In this document: in pieces, positions 1 through 64,000 of the stretch | Layout: every line of letters begins with the position of its first letter | Position numbering within the stretch: the first letter of the stretch is position 1 | Assembly: GCA_029688905.1 (NCBI GenBank) | Contig: JARULB010000001.1 | Location: 1 to 64,000, forward strand | Source: Balneolales bacterium ANBcel1 | GTDB lineage: Bacteria > Bacteroidota > Rhodothermia > Balneolales > Natronogracilivirgulaceae | Length of the DNA stretch: 64,000 bases | Reading direction: 5' to 3' | Program-made: the position numbers and the translations under genes | Notes under the pieces: model-generated | The model's input: only the letters and a program-made list of their open reading frames with translations | Databases searched by the model: none | What the model was told of the DNA's origin: nothing

Positions 1-1
1 G

Positions 2-1066
2 CAGACAGTATCCGGAACATTCGGGGTGCTCTCCTACTTTATCGGCGCTGTCTTTGGTAACATCACACTGCTCTATTTCGGAGTATTTCTGGTGTTCTTC
101 TTTTCGGTGATCCCCCCTTTCTTCGTTAAGGAGCCAAAGTATCTGGGGCGCTACGGGGAGGATGAACAAGACATCGCCCGTGAAATTGACGGCAAGGAAG
201 CGTCGCCGCAAAGTGTGAATCAGGCATCCCTGTATCAGATCTTGTTCAGTATCCGGCCGTTGTGGGGTTTTCTCATGTACGGGATTTACGCCATCATCAA
301 ACGGCTGAGCGGTCTGGAATTTCCGGGGTATTACTTCGAAATGTTTGCTCTGGTCATCACCATATACCTCATCGGAGAGGCGCTGTTTCGGTCGGAGGAC
401 GGGAAGACCGGAGAGGAGGCCGGAAAGATCGGGTTCCAGAAAGTACTTGCGGCACATTCGTTCTCCTGGATTGCCGCTCAGAGCATGTTCATCTACTTTT
501 TTGCGTTTGTCGACTACCGGCTGCCGGGCCTATCCGACGAGGGGGTGGGTTCGGTTGTGAACTGGAGCTTTTTCTCGCTCAACCTGGTAGCGGCAATTAT
601 ACCGGTTCTGATACTGGGTCCGCTTGCCAACCGTTACGGGCGGGTCAGGGTTCATGCAAGTGCCCTGGCGGTCATGGCTGCGGGATACGCGCTGATCGCG
701 TTTCTCGGACAGTCACCCTATGTGTTTTATCTGCTGATGGCGGTTGTGGGCATCGGGTGGGCCTCCATCATCAGTTTGCCGTTTGCAATCATGTCCCAGA
801 AAATAAACCAGGGGCAGATGGGTCTGTACATGGGACTGTTCAACCTGTCGGTCGTTCTGCCACAGCTGGTTTCCAGTTTTGCCGTCGGCGATATCGTACA
901 GGCCGTGGACAACAAATCGATCCTGATGATCATCTGCTCGGTAACCGTGGCCTTTTCTGCAGCCGCATGGTATCTGGTGAAGGAACCCAAAGACGAAATG
1001 ACCGAGAACCCGGCTCTGCTCGATGAAGAACTGGAGAAAAAAGCGGAAAGTGGTGAAAACCCGTAA
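2..1066 (+). CDS. MFS transporter, 3' part (SLC45/sugar-type)
   Basis: The reading frame is open from the left edge, so the N-terminal half is missing; an internal GTG at 26 is not a credible start. The visible 355 residues hold several hydrophobic membrane segments, a polar cytoplasmic loop (about residues 45-75 of the visible part) and a charged C-terminal tail rich in Glu and Lys. The loop sequence GPLANRYGRVRVHA is the inter-helix basic loop typical of the major facilitator superfamily. The long central loop and the overall look resemble the SLC45/sugar-proton symporter type of MFS, so a sugar or related solute is a reasonable guess, not a demonstrated substrate. The gene ends at a strong hairpin terminator. 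Confidence 0.75.
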   Translation, partial: QTVSGTFGVLSYFIGAVFGNITLLYFGVFLVFFFSVIPPFFVKEPKYLGRYGEDEQDIAREIDGKEASPQSVNQASLYQILFSIRPLWGFLMYGIYAIIKRLSGLEFPGYYFEMFALVITIYLIGEALFRSEDGKTGEEAGKIGFQKVLAAHSFSWIAAQSMFIYFFAFVDYRLPGLSDEGVGSVVNWSFFSLNLVAAIIPVLILGPLANRYGRVRVHASALAVMAAGYALIAFLGQSPYVFYLLMAVVGIGWASIISLPFAIMSQKINQGQMGLYMGLFNLSVVLPQLVSSFAVGDIVQAVDNKSILMIICSVTVAFSAAAWYLVKEPKDEMTENPALLDEELEKKAESGENP

Positions 1067-1068
1067 AT

Positions 1069-1115
1069 AAAAAAAGAAGTCCGGGCCGCTCTCACGACAC
1101 CGGACTTTCTTTTTC
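1069..1115. terminator. Bidirectional intrinsic terminator
   Basis: An A-rich arm ending in gtccgg is followed 14 bases later by ccggac and a T-rich arm. The arms pair over about 13 bases, with a T run on the plus strand and an A run upstream. It lies just after the MFS stop and 75 bases from the convergent glutamine synthetase stop, so it can serve both strands. Confidence 0.8.
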
Positions 1116-1189
1116 CTCCTGTTGCGTCAAGAAGTATCGTTGGTTTCGCTGCGGGAACACCTCCCGCAGTGTGACCAAATTCGCTGCGC

Positions 1190-3385
<2,196 letters not shown>

Positions 3386-3627
3386 CAATCACATTCTTTT
3401 AGGTTTTCGGTTGTACTCACGTTGGTGACGCTGACACAAGATAAATTATTAATGCAAAAAATCCATAATTATTTAATTAAATGATATCAACTGACTAATT
3501 TTTTCAATCTAATTGCCTTTTTTATGCATATAAATCAAAAAAGCGCTTACAACCTGGAGAAGGGACGCATCTTTCTGTCTTTTCCGTATTTTCCGCTACA
3601 TTAATTTTTTTTATAGCTCGGATTTCT
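3386..3627. promoter_or_regulatory. Divergent glnN/menA intergenic region
   Basis: This 242 bp, AT-rich spacer separates the divergent starts of glutamine synthetase and menA and must carry both promoters. I cannot point to a convincing operator. The most AT-rich part is at about 3440-3530. Confidence 0.4.
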
Positions 3628-4506
3628 ATGAATTTTTCTGTCTGGATAGAAGCGGCACGCCTTCGTACCCTTCCGGCTTCACTCGTTCCTGTAATGACCG
3701 GTGGGGCCCTGGCCTGGCAACACGGACTTTTTAACGGATGGATTACCTCCGTCGCACTGTTTTCCGCCATCCTGATTCAGGTTGCCACCAACTTCGCCAA
3801 CGACTATTTCGATTTCCTGAAAGGTGCCGATAACGACGAACGCGTGGGTTTCACCAGAGCCTCTTCCACCGGAGCCGTCGCCCCCCGTACCATGCTTGCC
3901 GCCGCTTTTGTCTCTTTTCTGATGGCGTTTCTGCTGGGACTTATTCTGGTCTCACATGCCGGGTGGCCCATCCTGGCCATCGGCCTGCTTTCTATTGCCG
4001 CGGGAGTGCTTTATACCGGCGGACCCTTTCCGCTTGCCTATAACGGCCTGGGAGATGTGTTCGTTTTTCTGTTTTTCGGCCTGGCAGCGGTTATGGGAAC
4101 CTATTATGTAAACACTCTTGAGTGGTCTGCCGAATCCTTTTGGGCCGCTGTTGCCGTGGGGGCTCTCTCCACCATGATCCTGGTCGCAAACAACTACCGG
4201 GACGTCGATACCGATCGCAAAGTAAATAAACGAACCCTGGCCGTGCTGCTTGGAGAACGTTTCTCTCGCTGGCAGTTTCTCGTTCTTATGATGCTCGCTT
4301 TTTCCATCCCCCCGCATTTTTATTTCCGGGAATCCTACCCCCTCGTTATTCTGCTTCCCATGATCCTCCTGCCATGGGGCGTTCTCCTGGTACGTGCATT
4401 CTGGCGGGAAACCGACAAGGCCGTCTTTAACGGCATACTTGTGAATACGGCCCGACTGATGACGGCCTTCGGCCTTCTTTTTGCAACGGGTATCGTCCTT
4501 TCGTAG
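3628..4506 (+). CDS. menA: 1,4-dihydroxy-2-naphthoate polyprenyltransferase
   Basis: Membrane prenyltransferase that joins a polyprenyl diphosphate to 1,4-dihydroxy-2-naphthoate to form demethylmenaquinone. It is a UbiA-family protein of 292 aa with eight or nine hydrophobic segments. The first Asp-rich motif is visible as NDYFDFLKGADNDER and the second as NNYRDVDTDRKVNKRTLAV, the MenA-specific form of the UbiA signatures. The N terminus begins with FSVWIEAARLRTLPASLVPV, typical of MenA. First gene of a menA-menC-menE run on the plus strand, with 35 bp before menC, so an operon is likely. Confidence 0.95.
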   Translation: MNFSVWIEAARLRTLPASLVPVMTGGALAWQHGLFNGWITSVALFSAILIQVATNFANDYFDFLKGADNDERVGFTRASSTGAVAPRTMLAAAFVSFLMAFLLGLILVSHAGWPILAIGLLSIAAGVLYTGGPFPLAYNGLGDVFVFLFFGLAAVMGTYYVNTLEWSAESFWAAVAVGALSTMILVANNYRDVDTDRKVNKRTLAVLLGERFSRWQFLVLMMLAFSIPPHFYFRESYPLVILLPMILLPWGVLLVRAFWRETDKAVFNGILVNTARLMTAFGLLFATGIVLS

Positions 4507-4541
4507 TTTTTTACGAACCCGGCACCCCGTTATTCCTCCCG

Positions 4542-5942
4542 ATGAGCAAGGAACTGACCCTGTACCGATATCGCCTGCCGTTTCGCATATCGCTGCGGAA
4601 TGAACAAGGCCTGACGCGTCACCGCAACGGAGTGATTCTTGGCGACGGAGAGGCTCTGTGGACCGAAATCGCACCTCTTCCCGGTTTTTCCACCGAATCC
4701 CTGGACGACTGTGTGTCATTTCTGATGAAGAACCGGGAATCTGTGCAGCGACATTTCCGGAGTCAGAGCCTTGGAGAGTGGCTGCAGGATGACTTCATTG
4801 CCGAAGAGTTTGCTGCACTGCCATCGGTGCGCTTCGGCCTCTCCATGCTGGCCGCACAGCAGCAGGCGTTCTCATCGGAGCTGCCCCTTTACGCCCTGTT
4901 AACTCGTACCCATTTGCCGGAGCATCCTCAACTACTCCGGCGCCCTGATGCTTCTTGTGGTGAGCCCCCTTCACATGACCCCGCTGCTGACGCCCCTGGC
5001 GGCCGGGAAAACGTATCTACATCCGCCGGCCGGCACCGGTCACCCGCCGGAGGGGAGCATGCCGGACAAGCACCTGCACACATCACGCATGCCGGTCATG
5101 TTGTGCGATGCAACGGAATTGTCGGCCAGGATACTCCGGAAAGAATGCTGCAGTCTGTGAAGGCGCTCCAAAATGGCGGCTTTACCACCATCAAATTAAA
5201 ACTGCCACCCTCGGTTCGAGAGGCGCTGGATCTTTTCCGCACCCTGCACCAGGCTTATCCCGGCCTTCGCTTCCGGCTGGATGCCAACGCCGCGTTCTCC
5301 CCGGACGACGCGGCCCGGCTTCTGGAGGGGCTTTCGGAATTCAGGGGTCCCCGCCACCGCTCTTCCACGGAGCCCCCTTCCGCTCCAATTGAATACATCG
5401 AGGAGCCGTTGAACCGGGGCAGTTTCCGGCAGTGGAACCGGTTGCGAAGCTTCGGCATCCCGATCGCCGCCGATGAAAGCGCCCGCACCGCAGATCAGAT
5501 CTCCCGGCTGCTGGAGGAGGATGCTGTCGACGCCATCGTACTGAAACCGACGCTATACGGTTCGGCACAGGAACTGCATGGTCTGGTGGATCTCGTCAGA
5601 AATCACAACTACGCCCGTTGGTCTGACGGCAAGACCCGACCGGTGTCGCTGGTCGTCTCTTCAGCGCTTGAAACATCCGTCGGCCGCCAGCTTCTTGCAC
5701 ATCTGGCTGCCTGTGTGGACATGGTTCTAAAACCCGAGGCCCACGGCCTGGCAACCGGCCACCTGTTTGAAGCGGATTTCACGCTTCGGACACATCCGGA
5801 GGGTGTCGCGCGCGGTGCAACTGCCTCATCGCACAAATCCGCTGCTTCACTCACCATCGAAGAACCCGAACCTCCCAATCCCGAGATAATGCTGGCGGCA
5901 GAACCCGGAGTCGGCATGCGCCCCGTACCCCAAAACCGGTGA
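4542..5942 (+). CDS. menC: o-Succinylbenzoate synthase with unusual insertions
   Basis: Enolase-superfamily dehydratase making o-succinylbenzoate from SHCHC in menaquinone synthesis. Catalytic features are present: KLKLP (general base Lys), RLDANAAF and IEYIEEPL (metal ligands), and ADES before the second catalytic Lys in VLKP. At 466 aa it is about 100 residues longer than typical MenC. The extra length is a Pro/Ala/Gly/His-rich stretch at about residues 125-185, a short Ser/Pro-rich insert before IEYIEEP, and a polar C-terminal tail of about 55 residues. None of these look like folded domains, and the core stays in frame. The stop codon overlaps the menE ATG by one base, indicating translational coupling. 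Confidence 0.85.
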   Translation: MSKELTLYRYRLPFRISLRNEQGLTRHRNGVILGDGEALWTEIAPLPGFSTESLDDCVSFLMKNRESVQRHFRSQSLGEWLQDDFIAEEFAALPSVRFGLSMLAAQQQAFSSELPLYALLTRTHLPEHPQLLRRPDASCGEPPSHDPAADAPGGRENVSTSAGRHRSPAGGEHAGQAPAHITHAGHVVRCNGIVGQDTPERMLQSVKALQNGGFTTIKLKLPPSVREALDLFRTLHQAYPGLRFRLDANAAFSPDDAARLLEGLSEFRGPRHRSSTEPPSAPIEYIEEPLNRGSFRQWNRLRSFGIPIAADESARTADQISRLLEEDAVDAIVLKPTLYGSAQELHGLVDLVRNHNYARWSDGKTRPVSLVVSSALETSVGRQLLAHLAACVDMVLKPEAHGLATGHLFEADFTLRTHPEGVARGATASSHKSAASLTIEEPEPPNPEIMLAAEPGVGMRPVPQNR

Positions 5943-7537
5943 TGAATACTTCCCGACACACATATCACTCTGACTCGATTTTCCTGACCGACGGCAACAG
6001 CACCGTTTATTACCGCGATCTGGCTGTGATTGCGCACCGCGTCCGAACACATACGGAGTCCGCCGACTCTCCGGTGATCGCCATTGATACTTCCGACCGC
6101 TTCCAGGCGATTCTATGGATGGCATCTTGCTGGATGGCGCACCTTCCCTTCGTGCCTTTCCACCCGGAAGATCCCGCACCACTGGGAGCCTTTCAACCTG
6201 ATCTCATCGTGTCGCCGCATGCCGTTACAGCTAATCCGGCCGCAATAGCCTTTACTGAGCTGGCCAGGCCGACTTCTCACGACGATAGGGATTTGGGTCG
6301 CGGCAGCACATTGCCCGGTGCGCCTACTTTGTCCGGAGTCTCTTACAAGCTCTATTCTGAACGCGTGCAGGCGCACGGCACCCAACAGATCCCCCGTGCC
6401 GACACATCCGGGTTTCCGGGTGTGTCAGAGCTTCACTCCCACCCCGATCGTGTGTTTTGCGGACTGCTCACATCCGGCAGCTCGGGTCTGCCAAAGCGGG
6501 TTCCCCTGTTGCGCAGGCAAATGATCGCCGCCGCCGCAAATGCCGGCTTGTCGTCTGCTTCAACCGATAATGTCCCGGCAGAGTCCCTTTGGGGCCACCC
6601 CCTGCCCCTGTACCATGCCGGGGGCGTAGCCATCGTATTTCGGGCGCTGTTGAGCGGCACAGGGATTTTTTTATGGGATGGGTTTGATGCCGGAACAATT
6701 CTCAGAGCGCTGAAAACAAACCGCGCCATCAGACGCATTTCCCTGGTTCCGACCATGCTCAAGCGGCTGGTGGATGAAGCCGGGCGCCGGGAGTCTCACC
6801 CTATTCATTCGCTTGACTGTGTGCTTGTCGGCGGAGGCCCCTATACAACGGAGCTGGAGGCCCGCGCCCGCCGGCAGGGTTGGCCGGCGGCGTTCAGTTA
6901 CGGAATGACCGAGACGTGCGGACAGATTTCAGCGCAAAACCCGGATGGAAGCAGTCCGGCAGGCTCTGTAGGGCGGGCGCTGCCCGGCCACGAGGTGCAG
7001 ATTACCGATCGGAGAAATCAGCTCCTGCCGTCGGGTGAAACCGGCATACTGCAGGTCAGAGGCCCGCAGGTATTCGATGGTTATCTGCCGGAACAACAGC
7101 TATTGAAAGCATATCGCCCGGGTGGTGAAGGCCCGGAGCCTTCCCGATACCCGTGGTTCGAGACCGGCGATTATGCGAGACTCGACTCTGATGACCATCT
7201 GTTCATCGAAAGCAGGAGAACGGACATGGTTGTAACCGGAGGGTTGAACGTACCGGTGGCGGATGTGGAAGCTGCGCTCGCGGGCATTCCCGGTGTCAGG
7301 GACGCCGCAGTTACGGGTCTGCCCGACGAAGAGTGGGGACAGATTCTGGTGGCCCTGGTGGTTGCGGATGGAGAGATTTCAGCGGAACAACTCCAGCAAA
7401 CGCTCGCCGGACAACTTCCTCCCCACCAGGTGCCCAAACGGCTGTTCCTGACCGACCATGTACCGCGATCGTCTTTGGGAAAAATCCGGCGCGAAAAAGT
7501 GAGGCAGGAGGCTTCCAGGCTGCATCGCCGGCGGTAA
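5942..7537 (+). CDS. menE: o-Succinylbenzoate--CoA ligase (ANL family)
   Basis: Activates o-succinylbenzoate through an acyl-adenylate to its CoA thioester for menaquinone synthesis. ANL-superfamily signatures are all present: the phosphate loop TSGSSGLPKRVPL, the YGMTETCG aromatic/Thr motif, the hinge region around WFETGDYARLD, and the C-terminal catalytic Lys in SSLGKIRREK. Between about residues 108 and 172, ahead of the phosphate loop, there is an unusually long polar stretch not expected in MenE, echoing the inserts in MenC. A GTG sits one codon upstream, but the ATG at 5942 overlapping the menC stop is preferred. The gene ends 30 bp from the convergent purB stop. MenF, D, H and B are not in the window. 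Confidence 0.9.
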   Translation: MNTSRHTYHSDSIFLTDGNSTVYYRDLAVIAHRVRTHTESADSPVIAIDTSDRFQAILWMASCWMAHLPFVPFHPEDPAPLGAFQPDLIVSPHAVTANPAAIAFTELARPTSHDDRDLGRGSTLPGAPTLSGVSYKLYSERVQAHGTQQIPRADTSGFPGVSELHSHPDRVFCGLLTSGSSGLPKRVPLLRRQMIAAAANAGLSSASTDNVPAESLWGHPLPLYHAGGVAIVFRALLSGTGIFLWDGFDAGTILRALKTNRAIRRISLVPTMLKRLVDEAGRRESHPIHSLDCVLVGGGPYTTELEARARRQGWPAAFSYGMTETCGQISAQNPDGSSPAGSVGRALPGHEVQITDRRNQLLPSGETGILQVRGPQVFDGYLPEQQLLKAYRPGGEGPEPSRYPWFETGDYARLDSDDHLFIESRRTDMVVTGGLNVPVADVEAALAGIPGVRDAAVTGLPDEEWGQILVALVVADGEISAEQLQQTLAGQLPPHQVPKRLFLTDHVPRSSLGKIRREKVRQEASRLHRRR

Positions 7538-7567
7538 CAGCGCGCCGACTTTTCGCAAACGGTGGTG

Positions 7568-8863
7568 CTATGAGAGTCCGGCCCGCTTAAAGATTACATC
7601 CACATTTTTTGTGTGATGGTTCAGGTCGAACGCCTCTCCGATCTCCTTCTCGCTCAGATGGGCCGTGATGCCTTCGTGCCGCTCCACCAAATCCCGGAAG
7701 GCCTTCTTCTGTTCCCAGGCTTCCATGGCGAGAGGCTGGACCAGGTCGTAGGCGTTTTCACGCGACAATCCCTTGTCGATCAGCATCAGCAGCAGGCGTT
7801 GTGAAAAAACCACACCGTGGGTCTTGTCGATGTTGGCCTTCATATTTTCGGGATAGACGACCAGCTTCTCAACCACTCCGGCAAACCGATGCAGCATGTA
7901 GTCAAGCAGGATAAGCGCGTCGGGTATGATGATGCGTTCGGCGGAAGAATGGGAGATGTCGCGTTCGTGCCACAACGGGATGTTTTCAAAAGCCGTGACC
8001 ATGTAGCCACGAAGAACTCTTGCGCATCCTGCGATATTTTCGGAACTGACGGGGTTCCGCTTGTGCGGCATTGCCGAGGAGCCCTTTTGCCCCTTACCAA
8101 ACCGCTCCTCCACCTCGCGGGTCTCGGTTTTCTGCAGGTGCCGAATTTCAACGGCGATTTTTTCGAGGGTGGAACCGATAAGTGCGAGCGTTGACATGTA
8201 GTGGGCGTGGCGGTCGCGCTGCAGAGTCTGAGTGGACACCGGAGCGGCTGACAGGCCCAGGATCTCGCAGGTGTGGGCCTCCACTTCCGGAGGGATATTG
8301 GCAAACGTACCAACAGCGCCTGAGAGCTTGCCGAACTCCACATCTGCAGCAGCCATTTCGAAACGCTTGAGGTTTCGCTCCATTTCGCTGAACCAGAGCG
8401 CGCATTTGAGTCCGAAGGTGGTCGGCTCGGCGTGCACACCGTGAGTACGGCCCATCATGACCGAGTACTTGTGTTCCAGGGCTTTCTCCCTGAGTACCTT
8501 CAGAAACCGCTCGAGGCCTTCGCGTATAATGCGGTTGGATTTTTTCAGACGCACTCCAAGAGCGGTGTCCACGACATCGGTGGAGGTCAGGCCATAGTGA
8601 ACCCACTTTTTTTCCTCACCCAGCGACTCCGACACGGAGCGGGTAAACGCCACGACATCATGCCGGGTCTGCTCCTCGATCTCATGGATTCTCGCTACAT
8701 CAAATGTGGCTTTCTCGTACAGCCTGTCTACATCGGCTTCCGGAATAATTCCAAGCCGGCTCCATGCCCGGCAGGCCGCCAGTTCGACCTCCAGCCATGC
8801 CTGAAACTGTTCCTTCTCAGTCCAGAGCGATGCCATTTCTTCTCGGGAATATCTTTCAATCAT
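7568..8863 (-). CDS. purB: Adenylosuccinate lyase
   Basis: Cleaves adenylosuccinate to AMP and SAICAR to AICAR in purine synthesis. The 431 aa protein has the fumarase/aspartase superfamily signature [18 protein letters not shown] with the flexible catalytic Ser loop, plus [14 protein letters not shown] and [10 protein letters not shown]. It begins [17 protein letters not shown], the classic PurB start. It sits on the minus strand downstream of the gldE-like gene with only 24 bp between them. Confidence 0.97.
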
Positions 8864-8887
8864 ACGTCTGTTATTATTCGGACAAGT

Positions 8888-10333
8888 TTACGGGGCCGGG
8901 TTCTGCGACCCTGACTGATTCCGGTTGTGTTTGTCCGTCTTATCATGTTCATCACTATTATCATGCGCTTCCGGCGCTTCCGGCGCTTCCTGATCACTCA
9001 GCACTTCCACTTCCACTTTGGTAAGGCGGTTGTTATCCATCTCCATGACTTTAAGCTGGAGCTCCTTGAAGGTGACGGTCTCCCCTTCTTCCGGAATTCT
9101 TTCCAGCAGATAATAGACCAATCCTCCCAATGTTTCATACTCATCCTCGTCCGTGGTCAGGTCCATGGAAAGGATGTCGGCCATATCATCCAGGTCAATT
9201 TTGGCATCAAAAAGATAGTTGCCGGATTTGTTTCGCGTATAGAGCTCAACCGGCTCGGTATATTCATCGGTGATTTCACCTATAATTTCTTCAAGTACAT
9301 CATCCAGGGTAATGACTCCTTCCGTTCCGCCGTACTCATCCACAACAATGGCAATATGGGTTTTCAACTGCTGAAACTCGCGCAGCAGATCATCCAGCTT
9401 TTTTGTGGTTGGGACAAACAACGCCTTTCGGGCAAGTGTTTTCCAGTTGATCGTCGCGCCACCAAGTTCGCTTTTTATATAGGGCAGCAAATCCTTGGAG
9501 TGGATAACGCCGATAATATTATCCAGGTCGTTTTCATAGAGCGGCAGCCGCGACACCCCCTTTTCCCGGATGATGTCCAGTACCTCCTGCAGGGTATTTC
9601 CGGTATTGATCGCCGTGATATTGACCCTTGAGGTCATAATCTCACGAACATAGGTATTGCCGAATTCGATAACATTTTCAATGATTTCCCGCTCGTCGCC
9701 ATGAATTGATCCATGCAGCTCTCCAACTTCCGCTATCGTCTTCAGGTCGTCCGTTGAAATGGCATCGGAGGGGCGCGGGATACTTTTCTCAAGAAAACGG
9801 GTTCCCTGCGCAATCAGCCGGGCCAGCGGTGCCAGGATGAAAAAGAAGAAATAGAGCAGCCAGCTCAGTTTTCTGGAAACGGCAAGGGGCCTGTTCAGGG
9901 CAAGCAGTTTGGGCGTTATTTCCGCGAGAATCACAATGGTGATGGTCAACACCACCACTTCTATGGTGAAGATCAGAAGCTGTGGCAGTCCAAACAGCGC
10001 AATCAGTCTGCCGGTGAGTACCGCAGCTCCCACAGCGGTGATGATGTTCGCGAACGTATTGCCGATCAGAACTGTGGCAAGCAATTGCCGGGGGCGTTCC
10101 AGCATATGAAGCACCCTGGCGAGGGCACGGTCCTTCTTCGCCTCCTCGATGGTGCTGCTATCCACCTTCTTGTCGAGAGAAAAGAAGGCCACTTCCGCTC
10201 CGGAGAAAAAGGCGGAAAAGATGAGGCCCAGAACGATGACAATTACCAATACAAGAAAATCAGCCGGATTGACCAGCAGGGATTCAAAAGTACCGGTATC
10301 AGCGACGGCCTGGAATCGGTCCGGAAGAATCAT
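8888..10333 (-). CDS. CNNM/CorC-HlyC family transporter-like protein (GldE-like)
   Basis: Membrane protein with an N-terminal CNNM domain (segment with SAFFSGAEVAFFSLDK, then three or four helices to about residue 185), a CBS pair (about 210-330, including REKGVSRLPLYENDLDNIIGVI) and a C-terminal CorC_HlyC domain (about 350-440). The CNNM/CorC family is linked to Mg2+/Co2+ homeostasis. In Bacteroidota the gldE gene follows ssb just as here, so this is the GldE-type member; a motility role cannot be read from the sequence. The tail is a charged His/Asp/Asn-rich region. ATG 10333 is chosen over a TTG at 10360. The same strand and order as ssb suggest a shared transcript despite a 223 bp gap. 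Confidence 0.85.
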   Translation of the reverse strand: MILPDRFQAVADTGTFESLLVNPADFLVLVIVIVLGLIFSAFFSGAEVAFFSLDKKVDSSTIEEAKKDRALARVLHMLERPRQLLATVLIGNTFANIITAVGAAVLTGRLIALFGLPQLLIFTIEVVVLTITIVILAEITPKLLALNRPLAVSRKLSWLLYFFFFILAPLARLIAQGTRFLEKSIPRPSDAISTDDLKTIAEVGELHGSIHGDEREIIENVIEFGNTYVREIMTSRVNITAINTGNTLQEVLDIIREKGVSRLPLYENDLDNIIGVIHSKDLLPYIKSELGGATINWKTLARKALFVPTTKKLDDLLREFQQLKTHIAIVVDEYGGTEGVITLDDVLEEIIGEITDEYTEPVELYTRNKSGNYLFDAKIDLDDMADILSMDLTTDEDEYETLGGLVYYLLERIPEEGETVTFKELQLKVMEMDNNRLTKVEVEVLSDQEAPEAPEAHDNSDEHDKTDKHNRNQSGSQNPAP

Positions 10334-10556
10334 TGCCTGAAACAACAGCGGAATAATCAAAAGAGTGCTGGTATCGTTGGGTTATGGATGCACCGGCATT
10401 TCACATTAACCGCATCTTCAGCCGGATCTGTCGTAACGGGTTAACAACAGATGGCAAGATAAGGATATCCGGTGAGCCGGTATAGCCCAAACTCAATTTT
10501 CTTGCCGCCATTTTTCCAGTAACACTTCATGATGTCAGCCCGCCCTGCTGACTGAT

Positions 10557-11003
10557 TCAGAAGGGCAGGTCATCGTCCACATCCACAATCTCATCGCTGG
10601 TGTTGGCGCCTTCCTGCCTGCTTTGCTGCTGCCGGGCCTGTCCGGAGGAACCTCCTCCCTGGTCACCTTCTCCCCTGCTGTCCAGCATCTGCATGCCAAG
10701 AGCCTTGATTTCCGTGGTGTACTGCTTCTGACCGTCTTTGTCCTCCCAGGAACGCGTCTGGATAGGCCCTTCAAAATAGGCCTGAGAGCCTTTGGTCAGG
10801 TATTGCTGACATATCTCGGCCAGCCTTCCCCATACAACCACTCTGTGCCATTCCGTTGTCTCCTGCCATTCGCCGTTTTTATCCTTGTAACGGTCGCTAG
10901 TCGCGACACTCATGTTGGCAACAGCGGTATTGTTTTGAGTATAGCGAACCTCAGGGTCTGCTCCCAGCCGACCGATGATCATTGCTTTGTTAAGTGATCC
11001 CAT
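10557..11003 (-). CDS. ssb: Single-stranded DNA-binding protein
   Basis: Binds single-stranded DNA during replication, recombination and repair. The 148 aa protein starts [21 protein letters not shown] and has an OB fold to about residue 105 with the usual [13 protein letters not shown] core. A Gln/Gly/Ser-rich linker follows, then the acidic tail ending DDDLPF, which recruits partner proteins. The length and tail are normal for bacterial SSB. It lies upstream of the gldE-like gene, an order conserved in Bacteroidota relatives. Confidence 0.97.
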
Positions 11004-11289
11004 ATTGTTATCGATTTATCTCTGATTTACTTTTTAAAAACAAGACACTCCGGACCGTCACTCCTTACACTTACAATATTTGCTACATATCGCCTTTCTG
11101 TTGGATATGGAGACAAGAAAAGACATGGCAGTCCACACTGCGTATGGTACCGATTCCGCACCCCATATTCAAAAAAGATTGCTGTCGATTCCATCACTCC
11201 CGGGAAGGCGCACCGGCCATGCGGGTTGTAATATTCCGGAGAGAATCAACCACAACATTCAAGGCAGAGTGGACCGGCTGCGCAATGAT

Positions 11290-12153
11290 TCAGGAATACC
11301 GGCCGGTTTTCTCCATTTCCATCAGTTTTTTAATCCTGAGCTGCGTATCCGGATGGGTGGAAAAAAGCTTACTCATGCCCCGGGCCGAAAACGGATTCAC
11401 CGGAAACATGTGGGCGGTAGACCGCTGGGCCGTTTCGGATGCCTGCATCGGTATGCGCTCCACAGAGGCCTGAATTTTACGCAGCGCGCTGGCCAGGCTT
11501 TCGGCGCTCCCGCAAATTTCGGCCCCTACGCGGTCCGCTTCAAACTCACGGGTCCGGGAAACTGCGGCCTGCAGCATGGCGGCCGCCAAAGGCGCCAAAA
11601 TAAGGGTCAGCAGCAGGACGATCGGGTTGGGGCCGTCTCCGCCTCCGCGGCCGATCGGCAGAAATATGGCAAACTGGGCGATCATGGTAATAGCACTCAC
11701 AACCGTCGTAACAATCGTCTGCGTGAGGATATCGCGGTTTTTGATATGGGCAAGCTCGTGCGCCATAACCCCTCTCAGCTCTCTCTCATTCAGGCTGCGA
11801 AGGATCCCCTGTGTTGCCGCCACCGCAGCATGGTTGGGGTTGCGCCCGGTGGCAAAAGCATTCGGCTGTTCCTGGGGAATAATATACACTTTGGGCATTG
11901 GCAGGTTCGCCTTCTGCGAAAGCTCCTCGACCATATTGTAGAATTGCGGGGCATTATCCCTGGTAACCTCTTTGGCACGGTACATCTTCAGCACGAGCTT
12001 GTCGGAATACCAGTAGCTGAATCCGTTCATCATAAGTGCAAAAACCAAAGCGATGACCATCCCGGTCTGCCCGCCCAGCAAATTACCAATGAACAGAAAC
12101 AGAAGGCCTACCAGCGCCATCAGAAATACAGTGCGAACAGAATTCTTGAGCAT
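11290..12153 (-). CDS. htpX: Membrane zinc metalloprotease HtpX
   Basis: M48-family protease in the cytoplasmic membrane, involved in membrane protein quality control. It has two N-terminal helices, the zinc motif HELAHIKNRD at about residues 130-139, a second hydrophobic pair after it, and the third zinc ligand in the segment SRTREFEADRVGAEICG. The length of 287 aa fits HtpX. ATG 12153 is chosen because it is preceded by a strong GGAGGAAAG ribosome site; the longer frame upstream has no such site. The first segment MLKNSVRTVFLMALVGLLFL is the expected first membrane helix. Confidence 0.95.
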   Translation of the reverse strand: MLKNSVRTVFLMALVGLLFLFIGNLLGGQTGMVIALVFALMMNGFSYWYSDKLVLKMYRAKEVTRDNAPQFYNMVEELSQKANLPMPKVYIIPQEQPNAFATGRNPNHAAVAATQGILRSLNERELRGVMAHELAHIKNRDILTQTIVTTVVSAITMIAQFAIFLPIGRGGGDGPNPIVLLLTLILAPLAAAMLQAAVSRTREFEADRVGAEICGSAESLASALRKIQASVERIPMQASETAQRSTAHMFPVNPFSARGMSKLFSTHPDTQLRIKKLMEMEKTGRYS

Positions 12154-12156
12154 CTT

Positions 12157-12170
12157 AACTTTCCTCCAAT
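12157..12170 (-). promoter_or_regulatory. Strong ribosome binding site of htpX
   Basis: On the minus strand ATTGGAGGAAAG precedes the ATG at 12153 by a few bases. It decides the start against a longer open frame and stands out because most genes here lack a clear Shine-Dalgarno. Confidence 0.7.
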
Positions 12171-12428
12171 CAATTATTACCAGACTTGTTTTCCGGAGTA
12201 TAACTTGCCGGAATGCAAAATTATTATCCGAACAGAAAAACACCCGTGAGCCGGGAAACATTTCGTTTTTTACAGTTTAATAATCTCTTTTTTTTTATTC
12301 TGCAGATGGCAAATGAAACCACTGCCGGCATCGTATGTACACGGACGCGGCCTGACCCGGGCGCTCATACCCGAATTGAATCGTGAGGCCGACCGACTTT
12401 TTCCACAAACTGCAAAATACAACTTACC

Positions 12429-13883
12429 ATGCGACAATCCGATCAGAAAAAAAACGGCTCCTTCAACCGCAGGGACTTTCTCAAAACCGGGGCGCTGTCC
12501 GGTCTGTTTATTGGCTCCGGAGCGTTTGTTACCGGCTGCAGCCCCCAAAGTAACGGCGTGGCACGGCCGGGAGATGTCAAGAATATCATTTTCATGGTAA
12601 GTGACGGTATGAGCAGCGGAACCCTCGCAGCCGCCGATCAGCTGCTCCGCCGCAACTACGGCCGGCCCTCAAGCTGGATTTCGCTCTACGAATCGGGAAA
12701 AGCGACACGGGGCCTGATGGACATGGCATCGGCCAGCTCCGTCGTCACCTGTTCCGCCGCCGCATCGAGCTCCTGGGGGTGCGGGCAGCGTGTCAACAAC
12801 GGAAGGGTGAACATGACCGAGGATGGCGAGCCGCTCACACCCATCCTGAAGATTTTCCGGGATGCGGGCAAGGCGACCGGACTGGCCACCACCACCACCA
12901 TTACCCATGCCACACCGGCCGGTTTTGGTGCCAACGTGATGGAGCGCGGCGACGAGCAGACTATTGCCGTCCAGTATCTGGAACGCGGATATGACCTGCT
13001 CCTCGGCGGCGGTCACCGGCATCTGGCTCCCGACCGGCGCGAGGACGGCCGCGATCTCTATGCCGAATTTGCAGAAGCCGGCTACCGTATCGCCAGAACC
13101 AAACAGGAAATGCAGCAGGGTGAAAACAGTAAAAAGCTTCTCGGCGTCTTCTACAACGGCCATCTCCCCTACAACCTGAATCATATCAATACCGAAGAGT
13201 ACCGCCGTGACATCCCAACCCTGGCTGAAATGACCGAGACCGCCCTCGCACAGCTCTCCGGCAAACCCAACGGATTTATCCTGCAGGTGGAAGGCGGACG
13301 AGTAGACCACGCCGCCCACGGTAACGACGCCGCCGGCCTGGTTTATGACCAGATCGCATTTGACGATGCGGTCGCCAAAGCGGTTGCTTTCGCCGAAGGG
13401 CGCGATGATACCCTGGTAATCATCACCACCGACCATGGCAACGCCAACCCGGGCCTTAGCGGCACCGGTGCCTACTATAATGATAGCGGACCCGCTCTCG
13501 ACCAGCTCGCCGATTTCCGTTACACCAACAGCTGGATGCTTCGTCAGCTCAATGAAAACAGCTCGGTAAGTAGTATCCGTGAGACGGTTGAGTACGCTTC
13601 CGGAATTGCGATCGGCAGGGATGAGGCGGAAATCCTGCGCAAGGCTTTTGCCGGTGATTATCAAAACCTGAACCGGGGGATGAGCCGCCCCGCACAGGTG
13701 ATGGGGCAAATTTTTGCCAATTACCTGGCATTCAACTGGGTAAGTGGCGCCCATACTGCCGATTACGTTGAACTTGCCGCCATGGGTCCCGGCAGCGAAA
13801 AAATCGGAGCGTTTACCAGAAACACCGACCTGTTCCATCTTATGGTGGAACTGGCGGGAGTTCAGCAATACGCTGAGGTATAA
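12429..13883 (+). CDS. Alkaline phosphatase, Tat-exported lipoprotein-like
   Basis: PhoA-superfamily metallophosphatase releasing phosphate from organic esters outside the cytoplasmic membrane. The N terminus carries a twin-arginine motif (FNRRDFLKTG), a hydrophobic stretch, and a Cys in FVTGCS that could be a lipobox, so export by Tat and lipid anchoring are both plausible. Metal-site motifs are normal: VSDGMSSG, VEGGRVDHAAHGNDAAG, TTDHGN and SGAHTADY. The nucleophile region reads VVTCSAAASSSWGCG, so the usual Asp before the catalytic Ser is a Cys. Length 484 aa. Divergent from htpX with 275 bp between starts. TatA is encoded at 21.4 kb. Confidence 0.92.
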   Translation: MRQSDQKKNGSFNRRDFLKTGALSGLFIGSGAFVTGCSPQSNGVARPGDVKNIIFMVSDGMSSGTLAAADQLLRRNYGRPSSWISLYESGKATRGLMDMASASSVVTCSAAASSSWGCGQRVNNGRVNMTEDGEPLTPILKIFRDAGKATGLATTTTITHATPAGFGANVMERGDEQTIAVQYLERGYDLLLGGGHRHLAPDRREDGRDLYAEFAEAGYRIARTKQEMQQGENSKKLLGVFYNGHLPYNLNHINTEEYRRDIPTLAEMTETALAQLSGKPNGFILQVEGGRVDHAAHGNDAAGLVYDQIAFDDAVAKAVAFAEGRDDTLVIITTDHGNANPGLSGTGAYYNDSGPALDQLADFRYTNSWMLRQLNENSSVSSIRETVEYASGIAIGRDEAEILRKAFAGDYQNLNRGMSRPAQVMGQIFANYLAFNWVSGAHTADYVELAAMGPGSEKIGAFTRNTDLFHLMVELAGVQQYAEV

Positions 13884-13887
13884 GAGG

Positions 13888-14898
13888 TTACGGGCGCCGA
13901 TGGAGCGGGGCCGCCGATCGGTTGAGATACCGGTTTTCCGGATCCCTCACATTGGCGCCTGCCACCCGGATATTGCGCTTTAACCCTTCGAATTTCGCCC
14001 GCTTGACGGTACTTTTCCGGAAGAGCTCCCGATATTCGTGGAGGTTCAGCTCCTCCCAGTAGTTAATGTCACGGTCGGCGCTCTCCGGCCGTGCGAACAG
14101 GCGTTCTTCCGCCCCTGGCTCCGCCCTGCGGTTCCACGGGCACACATCCTGACAAATATCGCATCCGAAAATCCACTCCCCCATCTGTCGGTGGTACTCC
14201 TCCGGGATTTCATCGCGCAGTTCAATGGTGAAGTAGGAGATGCACTTGCTGCCGTCTACCTTGTAAGGTTCGTAAATGGCATCGGTCGGACACGCGTCAA
14301 TGCACCGGGTGCAGGTTCCGCAGTGGTCGGCTACCGGCGCATCGTAATCAAACTCGACATCCAGTATCATCTCCCCCAGGAAAAACCAGGAACCCTGGTG
14401 ACGGTTCAGCACGTTGGTGTGCTTGCCCAGCCACCCAATGCCCGACTCCACCGCCCAGGCTTTGTCCAGTACCGGCGCCGTATCCACAAACACGCGGCCT
14501 TCGACATTGCCGGTGATCTCCGCGGTAAAGGCATACAAATCAAACAGCTTCTCCTTGACGACCTTGTGATAATCATCGCCCAGCGCATACTTTGATATTT
14601 TGGGATTCTTCGAATCCACCTGCATGTTCGCCAGTTCGGGCTGATGGTAACTGATCATCAGCGAGACCACCGACCGGGCACCCGGCACCAGCTTTCGGGG
14701 ATCCACCCGCTTGTCGAAGTGGTTCTCCATCCATTGCATGGATCCGTGCCGTCCCTCCCTGAGCCACTGCTCCAGATGGCTCTCTTCCTGCTCCAGGCGC
14801 CGTGCACGGGCGAATCCGACACCGTCGAATCCCAGGCGAAACGCTTCACGGCGAACAAGTTCGGTTCTTCTGGTGATGTTGTTGATGATGCGATCCAT
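13888..14898 (-). CDS. queG: Epoxyqueuosine reductase
   Basis: Reduces epoxyqueuosine to queuosine in tRNA, the last step of queuosine formation. It is a cobalamin-dependent protein with two 4Fe-4S clusters. The ferredoxin-like cysteines are visible as CGTCTRCIDACPTDAI and CDICQDVCPW, and the N-terminal DUF1730 region holds LVPGARSVVSLMISYH. Length 336 aa; the C-terminal HEAT-like part is short. The stop lies only 4 bp from the alkaline phosphatase stop (convergent). The start is ATG 14898; the stop of the upstream membrane protein gene is 11 bp away, so they are likely cotranscribed. Confidence 0.95.
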   Translation of the reverse strand: MDRIINNITRRTELVRREAFRLGFDGVGFARARRLEQEESHLEQWLREGRHGSMQWMENHFDKRVDPRKLVPGARSVVSLMISYHQPELANMQVDSKNPKISKYALGDDYHKVVKEKLFDLYAFTAEITGNVEGRVFVDTAPVLDKAWAVESGIGWLGKHTNVLNRHQGSWFFLGEMILDVEFDYDAPVADHCGTCTRCIDACPTDAIYEPYKVDGSKCISYFTIELRDEIPEEYHRQMGEWIFGCDICQDVCPWNRRAEPGAEERLFARPESADRDINYWEELNLHEYRELFRKSTVKRAKFEGLKRNIRVAGANVRDPENRYLNRSAAPLHRRP

Positions 14899-14909
14899 AG
14901 CACTGCATT

Positions 14910-16085
14910 TCAGCGGTTCGGGGCGGACGATGAACGGCCATCGTCATGCTTCTCCTCTACGGGGTCCGATCCTCCGGAATCCCCCGGGTCCCCCTCATTC
15001 TCTTCGGATTCAGCGGCCGATCTACCATCTGGAGCCGAGATGATCGCATCCCGCAACCGGCGCTGAAAATCCTCCTCATCCTCGGCCAGATCCCGCAGTT
15101 TCCACTGCTGAATGCCGACCTGCTGCTTGACGATCTCAATGGAGCGGTCAATGGTCTCGACCACCATGCGGTTCAGTTCCGAATCTTCCTCTTTCAGCAA
15201 TATCGCGTCAAACAGAATGTCGGCAGATTCATCAATCAGCAGGCGGTTTCGATCGGAAGCCAGGTCCTGCATGATCCCGTTAATCACGTTGAAGGTGATG
15301 TCATGGATTGCCTGGCTGATGGTTTGCCTGATCAGCGATCCGAACACCGGAATCTGATCCAGCCGGGCCATCTCCCGGTTCTCCTCGACAGCCAGGCTGA
15401 TGCGTTCCCGCACATATTCCCGGATGTCTTCGCGGTAGCGGGCGTAGTTATCCGCCGACACCTTCTCCACACGATGGGAAATCCACTCCACCAGATTCTC
15501 CTTCTGGGGCATGACCACCTCGCCAACGATGCGATCGACAACGGGTCCGCCGTTTCTGACCTCCTGCTGGATATCGCTCAATATGTTGAGCGTCACCTTG
15601 TCCGACAGCTCCCCAATCAATATGCCGTAGTACTTTCGAATAAACGAAAAAAGTGCAGTCTCACTCAGGTCGATGATCCCGCTCTTCTGCAGCCGGTACA
15701 CAATGGAAAAGATCCTGAGCAGTCGCAGGAAGCGAAATCCGCCCAGCGGGATGCACCCCAGCAAATCATAAAAGTGGATAAACGGGAAAAAAAACCAGCG
15801 ATGATACACTCTGTGATATATGGCCATCCCCCAGCGAATGAAAAATTCGGTCAGAAAAACCGAGATAAACATCAGGTCGATGAGTATGAAACGCGGGTGG
15901 ATGGCAGAGGCGTACCAGTCTGTAAAACCCGGCGCGATGGAATAGAGTCCATCACGCAGAATCTCATACTCAAAAAGCCAGTCAAAGACGATCCAGGTCA
16001 GGTTCACCACCAAAAGCAGGATCATCAGGGCATCCAGCGCAAAAAAGGAAAAACGGGAATGTGAGCGGTCTTCTCTGTTCGGCAT
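14910..16085 (-). CDS. Voltage-sensor-like membrane protein with large soluble C-terminal region
   Basis: A 391 aa protein whose first part (about residues 10-150) has about four hydrophobic segments. The last contains FRFLRLLRIFSIVYRLQKSG, with Arg at roughly every third position like an S4 helix. I see no pore helix or selectivity filter after it. From about residue 150 onward the protein is soluble, helical and charged, with regular VEWISHRVEKVSADN-type amphipathic stretches, and it ends in an acidic Glu/Asp/Ser-rich tail. It may be an ion-transporter family relative lacking a pore; its function is unknown. ATG 16085 (MPNREDRSHSR) is preferred over a longer frame from 16193. It is followed by queG. 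Confidence 0.7.
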   Translation of the reverse strand: MPNREDRSHSRFSFFALDALMILLLVVNLTWIVFDWLFEYEILRDGLYSIAPGFTDWYASAIHPRFILIDLMFISVFLTEFFIRWGMAIYHRVYHRWFFFPFIHFYDLLGCIPLGGFRFLRLLRIFSIVYRLQKSGIIDLSETALFSFIRKYYGILIGELSDKVTLNILSDIQQEVRNGGPVVDRIVGEVVMPQKENLVEWISHRVEKVSADNYARYREDIREYVRERISLAVEENREMARLDQIPVFGSLIRQTISQAIHDITFNVINGIMQDLASDRNRLLIDESADILFDAILLKEEDSELNRMVVETIDRSIEIVKQQVGIQQWKLRDLAEDEEDFQRRLRDAIISAPDGRSAAESEENEGDPGDSGGSDPVEEKHDDGRSSSAPNR

Positions 16086-16346
16086 GCCACAAATTACTAC
16101 TCGGAGTAAACTATCCCAATCTCTTTTTGGAATCTTTTGCGTTCTGTCCGGGCATTTGTATATTAGGGCACTCCTTCCTTGTAATTTAATCACTTAGAGA
16201 TAAGTCAGGTTGCGCCTGTGAAGCTGTCCGACATGAAAACGAGAAGGAATGCAACACCAACCGTCAACGGCCGGATGGCTACACTGTATCTGTATGTGCA
16301 GCTGTTTCCCGGCCGGAAAATGATAACCAAACCCGACATGCATATC

Positions 16347-16868
16347 ATGAAGTCAACCAACAAAATCCTTTCACTGACCCTGATACTCTCCATTACGCTG
16401 CTTGCCCACACCGGCGCTATGGCCCAGCAAAACGATGGTTCCGATATCTTTATCGGCGGCGGACTCACCTACGGAGAATCGATCGATGAACTCGGCCTGC
16501 AACTTGGAGGATACTACATCTTTAACGAAGACTTCCGGTTCGGCGGTGATTTTATCTACTGGTTTGTCGATTCTCCCCAGGATGCATCCAACACCTTCTT
16601 CGAGTTGAATGGCAACGCCCATTACCTGTTCTACCGGGAGGGTGATATCACGCTTTACGGCATCGGGTCGCTTGGTATCCATTACAACAGCTTCGAGGTG
16701 ACCTTCAACGGCGGCAGCATTTCCGATTCCAACACCGACCTGGCACTTGGCGTGGGTGCTGGAATTGAGTACAATGCCGGTCCGGTGCTGCTTTACGGTG
16801 AACCCCGTTTTTTCCTTACCGGATTTGACCAGCTGACACTCTCTTTCGGAGTGCGCTTCGGTATTTAA
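16347..16868 (+). CDS. Small outer-membrane beta-barrel protein
   Basis: A 173 aa secreted protein with a clear signal peptide (MKSTNKILSLTLILSITLLA, cleavage near AMAQQ). Alternating aromatic/hydrophobic strands follow, such as LGLQLGGYYIFNED, NAHYLFYREGD and VLLYGEPRFFLTG, and it ends in LTLSFGVRFGI, a terminal beta strand with a hydrophobic end. It resembles an eight-stranded OmpX/OmpW-like or OmpA-type porin family barrel. No enzyme motif is seen. The start at 16347 is chosen because it begins directly at the signal peptide; longer in-frame starts add an unlikely basic leader. Confidence 0.8.
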   Translation: MKSTNKILSLTLILSITLLAHTGAMAQQNDGSDIFIGGGLTYGESIDELGLQLGGYYIFNEDFRFGGDFIYWFVDSPQDASNTFFELNGNAHYLFYREGDITLYGIGSLGIHYNSFEVTFNGGSISDSNTDLALGVGAGIEYNAGPVLLYGEPRFFLTGFDQLTLSFGVRFGI

Positions 16869-16883
16869 CCCTTGCGGAATTCA

Positions 16884-16910
16884 CGCGCCAATGCTTTTTT
16901 TCGCGGCGCG
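16884..16910. terminator. Possible hairpin terminator between convergent genes
   Basis: The arms cgcgcc and ggcgcg pair around a T-rich loop in the gap between the convergent beta-barrel and sigma factor genes. There is no clear T run after the stem, so this is weak. Confidence 0.35.
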
Positions 16911-16971
16911 GCAGTGATCTGCGATGCCGGTTCCAGCCGGGATTCCCCAGCGAAGCCCGCTGGCCGGTATC

Positions 16972-17556
16972 TTAATAAGCGCGAATACGATCCTTCAGGT
17001 ATTTGTTAAGCAACTCCCTCGCCCGGAAAATGTGCGCCTTCACCGTACCCAGCGGCAGATTCAGTTCTTCGGAAATCTCTTCGTAGCTCATCTCATCCAT
17101 ATGCCGCATCCGGATGACCAGCCGGTATTTCTCCGGCAGGCTCTCCACCGCGTCCCGTATGAGTTTGCGTCGCTGCTTTCTGATGATATCACGGTCGGTT
17201 CCGGACGTCTCGTCCGCAATTTCCATCCTCATCTCTCCATCCTTACCAGGCACAGGCTCATCGATGGAGTATGTCTGAAGCTTTTTTTTACGCAGAAAAT
17301 CGATGGTGTGATTTGTGGCGATCCGGTAGATCCAGGTGGAAAACGCGTACTCCCTGTTATAGGACTTCAGGCAGTCAAACGCCTTCAGAAATGCCTCCTG
17401 GACCAGATCCTCCACCACATCCCGGTTCCTGACCATTTTCAGCACATGGAAATACAACGGCCTCTGGTACTTGTCAACAAGCTGCTGATACGCTTTCTGA
17501 TCGCCGGAAAGCGCTGCCTCCACCAGTGTAATATCTTTTGTGCTGCTGTTGCTCAT
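16972..17556 (-). CDS. ECF-type RNA polymerase sigma factor
   Basis: A 194 aa sigma-70 family protein, RpoE-like. Sigma region 2 covers about residues 15-90 with DLVQEAFLKAFDCL and FSTWIYRIATNHTIDFLRKKK. Region 4 covers about 125-185 with LPEKYRLVIRMRHMDEMSYE and the helix-turn-helix LNLPLGTVKAHIFRARELL. No anti-sigma factor gene lies next to it: upstream is prmA's 3' end and a 200 bp spacer, downstream is a convergent barrel gene. Its target promoters cannot be told from the window. Confidence 0.93.
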   Translation of the reverse strand: MSNSSTKDITLVEAALSGDQKAYQQLVDKYQRPLYFHVLKMVRNRDVVEDLVQEAFLKAFDCLKSYNREYAFSTWIYRIATNHTIDFLRKKKLQTYSIDEPVPGKDGEMRMEIADETSGTDRDIIRKQRRKLIRDAVESLPEKYRLVIRMRHMDEMSYEEISEELNLPLGTVKAHIFRARELLNKYLKDRIRAY

Positions 17557-17756
17557 TGGGTACCTGTCAATAATCCGAATCCTGATTTGATTGAACCGGC
17601 CGGAAACTGGGCTAATTATTTCCGCAGAAAATATAGCAAGAATCCGGTATGAATTCTAAGCCGTTTCTGCACTTTCGCCGCCGGGTATCTTCACTTTCAC
17701 TATCTGGGTAACCGCACTTGCGTTGCCGGATATCTATTCATTCGCTGCCGCTGTTA

Positions 17757-18617
17757 TCAGCTTTTTTTAAGCACCAGAGCAAGCCATTCGTTTTCCTGCC
17801 GCGAATCGGTACACTCAAGAGAAGCATAGGCGGGGTGAGCCATTATGGCCGTGCGGTCTCCCTCCAAAATTCCGGAGAGCAGCAGGCGTCCGCCGGGAGC
17901 CAGGCGCCGGGTGAGTTCGTCGCCCAAATCCAGCAGCACGTTGCGGTTGATATTTGCCAGGATCAGGTCGAACCGTTCTTCATCCTGAATCTGTTCGGAG
18001 GAACCGATTCGAATCGCAAGCCGGCCGGCCACCCGGTTCAGCGCCGCGTTTTCGTTCGCGTTGTCATAGCACCACGGGTCCAGGTCAATGCCGACGGCCT
18101 CGGAAGCGCCCAGTTTGAGTGCGCCGATGGCCAGAATTCCGGTTCCGGTCCCCATATCCAGCACCTTGTCGCCCTCTGCCACACTGCCCGGCAGCAGATG
18201 CAGCAACAGTCGCGTGGTTTCGTGATACCCCGTTCCGAATGCCATTTTGGGATCGATGGCGATCGCTATCTTGTCAGCAGGCACGGGTTCGTCCGTCCAT
18301 GTGGGGTGGATGTGGAAGGAGCCGATGGTCTGCGGACGAATCGTCTTCTCCCACTCCTCATTCCAGTTCCTCTCCTCGACGCGCTCTTCCGAAAGGATGC
18401 GGCACTCTTCCGGCAGGCCCGAAAGCCACTCTTGCAGCCGTTCCCGCAGCGCATCACCATACTTCTCCGGTGAAATCCATGCCGAGAGCAGGGCCTCCTG
18501 CTGTTCAAATGCCTCAAAGCTGTAGTCCAGCAACTCCCCGATCACCAGCTCCTGCAGCTCGTCAGGCACCTGCAAACGGACGTTCAGGTGCGCCACCGGT
18601 TTTCTATTGGCGTTCAT
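17757..18617 (-). CDS. prmA: Ribosomal protein L11 methyltransferase
   Basis: SAM-dependent methylation of ribosomal protein L11. The 286 aa protein has the N-terminal substrate-recognition part and the class I methyltransferase core with DKVLDMGTGTGILAIGALKLG, followed by IDLDPWCYDNANENAALN and the LILANINRNVLL motif diagnostic of PrmA. Its start overlaps the 3' end of the M28 peptidase gene by 14 bp on the same strand, which implies translational coupling. It is the last gene of the tatA-gatA-M28-prmA run. Confidence 0.95.
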   Translation of the reverse strand: MNANRKPVAHLNVRLQVPDELQELVIGELLDYSFEAFEQQEALLSAWISPEKYGDALRERLQEWLSGLPEECRILSEERVEERNWNEEWEKTIRPQTIGSFHIHPTWTDEPVPADKIAIAIDPKMAFGTGYHETTRLLLHLLPGSVAEGDKVLDMGTGTGILAIGALKLGASEAVGIDLDPWCYDNANENAALNRVAGRLAIRIGSSEQIQDEERFDLILANINRNVLLDLGDELTRRLAPGGRLLLSGILEGDRTAIMAHPAYASLECTDSRQENEWLALVLKKS

Positions 18618-19644
18618 TCTGCTGTTTTCCGATTCGTGTATAGATGAAATGGGTCATCACCTCACCGACGGCCTGCAGCGTCTCCCGGCTGATGATCTCC
18701 ATGTTGTCGTCGTGGGTGTGCCAGTATTCCGGGAAACGGACGCCGCCGCTTTCCGGCGGTTTATGGTGGATGATGTTGATGGTGGGGATACCGGCGTCGC
18801 GATTCACAATCCAGTGGTCATCGGCAATCGTGGATCCCCTGCGATCGGGGAACAGCTCCTCATACCCAAGTTCGGCCGCCTGTGCCCAGACTTCCCTGAC
18901 CAGCTGCGGGGCGTACTGCATCGAAAAGCCCTCTTTGGGAAAAACCGCGCCTTCACCGCCGACCATATCCAGCAAAATCCCGAACCGGGGCCGGTAGCCG
19001 GGCACCGGCGGATTGGCTGCCCAATGGCGCGCACCCAGGAAGTAGTAGTCCAGGTCGCCCTCATGGCCGTAATCCTCACCGTCAAACAAAATGATATCCA
19101 CGCCAACGGGCGGGGGATGGTCGCGAAACAGCCTGGCCAGCTCCAGAAGTACACCGACACCGCTGCCGCCATCGTCGGCTCCGGGAATCGGCTCGTGCCG
19201 CAAACGCGGATCGCCGTCACGTTCCGCTCTGGGTCGCGTATCCCAGTGCGCCAGCAGCATGATCCTGTCGGTAACATCGGGCCGAAACGAGGCGATGATA
19301 TTTCCCATATCATAGAGATCCTCTTCGTATCCGACGTGAGTAAAGCGCTGAATGAAGACCGAACGGTTACCTGCATATTTGCGCAGGGTTTCTGCGAGGT
19401 ACTCCATGGCCTGCGCGTGGCCGGCCGAACCGGGGTTCCGCGGACCAAACGCTACCTGCTGCTCGATAAAATGATATGCCGAATCCGCAGAGAAAGCCGG
19501 CACATGGCGGTCGCGGTCAACCAATCCAAACCGGTCATTATCCGCCTCCGAGGAGCACGCAATGGCACCGAAACAGAAGATCAGGGCCGCCGGCAGCAGC
19601 ACCCGCCATCGGCAGCAGGTAAATGGTTGTAGGTGAAGTGACAT
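18604..19644 (-). CDS. M28 family metallopeptidase lipoprotein (glutaminyl cyclase-like)
   Basis: Secreted zinc enzyme of 346 aa. It has a signal peptide ending in the lipobox GAIAC at about residues 26-30, so it is a predicted lipoprotein. The M28 zinc/catalytic residues appear as LLAHWDTRP, PGADDGGSGVGVLLELARL, ILFDGEDYG, ILLDMVGG and YWHTHDDNME. This layout matches bacterial glutaminyl-peptide cyclotransferase-like M28 proteins as well as aminopeptidases, and the sequence alone does not decide. The start at 19644 puts the signal peptide at the N terminus; the longer frame to 19806 would run into gatA. It overlaps prmA by 14 bp. Confidence 0.88.
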   Translation of the reverse strand: MSLHLQPFTCCRWRVLLPAALIFCFGAIACSSEADNDRFGLVDRDRHVPAFSADSAYHFIEQQVAFGPRNPGSAGHAQAMEYLAETLRKYAGNRSVFIQRFTHVGYEEDLYDMGNIIASFRPDVTDRIMLLAHWDTRPRAERDGDPRLRHEPIPGADDGGSGVGVLLELARLFRDHPPPVGVDIILFDGEDYGHEGDLDYYFLGARHWAANPPVPGYRPRFGILLDMVGGEGAVFPKEGFSMQYAPQLVREVWAQAAELGYEELFPDRRGSTIADDHWIVNRDAGIPTINIIHHKPPESGGVRFPEYWHTHDDNMEIISRETLQAVGEVMTHFIYTRIGKQQNERQ

Positions 19645-19673
19645 GGGAAGTAGAGAGAAATACAGTGAGTATT

Positions 19674-21209
19674 TCAGCCAGCGGCATTTTCCGCCAGCAG
19701 CGCGGCGTTGAAAAGCTGTGGCTCCCGGAAGGCATCCGCCATCAGCTGAACTCCGATCGGCATATTGTCGGCATCGTGCCGGCCGGCCGGAACGCTGATG
19801 CCGCAAATCCCGGCAAGGTTGGCCGATATGGTATAGATATCGTTGAGATACATTTGGAGGGGGTCGTCCAGCTTGGATCCCAGGTCGAAGGCCGTTGTCG
19901 GTGCTGTCGGCGAGAGGATCACATCCACTTCGGAGAAGGCGTTCTCGAAATCCTGCCGGATCAACCGGCGAATGCGCTGCGCCTTGCCGTAATAGGCCTC
20001 ATAGTATCCGGCACTGAGCACATAGGTGCCGAGCATGATACGGCGCTTCACCTCCGGCCCGAAGCCTTCGGTCCGGCTTTGCTTGTACAGGCGGATCATG
20101 GGGCTGTCCATCGCGTTCAGTTCCTGCTGCAGGGCCGCGGTATCCGTCCCGTTGGCGGTTACGGAAGCCCGGATCGCGGCCTCCTCTTCCTTGAGCTCTT
20201 TTCTCACTTTCTTCATGTCGGCCCGGTGTCCGTAACGGATACCGTCAAAGCGCGCCAGGTTGCTGGAGGCCTCCGCGGTTGCAAGAATGTAGTAGGTGGC
20301 GATCGCATACTCGAGGTGAGGCAGGCGAATATCGACCAGCCGCGCCCCTTTCTGCTCCAGTTTGCGCGCAACGCCCATCACACGTTCACGAATCACAGGG
20401 TCCAGCCCCTCTCCGAAATACTCGACAGGGATGCCCACTTTTATGGCGGGATCGGGTTTCTCCAGCAGCGCGGGATAGTCGGGCACGGGGCGGGCGGATG
20501 AGGTGGCATCGCGGGGATCCTGGCCGGCGATTGCTTTCAGCAGAACCGCGGCATCGGTTACATTTGTCGCAAGCGGACCTATACAATCAAACGAAGAGGC
20601 GTAGGCGATCAGGCCGTAACGGGAGACCCGGCCGTAGCTGGGTTTGAGTCCGACCACACCGCAATACGACGCCGGCTGGCGGATGGAGCCACCGGTATCG
20701 GTTCCGAGGGTGGCGCCGCACATGCCTGCGGCCACGGCCGCCGCGCTCCCCCCGCTGGATCCACCCGAAACCTTCTGCGTGTTATGCGGGTTTTTAACCG
20801 GTCCATGGATGGAATTTTCGGTGGATGACCCCATGGCGAATTCGTCCATGTTGAGCCGGCCGACGATCACCGCATCCTGTTCCAAAATCCGCTCAACCAC
20901 CGTGGCATCGTAAACCGCCTCGTATGATTCGAGCATCCGCGAAGCACACGTCGCCTTGACACCTTTTTGGCAAAGCACCTCCTTGATCCCCATAACCGCA
21001 CCGGCAAGGGGCCCGGCACTGCCCGCCTCGATCTTTTTCTGAACGGCCGCCGCCTGCTCCAGGGCCTCATCCTGATGAAGCTGCGTGAATGCGTTGATTT
21101 CGGGATTGGCGGATTCAATTTGCGAAAAATACCCGGATACGAGATCAGTCAGGGATGCTTCCCCGGCTTCCACCGCCCGGCGCGCACTTCGGATGCTAGT
21201 GTAATTCAA
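19674..21209 (-). CDS. gatA: Asp-tRNA(Asn)/Glu-tRNA(Gln) amidotransferase subunit A
   Basis: Amidase subunit that releases ammonia from glutamine for transamidation of mischarged Glu-tRNA(Gln) or Asp-tRNA(Asn). The Ser-cisSer-Lys triad regions are present: MGIKEVLCQKG (Lys), SGGSSGGSAAAVAAG (cis-Ser) and DTGGSIRQPAS (nucleophile Ser). Length 511 aa. The start appears to be TTG at 21209: a stop lies in frame just upstream and the protein from MNYTSIRSARRAVEAGEASL already matches the family's N terminus. gatB and gatC are not adjacent. Upstream tatA ends 29 bp away and the M28 gene follows after 29 bp, so this is an operon. Confidence 0.95.
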   Translation of the reverse strand: MNYTSIRSARRAVEAGEASLTDLVSGYFSQIESANPEINAFTQLHQDEALEQAAAVQKKIEAGSAGPLAGAVMGIKEVLCQKGVKATCASRMLESYEAVYDATVVERILEQDAVIVGRLNMDEFAMGSSTENSIHGPVKNPHNTQKVSGGSSGGSAAAVAAGMCGATLGTDTGGSIRQPASYCGVVGLKPSYGRVSRYGLIAYASSFDCIGPLATNVTDAAVLLKAIAGQDPRDATSSARPVPDYPALLEKPDPAIKVGIPVEYFGEGLDPVIRERVMGVARKLEQKGARLVDIRLPHLEYAIATYYILATAEASSNLARFDGIRYGHRADMKKVRKELKEEEAAIRASVTANGTDTAALQQELNAMDSPMIRLYKQSRTEGFGPEVKRRIMLGTYVLSAGYYEAYYGKAQRIRRLIRQDFENAFSEVDVILSPTAPTTAFDLGSKLDDPLQMYLNDIYTISANLAGICGISVPAGRHDADNMPIGVQLMADAFREPQLFNAALLAENAAG

Positions 21210-21238
21210 AACGAATAAATACGATTTCTGGGAGGATT

Positions 21239-21490
21239 TCAGTTATCGGACTTCTGCTCTTCTTTGACCGTTTCCTTCTCCGGCTCTTTTTTGCTCTTCT
21301 GGTCACGTTCCGAAATAGTCGGTTCACTGGAACCTTTTTCGATCTCCTTGCGTATGTCGGAAGAAGCTTTTCGAAACTCTGTAAGTCCCTGACCCAGGCC
21401 TCGAGCCAGTTCCGGAATTTTTTTTGCACCAAAAAGAAGCAGCACCGCCAACGCGATAACCAGCCACTCCATGCCACCGAATGATCCCAT
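21239..21490 (-). CDS. tatA: Twin-arginine translocase subunit TatA
   Basis: Small membrane protein that forms the Tat translocation pore with TatC. The 83 aa sequence has the single N-terminal helix [20 protein letters not shown], the Phe-Gly hinge, the amphipathic helix [18 protein letters not shown] and a charged Lys/Glu tail, all typical. Its tail is heavily charged (EKGSSEP to KEEQKSDN). First gene of the tatA-gatA-M28-prmA run; no tatC or tatB in the window. The Tat-signal alkaline phosphatase at 12.4 kb is a likely substrate. Confidence 0.95.
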
Positions 21491-21687
21491 AAAAAAACCT
21501 CAGAAAAATGTTAAAAATTTACGTTTCTTTGCTACCTGAGAATATCGTAAAATAGCAAACTTTCTCGACAGGGTTAACCCCCGGCAAAATTATTTTGTAT
21601 TGATGCCGTTAGGCACTTGAATTTCTCCATAATTATTGGTTTATAACCCACGAAACTTGATAACGCATAAAATCGGATTTAGTTACT

Positions 21688-21933
21688 ATGATTTGGACCG
21701 TTGAACTTGCTGCGACCCTGGAGGACGCCCCCTGGCCGGCTACACGTAACGAATTGATTGAGTGGGCCGAGCGCAACGGATGCCCTCAACAGGTCATCGA
21801 TAATCTCTATGAGCTGGACGAGGAAGATGATACTCCATACGAAAGTATTGAAGAGATCTGGCCTGACTACATCATGAAAGAGGACTTTTTCCACGGAGAA
21901 GAGGACGAAGGATTTGACTATGATGACGTGTGA
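21688..21933 (+). CDS. DUF2795 domain small acidic protein
   Basis: An 81 aa, strongly acidic protein (the C-terminal half is rich in Asp/Glu, ending EDEGFDYDDV). The N-terminal half, TVELAATLEDAPWPATRNEL and AERNGCPQQVIDNLYEL, fits the DUF2795 helical domain found as stand-alone small proteins in Bacteroidota and relatives. No function is established. It stands alone between the divergent tatA and the plus-strand Omp85 gene. Confidence 0.85.
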   Translation: MIWTVELAATLEDAPWPATRNELIEWAERNGCPQQVIDNLYELDEEDDTPYESIEEIWPDYIMKEDFFHGEEDEGFDYDDV

Positions 21934-22086
21934 TCGCCACGCCGGCTATCTTTTTTAACGCCGGGTGAATGCGATAGCCAGAATGTAAGTTCCAACGTCC
22001 TTCTCTCAGCATCTATTTGGCCCGCAGAATAGATTGTATTCTGTATCCTTGCCTTTACGCTCACTTTTTACAGAGATAAATCATTT

Positions 22087-24399
22087 TTGAAATTCGTATC
22101 GGGTGTCTTTGGATTGTGCTTTCTGCTCGGTATTGCTGCGCCTGCGATCCCGGCGCCGATGGAAGCACCTTCGGTACAAACAGAGGCTGATACAGATTCT
22201 CGCTCCCTCGAAGATCTGCGCATACGGCGCGTGCGGTTTGTAGGTAACGATGCGTTCAGCAACGGGCAGTTGCAGTCAATCGTCAGAACACGGCCCAACC
22301 GGAGATTTCTCGGAATACCGGGCCTCACCATGTGGTACCAGCTGCACAAAGTCTGGGACCGGCTGGGTGAACCCCCCGCCCTGCTGGACCTGGCTGTTCT
22401 CAACCGCGATCTGGAGCGCCTTACCAACTTCTACGAATCTCAGGGGTTTCGCGAAGCGCGCATTGATACCAACCTCACTCCGTTCGACCGGGAACGGCTC
22501 GAAGTTTCTTTCATCATCCAGGAGGGGGAACAGTCACGGCTGCGGGAAATCTACTACAGCGGAATGCCTGTAATCGGCTCCGATACCGAGATTTTCGAGT
22601 TCTTCAGCGACAGCGAGTTGATCACCCGTTCTGTCAACGACACCACCTTCGTTTCGGGCCTGCCCTTTACGTACGAAAAGGTAGGAGCCGAGCGCAACCG
22701 CATCCTGGAGCACCTGCGCAACAACGGCTACGCCTCCGCCAACCGCGATTCCGTACTGGCCATTGTGCGCGAAGATTCCGTGAATACGCAGGAGCTGGAT
22801 CTGATGTTCCGAATTTTCCCCGGTTCACTCTACCGATTCGGGGACGTTCACGTGCAACTTGCCGGGCCCGAGGGGCAGCTCGACAACGTACGAACCGACA
22901 CCCTGTCCGGTGAACCGTATACCGAAGACTCCCGCCAGATCGTAATCCGTGTCGATGAATCGGCAAAAACCCGGACCGGTCTCCTTGCCGACCAGCTCAT
23001 ATTCAAACCCGGAACACTCTACAGCAACAGGGATTACCGCAACACGATTACGCAGTATCAGAACCTCGGCATGCTGACTGTCAACCAGTTCAGCCATAGT
23101 GACGACGGCTCCCTGCCCGACTATTCCAGAGAGCTGCTGCCGGTATTCATTCGAATGCAGACTCTTCCGAAACACCGAATTCAGCTGGACTTCTACGGCA
23201 TGAGACGGCTCGGATTCGGCGCCGGCGCCGGTTTGCGTTACATCAACAACAACCTGTTTCGCGGAGCCGAAAATTTTGAAATCGGGATGCAGGGCAGCTT
23301 CGAGTATGTCGGCGGAACCCTGCTCAACAGTACCGAGCTGAGCACCGCCTATTCCGTGCAACGGCTGAATTTCCCGTTTCGCCGCCTGGACCAGACCCCG
23401 TTTTTCCTGAATGCCACCACCCGGTACCGTTTCAGCTGGGCCCAGAGTACCCAGGAAAATTTCACTATCAACACCAATTTCCGGTTCAATAACCAGTTCG
23501 AGGTGCGGCACCGACCGCAAATGGCCAGCCTCTTTGACCTTATCGAGCTGGACTGGCTGGATGCTTCCGCCACCTCCGATTTCGAACGAAACCTCCGCGA
23601 CCGATTCGACGATATTGTGGTTGAACGCATCCTCGAAGACTTCAACCCGCAATTCAGTTCCATCACCCGATACACGTTCCGGTATGCCAATACCGATCTC
23701 ATCAAGCGTAACTACGGATTCTTCAGCGAGTCGTCCATAGAGCTCGGCGGAACCATTCCCTGGCTGATGGACCGGTTTATTTTCGACCCGGGAGATGTTC
23801 AGGGTACGGTGCCTTCCCTGAGCCTGAGCGACAGTACGCTGACCTACAGCCGTTTTGCCAGGGTTTCCGTTGATTACAGGCGATATATTCCGGTCCTCGA
23901 AAACGGAGTATTTGCCTGGAGGGCTTTCGCCGGTTATGCACATGCCTTCGGCACCAACCCCCAGATACCGCTCAACCGGCGCTTCTTTGCCGGCGGCAGT
24001 AACGACATCCGCGGCTGGGCGCCACTCAGACTGGGACCCGCCGACCTGGATGCAGGCGCGGGGGAAGCGCCCATCAATGGCGGCGACATAAAACTGGCCG
24101 GTTTCCTGGAGTACCGGCACACCATTCTGCAAGGGTTCATCAATACCGACTGGGGCATCGCCGGATTTACCGATTTCGGGAATATCTGGTACGGCTCTCG
24201 AAGCCCGTTTAACGAAGGCAAATTCCGGGTTGATGAATTCTACCGGCAGATTGCCGTGGGATCCGGATTCGGTTTGCGCCTCGACTGGGACTACTTCGTC
24301 TTCCGGATTGATGTGGCCTACCGCATCCACGACCTTCAGCAGGGCTGGTTTCAAAACAGCAACCCCTACTGGCATTTCGGAATCGGCCATTCCTTTTAG
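22087..24399 (+). CDS. Omp85 family outer-membrane assembly protein (BamA/TamA type)
   Basis: Outer-membrane barrel of 770 aa. The signal peptide KFVSGVFGLCFLLGIAAPAI starts at a TTG codon. This is the only start between an upstream in-frame stop and the signal, so TTG is supported. POTRA-like repeats cover about residues 35-340 (e.g. IRRVRFVGNDAFSNGQL and IYYSGMPVIGSDTEIF), followed by a barrel with many aromatic beta strands. Near the C terminus FFAGGSNDIRGWAPLRLG matches the Omp85 loop-6 RGF/RGW motif, and the last strand ends WHFGIGHSF with a terminal Phe. Size and POTRA number fit TamA or a short BamA, and I cannot separate them. No lipobox, so it is not the lipidated TamL type. Confidence 0.9.
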   Translation: MKFVSGVFGLCFLLGIAAPAIPAPMEAPSVQTEADTDSRSLEDLRIRRVRFVGNDAFSNGQLQSIVRTRPNRRFLGIPGLTMWYQLHKVWDRLGEPPALLDLAVLNRDLERLTNFYESQGFREARIDTNLTPFDRERLEVSFIIQEGEQSRLREIYYSGMPVIGSDTEIFEFFSDSELITRSVNDTTFVSGLPFTYEKVGAERNRILEHLRNNGYASANRDSVLAIVREDSVNTQELDLMFRIFPGSLYRFGDVHVQLAGPEGQLDNVRTDTLSGEPYTEDSRQIVIRVDESAKTRTGLLADQLIFKPGTLYSNRDYRNTITQYQNLGMLTVNQFSHSDDGSLPDYSRELLPVFIRMQTLPKHRIQLDFYGMRRLGFGAGAGLRYINNNLFRGAENFEIGMQGSFEYVGGTLLNSTELSTAYSVQRLNFPFRRLDQTPFFLNATTRYRFSWAQSTQENFTINTNFRFNNQFEVRHRPQMASLFDLIELDWLDASATSDFERNLRDRFDDIVVERILEDFNPQFSSITRYTFRYANTDLIKRNYGFFSESSIELGGTIPWLMDRFIFDPGDVQGTVPSLSLSDSTLTYSRFARVSVDYRRYIPVLENGVFAWRAFAGYAHAFGTNPQIPLNRRFFAGGSNDIRGWAPLRLGPADLDAGAGEAPINGGDIKLAGFLEYRHTILQGFINTDWGIAGFTDFGNIWYGSRSPFNEGKFRVDEFYRQIAVGSGFGLRLDWDYFVFRIDVAYRIHDLQQGWFQNSNPYWHFGIGHSF

Positions 24400-24568
24400 T
24401 CCCGCAATCCCCTATTTTCCGGTGTAAAAAAAAACGGCCTGCAGTGCCGATTTCGAGCTTCCGGCAATGGAGTCGATATTCAGGCAGGTGGTTGCCCTTT
24501 TGAACCTGCCGGAACGGTCCCGTACGCCGAATACACTCTGTTTACCACCAGCAAACCCGAATCCCGCC

Positions 24569-25126
24569 ATGTACAAACCCAAATTCTGGCAGCGTTTAAA
24601 ATCCCAGTCGGAGCTGATTTTCCAATCAACGTTTCTGAAACGCCTCTCGCAGCTGGAGCGCTATGAGCTGCTGCAACTGAGCCACCGGAGGCGATACAAA
24701 GCCGGGGAAGTGATTTTTTATCAGGGAGACCCCGGCACCGGGATGTATCTGATTGAGCAGGGGTCCGTGGAACTGCTGTACCAGGAAAACCCTGAACAGG
24801 AGCAGGTCCAGCTCACCCAGCTCCATCCGCCCGAATCGTTCGGCGCTTTCAGCGTGGATTACCAGATCCGGCGCAAGGCCACCGCCCGCTGTGTCACCGA
24901 TTGTGTGCTTTACGGCTTTTTTATCTCCGATTACCAGATTCTGAGTAAACGCCACCCCAAGATCGCGCTTCGTTTTCTGGAAACCCTGAACGTCGTTTCG
25001 ATTCAGCACCTCGACCTCGCCCTTTCCCGCATGAACAATGTTGAAATGGAAGCAGAAGCGTACGCCCTGCTCTTTGAAACCTATGACCTCCCGACGGAAG
25101 AGGCGGTCAATGAGAAAATCAGTTAA
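24569..25126 (+). CDS. Cyclic-nucleotide-binding domain protein without HTH
   Basis: A 185 aa protein with one cNMP-binding (Crp-type) beta-roll. The core is EVIFYQGDPGTGMYLIEQGS, and the phosphate-binding cassette region QLHPPESFGAF shows only a partial match to the usual GExxGE/RxA pattern. After the long C helix there is no helix-turn-helix; the rest is a short polar tail. It is thus a stand-alone sensor domain rather than a Crp/Fnr transcription factor. The first base of rlmD directly follows its stop (TAAATG), so the two are cotranslated. ATG 24569 is preferred over ATG 24467, which adds a poor leader. Confidence 0.75.
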   Translation: MYKPKFWQRLKSQSELIFQSTFLKRLSQLERYELLQLSHRRRYKAGEVIFYQGDPGTGMYLIEQGSVELLYQENPEQEQVQLTQLHPPESFGAFSVDYQIRRKATARCVTDCVLYGFFISDYQILSKRHPKIALRFLETLNVVSIQHLDLALSRMNNVEMEAEAYALLFETYDLPTEEAVNEKIS

Positions 25127-26566
25127 ATGAATCAGCAGCAGCCCCCCTCTCCGGTAAAAAAAGGCCGGGAACTGGAACTGGATATTACCGCGGCGGCTTT
25201 TGAAGGAAAAGGCCTCGGCAAAGTAGGTGAGTACGCGGTATTTGTGAAGAACACAGCGCCCGGTGACCGGGTGAAGGTGCGTATCATCAAAAAGAAGAAG
25301 AAATACGCGGAAGGAGTTCTGCTTGAGCTGCTCTCCCCGTCACCCGACCGGATCCGGCCGGAATGCCGCCACGCGGAGATCTGCGGAGGTTGTACCTGGC
25401 AGCATATCCCCTATGAAACCGAACTGGCCTACAAGGCGGGGCACGTCGCCGACCATTTCCAGCGAATCGGCGGTTTCCGGGATCTGAAACCCGAACCGCC
25501 CGTTGGCGCACCCCGGCCCTATCACTACCGCAACAAAATGGAATATACGTTCGGCGACCGCCGCTGGCTCACCGACAGCGAGGTGCAGTCAGGCCAGGAG
25601 ATCCCCGACAGGGATTTCGCCTTGGGCCTCCATGTTCCGGGCCGCTACGACCGCATCCTCAACATCGAGGAGTGCCATCTTCAGCACCCGGTCTCCTATC
25701 GCATTCTGGACGCCGTGCGCGCCTGGGCCCTGCAGAACGACATCCCCCCGTACAATACCCACAAACACACCGGCCTGCTGCGGCACCTGGTCATTCGCAA
25801 CGCCGAACATACCGGCGACCTGATGGTGAACCTGGTCACCCGCACCAACGAGGAGGAGACCGTCCGGGCACTGGCCGGTCATCTGCTGGAATCTTTCCCC
25901 GAAATCACCACCTTCGTCCATACCGTCAACGACACCCGGTCCCCCACCTCCGAAGGTCGCTACCGGAATCTGATCCACGGACCAGGCCACATCCACGAGC
26001 ACCTCGGAAGCTATCGCTTCCGCATAGATCCCGGTACGTTTTTCCAAACCAATACGCTCCAGGCCGAAGCCCTGTATGAAATTGTTCTCCGCTCTCTGGG
26101 TGATCAGAAGGTTCCCGTTGTATATGACCTGTACTGCGGGGTTGGTACGCTTACCCTGTATGCAAGCCGCATGGCCGGCCGTATTGTGGGCATCGAGCTC
26201 AATGAGCAGGCCATCGAAAAAGCCAGGGAAAATGCCGTCGATAACGGTGTCGAACACGCGGTTTTTGAACGCGGCGACATGAAGGATATCTTTAACGATG
26301 CGCTCGTGGAACGGCACGGACGGCCCGATGTGGTGATCACAGATCCCCCGAGGGCCGGCATGCACGAGGATGTGGTTCGGCGCCTGCTCAAGCTCGCCCC
26401 CCGGAAAATCATCTATGTAAGCTGCAACAGTGCCACACAGGCGCGTGACGTGGCCCTGCTCTCGGAACGATACCAGCTGGACAGCGTTCAGCCGGTCGAT
26501 ATGTTTCCGCGGACATATCATATTGAGTCGGTGGCCGTTTTATCCTTACGGCAGGACGGACTCTGA
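25127..26566 (+). CDS. rlmD: 23S rRNA (uracil-C5)-methyltransferase, RlmD/RumA family
   Basis: SAM-dependent m5U formation in 23S rRNA. The 479 aa protein has an N-terminal TRAM domain (about 10-70), a 4Fe-4S site with CRHAEICGGC (three Cys) plus a later Cys in IEECHL, and the methyltransferase core DLYCGVGTLTLYAS. It also has DPPRAGMHEDVV and the catalytic Cys in YVSCNSATQARD. This combination is that of RlmD/RlmCD rather than TrmA (which lacks TRAM and Fe-S). Which uridine(s) are modified cannot be told from the sequence. Starts right after the cNMP-domain gene stop. Confidence 0.93.
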   Translation: MNQQQPPSPVKKGRELELDITAAAFEGKGLGKVGEYAVFVKNTAPGDRVKVRIIKKKKKYAEGVLLELLSPSPDRIRPECRHAEICGGCTWQHIPYETELAYKAGHVADHFQRIGGFRDLKPEPPVGAPRPYHYRNKMEYTFGDRRWLTDSEVQSGQEIPDRDFALGLHVPGRYDRILNIEECHLQHPVSYRILDAVRAWALQNDIPPYNTHKHTGLLRHLVIRNAEHTGDLMVNLVTRTNEEETVRALAGHLLESFPEITTFVHTVNDTRSPTSEGRYRNLIHGPGHIHEHLGSYRFRIDPGTFFQTNTLQAEALYEIVLRSLGDQKVPVVYDLYCGVGTLTLYASRMAGRIVGIELNEQAIEKARENAVDNGVEHAVFERGDMKDIFNDALVERHGRPDVVITDPPRAGMHEDVVRRLLKLAPRKIIYVSCNSATQARDVALLSERYQLDSVQPVDMFPRTYHIESVAVLSLRQDGL

Positions 26567-26647
26567 TACGAACAGCTCGGCCTGCCTGATATTCGCTTAC
26601 GGGCGCCGCATATGGCCGCCTGTTGCCTGAAATAATGTGATTCGAAG

Positions 26648-28129
26648 ATGAAAATCGTTGTTATTGGTGCCGGTTTGGGCGGACTCTCCGCGGCTGCGAT
26701 CCTGGCGGCCGATGGCCATGAGGTTGACGTGTTTGAGCAAAACGACCTCATCGGCGGAAAGATGCAGGAAGTCCGTGCCGACGGCTTCCGCTTTGACGCC
26801 GGTCCGAGTACGCTCAACATGCCCTTCCTGCTCAATGAAGTCTTTGCCGCCTGCGGCAAAACGCCGGAAACCTATCTCGAGTGGTTTCCGGTTGAACCGC
26901 TCTGCCGATACCGGTTCGCCGACGGTGTTTTTTTCGACAACTACCGGGACGCCGAGCGGAACCGGGACGAGCTGTTGCGCGTCGCCCCCGAAGATGTGGA
27001 CGCCTGGGAAAAATTCATGAGCTACAGCGCCGATCTCTACCGGCGCTCATCCGGATCCATTATCTTCAATCCTCTGCAGGGCCTGCGTGACCTTCAGATA
27101 CGAGATCTGCCCGGCATGCTCAATATCGACTCCTTTGCTACCGTTGCCAGCCGCGTTGACGATTTTTTCAGCTCTCCAAGGCTGCGGCAGCTTTTCAAAC
27201 AGTTTACCGTAAGCAACGGAGCATCCGCGTACCGGGCCCCGGCCACAATGAATATCATTCCGTACGAGGAACTCAGGCTGGGCGGCAACTACATCGGCGG
27301 CGGCATGTACCGGCTGGCCTCGGCGCTGCACGATCTTGCGCGGGACTGCGGCGCAAATGTCTACACCGGCATGCCGGTTGACCTGATCGTTCCCGATCCA
27401 TCCCGTAAAAAGTCGATTTCCGGGGTGATGATCAATGGCTCACTGATTGAATTCGATGCCGTCGTAGCCGGCAGTGACGCCACCGACACCTATCTCAACC
27501 TGCTGCCCGAAAACGCCCTTCCGGGGCTGAAACGCCGGAAAATATCCCGAACCGAACCCTCATCATCCGGCTTCGTCGTGATGTTGGGCATCAACCGGAC
27601 CTACGAAGACCTGGTCCATCATAACGTTTTTTTCTCGGACGATCACGAAGGCGAGCTCCAGGCGATTTACGAGAACGGAGAGCTGGCGGACGAGCCCACC
27701 GTTTATCTCGTCAACACCTCCCATACCGATCCCGATGACGCTCCGCCGGGCTGCTCGAACCTGATGCTTTTTGTGAACGCGCCCTATACGCGTAACGGTC
27801 AACCCTGGCCTGAGTGGAAAGAAACGTATACCGACCACATCATCCACACACTGGAAAAACGGGGGCTTTGCGGACTCCGCGAGTCGATCTTGGTTCGCCG
27901 AACCATCACTCCGGAGGATTTTGAGCGAATATATCATCTGCATCGCGGGAGCATTTACGGACCGGGAATGAACAGCAAAGCCGCCGCTTTATCCCGACCG
28001 CGCAATAAATCCCCGTGGTTCCGGAACCTCTATCTGTGTGGCGGCAGCACGCATCCGGGCGGTGGCATCCCGATGGTATTGCAGTCGGCGCTGAACGTGG
28101 GGCTTTTGGTGAAACGGTCGGAAGGGTGA
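26648..28129 (+). CDS. crtI: Phytoene desaturase family carotenoid oxidoreductase
   Basis: FAD-dependent desaturase/isomerase of the CrtI/CrtN/CrtD type, acting on carotenoid precursors in the membrane. It has the N-terminal dinucleotide-binding motif VIGAGLGGLSAAAILAADGH with the acidic VFEQNDLIGGKMQ, the DAGPSTLNMP substrate loop, and the C-terminal FAD motif LYLCGGSTHPGGGIPMVLQS. Length 493 aa. Family membership is firm, but phytoene desaturase versus a later-step desaturase (CrtD) is uncertain because no crtB, crtY or other carotenoid gene is adjacent. Starts 82 bp after rlmD and converges on the YfcE-type gene. Confidence 0.8.
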   Translation: MKIVVIGAGLGGLSAAAILAADGHEVDVFEQNDLIGGKMQEVRADGFRFDAGPSTLNMPFLLNEVFAACGKTPETYLEWFPVEPLCRYRFADGVFFDNYRDAERNRDELLRVAPEDVDAWEKFMSYSADLYRRSSGSIIFNPLQGLRDLQIRDLPGMLNIDSFATVASRVDDFFSSPRLRQLFKQFTVSNGASAYRAPATMNIIPYEELRLGGNYIGGGMYRLASALHDLARDCGANVYTGMPVDLIVPDPSRKKSISGVMINGSLIEFDAVVAGSDATDTYLNLLPENALPGLKRRKISRTEPSSSGFVVMLGINRTYEDLVHHNVFFSDDHEGELQAIYENGELADEPTVYLVNTSHTDPDDAPPGCSNLMLFVNAPYTRNGQPWPEWKETYTDHIIHTLEKRGLCGLRESILVRRTITPEDFERIYHLHRGSIYGPGMNSKAAALSRPRNKSPWFRNLYLCGGSTHPGGGIPMVLQSALNVGLLVKRSEG

Positions 28130-28142
28130 CGTTTTCGGAAGA

Positions 28143-28649
28143 TTACTCCTGCGCCCGTTTGCCGAGATTGATCACTTCCACCTCCCGGACCTTTCCGCTG
28201 TCGAGACAGAAACGCAGAACGGTGCGGTATTCCTGAAAGCCCTGCCGGCCGGCGGCGCCCGGATTCATGTAGATCATGTTGTTCTTGTCGGGATCGCGGG
28301 CGATTTTCAGGATGTGGGTATGTCCGCAGATGAACAGATCGGGGGGATTCGCCTCAAGCATGCCCTTGATCGGCAGCGAGTAGCGGCCCGGATTGCCTCC
28401 GATATGGGTCATCCACACATCCACCCCTTCGATGTCGTTCCTGTGAAACAGGGGGAACTCGGCCCGGATATCCGCACCATCGATATTTCCGTACACCCCT
28501 TTAAGCGGGGCGATCTCCCGCAGCTGGTCCGCGATGGCGATGGTACCGAAATCCCCGGCGTGCCAAATCTCGTCCACACCGGAAAAATGCCGAGTGACTT
28601 CAGGGTCCAGATAGTGATGGGTATCAGAAATAAGCCCTATTTTAAGCAT
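28143..28649 (-). CDS. YfcE/MJ0936-type metallophosphodiesterase
   Basis: Calcineurin-like phosphoesterase of 168 aa. The five metal motifs are visible: GLISDTHHYL, WHAGDFGT, YGNIDGAD (GNXD/H form), THIGGNPGR (usually GHG) and ICGHTHILK. Members of this family hydrolyse phosphodiesters with a dinuclear metal site; the natural substrate is not known. Convergent with the phytoene desaturase family gene, 13 bp apart. Confidence 0.9.
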   Translation of the reverse strand: MLKIGLISDTHHYLDPEVTRHFSGVDEIWHAGDFGTIAIADQLREIAPLKGVYGNIDGADIRAEFPLFHRNDIEGVDVWMTHIGGNPGRYSLPIKGMLEANPPDLFICGHTHILKIARDPDKNNMIYMNPGAAGRQGFQEYRTVLRFCLDSGKVREVEVINLGKRAQE

Positions 28650-28769
28650 CGTACTTATTGTGTATCATAGGGTCACCGTATCGAACAACATCGCCATGAT
28701 ACGGCAATTAGCAACAGGGGTAAAGCAAAAAATGCGGCCCGGCTACGAACCCCGCTGTAATCTATAACG

Positions 28770-29801
28770 ATGCCTGACTTCAGTATTATTATTGTCACCT
28801 GGAACGCGCTGCACCATCTGAAAACCTTTCTCCCGTCGGTGTGGGAACACTCCCGCGACGACGCGGAAATCATCCTTGCCGATAATGCCTCGACCGACGG
28901 CACGGCCCAATGGGTGGCGGAGCATTATCCCGAAGTGCGGGTGGTAGCTCTGGATCACAATTACGGCTATTGCGGCGGGAACAACCGCGCCGCACGTCAG
29001 GCTTCGGGGAAATACCTGCTGTTCCTGAACAACGATGTCAAGGTGACCGGGAGATGGCTCCGGCCCCTTTCCGGAATTCTGGATCGTGAGCCGCAGACAG
29101 CCGCGCTGCAACCCAGGATTCGAAGCCATGAACAGCCCGGCATGTTTGAGTACGCCGGAGCCGCCGGCGGCTTTCTCGACCGCCACGCCTTCCCGTTTTG
29201 CCGGGGCCGCGTTTTTGACACTCTTGAAGAGGACCGCGGCCAGTACGACGACCGCTGTGACATCGCGTGGGCCAGCGGGGCGGCGCTTGCCATTCGCGCG
29301 GATCTCTTTGAGGAACTCGGGGGGTTTGATGAATCCTTCGAGTTTCACATGGAGGAGATCGATTTGTGCTGGCGCCTGCGCAACCGCGGATACCGGGTGA
29401 GCTACTGTCCCGACTCGGTGGTCTATCACCTGGGCGGCGGCTCCTTGCCGACCGGATCGCCCCGAAAGGTCTATTACAACTTCCGGAACAACCTGAAGAT
29501 GATCTTCAAGAACAGTGCCGGTGGCCGGCTGCTCCCAAGGCTGCTGATGCGGCTGGTGCTGGATGAGGTCGCACTGGCCCGGCTGCTGCCGGGATTGCGT
29601 TTCCGGGAGGCCGGGGCCATCCTCCGAGCCCATCTCCATTTTTTTCTGGCACTGCCCGCGATGATGCGCCAGCGAAAAAAACTTCTCGCGGAACGTACCG
29701 AACCCTCCGACCGTACCGTTTTAAAACCGTACTCCCTGATATGGCACTATTTCATCCGCGGAAGAAAAACCTATGACCAACTGCCCGAAACTGGACATTG
29801 A
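28770..29801 (+). CDS. Family 2 glycosyltransferase
   Basis: Inverting sugar transferase of the rhamnosyltransferase-like GT2 type, probably acting on envelope glycans. It begins MPDFSIIIVTWNALHHLKTF and carries ADNASTDGTAQWV, LLFLNNDVKVTG (DXD-like NND) and the acceptor-site ESFEFHMEEIDLCWR with the catalytic ED-type acidic pair. Then comes PDSVVYHLGGGS and a C-terminal basic/amphipathic region of about 75 residues that could attach to the membrane. 343 aa. Sits alone between the YfcE-type gene and the SPOR gene. Confidence 0.88.
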   Translation: MPDFSIIIVTWNALHHLKTFLPSVWEHSRDDAEIILADNASTDGTAQWVAEHYPEVRVVALDHNYGYCGGNNRAARQASGKYLLFLNNDVKVTGRWLRPLSGILDREPQTAALQPRIRSHEQPGMFEYAGAAGGFLDRHAFPFCRGRVFDTLEEDRGQYDDRCDIAWASGAALAIRADLFEELGGFDESFEFHMEEIDLCWRLRNRGYRVSYCPDSVVYHLGGGSLPTGSPRKVYYNFRNNLKMIFKNSAGGRLLPRLLMRLVLDEVALARLLPGLRFREAGAILRAHLHFFLALPAMMRQRKKLLAERTEPSDRTVLKPYSLIWHYFIRGRKTYDQLPETGH

Positions 29802-29855
29802 CGGGGGCGATACGTTATTTTTCGAATTACCTCTTTTTTACTCTTACTCACAGAC

Positions 29856-30596
29856 ATGATGCAGCCCATCTTCCTTATGCGATCCCTTCAGGCCGTGTTC
29901 CGTTCGGCGTTTCGGGGACCGTCGGCATATAGCCGGAACCATCCCCCCATCCCGGTTTCCCGGTTTTCCGCAGCGCCTGTGTGGCTTTTGGTGCTGTTGA
30001 CGGGCACGCTCCTGCTGGTCTCCTCCTGCGCCTCTACCGACGAGCTGAAGGACGATGAGCTGGAACAGCTGCTGGATCAGGCCGAAAGGGAGTACGGCGA
30101 CCTGGCCGAGTTGCTGGACGAAATGGCGATCGTCGAGGAAACCCTGGACGAGGAATCCATGGAGGCGATTGAGGCCCGGGCCGAGGAGTTGCTGGCCGAA
30201 CTGCCCGAACTGTCAATTGACCTGGCAAGCTACCGGAGCCGGCTCGCAGATCAGCAGCAAACGGTCCGAAATCAGGTCCCGGAGATCTACATGGAGGAGA
30301 TCAGGGAACAGGAGCAGAGAGCCACGAATCAGGGATTCCGGATCCAGATCATATCCACGAGAGATGCCCGTCTGGCCGAAGAGATCCGGGAGGATTTTGA
30401 ATCCTGGATCAGCAGCGTGAGCGCGCCACCGCACGCCCGCACCTACATGGTGTTCCAGCAGCCGTACTACCGTGTGCACGTCGGCGATTTTCTGAACCGC
30501 GACCATGCAATGGAATTTACCGAGTTTGTACGCCTGCGCTATCCTGATGCCTGGGTGGTGCACAGCCGCATCCAGCCGGGGCGGGTTATGCGGTAA
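29856..30596 (+). CDS. SPOR-domain lipoprotein
   Basis: A 246 aa envelope protein. After a basic leader there is a hydrophobic stretch (VWLLVLLTGTLLLVSSC) with a lipobox Cys at about residue 58, so a lipid-anchored product is likely; the leader is long. Residues about 62-155 are highly acidic and helical (Glu/Leu-rich, coiled-coil-like). The C-terminal ~80 residues form a SPOR domain (RIQIISTRDARLAEEI, YYRVHVGDFLNRDHAMEF), which binds denuded peptidoglycan glycan strands at sites of cell division. Start codons ATG 29856 or 29859 are both possible; a signal-proximal ATG is not seen. Confidence 0.82.
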   Translation: MMQPIFLMRSLQAVFRSAFRGPSAYSRNHPPIPVSRFSAAPVWLLVLLTGTLLLVSSCASTDELKDDELEQLLDQAEREYGDLAELLDEMAIVEETLDEESMEAIEARAEELLAELPELSIDLASYRSRLADQQQTVRNQVPEIYMEEIREQEQRATNQGFRIQIISTRDARLAEEIREDFESWISSVSAPPHARTYMVFQQPYYRVHVGDFLNRDHAMEFTEFVRLRYPDAWVVHSRIQPGRVMR

Positions 30597-30736
30597 CCAT
30601 TCGGGTTTTCATTCCTCCGGGAGAGCGGGCAGAAAGCCGGTTGCAGCGTTTGATGGCCAGCGCTTGGGTCGCCGTACTTGTGCATCTTGCAGCGCGTCAG
30701 GCAGAACTGCGACCCGGATCATTTCTGCTGCATGCG

Positions 30737-33607
30737 TCAGGCGTATTCGGAGGTATCCGGACAGCTGCACACCAGATTCCGGTCACCGTAAACATCATCG
30801 ATTCTGGTCACAGATACCCAGAACTTGTTCTGCCCGATCCATTCGAGAGGATAGGCCGCCTCCCTGCGGCTGTAGCTGTGGTCCCAGTGGTCGGCCGTCA
30901 CCATCGACGCGGTATGCGGCGCGTTGCGAAGCGGGTTGTCTTCCTTATCCAGCGAGCCCTTCGCAATGCTTGCAATTTCCTTCCGGATGGAGATCATGGC
31001 ATCGCAGAAACGGTCCAGCTCCGCTTTGTTTTCGCTTTCGGTTGGTTCGATCATCATGGTCCCGGCAACCGGGAAGGAGACCGTAGGCGCATGGTAGCCA
31101 TAATCCATCAGTCGTTTGGCCACATCGATTGCATCAATGCCGGTGCTGCTTTTGAAGTCCCGGAACTCGATAATCATCTCGTGACCGACGCGGCCGTTTC
31201 TGCCCACATAAAGCGGTTTATAGTGGTCCTTCAGCCGCTCTTTAATGTAATTGGCATTCAGAATGGCGAGGCGGGTCGCGTTGGTCAGGCCTTCGGCTCC
31301 CATCATCCGGATGTAGGCATAGGAGATGGCCAGGATGAGCGGGCTTCCGAACGGTGCCGAGGCCACCGCCCCGTTGCTCTCGGGGAGGGCTATGTGTCCG
31401 GGCAGGTGCGGGACGAGGTGTTCGGCGACACCAATAGGGCCCACACCCGGACCACCGCCGCCATGCGGGATACAAAACGTTTTGTGGAGGTTCAGATGGC
31501 AAACGTCGGCGCCGATTTTGGCGGGCGAGGTGAGTCCGACCTGCGCGTTCATATTGGCACCGTCGAGGTACACTTGACCGCCATGGGCGTGAATCAGGTC
31601 ACAAACTTCGCGAATATCCTCTTCAAAAACCCCGTGGGTGGAGGGGTAGGTCACCATAAGAGCCGCCAGGCGATCCTTGTGTTGTTCCACCTTCTCGCGA
31701 AGATCCGACAGGTCGATATTGCCCTGGTCGTCGCATTTGGTAATAACCACCTGCATGCCCGCCATCACCGCGCTGGCGGGATTGGTTCCATGGGCGGATG
31801 ACGGGATAATGGCCACATCGCGATGCCCCTCGCCCCTTGTCTGGTGGTAGCCGCGTATGGTCAGCAGGCCGGCGAACTCTCCCTGAGCGCCCGAATTGGG
31901 CTGCATGGATACGGCCTGAAAGCCGGTGATTTCGCAGAGCCAGCCGGAGAGCTCACGAATCAGCTGCCGGTAACCCCGGGTTTGATCCTGCGGGGCGAAC
32001 GGATGGATGTCGGACAGTTCGGGCCAGCTGACCGGCAGCATCTCCGTGGTCGCGTTCAGTTTCATGGTGCAGGAACCGAGCGATATCATGGAATGGGTCA
32101 GCGACAAATCCCGGTTTTCAAGTCGTTTCAGATATCGCAGCATCTCGTGTTCGCTGTGATAGCTGTTGAAAACCGGATGGCTGAGGTAGCGGGAAGTCCG
32201 CTTAAGTGAATCCGGAAGGTACAGCGCCACCTCATTCTGCAGGCGGGCGGTATCCGGGGCGGTTTTTCCGCAGGCACTTGCAAATACGGCCAGAATCTCC
32301 GCCACATCCTCCGGCTCCTTGGCCTGGTCAAACGAGACACCCACCGCAGGTTCCGGGAAATAGCGCAGGTTGATCGATCGCTTTTCGGCTTCCACCCTGA
32401 CCCTCTCCTGCTCTTCCGGAGTATCGAGAAGCACCTTGAGCGTATCGAAATAGCGATCGTTGGCCTGGCGCAGTCCCATCTCCCTGAAGCCCAGATCGGC
32501 AAGCCGCGCCAGGGAGTGAATGCGTGAAGCGATCCGGCGAAGGCCATCCGGACCATGATACACGGCATAGGCGCCGGCCATCACCGCCAGAAGCACTTGT
32601 GAGGTACAGATATTCGATGTGGCTTTCTCCCTGCGGATGTGCTGTTCGCGGGTTTGCAACGCCATCCGGTAGGCAGGCCGGCCCTCCTTGTCGACAGACA
32701 CCCCGATGATGCGTCCCGGCACCTTGCGCTTGAACGCATCCCTGGTGGCGAAGAAGGCGGCATGGGGCCCCCCGAACCCGAGCGGGATGCCGAAGCGCTG
32801 GGTCGTCCCGACCACTACATCGGCTCCCATCTCACCCGGCGGTGTAAACAGGGCAAGGCTCAGCAGATCGGCAGCCACGGCTGTACCGATACCGTTTTCG
32901 GAGGCTGCCGCTATCAACGGACCGATATCACGTACGGCACCGTCGTTATCCGGATATTGAAGCAGGATACCGAACAGGGTTTCGTCGGAGACATCCAGCC
33001 TGGACGGCTCATCAACCACCAGTTCAATTCCCAGTGGTTCGGCTCTGGTTCTCAGCACATCGATGGTCTGGGGATAGCAGTTGCTGGAAACAAAAAAACG
33101 GCTTCCCTCACGCCGGGTCCCCTTGCGGGTATCCCTGAGCATGGTCATCGCTTCGGCCGCCGCCGTGGCCTCGTCCAGCAGGGATGCATTGGCGATTTCC
33201 ATACCGGTAAGGTCTATGACCATGGTCTGAAAATTGATGAGCGCCTCCAGCCGTCCCTGTGATATTTCGGCCTGGTAGGGTGTATAGGAGGTATACCATC
33301 CGGGATTTTCCAGGATATTGCGCTGAATCACCGGAGGGGTTACGGTTTCGTAGTACCCTGTACCGATAAAATTCCGGAACACGTTGTTGCGGGATGCGAT
33401 AGCGCGGAACTCCTTGATAAAATGGTGTTCGCTGAGCGGATCCGGCAGGTCCATTGGTTTGGAAATGCGAATTGACTCCGGTACCGTCTGGCGGATGAGT
33501 TCATCGAGGGATTTGCAGCCCACAGCTTGCAGCATCTCCTCGACATCGGATGGGCCGGGGCTGTTGTGACGAAATTCGAACAATTCTCTTTCAAAAAGGG
33601 GATTCAT
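30737..33607 (-). CDS. gcvP: Glycine dehydrogenase (decarboxylating), glycine cleavage P-protein
   Basis: PLP-dependent glycine decarboxylase of the glycine cleavage system; this is the fused long form (956 aa) covering both halves. The PLP lysine motif is [18 protein letters not shown], and the N-terminal half carries the family segment [20 protein letters not shown]. Start ATG 33607 ([18 protein letters not shown]) is preferred over an ATG at 33661 that adds a poor leader. gcvT and gcvH are not in the window. The upstream gene on the same strand is an orphan histidine kinase 195 bp away. No glycine riboswitch is evident. Confidence 0.96.
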
Positions 33608-33802
33608 AAAGTAACAATCAGCAAAGAAATAATTATTAAAAAACGGGTCACGGAGCGGCATTGGTCACATCCGGGAGACGCCAAAAAAAACACAGGTAAG
33701 ATACGTATCATTCCAACCCCATTGAACCCGAAAAGTGCCTGATTCAGCAATGCCCGGTCTCTCCTCTTTGAATGTGATTTCGCCTCGCGTTCGGTATGCC
33801 GA

Positions 33803-35683
33803 TCAGAAGAGATCCGCACTGCCGATCCCCTTTTTTTTGTCCGTTTTATCGAACGTCAGGGAGAAGCTGTTCTCCCGGCCGGAGGTATAGCGATAGGTGG
33901 CCTCGAGCTGTTTTGAGAGCAGATTGATCATGTGCAGGCCCAGGCTCTGCTCAAAACTGTTTTCAAGCTGTTCCTTGCCGGGCACCCCCTGGCCGTTGTC
34001 ACGGATTTCGAGCATTACCCGATCGCCCTCTTTGCCGAGTGATACGTGGATATGTCCCTCTTCACGGTCACGGAACGCGTGTTTTACGATATTCGTCACC
34101 ACTTCATTGACAATCAGCGAAGTGGTTATGGCCTGGTTGATGTTAAGATCCAGGTCGATGCAATCGAACGAGACGGTAATATCGGATTCCGAGGCAATGG
34201 TTTCCACAATTCCGGCAATCTGGGCGGCGATATTTTTCTTGAAATCGATTTTCGAGAAGCTGTCCGACTGGTAAAGGTGTTCGTGAATGGAGGCAATGGT
34301 TTTAATACGCAGGGAGCTTTCCAGCAGCTTTTCATTAACCACCTGCTGGTCTTCCTGCAGCGCCTGAAGCTGCAACATGCTGGAGACGACCGCGAGGTTG
34401 TTTTGAACGCGGTGATGGATCTCCGACAAGAGCATTTCCTTCTCCCGCAATGACTCACGGATTTTCTGCTGGGCCTGACGGTGCTCACTGATGTCGGTAT
34501 GGATGGCATACACCGCTATAAGCTCATTCAGGTTGTTGAAAACCGGGCCGGCGCTGAGGTACAGGTCGACCGTTTTCCCGTCGCGCGTATTCAATGCGAT
34601 ATCGCCTTGCCAGTAATTTCCGGAAAAAAGCATTCTGGGGATGATATCCTTGAGGTTTTTGTCGGTATAGAGCTCGAAAATTCCACCGAGGCGGGTGACT
34701 TCCTCCGAACGGTAGCCCACCATATCAACAATCGCCTCATTGACGTACCACTGCCTGTCTTCCAGCGTATAAATGGCAATCCCGTCGTTAGACATTTCTA
34801 TGACATTCTTGAACTTAAGCAGATCAAGCCGGGTCTGTTTCATCGCCGTCACATCGCGTCCGATGGTATAGATCACCCCCTCCTCAACAATCCACTCCGA
34901 GGGGTGCCAAACAATCCATTTCCAGATTCCTTCCCTGGTTCGCACACGCAGCTGGGTACTGATGTTTTTCAATCCGTTTTTTATGCTTTCAAAAGTCTGT
35001 GCGGCATCATCCACATCATCAGGATGGATGAATTCAGAAAACGGTCCGGAGGTCAGCTCCTCTTCCGAATAATTCAGAAGTTTGCAAAAAGACGGGTTTA
35101 CTTTGATAAACCGGCCCTCTTCGGTCATGATGCCCAGCAGGTCAGGAGATCCGTTGAAGAAGCTGTTCATCTGGTGGGTGGCCTGTTTACGCTGTATATC
35201 GATGCCCGCCTGCAGGGAGATTTTCCGAAACAACTGATGGATTTCTTCGGTATCCGGAAATGGGTCTGGCCGATACAATACAAATACGGCGACCATCTTT
35301 TCATCCACCTCAACGGGAAAAGCCACTGCCGAGAGCTCCTTATCGGCGGGAAAGCGGTCTTTGCAGCCGGCATACTCAGAAGCAGTCAAGTTCTGGGTGA
35401 ACTGCGTGGTCTGTCGCTCCAATACCAGGCCGGGAAGCCCCGTTCCCAGTTGCAGTTTTTCAGGCAGATCGCAGGCCGCCTTCGCTTCAATGGCATCGTT
35501 GATCCAGCGGGCCCGTACACCCAGATCCTCGCCGGAGTAATGAACCAGCCACGCCTCGGCTGCCTCCACATCAAACAACAAACCGATTTCCCGGATTACG
35601 TACAGCAGAGAGTCGTCCAGCTTTTCTATCCCGTGCATCACATGCAGCAGGTTGTAAATAATCTCATCTTGAAGAACTGGCAT
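33803..35683 (-). CDS. GAF/PAS-domain sensor histidine kinase (HisKA_2 type)
   Basis: A cytoplasmic sensor kinase of 626 aa without membrane segments. Order of domains: GAF at about residues 20-165, PAS at about 170-290 (FFNGSPDLLGIMTEEGRFIK) and a second PAS at about 300-410. A HisKA_2 dimerisation region follows, with the phospho-acceptor His in SEIHHRVQNNLAVVSSMLQL, then a HATPase with NEVVTNIVKHAF and IRDNGQGVPG. No response regulator gene lies next to it. ATG 35683 (MPVLQDEIIYNLL) is chosen; an in-frame ATG at 35803 adds a Cys/His-rich leader that looks noncoding. Confidence 0.88.
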   Translation of the reverse strand: MPVLQDEIIYNLLHVMHGIEKLDDSLLYVIREIGLLFDVEAAEAWLVHYSGEDLGVRARWINDAIEAKAACDLPEKLQLGTGLPGLVLERQTTQFTQNLTASEYAGCKDRFPADKELSAVAFPVEVDEKMVAVFVLYRPDPFPDTEEIHQLFRKISLQAGIDIQRKQATHQMNSFFNGSPDLLGIMTEEGRFIKVNPSFCKLLNYSEEELTSGPFSEFIHPDDVDDAAQTFESIKNGLKNISTQLRVRTREGIWKWIVWHPSEWIVEEGVIYTIGRDVTAMKQTRLDLLKFKNVIEMSNDGIAIYTLEDRQWYVNEAIVDMVGYRSEEVTRLGGIFELYTDKNLKDIIPRMLFSGNYWQGDIALNTRDGKTVDLYLSAGPVFNNLNELIAVYAIHTDISEHRQAQQKIRESLREKEMLLSEIHHRVQNNLAVVSSMLQLQALQEDQQVVNEKLLESSLRIKTIASIHEHLYQSDSFSKIDFKKNIAAQIAGIVETIASESDITVSFDCIDLDLNINQAITTSLIVNEVVTNIVKHAFRDREEGHIHVSLGKEGDRVMLEIRDNGQGVPGKEQLENSFEQSLGLHMINLLSKQLEATYRYTSGRENSFSLTFDKTDKKKGIGSADLF

Positions 35684-36062
35684 TTTCTCAATGTTCTTGT
35701 TTTGTATTCCGGCCGATGAAAAACTTCTCTTTCCCCGATTCCCGACAGAGGATTCCGGTCCGTGATGACAGCATATATGGCACATCTCAAAAGATAAGCG
35801 CATGGCTTAAATCCATCCCAGGTTGATGCAGGCTGCTGCCATAGTCCATTTGAACCGATTCCTCGATTATTTCCCAGTTTGTACAACCTGCCATACCGTC
35901 AGACATTGAATAATGTTACCGGCATTTTCCCCTCCCGGATAAGCAGGTATACCGTCGGGCAATACTTTAGATTTTTCTCAGACGTTGTATAAATTAGGAT
36001 TTTATTATTGATTGACAAGGGGTTATATAAAAAATTTTAATATTTAATACCATGGTGATGAT
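35684..36062. other. Intergenic region between kinase and lipoprotein genes
   Basis: The gap of about 380 bp becomes AT-rich toward 36062. A TTGACA at 36012-36017 followed 17 bases later by an AT-rich hexamer could be a sigma-70-like promoter for the downstream lipoprotein. I see no gene and no repeat. Part of the region would be coding if the kinase starts at 35803. Confidence 0.35.
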
Positions 36063-36755
36063 ATGTCAATTAAGGGTACCATCCATTGCCATTACGTGTT
36101 GCTTTCCGTGATTGCCTGCCTGATTGCGGCAGGATGCGCTACACAACCGGATGCGGTTCGTGTATTGCACAAGACCATGCTGCCTGCCCATACAGGTGAT
36201 GAAAGCCAGGGACAAATCAATCTTGAAGTACTGTTTTTATTGAATGAGGAAGGGGAAGTGACCAACCTTCGACTGCTCAATACAAGCGGCGATGCGGTGT
36301 GGGACCGTGCGGCAGTGGACTCCCTGCGGAAATGGACTTTTACCAAGCCCCCGGCCGGCAAGTCCGAGTATCTGTTCAAGAGCAGGATAGCCGTTCGCAT
36401 CGAGTCCCCTGCCGGGGTTCCCGGGCCATCTGAGCTGTGGGGACCGGCGGCAAAAGTCGGATTGCTTTGGGCAGAAACGGAGGATCTGGCTGCAGCTTTG
36501 TATCAGCAGCTTGAAGACGGAGCGTCATTCCATAGCGTAATGACCTATATCGGGCAAACCGGCTCCGACTCCATGGAAGCCCGGATACTGGATACCTTTC
36601 CAGTTAACCGGTACCCGAAAAATGTCACAGAAGCGGTACGAAACCTCTCCAGCGGCGAGTACACACGGCCGATGGCGGTTCGTGACGGATATGTTATTGT
36701 CACATTCCTGCAAAACAGTCAGGGTACCGTTCTGATGCATCATCGCGACATCTGA
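36063..36755 (+). CDS. Lipoprotein with TonB C-terminal-like and parvulin-like domains
   Basis: A 230 aa predicted lipoprotein (signal ending LIAAGC at about residue 25). Residues about 45-115 resemble the TonB C-terminal domain (LEVLFLLNEEGEVTNLRLLN and DRAAVDSLRKWTFTKP), as in TonB family energy transducers. Residues about 135-225 resemble a parvulin/PpiC rotamase (LAAALYQQLEDGASFHSVMT and LSSGEYTRPMAVRDGYVIV). The two together in a lipoprotein, with no TonB membrane anchor or Pro-rich spanner, are unusual. Domain calls are from pattern reading and are moderate. It stands alone, convergent with the KaiC-like/ATP-grasp gene. Confidence 0.6.
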   Translation: MSIKGTIHCHYVLLSVIACLIAAGCATQPDAVRVLHKTMLPAHTGDESQGQINLEVLFLLNEEGEVTNLRLLNTSGDAVWDRAAVDSLRKWTFTKPPAGKSEYLFKSRIAVRIESPAGVPGPSELWGPAAKVGLLWAETEDLAAALYQQLEDGASFHSVMTYIGQTGSDSMEARILDTFPVNRYPKNVTEAVRNLSSGEYTRPMAVRDGYVIVTFLQNSQGTVLMHHRDI

Positions 36756-36911
36756 GTCGTGACTGCGGTTTAACGGTATTGCCACCGTATAACGACACGG
36801 CTTTAACCGGCGGGGTGGATGGAATTGATACTGCCATCACGGGCAGCCGGCCTGCAGTTACGGGTGGATTGAGCTGCCGCCCTGAATTGGTCCGGCGACA
36901 GCCTTTCGTCA

Positions 36912-39461
36912 TCACCGGCAAACAACCTGTTGCGTCATCACATCGGAGTAGATCTGCAACCCCTCGGTACGTGCCACATGAATTACATCTGAAAAACTAC
37001 CGGCTTCGGGAAGGAGCTCTGTGAGCAGATTATCCCGTGAGTGGATTATTTCGGGATTGAAGATCACATCCTGCCTGCCGTCGAAAACAGCGATATAGAA
37101 AATTCCGGTTTCCACAAGATCCTGGAAAAAGTGGCTGCCATACGACAATTCCGGCATGAAGCCGGCAGCAGTTGAAGACACTTCACAGATCACCGACATG
37201 TGGCTCAGTTCGGAAAAATGGACCGGCACTCCCAGGGAAGCGGTCGTGGTTCCCCATCTACCCGGACCCACAAGCATGGCACTGCTGTTGCGGAGCAGCG
37301 CGTTGATTTTTCCGATTTGCCTGGCCACGGCAAACTTGTCCTGTTCCCGCCTCTCCCTGTAGGCCTGCGGATCCACGTAAACCACATGGTCTATGGGAAG
37401 GTGTACATTGCCCCCCATGAAGTTGCCTGTCTGCCGGATCAGGCATGTTTCATCGGCGGTTTGTTCGGGCATGGACACGGCGCGTCCCAGTCCGCGGGTC
37501 TGAAGCGGGCGGCACTGGACCAGGTTCACCTTGAACGCCCCCTCTTCGGTGAAGTTTGCGGTAAACTCCACATCCACAGGATACTCATAGACCTTGGACA
37601 ACAATGCCAGCATATCTCTCATGAATCCGGGAAACGGGCTGCTTTCAAGCAGGCCCTGAAAGTCCAGCAGGTATGGCGCGGTATAGTTCCGTTGCCCAAG
37701 GCTGCGCATCCGCTGCTCCGTCTGGTAGTCGATGGTGGCGAATAGCGCCTTGTCGGCGCGCAGGTCAAGGGTGCCAAGCGATTGCCAGTCTCTGGTGACA
37801 AAGGCATTTTCCGAAAGAGAGACGGCATCCACCTGGCGTTGCGCAAACTTCTGCTGCTCATCGGAGTACATGGGCGGAAGCCGCTTTGGCCTGTCGAGGG
37901 TAACCAGTCTGGCGTAGTCGCTGACGGTTCTGTCGACCGCTCGGGTACCGAGTCCGAATACCAGCCTGAGCATTCCCGCCTCCATATCGATGTTTTTGTC
38001 CCAGACATACAGGTTGGAGGAGTTCCCGACTCCGGCGACATGCGGGAAAAAGAGGTCATCGTAGCGGTCGCCGGAAACGCGCTGTACGAGTACGGCCATC
38101 TGTTCGTCCTTGTCGGAGAGTCCGCGGTTCTTCCGGTACATCAGGGCGTCACGGTTCATGGTGCTGGCATAGACGGTTCTGATGGCCGATTCAAATGCCT
38201 CATAGCGCTCTTCAATCGAACCCTGATTGGCGCAAAACACGCTCTCGTACTTGCCGGCGAACGCATTTCCGAAATTGTCTTCCAGCAGCGAACTGGAACG
38301 GACGATGATCGGCGATTGGCCGAAATATTCCAGCATCTGAAGAAACTCTTCACGGATTTCGGGGGGAAAGGTGCCCGACAGCAGTTTGTCCCTGAAATCC
38401 GGGGCAAGCGAGAAGTAACCCTCATCCGTTTTCTGCTGAGTCCTGAGTTTCCACCAGCCGTTTCGGACCACATAGGTATAGAAGACATCCGACCCGACGT
38501 AGAACGAATCGTGAGGTTCCATGAACGGAGCAAAACGTGCCTCATCCTCCGTTTCCAGAATTTTTCTGGCCAGCAGCATGCCGACGCTTTTTCCACCGAT
38601 GAAGCCGCTGCCGATTTCCCTCGAGGCGACGGCGATCAGGTCGGCCAGCGAAAAATAGCGGTCGCACAAATCGAACATCGCCGACTCCTGCCCAACGAGC
38701 ATCCGCAGCAACTTTCTTTTTACGGCCTGGTGCTGCTCCTCGTTCTGTTCGAGTACTTCCCTGGCCTGCCGGAAAATCACATCCCAGTTATCGAGACGTT
38801 CCTCCGGGCGGGGAATACCCGAAAAAAGTCCGGCTGCTTCGGCGCTGGAGGTAACGCTGACCGCCTCCTCCCCCCGGATCAGATGGGGAAAAAACATGGT
38901 TGGCGAATAACGCTGCCACACCTTGAGCGGGTGGATATAGCGGTTGCCCCGGACATGGTAGACATCAAGCAGCAACTGGGTGGTCTCCCGGATACCCGCG
39001 ATACAGCTGTTTGTGTGCATATTTCGTCTGAGGGCGAAATATGCGATCGTGTCCAGATCAAACAGATAGGGGCAGGTCACTTTAAAAAAGTTACCGATCA
39101 TAAGGTCGGAGTGCCAGTTTGCGAGCAAATCGGTCAGGCAATCGAAAACATAGAACGTCTTCCTCCCTTCCCGCTCCATCATTTGGTGGATGGCTCCGGC
39201 GAAATGTTCAAAGCCCTTACCGGGATCGACATCATATTCGGTGATGTCAGGATGATGGTCCAGAAGCGGGGCATGAGAGCCGAACCGGACATACACGAGC
39301 CGACGTTTGTCGTTATGCGTTTGCCTGACAAAAGGTTCGATCAGTTTTTGGTAGTCGAATACCGAATCGACCTGCCAGACCACATTATCGCCCAGACGAA
39401 GGTAGTCGATCGCCTTGTCGAGGCCGCTGATTCCGGTTCCTGCCCGATCCTGATGGTTCAT
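36912..39461 (-). CDS. KaiC-like (P-loop-less) plus PEP-synthase-type ATP-binding protein
   Basis: An 849 aa cytoplasmic protein. Residues about 1-200 resemble a KaiC/RecA-fold domain: TGISGLDKAIDYLRLGDNVV aligns with the KaiC start, and FYVFDCLTDLL looks like a Walker-B strand. The expected GKT P-loop is replaced by WQVDSVFDYQK. Residues about 290-690 form a PPDK/PEP-synthase ATP-grasp domain (FIGGKSVGMLLARKI, VRSSSLLEDNFGNAFAGKYE, VFGLGTRAVDRTVSD, NLVQCRPLQTRG). No phosphohistidine (GGxTSHAAI-like) or PEP/pyruvate barrel domain follows. The last 150 residues contain LVGPGRWGTTTASLGVPVHF and are otherwise unfamiliar. Function unknown; probably an ATP-dependent phosphotransfer or regulatory protein. 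Confidence 0.7.
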   Translation of the reverse strand: MNHQDRAGTGISGLDKAIDYLRLGDNVVWQVDSVFDYQKLIEPFVRQTHNDKRRLVYVRFGSHAPLLDHHPDITEYDVDPGKGFEHFAGAIHQMMEREGRKTFYVFDCLTDLLANWHSDLMIGNFFKVTCPYLFDLDTIAYFALRRNMHTNSCIAGIRETTQLLLDVYHVRGNRYIHPLKVWQRYSPTMFFPHLIRGEEAVSVTSSAEAAGLFSGIPRPEERLDNWDVIFRQAREVLEQNEEQHQAVKRKLLRMLVGQESAMFDLCDRYFSLADLIAVASREIGSGFIGGKSVGMLLARKILETEDEARFAPFMEPHDSFYVGSDVFYTYVVRNGWWKLRTQQKTDEGYFSLAPDFRDKLLSGTFPPEIREEFLQMLEYFGQSPIIVRSSSLLEDNFGNAFAGKYESVFCANQGSIEERYEAFESAIRTVYASTMNRDALMYRKNRGLSDKDEQMAVLVQRVSGDRYDDLFFPHVAGVGNSSNLYVWDKNIDMEAGMLRLVFGLGTRAVDRTVSDYARLVTLDRPKRLPPMYSDEQQKFAQRQVDAVSLSENAFVTRDWQSLGTLDLRADKALFATIDYQTEQRMRSLGQRNYTAPYLLDFQGLLESSPFPGFMRDMLALLSKVYEYPVDVEFTANFTEEGAFKVNLVQCRPLQTRGLGRAVSMPEQTADETCLIRQTGNFMGGNVHLPIDHVVYVDPQAYRERREQDKFAVARQIGKINALLRNSSAMLVGPGRWGTTTASLGVPVHFSELSHMSVICEVSSTAAGFMPELSYGSHFFQDLVETGIFYIAVFDGRQDVIFNPEIIHSRDNLLTELLPEAGSFSDVIHVARTEGLQIYSDVMTQQVVCR

Positions 39462-39774
39462 ATCTGAGCTCTGTTGTAATTAAAGTATTTCGTTTTTTGT
39501 CATCCGGAGCCTGGTGCGATAAAAAGTACCGGTCCGGAATGTGTCATGCTCAGATCGCAACCTGGCACACCTCTGCTTTGGCGGAATTCCGACAAAGACG
39601 GAAAATCCGACACCGAATCTGCGAAGGAACCGTTCTTTGCCTGATTTGTGTTAGTGAGTGTACATGAAGTGATGTCGCGGCTTCTGTCTGTCACAATCCG
39701 CACGGCAGAGCAGGCGAAGAGGCGGCTGAGCAATAATACATTACCCCAAAATAACGAAAAGTATTTCAGTTGTT
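39462..39774. other. Intergenic region, no gene seen
   Basis: The 313 bp separates the minus-strand ATP-grasp gene from the plus-strand amphi-Trp gene, so it must hold two divergent promoters. I see no convincing gene, repeat or hairpin. AT-rich stretches lie at both ends, at about 39470-39500 and 39735-39774. Confidence 0.4.
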
Positions 39775-40050
39775 ATGAGAAATGAAGATCTCCGTTTTAA
39801 GAGCAAAGAGCGTAAATCCCGTGAAGAAGCGGCTGTTTTCCTGCGTCAGCTTGCCGACAAGATTGAAGCGGGCAAACTGACTCTCAAACAGGGCAGCGAA
39901 GAGGTTCTGCTAGAGCTGCCCGGCGATGTAACCGTAGAAATAGAGGTAGAGGACAAGAAAAAGCAGAAAAAAGGCATCCAGCATAAACTGGAAGTTGAAA
40001 TCAAATGGTATGAGGGAGACGATGCTTCGGGTCCGGTTGAGCTTGGGTAA
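39775..40050 (+). CDS. Amphi-Trp domain small protein
   Basis: A 91 aa protein with the amphi-Trp pattern: EEAAVFLRQLADKIEAGKLT, then LLELPGDVTVEIEVEDKKK and LEVEIKWYEGD with the Trp. This domain occurs as stand-alone small proteins in many bacteria and halophiles, and its function is unknown. The N terminus is basic (RFKSKERKSREEA). It is alone on the plus strand; about 190 bp downstream is a perfect palindrome. Confidence 0.85.
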   Translation: MRNEDLRFKSKERKSREEAAVFLRQLADKIEAGKLTLKQGSEEVLLELPGDVTVEIEVEDKKKQKKGIQHKLEVEIKWYEGDDASGPVELG

Positions 40051-40239
40051 ATGTGCCGTGCAATGAGTCAGGTTATCGTGGCTGCACGAAAGGAACCTGC
40101 CGGTCCGTGACGTTCAAGAGCTACTAAGGCACGGCTCATTGACCATAACCGAAATATACCTGCACGATAACCCGGACGGCCTTCGTAAAAAGGTACAATC
40201 TGCCTGATGCGGAGAAGCCAAAACCTGCCAAATGCAGAG

Positions 40240-40267
40240 CGACTGTTTTTTTTAAAAAAAACAGTCG
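40240..40267. repeat. Perfect 28-bp palindrome with T8A8 centre
   Basis: Six bases (cgactg), eight T, eight A, then the exact complement (cagtcg). It is a perfect palindrome without a loop and is directly followed by a run of seven G and, after aataa, six more G. It could act as a bidirectional terminator between the amphi-Trp gene and the tRNA or as a protein-binding palindrome. Confidence 0.85.
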
Positions 40268-40286
40268 GGGGGGAATAAGGGGGGAT

Positions 40287-40308
40287 AAAAAATTTGAGGC
40301 ACCTCAAA
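40287..40308 (-). terminator. Intrinsic terminator downstream of tRNA-Val
   Basis: On the minus strand the arms TTTGAGG and CCTCAAA (two-base loop, or six-base arms with a four-base loop) are followed by six T. It lies about 90 bases after the tRNA 3' end, in the right direction to end that transcript. Confidence 0.75.
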
Positions 40309-40399
40309 ACCCCTTGCATTTACCAACCCCCATATAGCAAAAAAATCGATCCCATTTTGCATGAGAGCCGATTTTTGCAAAAACTTCAACATGATTTCG

Positions 40400-40473
40400 T
40401 GGGTCCTACTGGATTCGAACCAGTGACTTCCAGCTTGTCGAGCTGGCGCTCTAACCAACTGAGCTAAGGACCC
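40400..40473 (-). tRNA. tRNA-Val (anticodon GAC), C at position 33
   Basis: A complete cloverleaf: acceptor gggtcct/aggaccc, D arm gctc...gagc, anticodon stem ccagc/gctgg, T arm actgg-ttcgaat-ccagt, discriminator A at 40400. The seven-base anticodon loop is TCGACAA, giving GAC (Val) at 34-36 with C where U33 is normally expected. The 3' CCA is not encoded. Length 74. Isolated single tRNA with its own terminator downstream. Confidence 0.93.
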
Positions 40474-40647
40474 GGTTTGCAGCGTCCCGGGCATACATCC
40501 GATACTTGCGTAACTTCATAGTGGCCCGGCCTGACGGCATCCGAAACAGGCAGTCCGTCAACTGCAGAGCAAAGATATCATTTTGGCGGATTCCTCACAA
40601 TAGAAAATGGAAATTGCCACCAGATTATGCTCCCTGAAAAGCCGGGA

Positions 40648-41583
40648 TCAGACTTCCAGTATCTCCATCGCCCGGTCACCGGCGAGCAACGGACTCACCT
40701 TCTTTTGGATCTCTTCCTTGAGAACGTCTACAATCTGTTCTTTCAGGTGATGCCGGTAGGTGACAATGCTGATCTGTCGTGCCGGCAGCGGCTCCCTGAA
40801 GTATTGGACCGATGCAAGTTCCTGTTGGGAAAAATCACGAACGGACAGTTCCGGCAGTATGGTGATCCCGTCATTGGCATCCACCAGCCGTTTCAGTGAA
40901 TCAATGCTTCCGGCTTCATAAACCAGGTTGTTTGGCGTTTTCTTGTGCTTTCTGAGTTCACACAGCTTCGCGATCTGGCTGCGCAGGCAGTGCCCCTCCT
41001 CAAGGAGCCACAGATTGTCCGGATCCAGTTCGTTCGGGGTGATATATTTTTCTCCGATGGGCTGCAGACCTTTGCCACGGTAGACCACAAACGGTTCGTT
41101 GTAGAGCGGAAGTTCGCGGATGGAGTCCTGCCCCAGTGGCGTTGCCAGTATCCCGGCATCAATCATGTTTGATTTCAGCCGGGCGATGGTCTCGCTGGTC
41201 GTCAGTTCATTGATGGTGACCCGCAGCCCGGGATAACCGGCCAGTAAATCCGGCAGAAAGAGCGGCAGCAGATACGGGGCAACGGTAGGAATCACCCCGA
41301 TCCGGAGTTCTCCTTCTACCTGGTCGGACATCTCACCCGCAAGGCGCTGCATATGTTCTACCTCCTCCCGGATACGACGGGCCTGGGCAATGATTCGTTT
41401 GCCGGTTTCCGTTGGCATTACGGGAGACCGGCTGCGATCAAATATTTTCACCCCGAGCTCCTCCTCAAGACGGTTCACCATCGTACTGAGGGTGGGCTGC
41501 GTTACGTGGCAATGCTCCGCCGCCCTGGCAAAATGACGAAACCGGTCAATGGCAATAATGTAGGTCAGCTGCTGAAAATTCAT
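40648..41583 (-). CDS. oxyR: Hydrogen-peroxide-sensing LysR-type regulator OxyR
   Basis: LysR-family transcription factor (311 aa). The N-terminal winged HTH is AAEHCHVTQPTLSTMVNRLE, followed by the effector domain. The peroxide-sensing Cys pair is visible: the segment EEGHCLRSQIAKLCELRK has two Cys nine residues apart, matching E. coli OxyR Cys199/Cys208. Thus it is OxyR rather than another LysR. ATG 41583 (MNFQQLTYIIAID) is the conserved start; the frame to 41649 adds a poor leader. Divergent from the repeat array and the MFS gene. Target genes and its operator cannot be identified here with confidence. Confidence 0.93.
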   Translation of the reverse strand: MNFQQLTYIIAIDRFRHFARAAEHCHVTQPTLSTMVNRLEEELGVKIFDRSRSPVMPTETGKRIIAQARRIREEVEHMQRLAGEMSDQVEGELRIGVIPTVAPYLLPLFLPDLLAGYPGLRVTINELTTSETIARLKSNMIDAGILATPLGQDSIRELPLYNEPFVVYRGKGLQPIGEKYITPNELDPDNLWLLEEGHCLRSQIAKLCELRKHKKTPNNLVYEAGSIDSLKRLVDANDGITILPELSVRDFSQQELASVQYFREPLPARQISIVTYRHHLKEQIVDVLKEEIQKKVSPLLAGDRAMEILEV

Positions 41584-41859
41584 AATCTCAGTAACGTTTC
41601 TGGTGGAAAACGGCATGGCGCCCTGGCTGTCGCCCCATCCGCTGCACATCAGGACAAGAACCCCTCAGCCAGACAACATATTCATTGGATATAGACACCG
41701 TCTATTGCAAGATAAACATTATCATAATAATTTAAATAACTTCTTTATTTGCACATGAATTGCCATGATTGCGCCCCAATCAACCCCATCCATCCCTCAA
41801 GCGCCTCGTGCGGTTCGCCGGTCGGAAATCTTTTGTGCTGGCTTGGTGAACTTGATGAA
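41584..41859. other. Region upstream of oxyR and the repeat array, no gene seen
   Basis: The first ~160 bases are the oxyR leader/promoter region with an AT-rich stretch at 41708-41750. The rest, up to the first repeat, has no gene I would support; short open frames lack family resemblance. Confidence 0.4.
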
Positions 41860-42213
41860 ATGATCATGACCGGGCTGGCATCAGGACACACAGGCACATG
41901 ACTAAAACCGGTCATGGAATTGCACGTGTCCATGTAATCAAAAATTTAAAATGCTGAACCGACGGTTACGAAGTGCTATGATCATGACCGGGCTGGCATC
42001 AGGACACACAGGCGCATGACTAAAACCGGTCATGGAATTGCACGTGTCCATGTAATCAAAAATTTAAAATGCTGAACCGACGGTTACGAAGTGCTATGAT
42101 CATGACCGGGCTGGCATCAGGACACACAGGCACATGACTAAAACCGGTCATGGAATTGCACGTGTCCATGTAATCTAAATTTTTAAAAGATGAACCGAAG
42201 ATCACGAAGTGCA
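41860..42213 (+). repeat. Tandem array of three 118-bp noncoding units
   Basis: Units start at 41860, 41978 and 42096, with an exact period of 118. Units 1 and 2 differ by one base (A/G near the middle). Unit 3 is the same for about 78 bases, then diverges. No protein-coding potential is evident across units. Each unit holds two interleaved complementary pairs, catgaccgg/ccggtcatg and ggacac/gtgtcc, plus a local catgac/gtcatg hairpin with an eight-base loop. Each unit ends in an aatc-aaaattt-type tail. A fourth copy is at 56741-56830 on the other strand. Lies between oxyR (minus) and the MFS gene (plus). Confidence 0.95.
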
Positions 42214-42440
42214 ATCAAATTTTTTAAACAGATGAAACACCTTGTTTTTCGTATTGCGATATTTCAGCCGGGCACCTAAACTATGGCGGTTATGTCGGCA
42301 CAGAAGCCGCCACAGCTTACAGAAGTCCGCTGTTCGAACCCTGCTGATCCCGGGAGCGCATTGGTAACAGCCATTATCAAACATAAAGCCACAGCACCAT
42401 TCCAAAGAAAATTGTCATACTGCTTGCCAGTACACTGACG
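42214..42440. other. Leader region between repeat array and MFS gene
   Basis: It starts with another copy of the AT-rich tail (aatcaaattttttaaa then tgaaac at about 42213-42238), then unremarkable sequence. From about 42387 the frame is open and encodes residues that look like the missing start of the downstream transporter. Confidence 0.5.
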
Positions 42441-43604
42441 GTGATGTCGGGCGCCACAATCGGCCCCGTTCTGCCCCTGATGAGCGAGGTGTTTGCCGAT
42501 ACGCCCAATGCGGCGTTTCTGACCCGCCTGATTCTGACCATGCCCGCCCTGTTTATTGTATTGTTCTCCACGTTGTGCGGATATCTTGTGGATCGCCACG
42601 GTCGCAAGAACATACTCTTGATGGCGACACTGCTGTATGGCATCTCCGGTTCGGCCGGTTTGTGGCTTGACTCCCTCACCGCCATCCTGATCAGCCGGGC
42701 GATGCTTGGCATGTCTGTGGCAGGGGTGATGACCGTCTGTATCACACTCATCGGCGATTATTACAGCGGCGACGAACGGCAGTATTTCGCCGGACTGCAA
42801 AGCGCATTTATGGCGTTCGGAGGTGTCGTGTTCATCTCCGCAAGCGGAGTGCTCGCCGACATCAGCTGGCGCGCACCGTTTCTGATATATACCATGGCGT
42901 TTTTACTGCTGCCCGCCATCGCCCTGATCATCACCGAACCGCCAGTGAATCGCGGCAGCGACAGTGAGCCGCCTGAGCCGAGGGGCACACCGGACACATC
43001 GCCGCCCCCCTCCCCCACATCGTTTCCCAAAGGGATCATCACCCTGATTATCGGATCGGCTTTCGCCGGCATGGCCATTTTCTACATGATCCCGGTTCAC
43101 ATGCCTTTTTTTATCAACAGCTTCGGCGATGTGAGCAACACCGCCATCGGCTTTGCCCTGGCCTCCTTTGTGCTCACCGGCGCAATCGTTGCCCTGAATT
43201 ACCAGCGGTTTCTGGTGCGTATGAGCTATGCTTCCATCTATCTGCTTTGCTTTTTTCTGCTCGGCACCGGATATATCCTCATCTCCTTTGCCGGCAGTTA
43301 CCACGAGATTTTTGCAGGCATGGTACTGGGTGGATTCGGATCCGGACTGCTGATGCCCAATAGCAACGTATGGATGCTTTCGGAGGCGCCGGCGCATCTC
43401 AGGGGCAGGCTTTCAGGCACACTTACGTCTGCGGTTTTCCTGGGACAGTTTCTGTCACCCATCCTCACCCAGCCGATGGTGGATGCCACATCCATCGATA
43501 CCGGTTTTCTGATCATCGGCCTGACGGTCGCTTCGGCCGCGCTGCTGGTAACAATCGGGTATCTCGTTTACACCAGCATCCGGAGCAGAATCCGACCGCG
43601 GTAA
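42441..43604 (+). CDS. MFS transporter, start codon unclear
   Basis: A 12-helix major facilitator superfamily protein. Signatures: GYLVDRHGRKNILLMATLLY between helices 2 and 3, SRAMLGMSVAGVMTV, and a long Pro/Ser/Glu-rich central loop (EPPVNRGSDSEPPEPRGT and the following residues). The first GTG/ATG (42441/42444) lies inside the first helix. The frame is open back to a TAA at 42384-42386, and the codons from 42399 read IPKKIVILLASTLTV directly into MSGATIGPVLPLM, a proper first helix. So translation probably begins at a rare start (ATT 42399) or the natural start was lost. Substrate unknown; 387 aa as given. Confidence 0.8.
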   Translation: MMSGATIGPVLPLMSEVFADTPNAAFLTRLILTMPALFIVLFSTLCGYLVDRHGRKNILLMATLLYGISGSAGLWLDSLTAILISRAMLGMSVAGVMTVCITLIGDYYSGDERQYFAGLQSAFMAFGGVVFISASGVLADISWRAPFLIYTMAFLLLPAIALIITEPPVNRGSDSEPPEPRGTPDTSPPPSPTSFPKGIITLIIGSAFAGMAIFYMIPVHMPFFINSFGDVSNTAIGFALASFVLTGAIVALNYQRFLVRMSYASIYLLCFFLLGTGYILISFAGSYHEIFAGMVLGGFGSGLLMPNSNVWMLSEAPAHLRGRLSGTLTSAVFLGQFLSPILTQPMVDATSIDTGFLIIGLTVASAALLVTIGYLVYTSIRSRIRPR

Positions 43605-43629
43605 AAGGCACGTCTCTCATCAACCTTTC

Positions 43630-43727
43630 CCCCGGCAGGAGAGTCAGGCAGTCCACCTATTGGCGGATCTAATGGAAGGCGCAATCGCGAAACTCCCCTC
43701 TCCCGGAAGGAGAGTCAGGCTCTCCAC
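43630..43727. repeat. Short imperfect direct repeat over the 3' end of the YgjV/GNAT gene
   Basis: The segments at about 43630-43656 and 43701-43727 share a pattern of cccgg, one base pair change, aggagagtcaggc and tccac. The second one contains the stop codon of the minus-strand gene and a small ctctcc/ggagag hairpin. It looks like a duplicated gene-end/terminator module. Confidence 0.6.
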
Positions 43728-44344
43728 TCGTAGCGATCCTGGCCGTCGGACGACGCGACGAATCCCGCTTTCTCCAGATAATTGCGGTGTTCCGGAGTTG
43801 AGCCATGAGCCACGAGCCTGTCAATCCCCTGTTCCTTCAGATAGCCCCGGTTATCCTCGAAGAGGAATGTTCCGATTTTGAAATCCCGGTAGTTGGGGAT
43901 CACGAAATCCAGCACCACCGTATGCAGCCCCGCTTCACCCGGACGGGTCACCAGCAGCCCGGCAGGCACCATGTTCCTGAGCACAAAAATACAGCGGTCC
44001 TGCTCCTGCAGGTCGTCCTGAAACTCCGGTTGAAATTTCCGAATCTCTTCCCGGTAAAACCGGATGAACGCTTTAATGTACTCACCATTGCTGCCGACTT
44101 TAAGAAGCTGGAAATACTCCTTGTCGCCCAGCATCCTGCTCAGATAGTAGATGTTGATCAGGACGATAAATCCATTCATGGCGGCGACGGGGGTGGCGCC
44201 TATCAGGATTCCGTAGAGACAAAAGGTGGCGGCACCGATCAGGTTGATAATCCTGAGCCGGATGATCGCGCTCATCATCAGCGAGACGGCAATCAGTACG
44301 GATGCCGTATAACCGATGATTTCATAAATAACATGGGTTTCCAT
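43715..44344 (-). CDS. YgjV-like membrane domain fused to GNAT-like domain
   Basis: A 209 aa protein. Residues 1-75 form about three membrane helices of the YgjV inner-membrane type (YEIIGYTASVLIAVSLMMS and RIINLIGAATFCLYGIL). Residues about 95-205 resemble an N-acetyltransferase: a beta strand with VLDFVIPNYRDFKIGTFLFE, and RLVAHGSTPEHRNYLEKAGF with the end-of-fold pattern. The classical acetyl-CoA loop Q/RxxGxG/A is weak (DFKIGTFLF). So the domain may bind acyl-CoA or may be a non-catalytic relative. Alone on the minus strand between convergent MFS and the YtxH gene. Confidence 0.7.
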   Translation of the reverse strand: METHVIYEIIGYTASVLIAVSLMMSAIIRLRIINLIGAATFCLYGILIGATPVAAMNGFIVLINIYYLSRMLGDKEYFQLLKVGSNGEYIKAFIRFYREEIRKFQPEFQDDLQEQDRCIFVLRNMVPAGLLVTRPGEAGLHTVVLDFVIPNYRDFKIGTFLFEDNRGYLKEQGIDRLVAHGSTPEHRNYLEKAGFVASSDGQDRYEWRA

Positions 44345-44345
44345 A

Positions 44346-44402
44346 AAAAAAAAGCCGGTATATGATCCTGAATACGTTTCAGGTCATGATACCGGCATTT
44401 TC
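44346..44402 (-). terminator. Strong terminator of the YtxH gene
   Basis: A hairpin of about 20 bp with gccggtat/ataccggc at its base and cctgaa/ttcagg near a four-base loop. On the minus strand it is followed by nine T directly before the next gene's ATG. Confidence 0.88.
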
Positions 44403-44434
44403 ACAAAGATAAAACAGGCGGCCTTCTCCGGCTG

Positions 44435-44746
44435 CTATTTCAGAGCTTTTCTGACATCCTTTTTAATGTCATCCGATTTATCCTTTCCCTTCTGGATGAT
44501 ATCCTCCGTCATGTTTTTTCCCTTGTCGATCATCTCTTCGGTGTCCTTCAGCGCCGCTTCGTAGCGACTGTTCATGTTCTTAACAAAATCATCGAACTCG
44601 GATCTCACCAGGTCGGCATACTCATCACCTTTTCGGGAAATCTGTTTTCTTGTTTTCTCCCCTTTGTCCGGAGCAAAAAGTACTCCAAGCAGGGCTCCGA
44701 TAAACGATCCGATAATTACACTGATCAGCATATTGAGTTTGCTCAT
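44435..44746 (-). CDS. YtxH domain protein
   Basis: A 103 aa protein with one N-terminal membrane helix (MLISVIIGSFIGALLGVLFA) followed by APDKGEKTRKQI, the YtxH/gas-vesicle-like signature, and then a Lys/Asp-rich helical tail with repeated KGKDK/KDVRK-type charges. Family members are small stress-associated membrane proteins of unknown role. ATG 44746 is preferred because GAGGGATT lies just upstream; ATG 44770 in frame is also possible. Ends at a strong hairpin terminator. Confidence 0.85.
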   Translation of the reverse strand: MSKLNMLISVIIGSFIGALLGVLFAPDKGEKTRKQISRKGDEYADLVRSEFDDFVKNMNSRYEAALKDTEEMIDKGKNMTEDIIQKGKDKSDDIKKDVRKALK

Positions 44747-44803
44747 AATCCCTCGCGATTTTTGGTTCATGGTATAGTTAGATAACACGATGCAGGACTC
44801 ATC

Positions 44804-44822
44804 TGTTCCGAAGTGCGGAACA
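44804..44822. other. Short perfect inverted repeat
   Basis: The arms tgttccg and cggaaca surround aagtg in the gap between fabF's stop and the YtxH start. It could be an operator or a weak terminator; there is no T run. Confidence 0.45.
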
Positions 44823-45002
44823 AGTGGCCACGTGCTCTTCAAATGGCTGCGGCTGAACCCGGCCAAAGGCATTCGTCATGGCTGGCCGCCGTCGATGTAT
44901 CCTCTTGCCCGGGCTATTCGTGACGGCTCAGCGGAGCGGCCGTTCCTTTCGCGCGGATGGTGACCACATATGTAACGACCGCGACCGGTTCGATCAGCCC
45001 TA

Positions 45003-46247
45003 TCAGACGGATTCAAAAATGGCGATACCGTTATGCCCGCCGAAACCGAACGTATTGCTCATCGCCACATCGATCTTTTTCTCCATGCTTTCGCCGATCA
45101 CGATATTGATATTGGAGGGGATTTGCGGATCCAGATCGGTGGTATTGATGGTAGGAGGAATCACATTGTCCCGAAGCGCCAGTATGGTAATGATCGCTTC
45201 GATGGCGCCGGCCGCACCCATCAGGTGCCCGGTCATGGATTTGGTGGCGCTTATCCACAGGTCGTTCTTTCCGGAGCCTACCATCGACGCGATGGCTTTG
45301 ATCTCGCTGATATCACCCACCGGGGTGGATGTCGCATGCGGGTTCAGGTAATTAACATCACTGATATCCCGTTTTGCTTCGGCAAGCGCGCGTTTCATTC
45401 CCTCGATAGCGCCAATACCTTCGGGATGGGTGGCCGAAAGATGGTAAGCGTCGGCGGTCATGGCCGCACCGGTCACTTCACAGTAAATATGCGCGCCCCG
45501 GGCCACGGCATGGTCATAATCCTCCAGAACAATGGCTCCGGCCCCTTCTCCCATGACAAATCCGTCGCGGCCGGTGTCAAACGGCCGGGATGCCGATTTC
45601 GGGTCATCGTTCCTCGGCGACATCGCCTTCATGGCCGAAAAGCCGCCCACAGAGCCTTCCGTAATCGGGGATTCCGATCCGCCGGTAACGATCACCTTCG
45701 CCTTCCCCCATTTGATATAGTTGAATGCGTCCATGATGGCGGTATTGGACGTGGCACAGGCCGAAACAGTGGTGTAATTGACTCCCATGTAGCCGTTGCG
45801 CATGGATATCATTCCGGAGGCCATATTGGCGATGAGCTTGGGCACAAAAAACGGGCTAAACCGCGGGGTGCCGTCGCCCTGATAATAGGCTTTCATCTGC
45901 TCTTCGAACGTCATCATCCCGCCCTGTCCGGTACCCCAGATGACACCGACATCAAAAGGAGACATTTTCGAGAAATCGAATCCGGAGTCCCTGATCGCCT
46001 GGTCGGAGGCAATCAGCGCATATTGCGTAAACATGTCCGAGCGTTTGATATCGGCCCGATCCAGGTGGTCGGCGGCATTGAAGTCCTTTAGCTCGCAGGC
46101 AAAGCGGGTGCGAAATTTTTCGGGGTTGAACCTGGTGATGGGGCCGGCACCGCTCACTCCGTTTTTGACGTTATCCCAGAATGTGTCCAGGTCGTTGCCA
46201 AGCGGGGCCAGGGCGCCCAGGCCGGTAACTACTACTCTGTTAGACAT
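45003..46247 (-). CDS. fabF: 3-Oxoacyl-[acyl-carrier-protein] synthase II
   Basis: Condensing enzyme for elongation of fatty acids. The 414 aa thiolase-fold protein starts MSNRVVVTGLGALAPLGND. The catalytic Cys is in VSACATSN, the first His in LNPHATSTPVGD, and the second in KSMTGHLMGAAGAIEA, so the CHH triad is intact. The acpP gene that often precedes fabF is not present. It is divergent from msrB, about 230 bp apart. Confidence 0.97.
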   Translation of the reverse strand: MSNRVVVTGLGALAPLGNDLDTFWDNVKNGVSGAGPITRFNPEKFRTRFACELKDFNAADHLDRADIKRSDMFTQYALIASDQAIRDSGFDFSKMSPFDVGVIWGTGQGGMMTFEEQMKAYYQGDGTPRFSPFFVPKLIANMASGMISMRNGYMGVNYTTVSACATSNTAIMDAFNYIKWGKAKVIVTGGSESPITEGSVGGFSAMKAMSPRNDDPKSASRPFDTGRDGFVMGEGAGAIVLEDYDHAVARGAHIYCEVTGAAMTADAYHLSATHPEGIGAIEGMKRALAEAKRDISDVNYLNPHATSTPVGDISEIKAIASMVGSGKNDLWISATKSMTGHLMGAAGAIEAIITILALRDNVIPPTINTTDLDPQIPSNINIVIGESMEKKIDVAMSNTFGFGGHNGIAIFESV

Positions 46248-46478
46248 GAATCTCCTCTATAATTTATGAAGGCCACCGTCCGGGAAAGAAACACACCCTC
46301 TTGTGGCCTGTTGCCAAACAGCGCGCAAAATAAGGAAATTCAACGGGATCATCATCACGGAAATGAAGGGAATGATACCGGCGACAACCTGTGTTTGCGG
46401 ATAAGCGGGTTATCGTACCGGCGCCGATGCTTTTGAAACCTGCGCGCCTGGCGCGGTTCCATCCACCAAAAAACCACC

Positions 46479-47027
46479 ATGACTATGAGCGATAAAAGAG
46501 GTAACCGGACAGATGACAGCGCCGTTGCGGCCCCAACACCGGAATGGTTTGATTTCGGATTGTTTCCCTCACCGGATCAAAAACTGGAACTGAACGATAC
46601 GGAGTGGCGGGAACGTCTTTCCGAAAACGAATACCGGGTGCTGCGCTCGGAGGGAACCGAGCGGCCCTTTGACAATGAATATTTCGGTACAAAGACCGAA
46701 GGGGTCTATGTGTGCCGAAGCTGCTCGAACCCGCTGTTCTCGTCCGTTGCCAAGTATGATTCGGGGACGGGATGGCCTAGTTTTTATGCGCCGCTCTCGC
46801 CCGATCATGTGGGCGAAAAATCGGATCACAAACTGCTTATGGAGCGTGTAGAGGTGCATTGCGCACGATGCGGTTCGCATCTGGGACATGTATTCGACGA
46901 CGGGCCCGCGCCTACCGGCTTGCGCTACTGCATGAATTCGACCACCCTGCGCCTGATTGATGAGCCTGCTCACGCGCACATTGCCGCCGGACGGGAGGAT
47001 GAGCTTCTCTTCACACTGAACCGCTGA
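46479..47027 (+). CDS. msrB: Methionine-R-sulfoxide reductase B
   Basis: Repairs oxidised methionine. The 182 aa protein has the zinc Cys pairs CRSC and CARC, the substrate motif YDSGTGWPSFYAP, and GSHLGHVFDDGPAPTGLRYC with the catalytic Cys in RYCMNS. Before the domain is a 50-residue N-terminal part rich in Asp and Pro (DDSAVAAPTPEWFDFGLFP) with no signal peptide, so it is cytoplasmic. Start ATG 46479; ATG 46485 is in frame too. Stop is about 95 bp before a hairpin. Confidence 0.95.
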   Translation: MTMSDKRGNRTDDSAVAAPTPEWFDFGLFPSPDQKLELNDTEWRERLSENEYRVLRSEGTERPFDNEYFGTKTEGVYVCRSCSNPLFSSVAKYDSGTGWPSFYAPLSPDHVGEKSDHKLLMERVEVHCARCGSHLGHVFDDGPAPTGLRYCMNSTTLRLIDEPAHAHIAAGREDELLFTLNR

Positions 47028-47120
47028 AATCTGATGCTATGTTCTATGTTTTGCGGATGATTGCTCTGATTTTCGGTGCTTTTCCATGCAACCGCTGAAA
47101 ATCGCGACTCCATGAATCCC

Positions 47121-47147
47121 GCAGGGCCGCACGTGATCCGGCCCTGC
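47121..47147. terminator. Hairpin between msrB and convergent SDR-like gene
   Basis: Arms gcagggccg and cggccctgc (nine perfect pairs) with a nine-base loop sit in the gap between convergent stops. No T run, so it may be a terminator stem or a palindromic repeat. Confidence 0.55.
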
Positions 47148-47162
47148 CTGTTCCGCTGATGA

Positions 47163-47822
47163 TTACGGATGGTGCCCGCCGGTCGATGCCGCGTTCCGGA
47201 TGGCCTTGTCGATTTCCATATCACCCGTGACCAGATCCCATTGGTGGCCGACAGATTCGGGGCTTTCCAGGACTTCCGCTACAACGGCGGCCACATCAGC
47301 GCGCGGTATTTCGCCTCCGGGGAGATCCGGAGCCAGGGAAACCCGTCCACGGGGCAGATCGTCAATGAGCCTGCCGGGGCGGATAATGGTGTAATCGAGT
47401 CCGCTTTCGCGCAGAGCCTTGTCGGCCTCCGCCTTGGCTTTCTGATACACCTGGAACACTTCATTGCCGCGCGGTTCCTCAACCTTCATGGCGCTGATCA
47501 TCACATATCGGCGGATATTGTTCTTTTTGGCGGCTTCAATCAGTTTGAGCGCCCCGTCCCGGTCGACGGTCCATTTTCGCGCCGCTCCGCTGCCCGGACC
47601 GGCACCCGCCGCAAAGACAACGGCGTCAACCTCACCGACCGCATCGGAAATATCGTCGCTCTTTTCGATGTCACAGATTACCGGTTCGGCGCCGGCTTCC
47701 CTGACTTCATCGGCATGCTCCTCATTCCGGATGATGCCGAACACCTGGTGGCCGTTACTCTTAAGTATGGAGTGCAACAACATGGCGATTTGGCCATGTC
47801 CTCCTGCCATAGCGATCTTCAT
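47163..47822 (-). CDS. NAD(P)-binding SDR-like protein (YwnB type)
   Basis: A 219 aa Rossmann-fold protein of the atypical short-chain reductase group. The cofactor motif is MAGGHGQIAMLLHSILKSNG at the N terminus, with VVFAAGAGPG in strand 4 and the active-site-like region YQKAKAEADKALRESGLDYT with Tyr and Lys. Such proteins include flavin reductase/isomerase-like and quinone-associated members; no substrate can be inferred. Alone on the minus strand, downstream of gltD by 113 bp. Confidence 0.85.
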   Translation of the reverse strand: MKIAMAGGHGQIAMLLHSILKSNGHQVFGIIRNEEHADEVREAGAEPVICDIEKSDDISDAVGEVDAVVFAAGAGPGSGAARKWTVDRDGALKLIEAAKKNNIRRYVMISAMKVEEPRGNEVFQVYQKAKAEADKALRESGLDYTIIRPGRLIDDLPRGRVSLAPDLPGGEIPRADVAAVVAEVLESPESVGHQWDLVTGDMEIDKAIRNAASTGGHHP

Positions 47823-47935
47823 TTTTGCCTTTCACTTCTTTTTCTGATGGATTGCTATACACGTAAACAGTTTGTGTGCTATATCATTCCAAAAAATGAC
47901 AAATAAAGCAAAAAAACGGGGCCGCGAGTTTCGAA

Positions 47936-49420
47936 TCAGGGCAGTTCGGTGCTTCCCATCAGCCAGCGGTCGCATTCACGCGCCACGCCACGGCCTTCGT
48001 TGATCGCCCAGACGATCAGGCTTTGCCCTCTCCGCATGTCACCGGCGGCAAACACGCCATCCACATTGGTGTTATAGACTTCGTGTTCGGCTCTGGCGTT
48101 GGAGCGCTCGTCACGCTTCACATTGAGCTGATCCAGCAAGGGGTTCTCCGGTCCGAGGAAGCCCATGGCCAACAGCACCAGATCCGCTTTCCACACTTTT
48201 TCCGTGCCGGGTACTTCCTTCGGGGCCATCCGTCCGTTATCGCCCTTTTCCCAGGTGATTTGCACGGTATGCAGCTCCTTGACGCGGCCATTCTTATCGC
48301 CGGTCAATTTCCTGGTCATGATCTCGTACTGCCGCGGGTCGTCGCCAAATTTTTCGCGGGCCTCTTCCTGGCCGTAATCCAGCCGGTAGATATTGGGCCA
48401 CTGCGGCCAGGGGTTGGAATCCGCACGGGAGTCCGGCGGGCGAGGCATGATTTCGAACTGGGTAATTGTTTCGCATTGATGGCGCAAAGAGGTGCTCACG
48501 CAGTCGGTACCGGTGTCGCCGCCGCCGATCACAATCACGTTTTTATCTTTGGCGGAAATGAACTTGCCGTCACTGTGATCCGAGTCGAGCAGGCTTTTGG
48601 TGTCGGCATGCAGGAACTCCATGGCAAAATGGATACCTTCAAGGTCGCGTCCCTCGATGGGAAGGTCACGTGGCGCAGTAGCGCCTCCGGCCAGAATCAG
48701 GGCGTCGTGGCGTTTCTGAAGCTCTTTGGCGGAAACATCCTTTCCAACCTCGGTATTGGTGACAAATTCGATGCCCTCAGCCTCAAGGATGTCCACCCGG
48801 CGCTGCACAACGGACTTCTCCAGTTTCATATTGGGGATTCCGTAGGTAAGCAGCCCCCCGATCCGGTCGGCACGCTCATAGACGGTAACCTTGTGTCCGG
48901 CTTTATTGAGCTGTGCGGCGGCTGCGAGTCCGGCCGGTCCCGACCCCACAATCCCGACCGTTTTTCCGGTTCGTTTCTCCGGGGGCTCCGGAACCACCCA
49001 CCCTTCTTCAAAACCACGATCGATGATCGCCTGTTCAATGCTTTTGATAGACACCGGCGGCTCGATGATGCCCAGTACGCAGGAGCCTTCGCACGGCGCC
49101 GGACACACACGACCGGTGAATTCCGGAAAGTTATTGGTTTTATGAAGCCGGTGCAGCGCCTCTTTCCATTTACCACGGTACACCAGGTCGTTCCACTCAG
49201 GAATGAGGTTGTAGACGGGGCAGCCACGGGCTCCGCCTTCGGCCATTGAACCGGTCTGGCAAAACGGAATGCCGCAATCCATGCACCGGGCGCCCTGCGT
49301 TTTCAGCTCCTCCTCGGTCAGCGCAACGTTGATTTCATCCCAGGATTCGATACGTTCCCTGGCATTGCTGTAAGGAGTGGATTTTCGTTCGTACTCCAGA
49401 AATCCGGTTGGTTTACCCAT
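47936..49420 (-). CDS. gltD: Glutamate synthase small subunit
   Basis: NADPH-oxidising, FAD-containing beta subunit of GOGAT, supplying electrons to GltB. The 494 aa protein has the N-terminal 4Fe-4S cysteines CMDCGIPFC and CPAPCEGSC, the FAD motif [18 protein letters not shown], the NADPH motif [13 protein letters not shown], and a C-terminal [19 protein letters not shown]. Normal length. On the same strand as gltB and 131 bp downstream of it, presumably the same operon. Confidence 0.96.
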
Positions 49421-49551
49421 GTTTCTTGCGTTTTTCTTTGTGTGATATCGTGTTGGTCTGTCTGTTGTGCCCCGGCCGGGTTTCGAATGCCTGCATCATG
49501 TCCGGAAGCCCGTCCATAATTAATGCGTCCGGCACGAAATGCCGGATTATG

Positions 49552-52500
49552 TCAGTTTCCGGCGGCCCGTGCCTTGTCGCCCTTGTTGATCTCAAAGGCT
49601 TCCATGATGGCTTTTTCGCCTTCAAGTCCGCGGAGCCGGGCTTCCCGGATCGCCTCGTTCATCCGTTTGAAATCAACAGGGTGCACTTTCACGAAGAGCG
49701 GCACTATCTCATCCCACTTGGCGAGCACTTTCCAGGCACGGTTGCTGTCGGTGTAGTCGGCGTGTCGCCGGATCATCTGCTTCACCTCCTGAATCTCATC
49801 AATATCTTCAAGACGCTCGAGGTGGACCATATCCTTGTTGCAATGGCCTTCGAAGGTGTCATCCTCATCAAGGACATAAGCGATACCGCCTGACATTCCG
49901 GCTGCAAAATTGCGTCCGGTGGATCCGAGCACAACGACCCTTCCACCGGTCATGTATTCGCAGGCGTGGTCGCCGACAGCTTCCACAACCGCCCTCACAC
50001 CGCTGTTCCGTACACAGAAGCGTTCACCGGCCATCCCGCGAATGTACGCTTCACCATCGGTGGCTCCGTAGAATGATACATTCCCGACGATGATGTTATC
50101 CTCAGGCTTGAAGCGCGCGTTGCCATCGGGAGAAAGTATCAGCTTGCCGCCGGAGAGGCCTTTTCCAAAATAGTCGTTGGCGTCGCCTTCCAGTTTGAGG
50201 GTCATCCCTTTCGGGGTGAACGCGCCGAAACTTTGTCCGGCCGACCCGCGGAACGTGAGTCGAATGGTATCCTCCGGGAGGCCTTCGCGCCCGTGTGCAC
50301 GGGTGATCTCACTGCCCACGATGGTCCCCACAACCCGGTTGATGTTACGAATCGGGAGTTTTGCCTTGACCGGCTTCTTCTCTTTGATCGCGGGTTCGCA
50401 AATATCGAGCAGGGTCTGAATATCCAGCGAGTTGTCCAGGCCGTGATTCTGCCGCATCATCGAACGGATACCATACGTCGCGGGCACTTTCGGAATATAG
50501 AGAAGCGGCGACAGATCCAGGTTCCTGCTTTTCCAGTGGTCGGTTTTGCGTTGCCGCAGCTTGTCCACCCGGCCGATCATTTCGTCGACGGAGCGGAAAC
50601 CGAGCCTGGCCATATGCTCCCGGACATCCTGCGCCACGAATTTCATGAAATTGACCACATACTGCGGATCGCCCTTGAAGTTGTGGCGCAGTTTCGGGTT
50701 TTGCGTTGCCACGCCTACCGGGCACGTATCCAGATGGCAGACCCGCATCATCACACATCCCAGAGTGATGAGCGCGCTGGTCCCGAAACCATATTCTTCG
50801 GCGCCGAGCAGCGCGGCAATAACGATGTCCCTTCCGGTCTTGATCTGGCCGTCGGTCTCGAGTACCACCCGGCTTCGCAGGTCGTTCATCACCAGGGTCT
50901 GATGCGTTTCGGCAAGACCCATCTCCCAGGGCAACCCCGCATGCTTGATGCTGGTCTGGGGAGAAGCGCCGGTGCCGCCATCGTGACCGCTGATCAGGAT
51001 CACATCGGCTTTGCCTTTGGCCACCCCTGCGGCAATGGTACCTACCCCGGCCAGGGAGACCAGCTTCACATTGATGCGGGCATCGCGGTTGGCATTCTTG
51101 AGATCATGGATGAGCTGTGCCAGATCTTCGATCGAGTAGATATCGTGGTGCGGCGGCGGGGAGATCAGTCCCACTCCGGGCGTGGAGTAACGGACTTTGG
51201 CGATCCACGGATAGACTTTTTTGCCCGGCAGCTCACCACCCTCTCCGGGCTTGGCTCCCTGGGCCATCTTGATCTGAATCTCCTGCGCCTGGTTCAAATA
51301 CTCGCTGGTAACGCCAAAACGCCCGGACGCCACCTGTTTGATGGCGCTGTTACGCAGATCCCCGTTCGGGTCGGGTGTGAAGCGGTCGACATCCTCTCCC
51401 CCTTCTCCCGTGTTGCTTTTCCCACCGATGCGGTTCATGGCAATCGCAAGCGCCTCATGAGTTTCCCTGCTGATGGAGCCATAGGACATCGCCCCCGTCT
51501 TGAACCGTTTGCAGATCGACTCCACCGACTCGACCTCATCGATGGGCACCGGCTGTGACGAATCATTGAATTCCAGCAAATGACGCAGGGTCGGAGCCGG
51601 GTCGCGCTGCTCGTCCAGCAGCGTCGTATAATCCTTGTACAGCTTGTAATCATTGATTTTGACGGCAAACTGCAGGGTGTGTACGGTTTCGGGATTGTAC
51701 ATGTGGTATTCGCCGTTCTTGCGCCACTTGTACTGCCCACCCTCTTCCAGCACCTGTCCGTTGACCCGCACTTTGGGATAGGCCTTGCGATGACGCATTT
51801 CCGCCTCTTCGGCAATGACATCCACGCCGATGCCCCCGATCCGTGACTTGGTCCAGGTGAAATGTTTGTCGATAACCTTGTTGTCGATTCCAAGCGCTTC
51901 AAATATCTGCGCGCCGCGATACGATTTGATGGTTGAGATTCCCATCTTGGACATCACCTTTACGATACCCTTGACCACAGCCTGGTTGTATCCCTTGACC
52001 GCACGTTGGTAATCGATGTTTTCCAGCAGCCCTTCCCGGATGAGATCGTGGAGGCTCTGGTAGGCCATGTAGGGATTGACCGCATCCACGCCGTAACCCA
52101 GCAGGGTACAAAAATGATGCACTTCGCGGGGTTCGCCTGACTCCAGTACCAGTCCGACTTCGGTTCGTTTTCCCGTCCGGATAAGATGGTGATGGAGCGC
52201 GGATACAGCCAGAAGAGCCGGTATGGGGACATGTTCCCTGTCGAATCTGCGATCGGAAAGGATAAGGATATTGGCTCCATCGGCAATGGCCTTGTCGGCG
52301 GATGCAAACAGTTCATCCAGGCTTTTTTCCAGCCCTTCCCCGCCTGATCCTGCCTTGAACAGCATCGGCAGTGTCGCGTTTTTGAAACCGGGGATCACCA
52401 GATTGCGCAGCTGCTCGAGCTCTTCGGTGGTAAGTACGGGGCCTTTCAGCCGGATTTGCCGGCAGCTGTGCGGACCCGGATCCAGGATGTTGCCCTGCGC

Positions 52501-54165
52501 GCCGAGGTTGGTCTCGGTCGATGTGATCAGCTCCTCGCGAATCGGATCGATCGGAGGGTTGGTAACCTGCGCGAAAAGCTGCTTGAAATAGTTGTATAAC
52601 AGTTGCGGCTGGTTGGACAGCACCGCGATTGGGGCGTCGTTGCCCATGGCTCCAACCGGCTGCAGCATGTTCTCGGCCATCGGACCCACATTGATGCGCA
52701 AATCCTCGTAAGTATAGCCGAACACTTTCTGGTTATGAACAATCTGATCGTGGGAAAGGTCAGGTGTCTTGTAGGAGAGATCCTCGGTCACCTTGTCAAA
52801 TTCCACAAGGTTCTCATCCAGCCATTTACGATACGGATGTTCGGCGGCAATTTCGTTCTTTATCTCCTCATCGCTGATAATGCGGCCTTCGCTGGTATCG
52901 ATAAGCAGCATGCGGCCGGGCTGCAGGCGCTCCTTGTACAATACATCCTCGGGCTTGATGTCGAGTACCCCCACCTCGGACGCCAGCACGACCATATCGT
53001 CGCGCGTCACATAATAGCGTGAAGGGCGAAGCCCGTTGCGGTCCAGGGTCGCACCTACTACCGATCCGTCCGTAAACGCAATCGAGGCCGGTCCGTCCCA
53101 CGGTTCCATCATGCAGCTGTGAAATTCGTAGAATGCACGCTGCAGATCGTCCATGTTCTCATGCTTTTCCCAGGGCTCGGGAATCATCATCATCATGGAA
53201 TGGGCCAGCGAGCGGCCTGTCAGGGAGAGGAACTCCAGACAGTTATCGAACTTCGCGGAATCGCTGCCCTCATCCTGGATGATAGGCATCACATTCTTTA
53301 TGTCGTCGCCGAACAGTTCGGTTGCAAACTGTTTCTCCCTTGCGTGCATCCAGTTCTGGTTACCCTGAAGGGTGTTGATTTCGCCGTTGTGGATGACATA
53401 ACGGTACGGGTGCGCCAGTTTCCAGCTGGGAAACGTATTGGTACTGAACCGGGAGTGGACCAGGGCGATGGCGGAGGTCATGGCCGAGTCTCTCAAATCC
53501 GGGTAATAAAGTTCCACCTGGTTGGGAGTAAGCATCCCCTTGTAAACGATGGTGCGTGAGGAAAAGCTGTTTACGTAATAATACTCCTTGTCCGCGTCAC
53601 TGAGCTCCGATTGCTGAACTGCCAGGGTACAGCGGCGGCGGACTACAAACAGTTTTCGTTCGAAATCGAGTTCGGTTTTCAGGTCGGGGCTGCGTTGAAC
53701 AAACACCTGCCGAACCAGGGGCTCTGTGGATATGGCAGTGTCGCCAAGGCTGGAATTGTCGGTGGCCACCTTGCGCCATCCCAGCAAGGTGAGCCCCTCT
53801 TCCTGGATCACCTTTTCGATGATTTTTTCACACAATTTCCGCTGTTCCCTTTCCGGCGGAAGAAAAAACATCCCGACTCCGTATTCGCCAGCCTCCGGCA
53901 GAGTAAAACCAAGACCTTCGCAGGATTGGCTGAAAAATTTGTGGGGAATCTGCATCAGGATACCGGCTCCGTCACCGCTGTTGGGCTCGGCGCCTGTGGC
54001 ACCGCGATGATCCAGATTGCGCAATACCCGGATCCCCTGCTTGATAATTTCGTGGGAAGGTTTACCCTTCATATTCACGACAAAGCCAATACCACAAGCG
54101 TCATGTTCAAATTGCGGATCGTACATGCCCTGCTTTCCAGGGGCCATCATTCCTTCGTTTGCCAT
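49552..54165 (-). CDS. gltB: Glutamate synthase large subunit
   Basis: Transfers the amide of glutamine to 2-oxoglutarate, giving two glutamates; works with GltD. The 1537 aa protein has an N-terminal glutamine amidotransferase whose catalytic Cys follows a short propeptide, in [16 protein letters not shown]. The central domain follows, then the FMN domain with [20 protein letters not shown] and the 3Fe-4S cysteines [20 protein letters not shown]. The C-terminal beta-helix (GXXGXXXG) domain has the [15 protein letters not shown]-like region near residues 1400-1460. All four domains are intact. Same operon as gltD. Confidence 0.97.
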
Positions 54166-54577
54166 ACATATATCCTGATTTGACGTGCTGATTTCAAATA
54201 CCCAGACGCTGACGGCGTGCCGGGTGAGCCTTCACAAAAAATAGCGGATTCAACTGCCGCGCGGATTCAGTCCCCTGACCGCGCAAACCCCGGCCTGTCA
54301 AAAAGCTCCGCTGTAACCGGGTATCGCTTCACCAACCGATTCGTCAAAACTTTAAAAGCTTTTAATCTGAAAAACTTAAAAAGTTTCAGCAATGCAATAT
54401 GATTAAAAACAGGTAGCGATTCAAATAAAAAAACTGTCCAGGGCGCTGGTTCTGCCGTTTTTGGGCACATAAAACGCAAAAAAGCGCTATCAGTTTTCAG
54501 AAAAAAGTTCGGCACAATGAATAATATCAGAGTGTAAGCGACAACACTCGTTGTATCCGGGCTTTCAGGCCAGGATC
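54166..54577. other. Upstream region of gltB, no gene seen
   Basis: The 412 bp contains an AT-rich zone at about 54340-54420 with an imperfect inverted repeat at 54367-54389 (ctgaaaaactt/aagtttcag), a candidate operator for gltBD. The rest up to the convergent FkbM gene shows no supported gene. Confidence 0.45.
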
Positions 54578-55360
54578 TTATTGTGATTTGGGGTAGCCGT
54601 TATTTTTCATGACCAGTATTCCCATTTGCAGAGGCTGCATGGTCTCCTGAAATTCCAGTTTTACCAGCTGATATCCGTTGATCTCCAGAAAATGAATTAA
54701 CCCGGTCACATTATATCCGGGCAATCCGGTATCGTGAAACTCCAAAGCGATCACCCGTATCCGGTCAAGAACGCTTTTCGGACACTGTAGCAGTATTTCG
54801 TACTCACTCCCTTCACAGTCCAGTTTCAAAAAATCGACTCTTTCAATTTGATTATTCTGGAAAAAATCAGCCAGTGTCACAGCATTGACCGATACGGATT
54901 TCTCCTGACTGTCCTTTGGGTGCCTCCCTTTAGTTTTTACCAGTGTGTGGTTCACCGATTTGCTTACGTACAGCTCCCTGGTGCCGGTTTCTCCGGATAC
55001 CGCCATATTGTGTGGTTGAACCTTGCTGCATTGATTTGCTTTTATGTTGTCCCGCAACCGGGAGAAGTTTGACGGCTCGGGTTCCAGCGCATGGATCGTG
55101 GAGTTCTTTCCGGAATAGCTGTCGCAAAAAATGGAAAAGTAGCCTCTGTGCGCACCAATATCTACAATCACAGAATCGGCATAAAACGGGAACAGGTTGT
55201 GATAAACGCGCTTGTAAAACACATCAATAATTACCGAAGCGTCGTCGGCGTCCAGCTTGACGGGAGTCATGATACCGAATGTTTTACATATGCCATGGGC
55301 CAGCCGAAGCTGTTGTCGTTTCCTGAAGCGCGCCACCAGTTTTGCCAGAAGCTTCCTCAT
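54578..55360 (-). CDS. FkbM-family SAM-dependent methyltransferase
   Basis: A 260 aa methyltransferase probably acting on a sugar or polysaccharide. The SAM-binding motif is VIVDIGAHRGYFSIFC, with HALEPEPSNFSRLRDNIKAN as the second region and RVDFLKLDCEGSEYEILLQC with the FkbM acidic motif. The N terminus is basic (MRKLLAKLVARFRKRQQL). Codon and base use look more AT-rich than most neighbours (visual impression). Start ATG 55360 lies 28 bp after the FemAB-like stop; an alternative start at 55444 would overlap that gene. Likely cotranscribed with it. Confidence 0.88.
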   Translation of the reverse strand: MRKLLAKLVARFRKRQQLRLAHGICKTFGIMTPVKLDADDASVIIDVFYKRVYHNLFPFYADSVIVDIGAHRGYFSIFCDSYSGKNSTIHALEPEPSNFSRLRDNIKANQCSKVQPHNMAVSGETGTRELYVSKSVNHTLVKTKGRHPKDSQEKSVSVNAVTLADFFQNNQIERVDFLKLDCEGSEYEILLQCPKSVLDRIRVIALEFHDTGLPGYNVTGLIHFLEINGYQLVKLEFQETMQPLQMGILVMKNNGYPKSQ

Positions 55361-55388
55361 CAATCTCTTACCACTGTTTTTCGGGATA

Positions 55389-56384
55389 TTAGCTGTTGAT
55401 TCCGGAATCGAAATACCTCCGGATTTTTTGAAGTCCCCTGACATACGAAGAACGTGTATCCATCACGGGGGCGGGCATGGCTACGGTAGCAAACCCTTTC
55501 TTGAAGTGCTCCACACCTTTCAGACTGCTGCTGGGATTAAAATCAAACCAGGCAAACCCCTGCACTCTGTAATGGCGGATAAGGTGATAGTAAAAATACT
55601 GATAAACCCCTTTCCCAATGTAGTCGGCATCGGCCAGGCCGAGCCAGCTGACGGCGTGCCTCCTGCTCCGCAGAATCGGTCCGCCGCAAACTAGTTTTCC
55701 GCCGTGAAACACCCCGAAAAAATCACAGTACTCCGATTGAAGCAGTTGTTGGAACATTTCCATGCCATAGTGGCTTTTGGGGCTTCCCTTTCCCTGCCAC
55801 CGCTCCAGGGATTGCCTGTAACAGTCGTAGTAAGCCGGCAAATGGCGCGCTTCTATCTTCTTCAGCGACAGATCCAGCGATTCGGCCTTTTTCAGATTTC
55901 TGAGCGTATTTCTCCGGATTTTTTTCCGCAGCTCATCAAACGGCATGTTGAGTGGAACAACGAATGTCGATTCCTGTTTCAGGCTGCCGGAGACCGGAAA
56001 GGCAGCGTCATGCGGCTGAAACGGGCTGGCTCTCCAGATCAGGCCGGGGTATTGTTTCATCACCAACGATGTGATCATCGCTGCATGGGCATCCGAAAGG
56101 GCATGGGTTGAAATCCATCCGCCATAAACCCCAAGGGGGGAAGATTCATACACCTTTACCAGGCCTTTCAGGTTTTTGGTCGCCGAGAGGATGAAAAAGG
56201 CGGATGTGCCGTCACTGAAAGTGATCTTCCTCGTTACAGGCAAAACGGATCCTCCGGAATACTCTTTTACAATGTGCAACCACTCTGGTGAATGGAAGAA
56301 TGTAGCGTATTCACACTCCATCCAGACCTGTTGCCACTCGGATTCAACGGCCGCTTCAACAAATTCGATGGAAAGTTTGCTCAT
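55389..56384 (-). CDS. FemAB/GNAT-like transferase
   Basis: A 331 aa protein with the double-GNAT FemAB-type pattern. Features: TFFHSPEWLHIVKEY near the N terminus, IRRNTLRNLKKAESLDLSLK in the middle, and RRHAVSWLGLADADYIGKG and VYQYFYYHLIRHYRVQGFAW with FDFNPSSSLKGVEHFKKGF at the C-terminal half. This C-terminal pattern is common in BioF2-like/PEP-CTERM-associated FemAB proteins. Its role is likely in attaching amino acids or acyl groups to a surface polymer or peptidoglycan. Upstream of FkbM on the same strand. Function beyond the family is unknown. Confidence 0.78.
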   Translation of the reverse strand: MSKLSIEFVEAAVESEWQQVWMECEYATFFHSPEWLHIVKEYSGGSVLPVTRKITFSDGTSAFFILSATKNLKGLVKVYESSPLGVYGGWISTHALSDAHAAMITSLVMKQYPGLIWRASPFQPHDAAFPVSGSLKQESTFVVPLNMPFDELRKKIRRNTLRNLKKAESLDLSLKKIEARHLPAYYDCYRQSLERWQGKGSPKSHYGMEMFQQLLQSEYCDFFGVFHGGKLVCGGPILRSRRHAVSWLGLADADYIGKGVYQYFYYHLIRHYRVQGFAWFDFNPSSSLKGVEHFKKGFATVAMPAPVMDTRSSYVRGLQKIRRYFDSGINS

Positions 56385-56740
56385 GGTTCAGCGTAACATC
56401 GGGGATCGGAAAGGAGTGCAGACAATCTGCGCATCCATCCCTGAATATACAAAAAACGAACCGGGTGAAAGCTGATTAATCCCCTGCCGTGAAAACCGGA
56501 ACCCGGGCTGCATCCGGCACGCCGATACAGTCCGCAATACCCTCAAACCCGGCCGGACCGCTTCGGGACAAAACCTGAAATCAGCCTGCCGGCAGGTGCC
56601 ATCATTCGACCGCAACTAATATCTGACTCTCACGTAATATCCGGCCAGTATTTATTTGCACCAAGTCTCCTAAAATAATTTTTAAATTAACAGCCGTGTA
56701 TTCCGCAAGCATGTACTGCACCCGGTTTCATGGGTTTAAA
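56385..56740. other. Upstream region of FemAB-like gene, no gene seen
   Basis: The region holds the promoter of the minus-strand FemAB-like gene. An AT-rich stretch lies at about 56650-56690. I see no gene worth calling. Confidence 0.4.
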
Positions 56741-56830
56741 AATTTTGATTACCTGGACACCTGCAATTCCATGACCGGTTTTAATCATGCGCCTTTGTGC
56801 CCTGGCGCCGGCCCGGTCATGTTCATAGCA
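56741..56830 (-). repeat. Dispersed fourth copy of the 118-bp repeat element
   Basis: Read on the minus strand, this matches the 41860-42213 units at about 80 of 90 bases, without gaps, from tgctatga at one end to aatcaaaa at the other. The arms catgaccgg (56821 down to 56813) and ccggtcatg (56778 down to 56770) are unchanged. The second arm is gggcac (56802 down to 56797), which still pairs with gtgtcc (56760 down to 56755) through a G-U. The local hairpin changes catgac to catgat, again keeping a U-G pair. Lies in a divergent spacer, pointing toward the FemAB/FkbM genes. Confidence 0.92.
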
Positions 56831-56875
56831 TTTATTTGAAACCCCAGTTTATCCTAATCCTGAAGAGGTAATATC

Positions 56876-57511
56876 ATGACACAACGTGTACGAAAGTTGC
56901 ACCGGCTGTTGCCGGTTCTGTTTGTTGCTGCAGCGTGGATGGCCGCAGCGGCTCCCGCGACATCCCAGCAAATGCAGACTCTGTTTGATGGAAATGTGCG
57001 ACATGGCGGGTTCGGCGGACCCGTAGTCAAGTTCAGCAGTATCGATGGTAAAACCGGCGTCTGGGTCGGTGGCCGGGGCGGGTGGATTCTCAACTTTTCC
57101 AACGAACACGCGATATCATTGGGTGGTGGTGGATATGGACTGGTGACCGAACACCAGGTACCGAATCCGAGCGTTCCCCTTGTTTCTGAATTTGCCGCAA
57201 TTGGCTACGGCGGTTTTGAAATGGAGTACACCAACCGGACCTACCAGCTTGTCCATTTTACCGCCTCCACACTTATTGGTGCTGGTGGCGCAACGACCCG
57301 TGACAGTGATTATGTTGAAATCGATTCCGATGCGAACACCTTCTTTGTGCTGGAACCGGGGCTGAACATCGAAATGAATGTCACCTCGTTCTTCAGAATC
57401 GCGACCGGGGTCTCCTACTTTTATACCAGCGGCATCAGCAAGGCCGGGCTGCAGGATTCCGATTTCTCGGGCTTCAAAGGGAAACTGACGTTTAAATTCG
57501 GCTCGTTTTGA
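56876..57511 (+). CDS. Secreted/outer-membrane beta-barrel protein
   Basis: A 211 aa protein with a signal peptide (RLLPVLFVAAAWMAAAAP, cleavage near ATSQQ). The mature part is Gly-rich with alternating strands, for example GGPVVKFSSIDGKTGVWVGG, AISLGGGGYGLVTEH and ASTLIGAGGATTRDSD. The C terminus ends FKGKLTFKFGSF with the terminal Phe typical of outer-membrane barrels. No known enzyme motif. Its ATG lies about 45 bp downstream of the repeat copy at 56741-56830. Confidence 0.78.
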   Translation: MTQRVRKLHRLLPVLFVAAAWMAAAAPATSQQMQTLFDGNVRHGGFGGPVVKFSSIDGKTGVWVGGRGGWILNFSNEHAISLGGGGYGLVTEHQVPNPSVPLVSEFAAIGYGGFEMEYTNRTYQLVHFTASTLIGAGGATTRDSDYVEIDSDANTFFVLEPGLNIEMNVTSFFRIATGVSYFYTSGISKAGLQDSDFSGFKGKLTFKFGSF

Positions 57512-57575
57512 CAACCAGCGAGGTTGCCGCTTTACCACTAATCAACACCTGACGGGCACTCCGGTTCGGTTTTTT

Positions 57576-58778
57576 TTAAACCGATCGGCTGCCAGGAGTA
57601 ACCGGACCTGATTTCTTGCGCTTATCAACCATATTCTGATAGGTTTCGAAAAGCATCCGGAAGTGATCGTCCAGCGTGCCGATGGAGTGTTCTGCCGCTA
57701 CCGCGCATGCTCGGACCATCGCGGGCCTGTCACGGTCAAGCATCCGCAAGATCGCCTTTGAGAGATCCACGGAATCACCCGGTTCATACACTTCGGAATA
57801 CTCGCTGTCGGCAAGGTCTCCGGCCCCTCCATGCGCAGGAACAATTACCGGCAGGCCACTGCAAATCGCTTCGGCTACCACCAGTCCGTACGTTTCGGCT
57901 GCCGAGCCATGCACAAAATAGTCGGCGCTGGCCAGATAATCGGCGAGCTCCTCCCGGTTTGATTTAAATCCCATCAGTTTGATGTGAGGAATCCCCCGGG
58001 CCTGATGCTTGACCATCCATCGAAACGGCCCGTCACCAAAAATCACCAATCCGATTTGACGATGCTCCGAGGCCATCCGAAATCCCTCAAAGATGGTTCC
58101 GAGGCGTTTTTCCGGATGGTGCCGGCTGATGCCGATCATAAGGATGGCATCTTCAGGCAGACCGAGCTCTTCGAGGATTATCTTCCGGAGCTCCGTGCTC
58201 CGTCGGTTGGGAGTAGAGAACAGTTTATCGATACCGAAGGGCACCGTAACGGGGTTATTGATCTTGAAACGGCTCAGCCGGTTGGCCAGCCACTCTCCGC
58301 TGACGATCGTCGCATCGTACCGTTTACTCAGCCTTCGCAGGTAATTCCAGTAAAACAGGAAAAGTTTGTCAACCCTGGCCGATTTGATGAATTTTCCCAA
58401 AATCGTATGCGGATAGACGGCCACCGGATCCTGGTGGAAAATGAAGGCTTTAACCGCATCGCCTTTCCATCGGGCGGCAAACCACCCACCGGTCCATGGT
58501 GACGATCCTTCCACAACATCGGGTTGTTCGCGGTCAAGAATTTCATGGACCATGCGTTCACGCCACAAAATATAATAACGCCGGTCTACTGGAAGCGCGG
58601 GCCCCGGAACCCAGATGATACGGCCGCCATTGCGTTCCGTCTCCCCTGCTTCAGCACCGGGTGCTACAACCACGATCTCGTGCCCCAGCTTACTGCCTGC
58701 GAGAAGCTTCTGGTTGATGTAGGTTTTAACCCCACCCCCCTTCTCCGCGTAAAATTCTGCGATATCAACAATCTTCAT
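57576..58778 (-). CDS. Family 4 glycosyltransferase
   Basis: Retaining GT-B sugar transferase of 400 aa. N-terminal KIVDIAEFYAEKGGGVKTYI has the Gly-rich acceptor loop. The C-terminal half has MIGISRHHPEKRLGTIFEGF, LVIFGDGPFRWMVKHQA and the ADYFVHGSAAETYGLVVAEA segment with the E-x7-E catalytic pattern. Likely adds hexose to a lipid or polysaccharide at the cytoplasmic face of the membrane. Alone on the minus strand, convergent with the barrel gene. Confidence 0.92.
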   Translation of the reverse strand: MKIVDIAEFYAEKGGGVKTYINQKLLAGSKLGHEIVVVAPGAEAGETERNGGRIIWVPGPALPVDRRYYILWRERMVHEILDREQPDVVEGSSPWTGGWFAARWKGDAVKAFIFHQDPVAVYPHTILGKFIKSARVDKLFLFYWNYLRRLSKRYDATIVSGEWLANRLSRFKINNPVTVPFGIDKLFSTPNRRSTELRKIILEELGLPEDAILMIGISRHHPEKRLGTIFEGFRMASEHRQIGLVIFGDGPFRWMVKHQARGIPHIKLMGFKSNREELADYLASADYFVHGSAAETYGLVVAEAICSGLPVIVPAHGGAGDLADSEYSEVYEPGDSVDLSKAILRMLDRDRPAMVRACAVAAEHSIGTLDDHFRMLFETYQNMVDKRKKSGPVTPGSRSV

Positions 58779-58853
58779 AGGAATATTCTGTAAAAGTCCT
58801 AGAAGTTATCGCAGTTGCACCATTTAAACAATGTGAATCGCCAAATCGAAGAA

Positions 58854-59294
58854 TCAACCGGGATAACCGGAGGAGATGTATTTTCTCAGGTCCTGTATTT
58901 CCAGTTTTTGTTCGTCAATAATGGCTTTCACGATATCTCCGATGGAGATCACCCCGATTACGCTACCTTGTTCATCAAGCACGGGAAGGTGGCGGATTTT
59001 TTTCTCCGACATGATTCCCATGCAGTCGTGAAGGTCATAATCGGCCCTCACGCAAAAAACGTTCTCGGTCATGATCTCCTTGACTGCGGTATCTTTTGAA
59101 CGGCGGCCTTTCAGAATAACCTTATTGCGGTAGTCCCGTTCGGATACAATTCCACTCATTTTCCCGCGGGTCATTACGATCAGCGCTCCGATGTTCTTGT
59201 TCGACATCGACGCAATGGCATCGAAAACCGAGGAGTCGCAATCCACACTGAATACTTCCCTTCCTTTCTTGTGTAAAATGTCCTGTACTTTCAT
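58854..59294 (-). CDS. CBS-domain pair protein
   Basis: A 146 aa protein consisting of two CBS domains: MKVQDILHKKGREVFSVDCD with IGALIVMTRGKMSGIVSERD, and MTENVFCVRADYDLHDCMGI with IRHLPVLDEQGSVIGVISIG. Such stand-alone pairs bind adenine nucleotides and regulate partner proteins. ATG 59294 is preferred; a GTG at 59306 in frame is also possible. No partner gene is obvious next door. Confidence 0.92.
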   Translation of the reverse strand: MKVQDILHKKGREVFSVDCDSSVFDAIASMSNKNIGALIVMTRGKMSGIVSERDYRNKVILKGRRSKDTAVKEIMTENVFCVRADYDLHDCMGIMSEKKIRHLPVLDEQGSVIGVISIGDIVKAIIDEQKLEIQDLRKYISSGYPG

Positions 59295-59455
59295 TGATCC
59301 GTCCACTTTATTTTAAGTTGAACCGACTTCGCCTTTCTTCATACAAATAAATGAAATTACAATAAGTTACAAGGATTTTTTCAGAGCCAGCCGCAGGTCG
59401 CAAAGCCTGCTGTAATGAGACCGGCCCGGGAGGCAGCACCTTTCATTTACATGGC

Positions 59456-61567
59456 TTATCGCGGTCCCGGTTCCGCGAAACGGGCCATCCAGCTTCTTAC
59501 CTCATCATACCATTTCAGGGAGTTGTTCGGCTTGAGGATCCAGTGGTTTTCGTCCGGGTAATAGATCAGTCGGGATTCAATTCCTTTGTGCTGAAGTGTG
59601 CGGAACAGTTCAAAAGCCTGACCCACAGGAACCCGGTAATCCAGCTGCCCGTGAATGATCAGGGCCGGAGTTTCAAAGTTTTCAGCAAAGTAGTGCGGCG
59701 ATATCTGCTCGTAAATATCGTGTTCCCAGTAATCGCCGAAGCGGGTGGTATGCACTGCGAAGTCGGCAGCCAGCTGGGAGTACATGTTATATACGGGCGC
59801 GTGGATGAGCAGCGTGTTGAACGGATGCTCTTTTCCAAGCAGGATGCTGGAGAGATATCCACCGTAACTGCCACCCCCCGCAACCATGCGATCGGCATCA
59901 ATCCAGGGTTGATCGGCAAACCACTCTGCGGCTTTTCTGGTATCGGCATAGGGCTTGGTAATCCAGTCGGGATTGATGGCATCGGCAAAATCCTGTCCGA
60001 AGCCGGAAGAACCGTGGAAGTTGTGCCATGCGGTGACATAGCCCCAGGAAGCGAAGGTCTGGGCATTCCAGCGAAAGTGGAATCCGTCGGGTATGGCGCT
60101 GTGCGGACCGCCGTGAATCAGCAGAAAGAGCGGATACTCCTTGCTTTCATCGAATCCCGGAGGATAATGGACCCACATCTGGATTTCGGCACCGCCATAG
60201 CCCTCGTAGGTAACCGATTCGTATGTACCAAGTTCCACCTTATCCAGGATGTCGTCATTGCGTGTATCCAGCCGGGTGACACGGCCACCGGACGGATCCA
60301 CAAGTACCAGCCGGTTGGGATAGAGAAAACTCTGGTTCAAGGCGGCAAGTGTGCCGTTTCCGGCAACGGACAGGGAAGAATAGCTCGTCTGGCCGGTAAC
60401 AGGCGCGGGGGCGCCGGTAGAAGCATCAATCCGGTAGATACGATAGGTTCCGGCATCGTCGATGGCACCATACAGGGCGGAGCCGTCCGGGGCCCATACC
60501 AGTCCGTCGGCCGAGCGATCCCAGTCGCCGGTCAGTTCACGATGCTCCTCACCGGCCACATCATACAGGACGAGGCGCCGCGTATCGGCGTAAAAACCCT
60601 TGATCTGCTGCCGGTTGTAGGCGATTTGGGAGCCATCCGGACTAAAAAGCGGGTTGCTGTCGCCCGCGTCGTTATCAACGGTTATGTTGACGGCTTCATC
60701 GCTTCCGGGCCCCATCAGATAGATATCCATTTTGGGATCGGTATCGTCGTGATTGGTGTCGCTGACAAATGCCACCAGGGATTCATCAGGAGCAACATCA
60801 TAGCTTCCGGGACCCTGGGTCGAGCGCGGAAGCTCCCGGCCCGAAGTTCCGGTCACCGCTTCGATCTCATCCCGGCCGACCAGGGCCTGGTCGCCGGAAA
60901 CCCTGTTCATTCGAAGTGACAATTCAGACGCGGGAACCCGGTAGACATGTGCCTGGCGCTCTTCATCAAGCCAGTGATCCCAGTGGCTGAACGGAAGCTC
61001 ATTCCAGATGCGGGCAGAAACATGGGAATCGCGCTGAGAGGCGATCTCCTCTTCCATCTCGTCCCAGGTTTTGCCGTGCCAGACGCTGGTGATGAAATAT
61101 ATGTGATCGCCCACCCATTTGATCACATTGACACCGGTAGGCACATCGGTCACTCTGCGGGCTTCGCCGGGCTCGCCGATCGGCAGCACATAGACCTGCG
61201 ATGCGTTGTCATCATCGCGGCGAGTTACAAAGGCGATCATACTGCCGTCTGCGTTAAATGCAGGCTGACCATCAGCGGAGCCGTGCCGTGTCAGCGGCCG
61301 CTCAACGGAACCGTCCGAACCAAAAAGCCAGAGGTCTGTATGGCTTTTGTCGTCATCCAGGGTATAGCGGGTGACCGGTGCCACAACCCAGCGGCCGTCG
61401 GGCGAAATTTCCGGGGAACCGATGCGCTCCATTTTCCAGAGTACTTCGGCAGAAAGCAGTTTGCTGTTGCTGTCGTTTGCAAGGGCGACGGATTGTGTCG
61501 TAAACAATCCCTGCAACAGAAATATTAAAATCAGGAAAGCGAACAATGGTGATTGTCGGGAAATCAT
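59456..61567 (-). CDS. S9-family prolyl oligopeptidase-type peptidase, secreted
   Basis: A 703 aa serine peptidase. Signal peptide at residues 1-30 (FAFLILIFLLQGLFTTQSVA). A beta-propeller-like region (about 35-430) contains WD-like repeats such as SPEISPDGRWVVAPVTRY and SGDQALVGRDE. The alpha/beta hydrolase catalytic domain has the nucleophile in AGGGSYGGYLSSILLG, the Asp in IHGQLDYRVPVGQ and the His in YYPDENHWILKP. Normal for the S9 (dipeptidyl/acylaminoacyl-peptidase-like) family. Releases short peptides in the periplasm. Confidence 0.95.
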   Translation of the reverse strand: MISRQSPLFAFLILIFLLQGLFTTQSVALANDSNSKLLSAEVLWKMERIGSPEISPDGRWVVAPVTRYTLDDDKSHTDLWLFGSDGSVERPLTRHGSADGQPAFNADGSMIAFVTRRDDDNASQVYVLPIGEPGEARRVTDVPTGVNVIKWVGDHIYFITSVWHGKTWDEMEEEIASQRDSHVSARIWNELPFSHWDHWLDEERQAHVYRVPASELSLRMNRVSGDQALVGRDEIEAVTGTSGRELPRSTQGPGSYDVAPDESLVAFVSDTNHDDTDPKMDIYLMGPGSDEAVNITVDNDAGDSNPLFSPDGSQIAYNRQQIKGFYADTRRLVLYDVAGEEHRELTGDWDRSADGLVWAPDGSALYGAIDDAGTYRIYRIDASTGAPAPVTGQTSYSSLSVAGNGTLAALNQSFLYPNRLVLVDPSGGRVTRLDTRNDDILDKVELGTYESVTYEGYGGAEIQMWVHYPPGFDESKEYPLFLLIHGGPHSAIPDGFHFRWNAQTFASWGYVTAWHNFHGSSGFGQDFADAINPDWITKPYADTRKAAEWFADQPWIDADRMVAGGGSYGGYLSSILLGKEHPFNTLLIHAPVYNMYSQLAADFAVHTTRFGDYWEHDIYEQISPHYFAENFETPALIIHGQLDYRVPVGQAFELFRTLQHKGIESRLIYYPDENHWILKPNNSLKWYDEVRSWMARFAEPGPR

Positions 61568-61591
61568 ATTATCGATTGATGTGGTTGATAG

Positions 61592-62038
61592 TTAACGAAA
61601 AGTAAACCAGCGCAGGCATTTGTGGAATACATCCACCGGTTCGCAAAACATCATGGGACATCCGCGGGGGATAACGGTGATGCCTGCCTCCCGGGCCTGA
61701 CGGGCAGCTTCTTCATCATAACTGCCCTGACCGATGGAGCGATGAAACCAGATTCGGGAAACGCCCGCATCGCGGCATTGCCGAACCAGATCCGGGGCCT
61801 GATCCGGATGACACCCGATGACCAGGCCGTCGATACGCTCGGGAAGAGCGGAGATGTCCGGGTAACAGGTATCTCCCTCCACCTGCCCGGCATTGGGATT
61901 AATGGCATAAACCCGGTAACCTCTGTCGCGAAGCTTGCGGTAAATATAATTTGCGGCGGTATCCCCTTTTCGGGAGACTCCGGCAACTCCGATCGCTTCT
62001 CCCCCGAGAAAATCGGAAACGCTGTCTTCTGGTTTCAT
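61592..62038 (-). CDS. CoA-binding Rossmann-fold protein
   Basis: A 148 aa single-domain CoA_binding protein (succinyl-CoA synthetase-type Rossmann). Typical regions: IGVAGVSRKGDTAANYIYRK, VYAINPNAGQVEGDTCYPDI, LVIGCHPDQAPDLVRQC and VIPRGCPMMFCEPVDVFHKC. The short family (YccU-like) is widespread and of uncertain role. ATG 62038 begins just before the fold; the frame to 62191 adds a basic leader that looks noncoding. Follows the S9 peptidase gene by 24 bp on the complementary side, same strand. Confidence 0.88.
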   Translation of the reverse strand: MKPEDSVSDFLGGEAIGVAGVSRKGDTAANYIYRKLRDRGYRVYAINPNAGQVEGDTCYPDISALPERIDGLVIGCHPDQAPDLVRQCRDAGVSRIWFHRSIGQGSYDEEAARQAREAGITVIPRGCPMMFCEPVDVFHKCLRWFTFR

Positions 62039-62290
62039 CTTGTTCCGGATGCTTGTGTGATTCCATACCGGCCGGCATGGCCGGGCTATCGCGCAATCTA
62101 TCGCTTTTGGCAATAATACGTAAATAAAAAAACGGTTTCGGCGGCGCGGGCAGACCGGAACATATTCTGCGGGCATGGTGTTACTAGACAAGCGGCTGAA
62201 CGATTGTCAACCGATACGGAAGGTAACCCAGGATACGCTGAAATATGATTGTTATCCGATCGTCCCGTATCACCACACAAATTATCTCTC

Positions 62291-63484
62291 ATGAATCATC
62301 ACATGAAAAGCGCAGCTCACCTGTTAATCGCCTCAATGGCAATGTTGCTCGCAATATCCGCATGCAGCCCGTCCAATTCCAACGAATCCCTGAGCAACAC
62401 CGATGAAAGCGAAAGCTGGGTTGTCTCCAGCCAGTATACCGATATCAGGCTGACAAAGATTGCCGGCGGACTCGAACACCCCTGGTCGCTGGCTTTTCTG
62501 CCGGATGGCCGCATGCTGGTGACCGAACGCCCCGGACGGCTTAACATATTGGACAACGGTGAGATCACATCCGTTGACGGGCTTCCCGATATACATGCAA
62601 GGGGCCAGGGCGGACTCATGGAAGTTTCCCTGCATCCCGATTATGAATCCAACGGCTGGATCTATCTGACCTACTCCAGGCCCAATGACCAGGGTCAGAC
62701 CGCCACCGCATTGGCACGTGCCCGCCTGGATGGAAACAACCTGATCGACTCTGAGGATATCTTCATCCAGAACCGCTACTCGCAGCCCGGCCGACATTAC
62801 GGATCCAAGCTGGCATGGGACCATGACGGCAAACTGCTTATGAGTATCGGTGACCGTGGTTCCGAACCTCCCAGAGCCCAGGACCTGATGGATCATGCCG
62901 GTACCCTGCTCCGGCTTAATGACGACGGCACCGTCCCGCCGGATAATCCTTTTGTGGGAGATGACAGCGCCCTGGATGAAATATTTACATACGGCAACCG
63001 AAATATCCAGGGACTGATCGTCCATCCAGAAACCGGTGAAATCTGGGCCACCGAACATGGGCCGCGCGGCGGCGATGAACTCAACCTGCTGGAGGCGGGA
63101 AAGAATTACGGGTGGCCGACCGTCACGCTCGGACTCGACTACCGCACCCAGGAGGAGTTCCCGCATTCGGAAGCACGCCACAGCGTGGAAGGCATGACGG
63201 ACCCTGTTTACGAATTGCTGCCCACACACGCCCCCTCCGGACTCGCCCACATTTCCGGTGACCATTTCACAAGCCGCTGGGATGATAATCTGCTGGCCGG
63301 CGGCCTTCGCGCCGAACGGATCCGCAGGCTGGTTATCCAGGACTATGAAGTCATCCACGATGAAGAGCTGATCCTGCAGGAGATCGGACGCATCCGCGAT
63401 GTCCGTGTCGGGCCCGACGGCAATATCTATGTGCTCACCGACCACCCGGACGGAGGACTCTACCGGCTGGAACCCGGAAGCTGA
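62291..63484 (+). CDS. PQQ-type sugar dehydrogenase-like lipoprotein (YliI family)
   Basis: A 397 aa predicted lipoprotein (signal ending AISAC at about residue 25). The beta-propeller carries EHPWSLAFLPDGRMLVTERP, ARGQGGLMEVSLHPDYESNG, HYGSKLAWDHDGKLLMSIGD with the metal-site region, FTYGNRNIQGLIVHPETGEI and HGPRGGDELNLLEAGKNYGW, the family's hallmarks. Members oxidise aldose sugars with PQQ; cofactor use by this protein is not shown. Start ATG 62291 (or 62303). No PQQ synthesis genes here. Confidence 0.9.
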   Translation: MNHHMKSAAHLLIASMAMLLAISACSPSNSNESLSNTDESESWVVSSQYTDIRLTKIAGGLEHPWSLAFLPDGRMLVTERPGRLNILDNGEITSVDGLPDIHARGQGGLMEVSLHPDYESNGWIYLTYSRPNDQGQTATALARARLDGNNLIDSEDIFIQNRYSQPGRHYGSKLAWDHDGKLLMSIGDRGSEPPRAQDLMDHAGTLLRLNDDGTVPPDNPFVGDDSALDEIFTYGNRNIQGLIVHPETGEIWATEHGPRGGDELNLLEAGKNYGWPTVTLGLDYRTQEEFPHSEARHSVEGMTDPVYELLPTHAPSGLAHISGDHFTSRWDDNLLAGGLRAERIRRLVIQDYEVIHDEELILQEIGRIRDVRVGPDGNIYVLTDHPDGGLYRLEPGS

Positions 63485-63529
63485 CAGAAAGGCATCCAAA
63501 GTGAAATCTTGTCCGATAACGGCCATCGC

Positions 63530-63585
63530 ATAACCGGCGTGGCCAGCCGGTTATAATTGGGTGGAAACGTTCCACACGCCCAATT
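63530..63585. repeat. Two adjacent inverted repeats upstream of thioredoxin
   Basis: The first is a perfect nine-pair stem, ataaccggc/gccggttat with loop gtggcca (63530-63554). The second is aattggg/cccaatt with an inner tggaa/ttcca (63555-63585). They stand back to back between the sugar dehydrogenase stop and the thioredoxin start. Could be a terminator of the former or a regulatory element of the latter; no T run is evident. Confidence 0.8.
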
Positions 63586-63759
63586 GATACGTGGGTTAGT
63601 CACCGATACTCCCAGTGTACAGACATAATACCCGTTATCAAATTGAAACGGTATAAGACTTACCCGGTTTGCAATTTTTAATGAGCTTAACGGTTGGCTC
63701 CAGAAATGGAAGCAACCTGTGCCATCGGCAAAACAATGTTCCCATCCACCAAAACAGAT

Positions 63760-64000
63760 ATGGTTATGAGTCCGGATATCAAAGACAAACGGTTTTCTGA
63801 AGTGATCAGGGGCGAAACGCCGGTACTGGTCGATTTTTATGCCGACTGGTGCGCGCCTTGCCGGATGATGCCACCCATTCTCAAAGAGCTCAAGAAGAGG
63901 ATGGGCGATTCGCTCCACATCCTTAAAATCGACACCGAGAAGAATGCCGACCTGGCGATACGTTACCAGGTACGCGGAATTCCAACACTGCTCCTGTTCA
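63760..64000 (+). CDS. Thioredoxin, 5' part
   Basis: Disulfide reductase in the cytoplasm. The first residues are unremarkable; then come VLVDFYADWCAPCRMMPPIL with the WCxPC active site, ILKIDTEKNADLAIRYQVRG and IPTLLLF with the cis-Pro. The gene runs off the right edge. ATG at 63760 or 63766 are both in frame. No signal peptide. Preceded by a pair of inverted repeats. Confidence 0.93.
   Translation, partial: MVMSPDIKDKRFSEVIRGETPVLVDFYADWCAPCRMMPPILKELKKRMGDSLHILKIDTEKNADLAIRYQVRGIPTLLLF

Follow-up and report, generated by a model that had tools for sequence, protein, structure and literature searches.

Insertion sequences of the IS200/IS605 group insert 3' of a fixed short motif, which is needed at both of their ends, and their loss restores the target exactly. 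The ends of these elements fold as single strands with an extrahelical base, and a short internal guide pairs with the cleavage site. In the genome of Balneolales bacterium ANBcel1 we analyzed a short repeat that resembles them in apparently inserting 3' of a fixed short target (ATGAA), in showing this motif at both ends and in having asymmetric ends without terminal inverted repeats; its putative cut topology at ATGAA and its proposed guide pairing would follow the same logic. It differs from them in that no transposase partner was found in its own genome or in most carrier relatives, in having a single guide just 3' of a long hairpin rather than one for each hairpin foot, in the canonical 8-bp pairing of this guide, and in a target that appears to be a start codon, with the element itself supplying a new start.

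The repeat shares with REP sequences and their TnpA-REP (RAYT) partners a short, multicopy, intergenic and foldable nature and possibly mobilization in trans, but it lacks the GT[AG]G foot, spans 100 nt instead of 20-40 nt, lies in one orientation relative to genes, forms head-to-tail stacks and does not flank Y1 genes. It is small and non-autonomous with direct repeats at both ends like the MITEs of DDE-type transposons, but unlike these it is devoid of terminal inverted repeats and its direct repeat is always ATGAA rather than variable. Integron attC sites are imperfect hairpins recombined as single strands; the repeat is likewise an imperfect hairpin found in head-to-tail arrays, but no GTT/AAC (RYYYAAC/GTTRRRY) boxes were apparent in its alignments and no cassettes were found. 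Group I and group II introns are set apart from it by its length of about 100 nt and by the absence of any Rfam hit to their catalytic core. The broad kind, small non-autonomous mobile elements, is already known; the arrangement of target and guide is new in that, to our knowledge, it belongs to no described family. We propose, with a probability of roughly 0.7, that the repeat is a non-autonomous mobile element of about 95-105 bp, which inserts directly 3' of ATGAA under the direction of a guide and restores the gene start.

The window array and its family

The initial annotation of the window, which is the entire 64-kb stretch of DNA analyzed here, had described three tandem 118-bp units, the first two differing at one base, between oxyR and an MFS gene, together with a fourth copy of about 90 bp on the opposite strand. 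All of this was recovered. TRF reported a single array in the window (41860-42212, period 118, 3.0 copies), in which unit 2 is one base apart from unit 1 (99% identity) and unit 3 is 93% identical to unit 1, the query; one flanking gene encodes a LysR-type regulator resembling OxyR in sequence, the other an MFS transporter. The fourth copy was matched at 56735-56826 on the minus strand (87% identity over 92 bp, E=3.8e-26) and placed by the covariance model at 56727-56831; on the window this model finds exactly four copies, namely the three array units and this one (Table 1). The period of 118 bp was upheld, but not as the natural unit: it combines a core of about 92 bp with a mini-hairpin module of 26-27 bp, and the real unit is about 100 bp, running from one ATGAA to the next. 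Counted from ATGAA to ATGAA the whole array spans 41855-42236, and its period arose when one element was amplified locally along with its mini-hairpin module. An open reading frame beginning at the conserved ATGATTA upstream was considered and rejected; the frame drifts between copies, in agreement with the earlier view that no ORF is conserved among them. Altered right ends are seen in every window copy (units 1 and 2, ATGCTGAA; unit 3, AAAAGATGAA; copy 4, CCCATGAA), and no gene start lies behind the array or copy 4, where the frames have the lengths listed in Table 1. All four window copies look like old, partly decayed relics.

Table 1. Features of the array and of the fourth copy in the window
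Feature	Position	Strand	Basis
Left junction ATGAA (target side)	41855-41859	+	Sequence; model R1 starts here
Array unit 1: core 41860-41950 and mini-hairpin module 41951-41977 (ATGCTGAACCGACGGTTACGAAGTGCT)	41860-41977	+	TRF, search, model
Unit 1, P1 5' arm CATGACCGG	41865-41873	+	Covariation
Unit 1, P1 3' arm CCGGTCATG	41908-41916	+	Covariation
Array unit 2	41978-42095	+	TRF; single-base difference from unit 1
Array unit 3 core; terminal ATGAA at 42190-42194	42096-42194	+	Sequence, search, model
Mini-hairpin module CCGAAGATCACGAAGTGC with GAA-loop hairpins	42195-42212	+	Sequence; module nearly always element-associated
A/T-rich tail and array right junction AAACAG-ATGAA; 15-codon frame only	42213-42236	+	Sequence
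Fourth copy, single element; right end CCC-ATGAA, 14-codon frame; left neighbor ATGCT, not ATGAA	56727-56831	-	Sequence, search, model

The mini-hairpin modules, present in the window at 41951-41977, 42069-42095 and 42195-42212, recur at many related loci with GAA or GTAA loops (ACC-GAA-GGT, CAC-GAA-GTG or CGC-GAA-GCG, CGC-GTAA-GCG) and are situated between elements or within the loop of helix P4, which is described below. An element is no more than 150 bp away in 59 of 62 cases; of the three strays, two have the form ATGAA-module-tail-ATGAA, or a similar tail, without the outer stem P1.

Searches beyond the window sustained the earlier suggestion of a dispersed noncoding family that goes beyond local duplication, with far more than four copies in the genome and abundant matches in relatives. 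The unit of about 100 bp, the ATGAA junctions, the mobility and the apparent start-codon targeting are additions to that earlier picture. One unit as query gave 34 matches in its own genome, 29 of them with E below 1e-4, and covariance model R1 gave 47 across its 3.3 Mb at E<=1, with 40 still retained at E<=1.3e-4. Of 60 relatives searched, 17 gave matches; 19 of the 60 belong to the same family, and these account for 16 of the 17. When 85,000 species genomes were scanned with a pattern, the hits were almost exclusively metagenome genomes of Balneolales, many bearing names of alkaline-lake type sediments, in addition to Bacteroidales/Paludibacteraceae and a few stray matches. Models R1 and R2 detected the family in at least 17 of 395 sampled Bacteroidota genomes (E<=1e-4) and 13 of 171 genera; such prevalences are lower bounds, because the large-sample scans scored about ten candidates per genome under strict filters. 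In ten divergent carrier genomes the copy number ranges from 3 to 74. These matches point to a large family scattered over Bacteroidota lineages. A copy at position 4187 of locus L159 is on a contig labeled Candidatus Cloacimonadota from the same sediment project, representing either cross-phylum transfer or a binning error. Rfam yielded no relevant match for the window, five Balneolales/Bacteroidales loci and 14 divergent loci, and the family was without a match in plasmids, phages and viral contigs. No description was encountered in the open papers searched, and the family is apparently undescribed so far.

Borders, empty sites and gene starts

When copies are oriented alike, each unit of about 100 bp begins after one ATGAA and ends in AAACA[C/G]ATGAA. 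Among 186 full copies the motif is present at the left in 123 and at the right in 180; the left neighbors other than ATGAA are mostly the mini-hairpin module, ATGAACCGAAGGTCACGAAGTGCT. With elements masked, comparison of orthologous genes uncovered empty sites in four pairs (L155/L076, L146/L149, L038 or L123/L162, and L157/L124). For example, the gene at the empty locus L149 begins with ...TTTACATATATTGTATTCCC-ATGAA-ACGATTC, and the occupied locus L146 has a similar upstream stretch, ...TTTTACATATATTACTCCTGCC-ATGAA, after which come the element and ATGAA-ACGATTC. This pair retains a recognizable common upstream flank; the upstream flanks of the other three have diverged too far for alignment at the level of bases. 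Furthermore, genomes G148, G005 and G226 contain full-length identical or near-identical copies at unrelated places (e.g. L292/L293, L252/L253, L259/L260 and L281/L282), in which identity stops at the ATGAA borders and flanks are unrelated save where another element adjoins. Empty sites and identical copies at unrelated loci show that the element is mobile and is inserted immediately behind ATGAA, and the compared sites show that insertion leaves an ATGAA on both ends. Local tandem duplication and gene conversion, without active mobility, would account for the amplification of the window array with its 99% identical units, but for the family as a whole this is contradicted by the dispersed identical copies, the precise ATGAA borders and the empty sites, and we regard it as wholly improbable.

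In head-to-tail stacks, neighboring elements, often of different subtypes, have a common ATGAA, and 56 of 171 copies with a left ATGAA are directly behind another element. One subtype of G005, ATGAAATACCCATGGCGGCTTACCG... (L252, L253, L259, L260 and others), is almost always in this position, as if it preferred the ends of elements. Upstream of singleton targets no CAS preference was seen (16 of 115, about the expectation from base composition). An autonomous parent with the same left end was also considered and rejected: throughout the loci examined untruncated left ends lead into a normal right half, with the truncated copy L027 as the exception.

Of 127 ATGAA motifs that terminate a stack, 80 open an ORF of at least 60 aa, versus 27% for all other ATGAA in the same DNA. 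The terminal copies that open an ORF number 12 of 13 in G148, 6 of 7 in G326, 11 of 14 in G005 and 6 of 11 in G226. These frames show that, in most of the genomes with recent activity, an occupied ATGAA usually comprises the start codon and second codon of a gene. The gene retains a start, provided by the element's right-hand ATGAA, as well as its upstream region, and would gain a structured leader of about 100 nt with an A-rich initiation region. The bias could stem from directed insertion, or from insertion at any ATGAA and selection removing the harmful events; the data fit either. Judged by N-terminal sequence only, the downstream genes appear functionally unrelated (argC-, lpxB-, fabG-, ndk- and rlmH-like genes and a fluoride channel). 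In the element's own genome two near-identical rlmH-like genes (93% DNA identity) at L005 (C5:372685) and L021 (C2:421743) are each preceded by two different stacked elements.

Covarying helices and a putative internal guide

The element contains an outer stem (P1), a hairpin within it (P2) and a helix (P4) in which an internal guide pairs with the right end. Their joint covariation score of 0.358 exceeds that of shuffled alignments (0.123, with none of 500 as high) and of slid ones (at most 0.095), showing that P1, P2 and P4 are maintained by compensatory changes. These helices were tested explicitly in place of RNAalifold, which predicted zero pairs from the mixed MAFFT alignment, probably due to subtypes being shifted by one base. 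An H-type pseudoknot (GGNCAC/GTGNCC) was rejected, its covariation not rising above shuffles. Copies at L072, L148 and L330, from some Bacteroidales and other distant hosts, possess an additional hairpin (TCTCCC...CGGGACAGGC) that separates P1 from the guide.

In P4 the guide TTCAT[C/G]TG, with one bulged base, is paired with the right end CA[G/C]ATGAA. At the middle pair of this helix, 76 Balneolales copies combine C with CAG and 59 combine G with CAC; 20 others are mismatched. In 118 of 180 Balneolales and 24 of 55 other copies the guide matches the final eight bases (CASATGAA) as an exact reverse complement with one extra base, the position of which varies by subtype; no copy has the match without the extra base. 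Shuffled sequences yield such a match with one bulge in 0.5% and 0.1%, versus the 66% and 44% observed, the exact match being missing in the remaining 34% of Balneolales copies and 56% of the others. Pairing between guide and target is invariant at ATGAA and is therefore unprovable by covariation. We infer that pairing of the guide with ATGAA may be the targeting principle, as in the single-strand transposition of IS200/IS605.

The conserved structure ends at the start codon, and RNA folding (mean z of about -2.2) predicts a paired AUG (0.78 vs 0.61 in the control). These features would also suit an ancient cis-regulatory leader RNA, akin to a riboswitch or thermosensor, spread by duplication and recombination with mobility as an incidental property, as would the recurrence, by N-terminal sequence, of some gene types with the element in distant hosts (argC-like at L224/L226, cobalamin adenosyltransferase-like at L007/L128, and rlmH-like at L005/L021 and L112). 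We consider such an origin unlikely. Identical copies at unrelated loci, empty sites and different subtypes stacked head-to-tail with a common ATGAA speak against it; at least a third of the copies are away from gene starts, and the downstream genes form no functional class. Moreover, the covarying helices contain few G-T wobbles (5 of about 289 paired cells), unlike typical RNA; this scarcity is slightly more in line with single-stranded DNA than with RNA, although it is suggestive only.

Candidate mobilizers and implications

Single-strand guide-directed insertion appears to be the likeliest mechanism. Base pairing between the guide and ATGAA in single-stranded DNA (or RNA) would identify the target, and an enzyme supplied in trans would cut 3' of ATGAA at both ends, such that the left ATGAA would stay in the flank and the right one would belong to the element. 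Following insertion, P4 could make the start codon inaccessible in the mRNA of the downstream gene and so modulate its translation.

The topology of this scheme, with a cut 3' of a short motif, guide pairing and an extrahelical base, is that of IS200/IS605, and the elements could accordingly be REP-like sequences moved in trans, as folded single strands, by a Y1 HUH transposase of the TnpA-REP/IS200 type. Y1 genes are indeed found in nine of ten tested carriers outside the window's genus, and the orphan subclass 1.2 signature YxxxQxxHH is found in several carriers, though not in G000; subclass 1.2 has been reported from Bacteroidetes and Cyanobacteria without known ends and with an unknown role (PMC6006769). 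The same study also notes 'atypical secondary structures' next to Y1 genes of subclass 2.6 in Bacteroidetes; the element was not alongside the Y1 loci retrieved, a few of which show a 2.6-like motif. Against a Y1 enzyme stands its absence from the element's own genome with about 47 copies, from 14 of 20 genomes of its family, including most relatives with the element, and from G218 with 12 copies. Where Y1 genes exist they are not flanked by the element (the nearest copies being a pair within 0.3 kb in L330 and one about 1 kb off in L344), the GT[AG]G foot is absent, and the IS200 of the recently active G005 sits at TTAAT rather than ATGAA. We find mobilization by Y1 rather unlikely on these grounds.

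The sense orientation at start codons, along with reverse transcriptases in the own genome and in six of ten tested carriers, would be compatible with insertion at the RNA level, whereby a transcript reverse-splices into the ATGAA of an mRNA and a resident reverse transcriptase copies the product to DNA. We hold this to be very unlikely: the element has neither the catalytic core of a known self-splicing intron nor an Rfam match, RVT_1 is absent from four of the ten carriers despite their copies (G178 with 21, G126 with 3, G183 with 3 and G218 with 12), and the reverse transcriptase fragment of L168, fused with an IS30-like transposase frame, is a remnant. In this ORF (727-2163, minus strand) the start of a group II intron-type reverse transcriptase runs into the transposase, probably by an insertion fusion. 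A second reverse-transcriptase protein at L169 (3-1277, plus strand; 424 aa, cut by the contig end) is unlike the group II intron protein and is possibly a defence reverse transcriptase. Y1 transposases, IS200 and reverse transcriptases were all set aside as mobilizers, being absent from some of the carriers, unflanked by the element or directed at another target.

Returning to guide-directed insertion of a non-autonomous element, a more far-reaching version, which we advance tentatively and at somewhat less than even odds, is that these are nucleic-acid-guided elements found across Bacteroidota, whose guide pairs with ATGAA, which regenerate the start codon and rewire leaders while leaving genes unbroken, and whose mobilizer is an enzyme that has yet to be connected with a transposon. 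By inserting at a start codon and supplying a new start, the element would avoid the usual cost of insertion and could alter the leaders of a large number of genes, among them some with housekeeping roles. If the target is set by the guide, the element would constitute a natural, very small system for DNA insertion guided by base pairing. For genome annotation, these repeats may flag true start codons and unrecognized leaders in many Bacteroidota.
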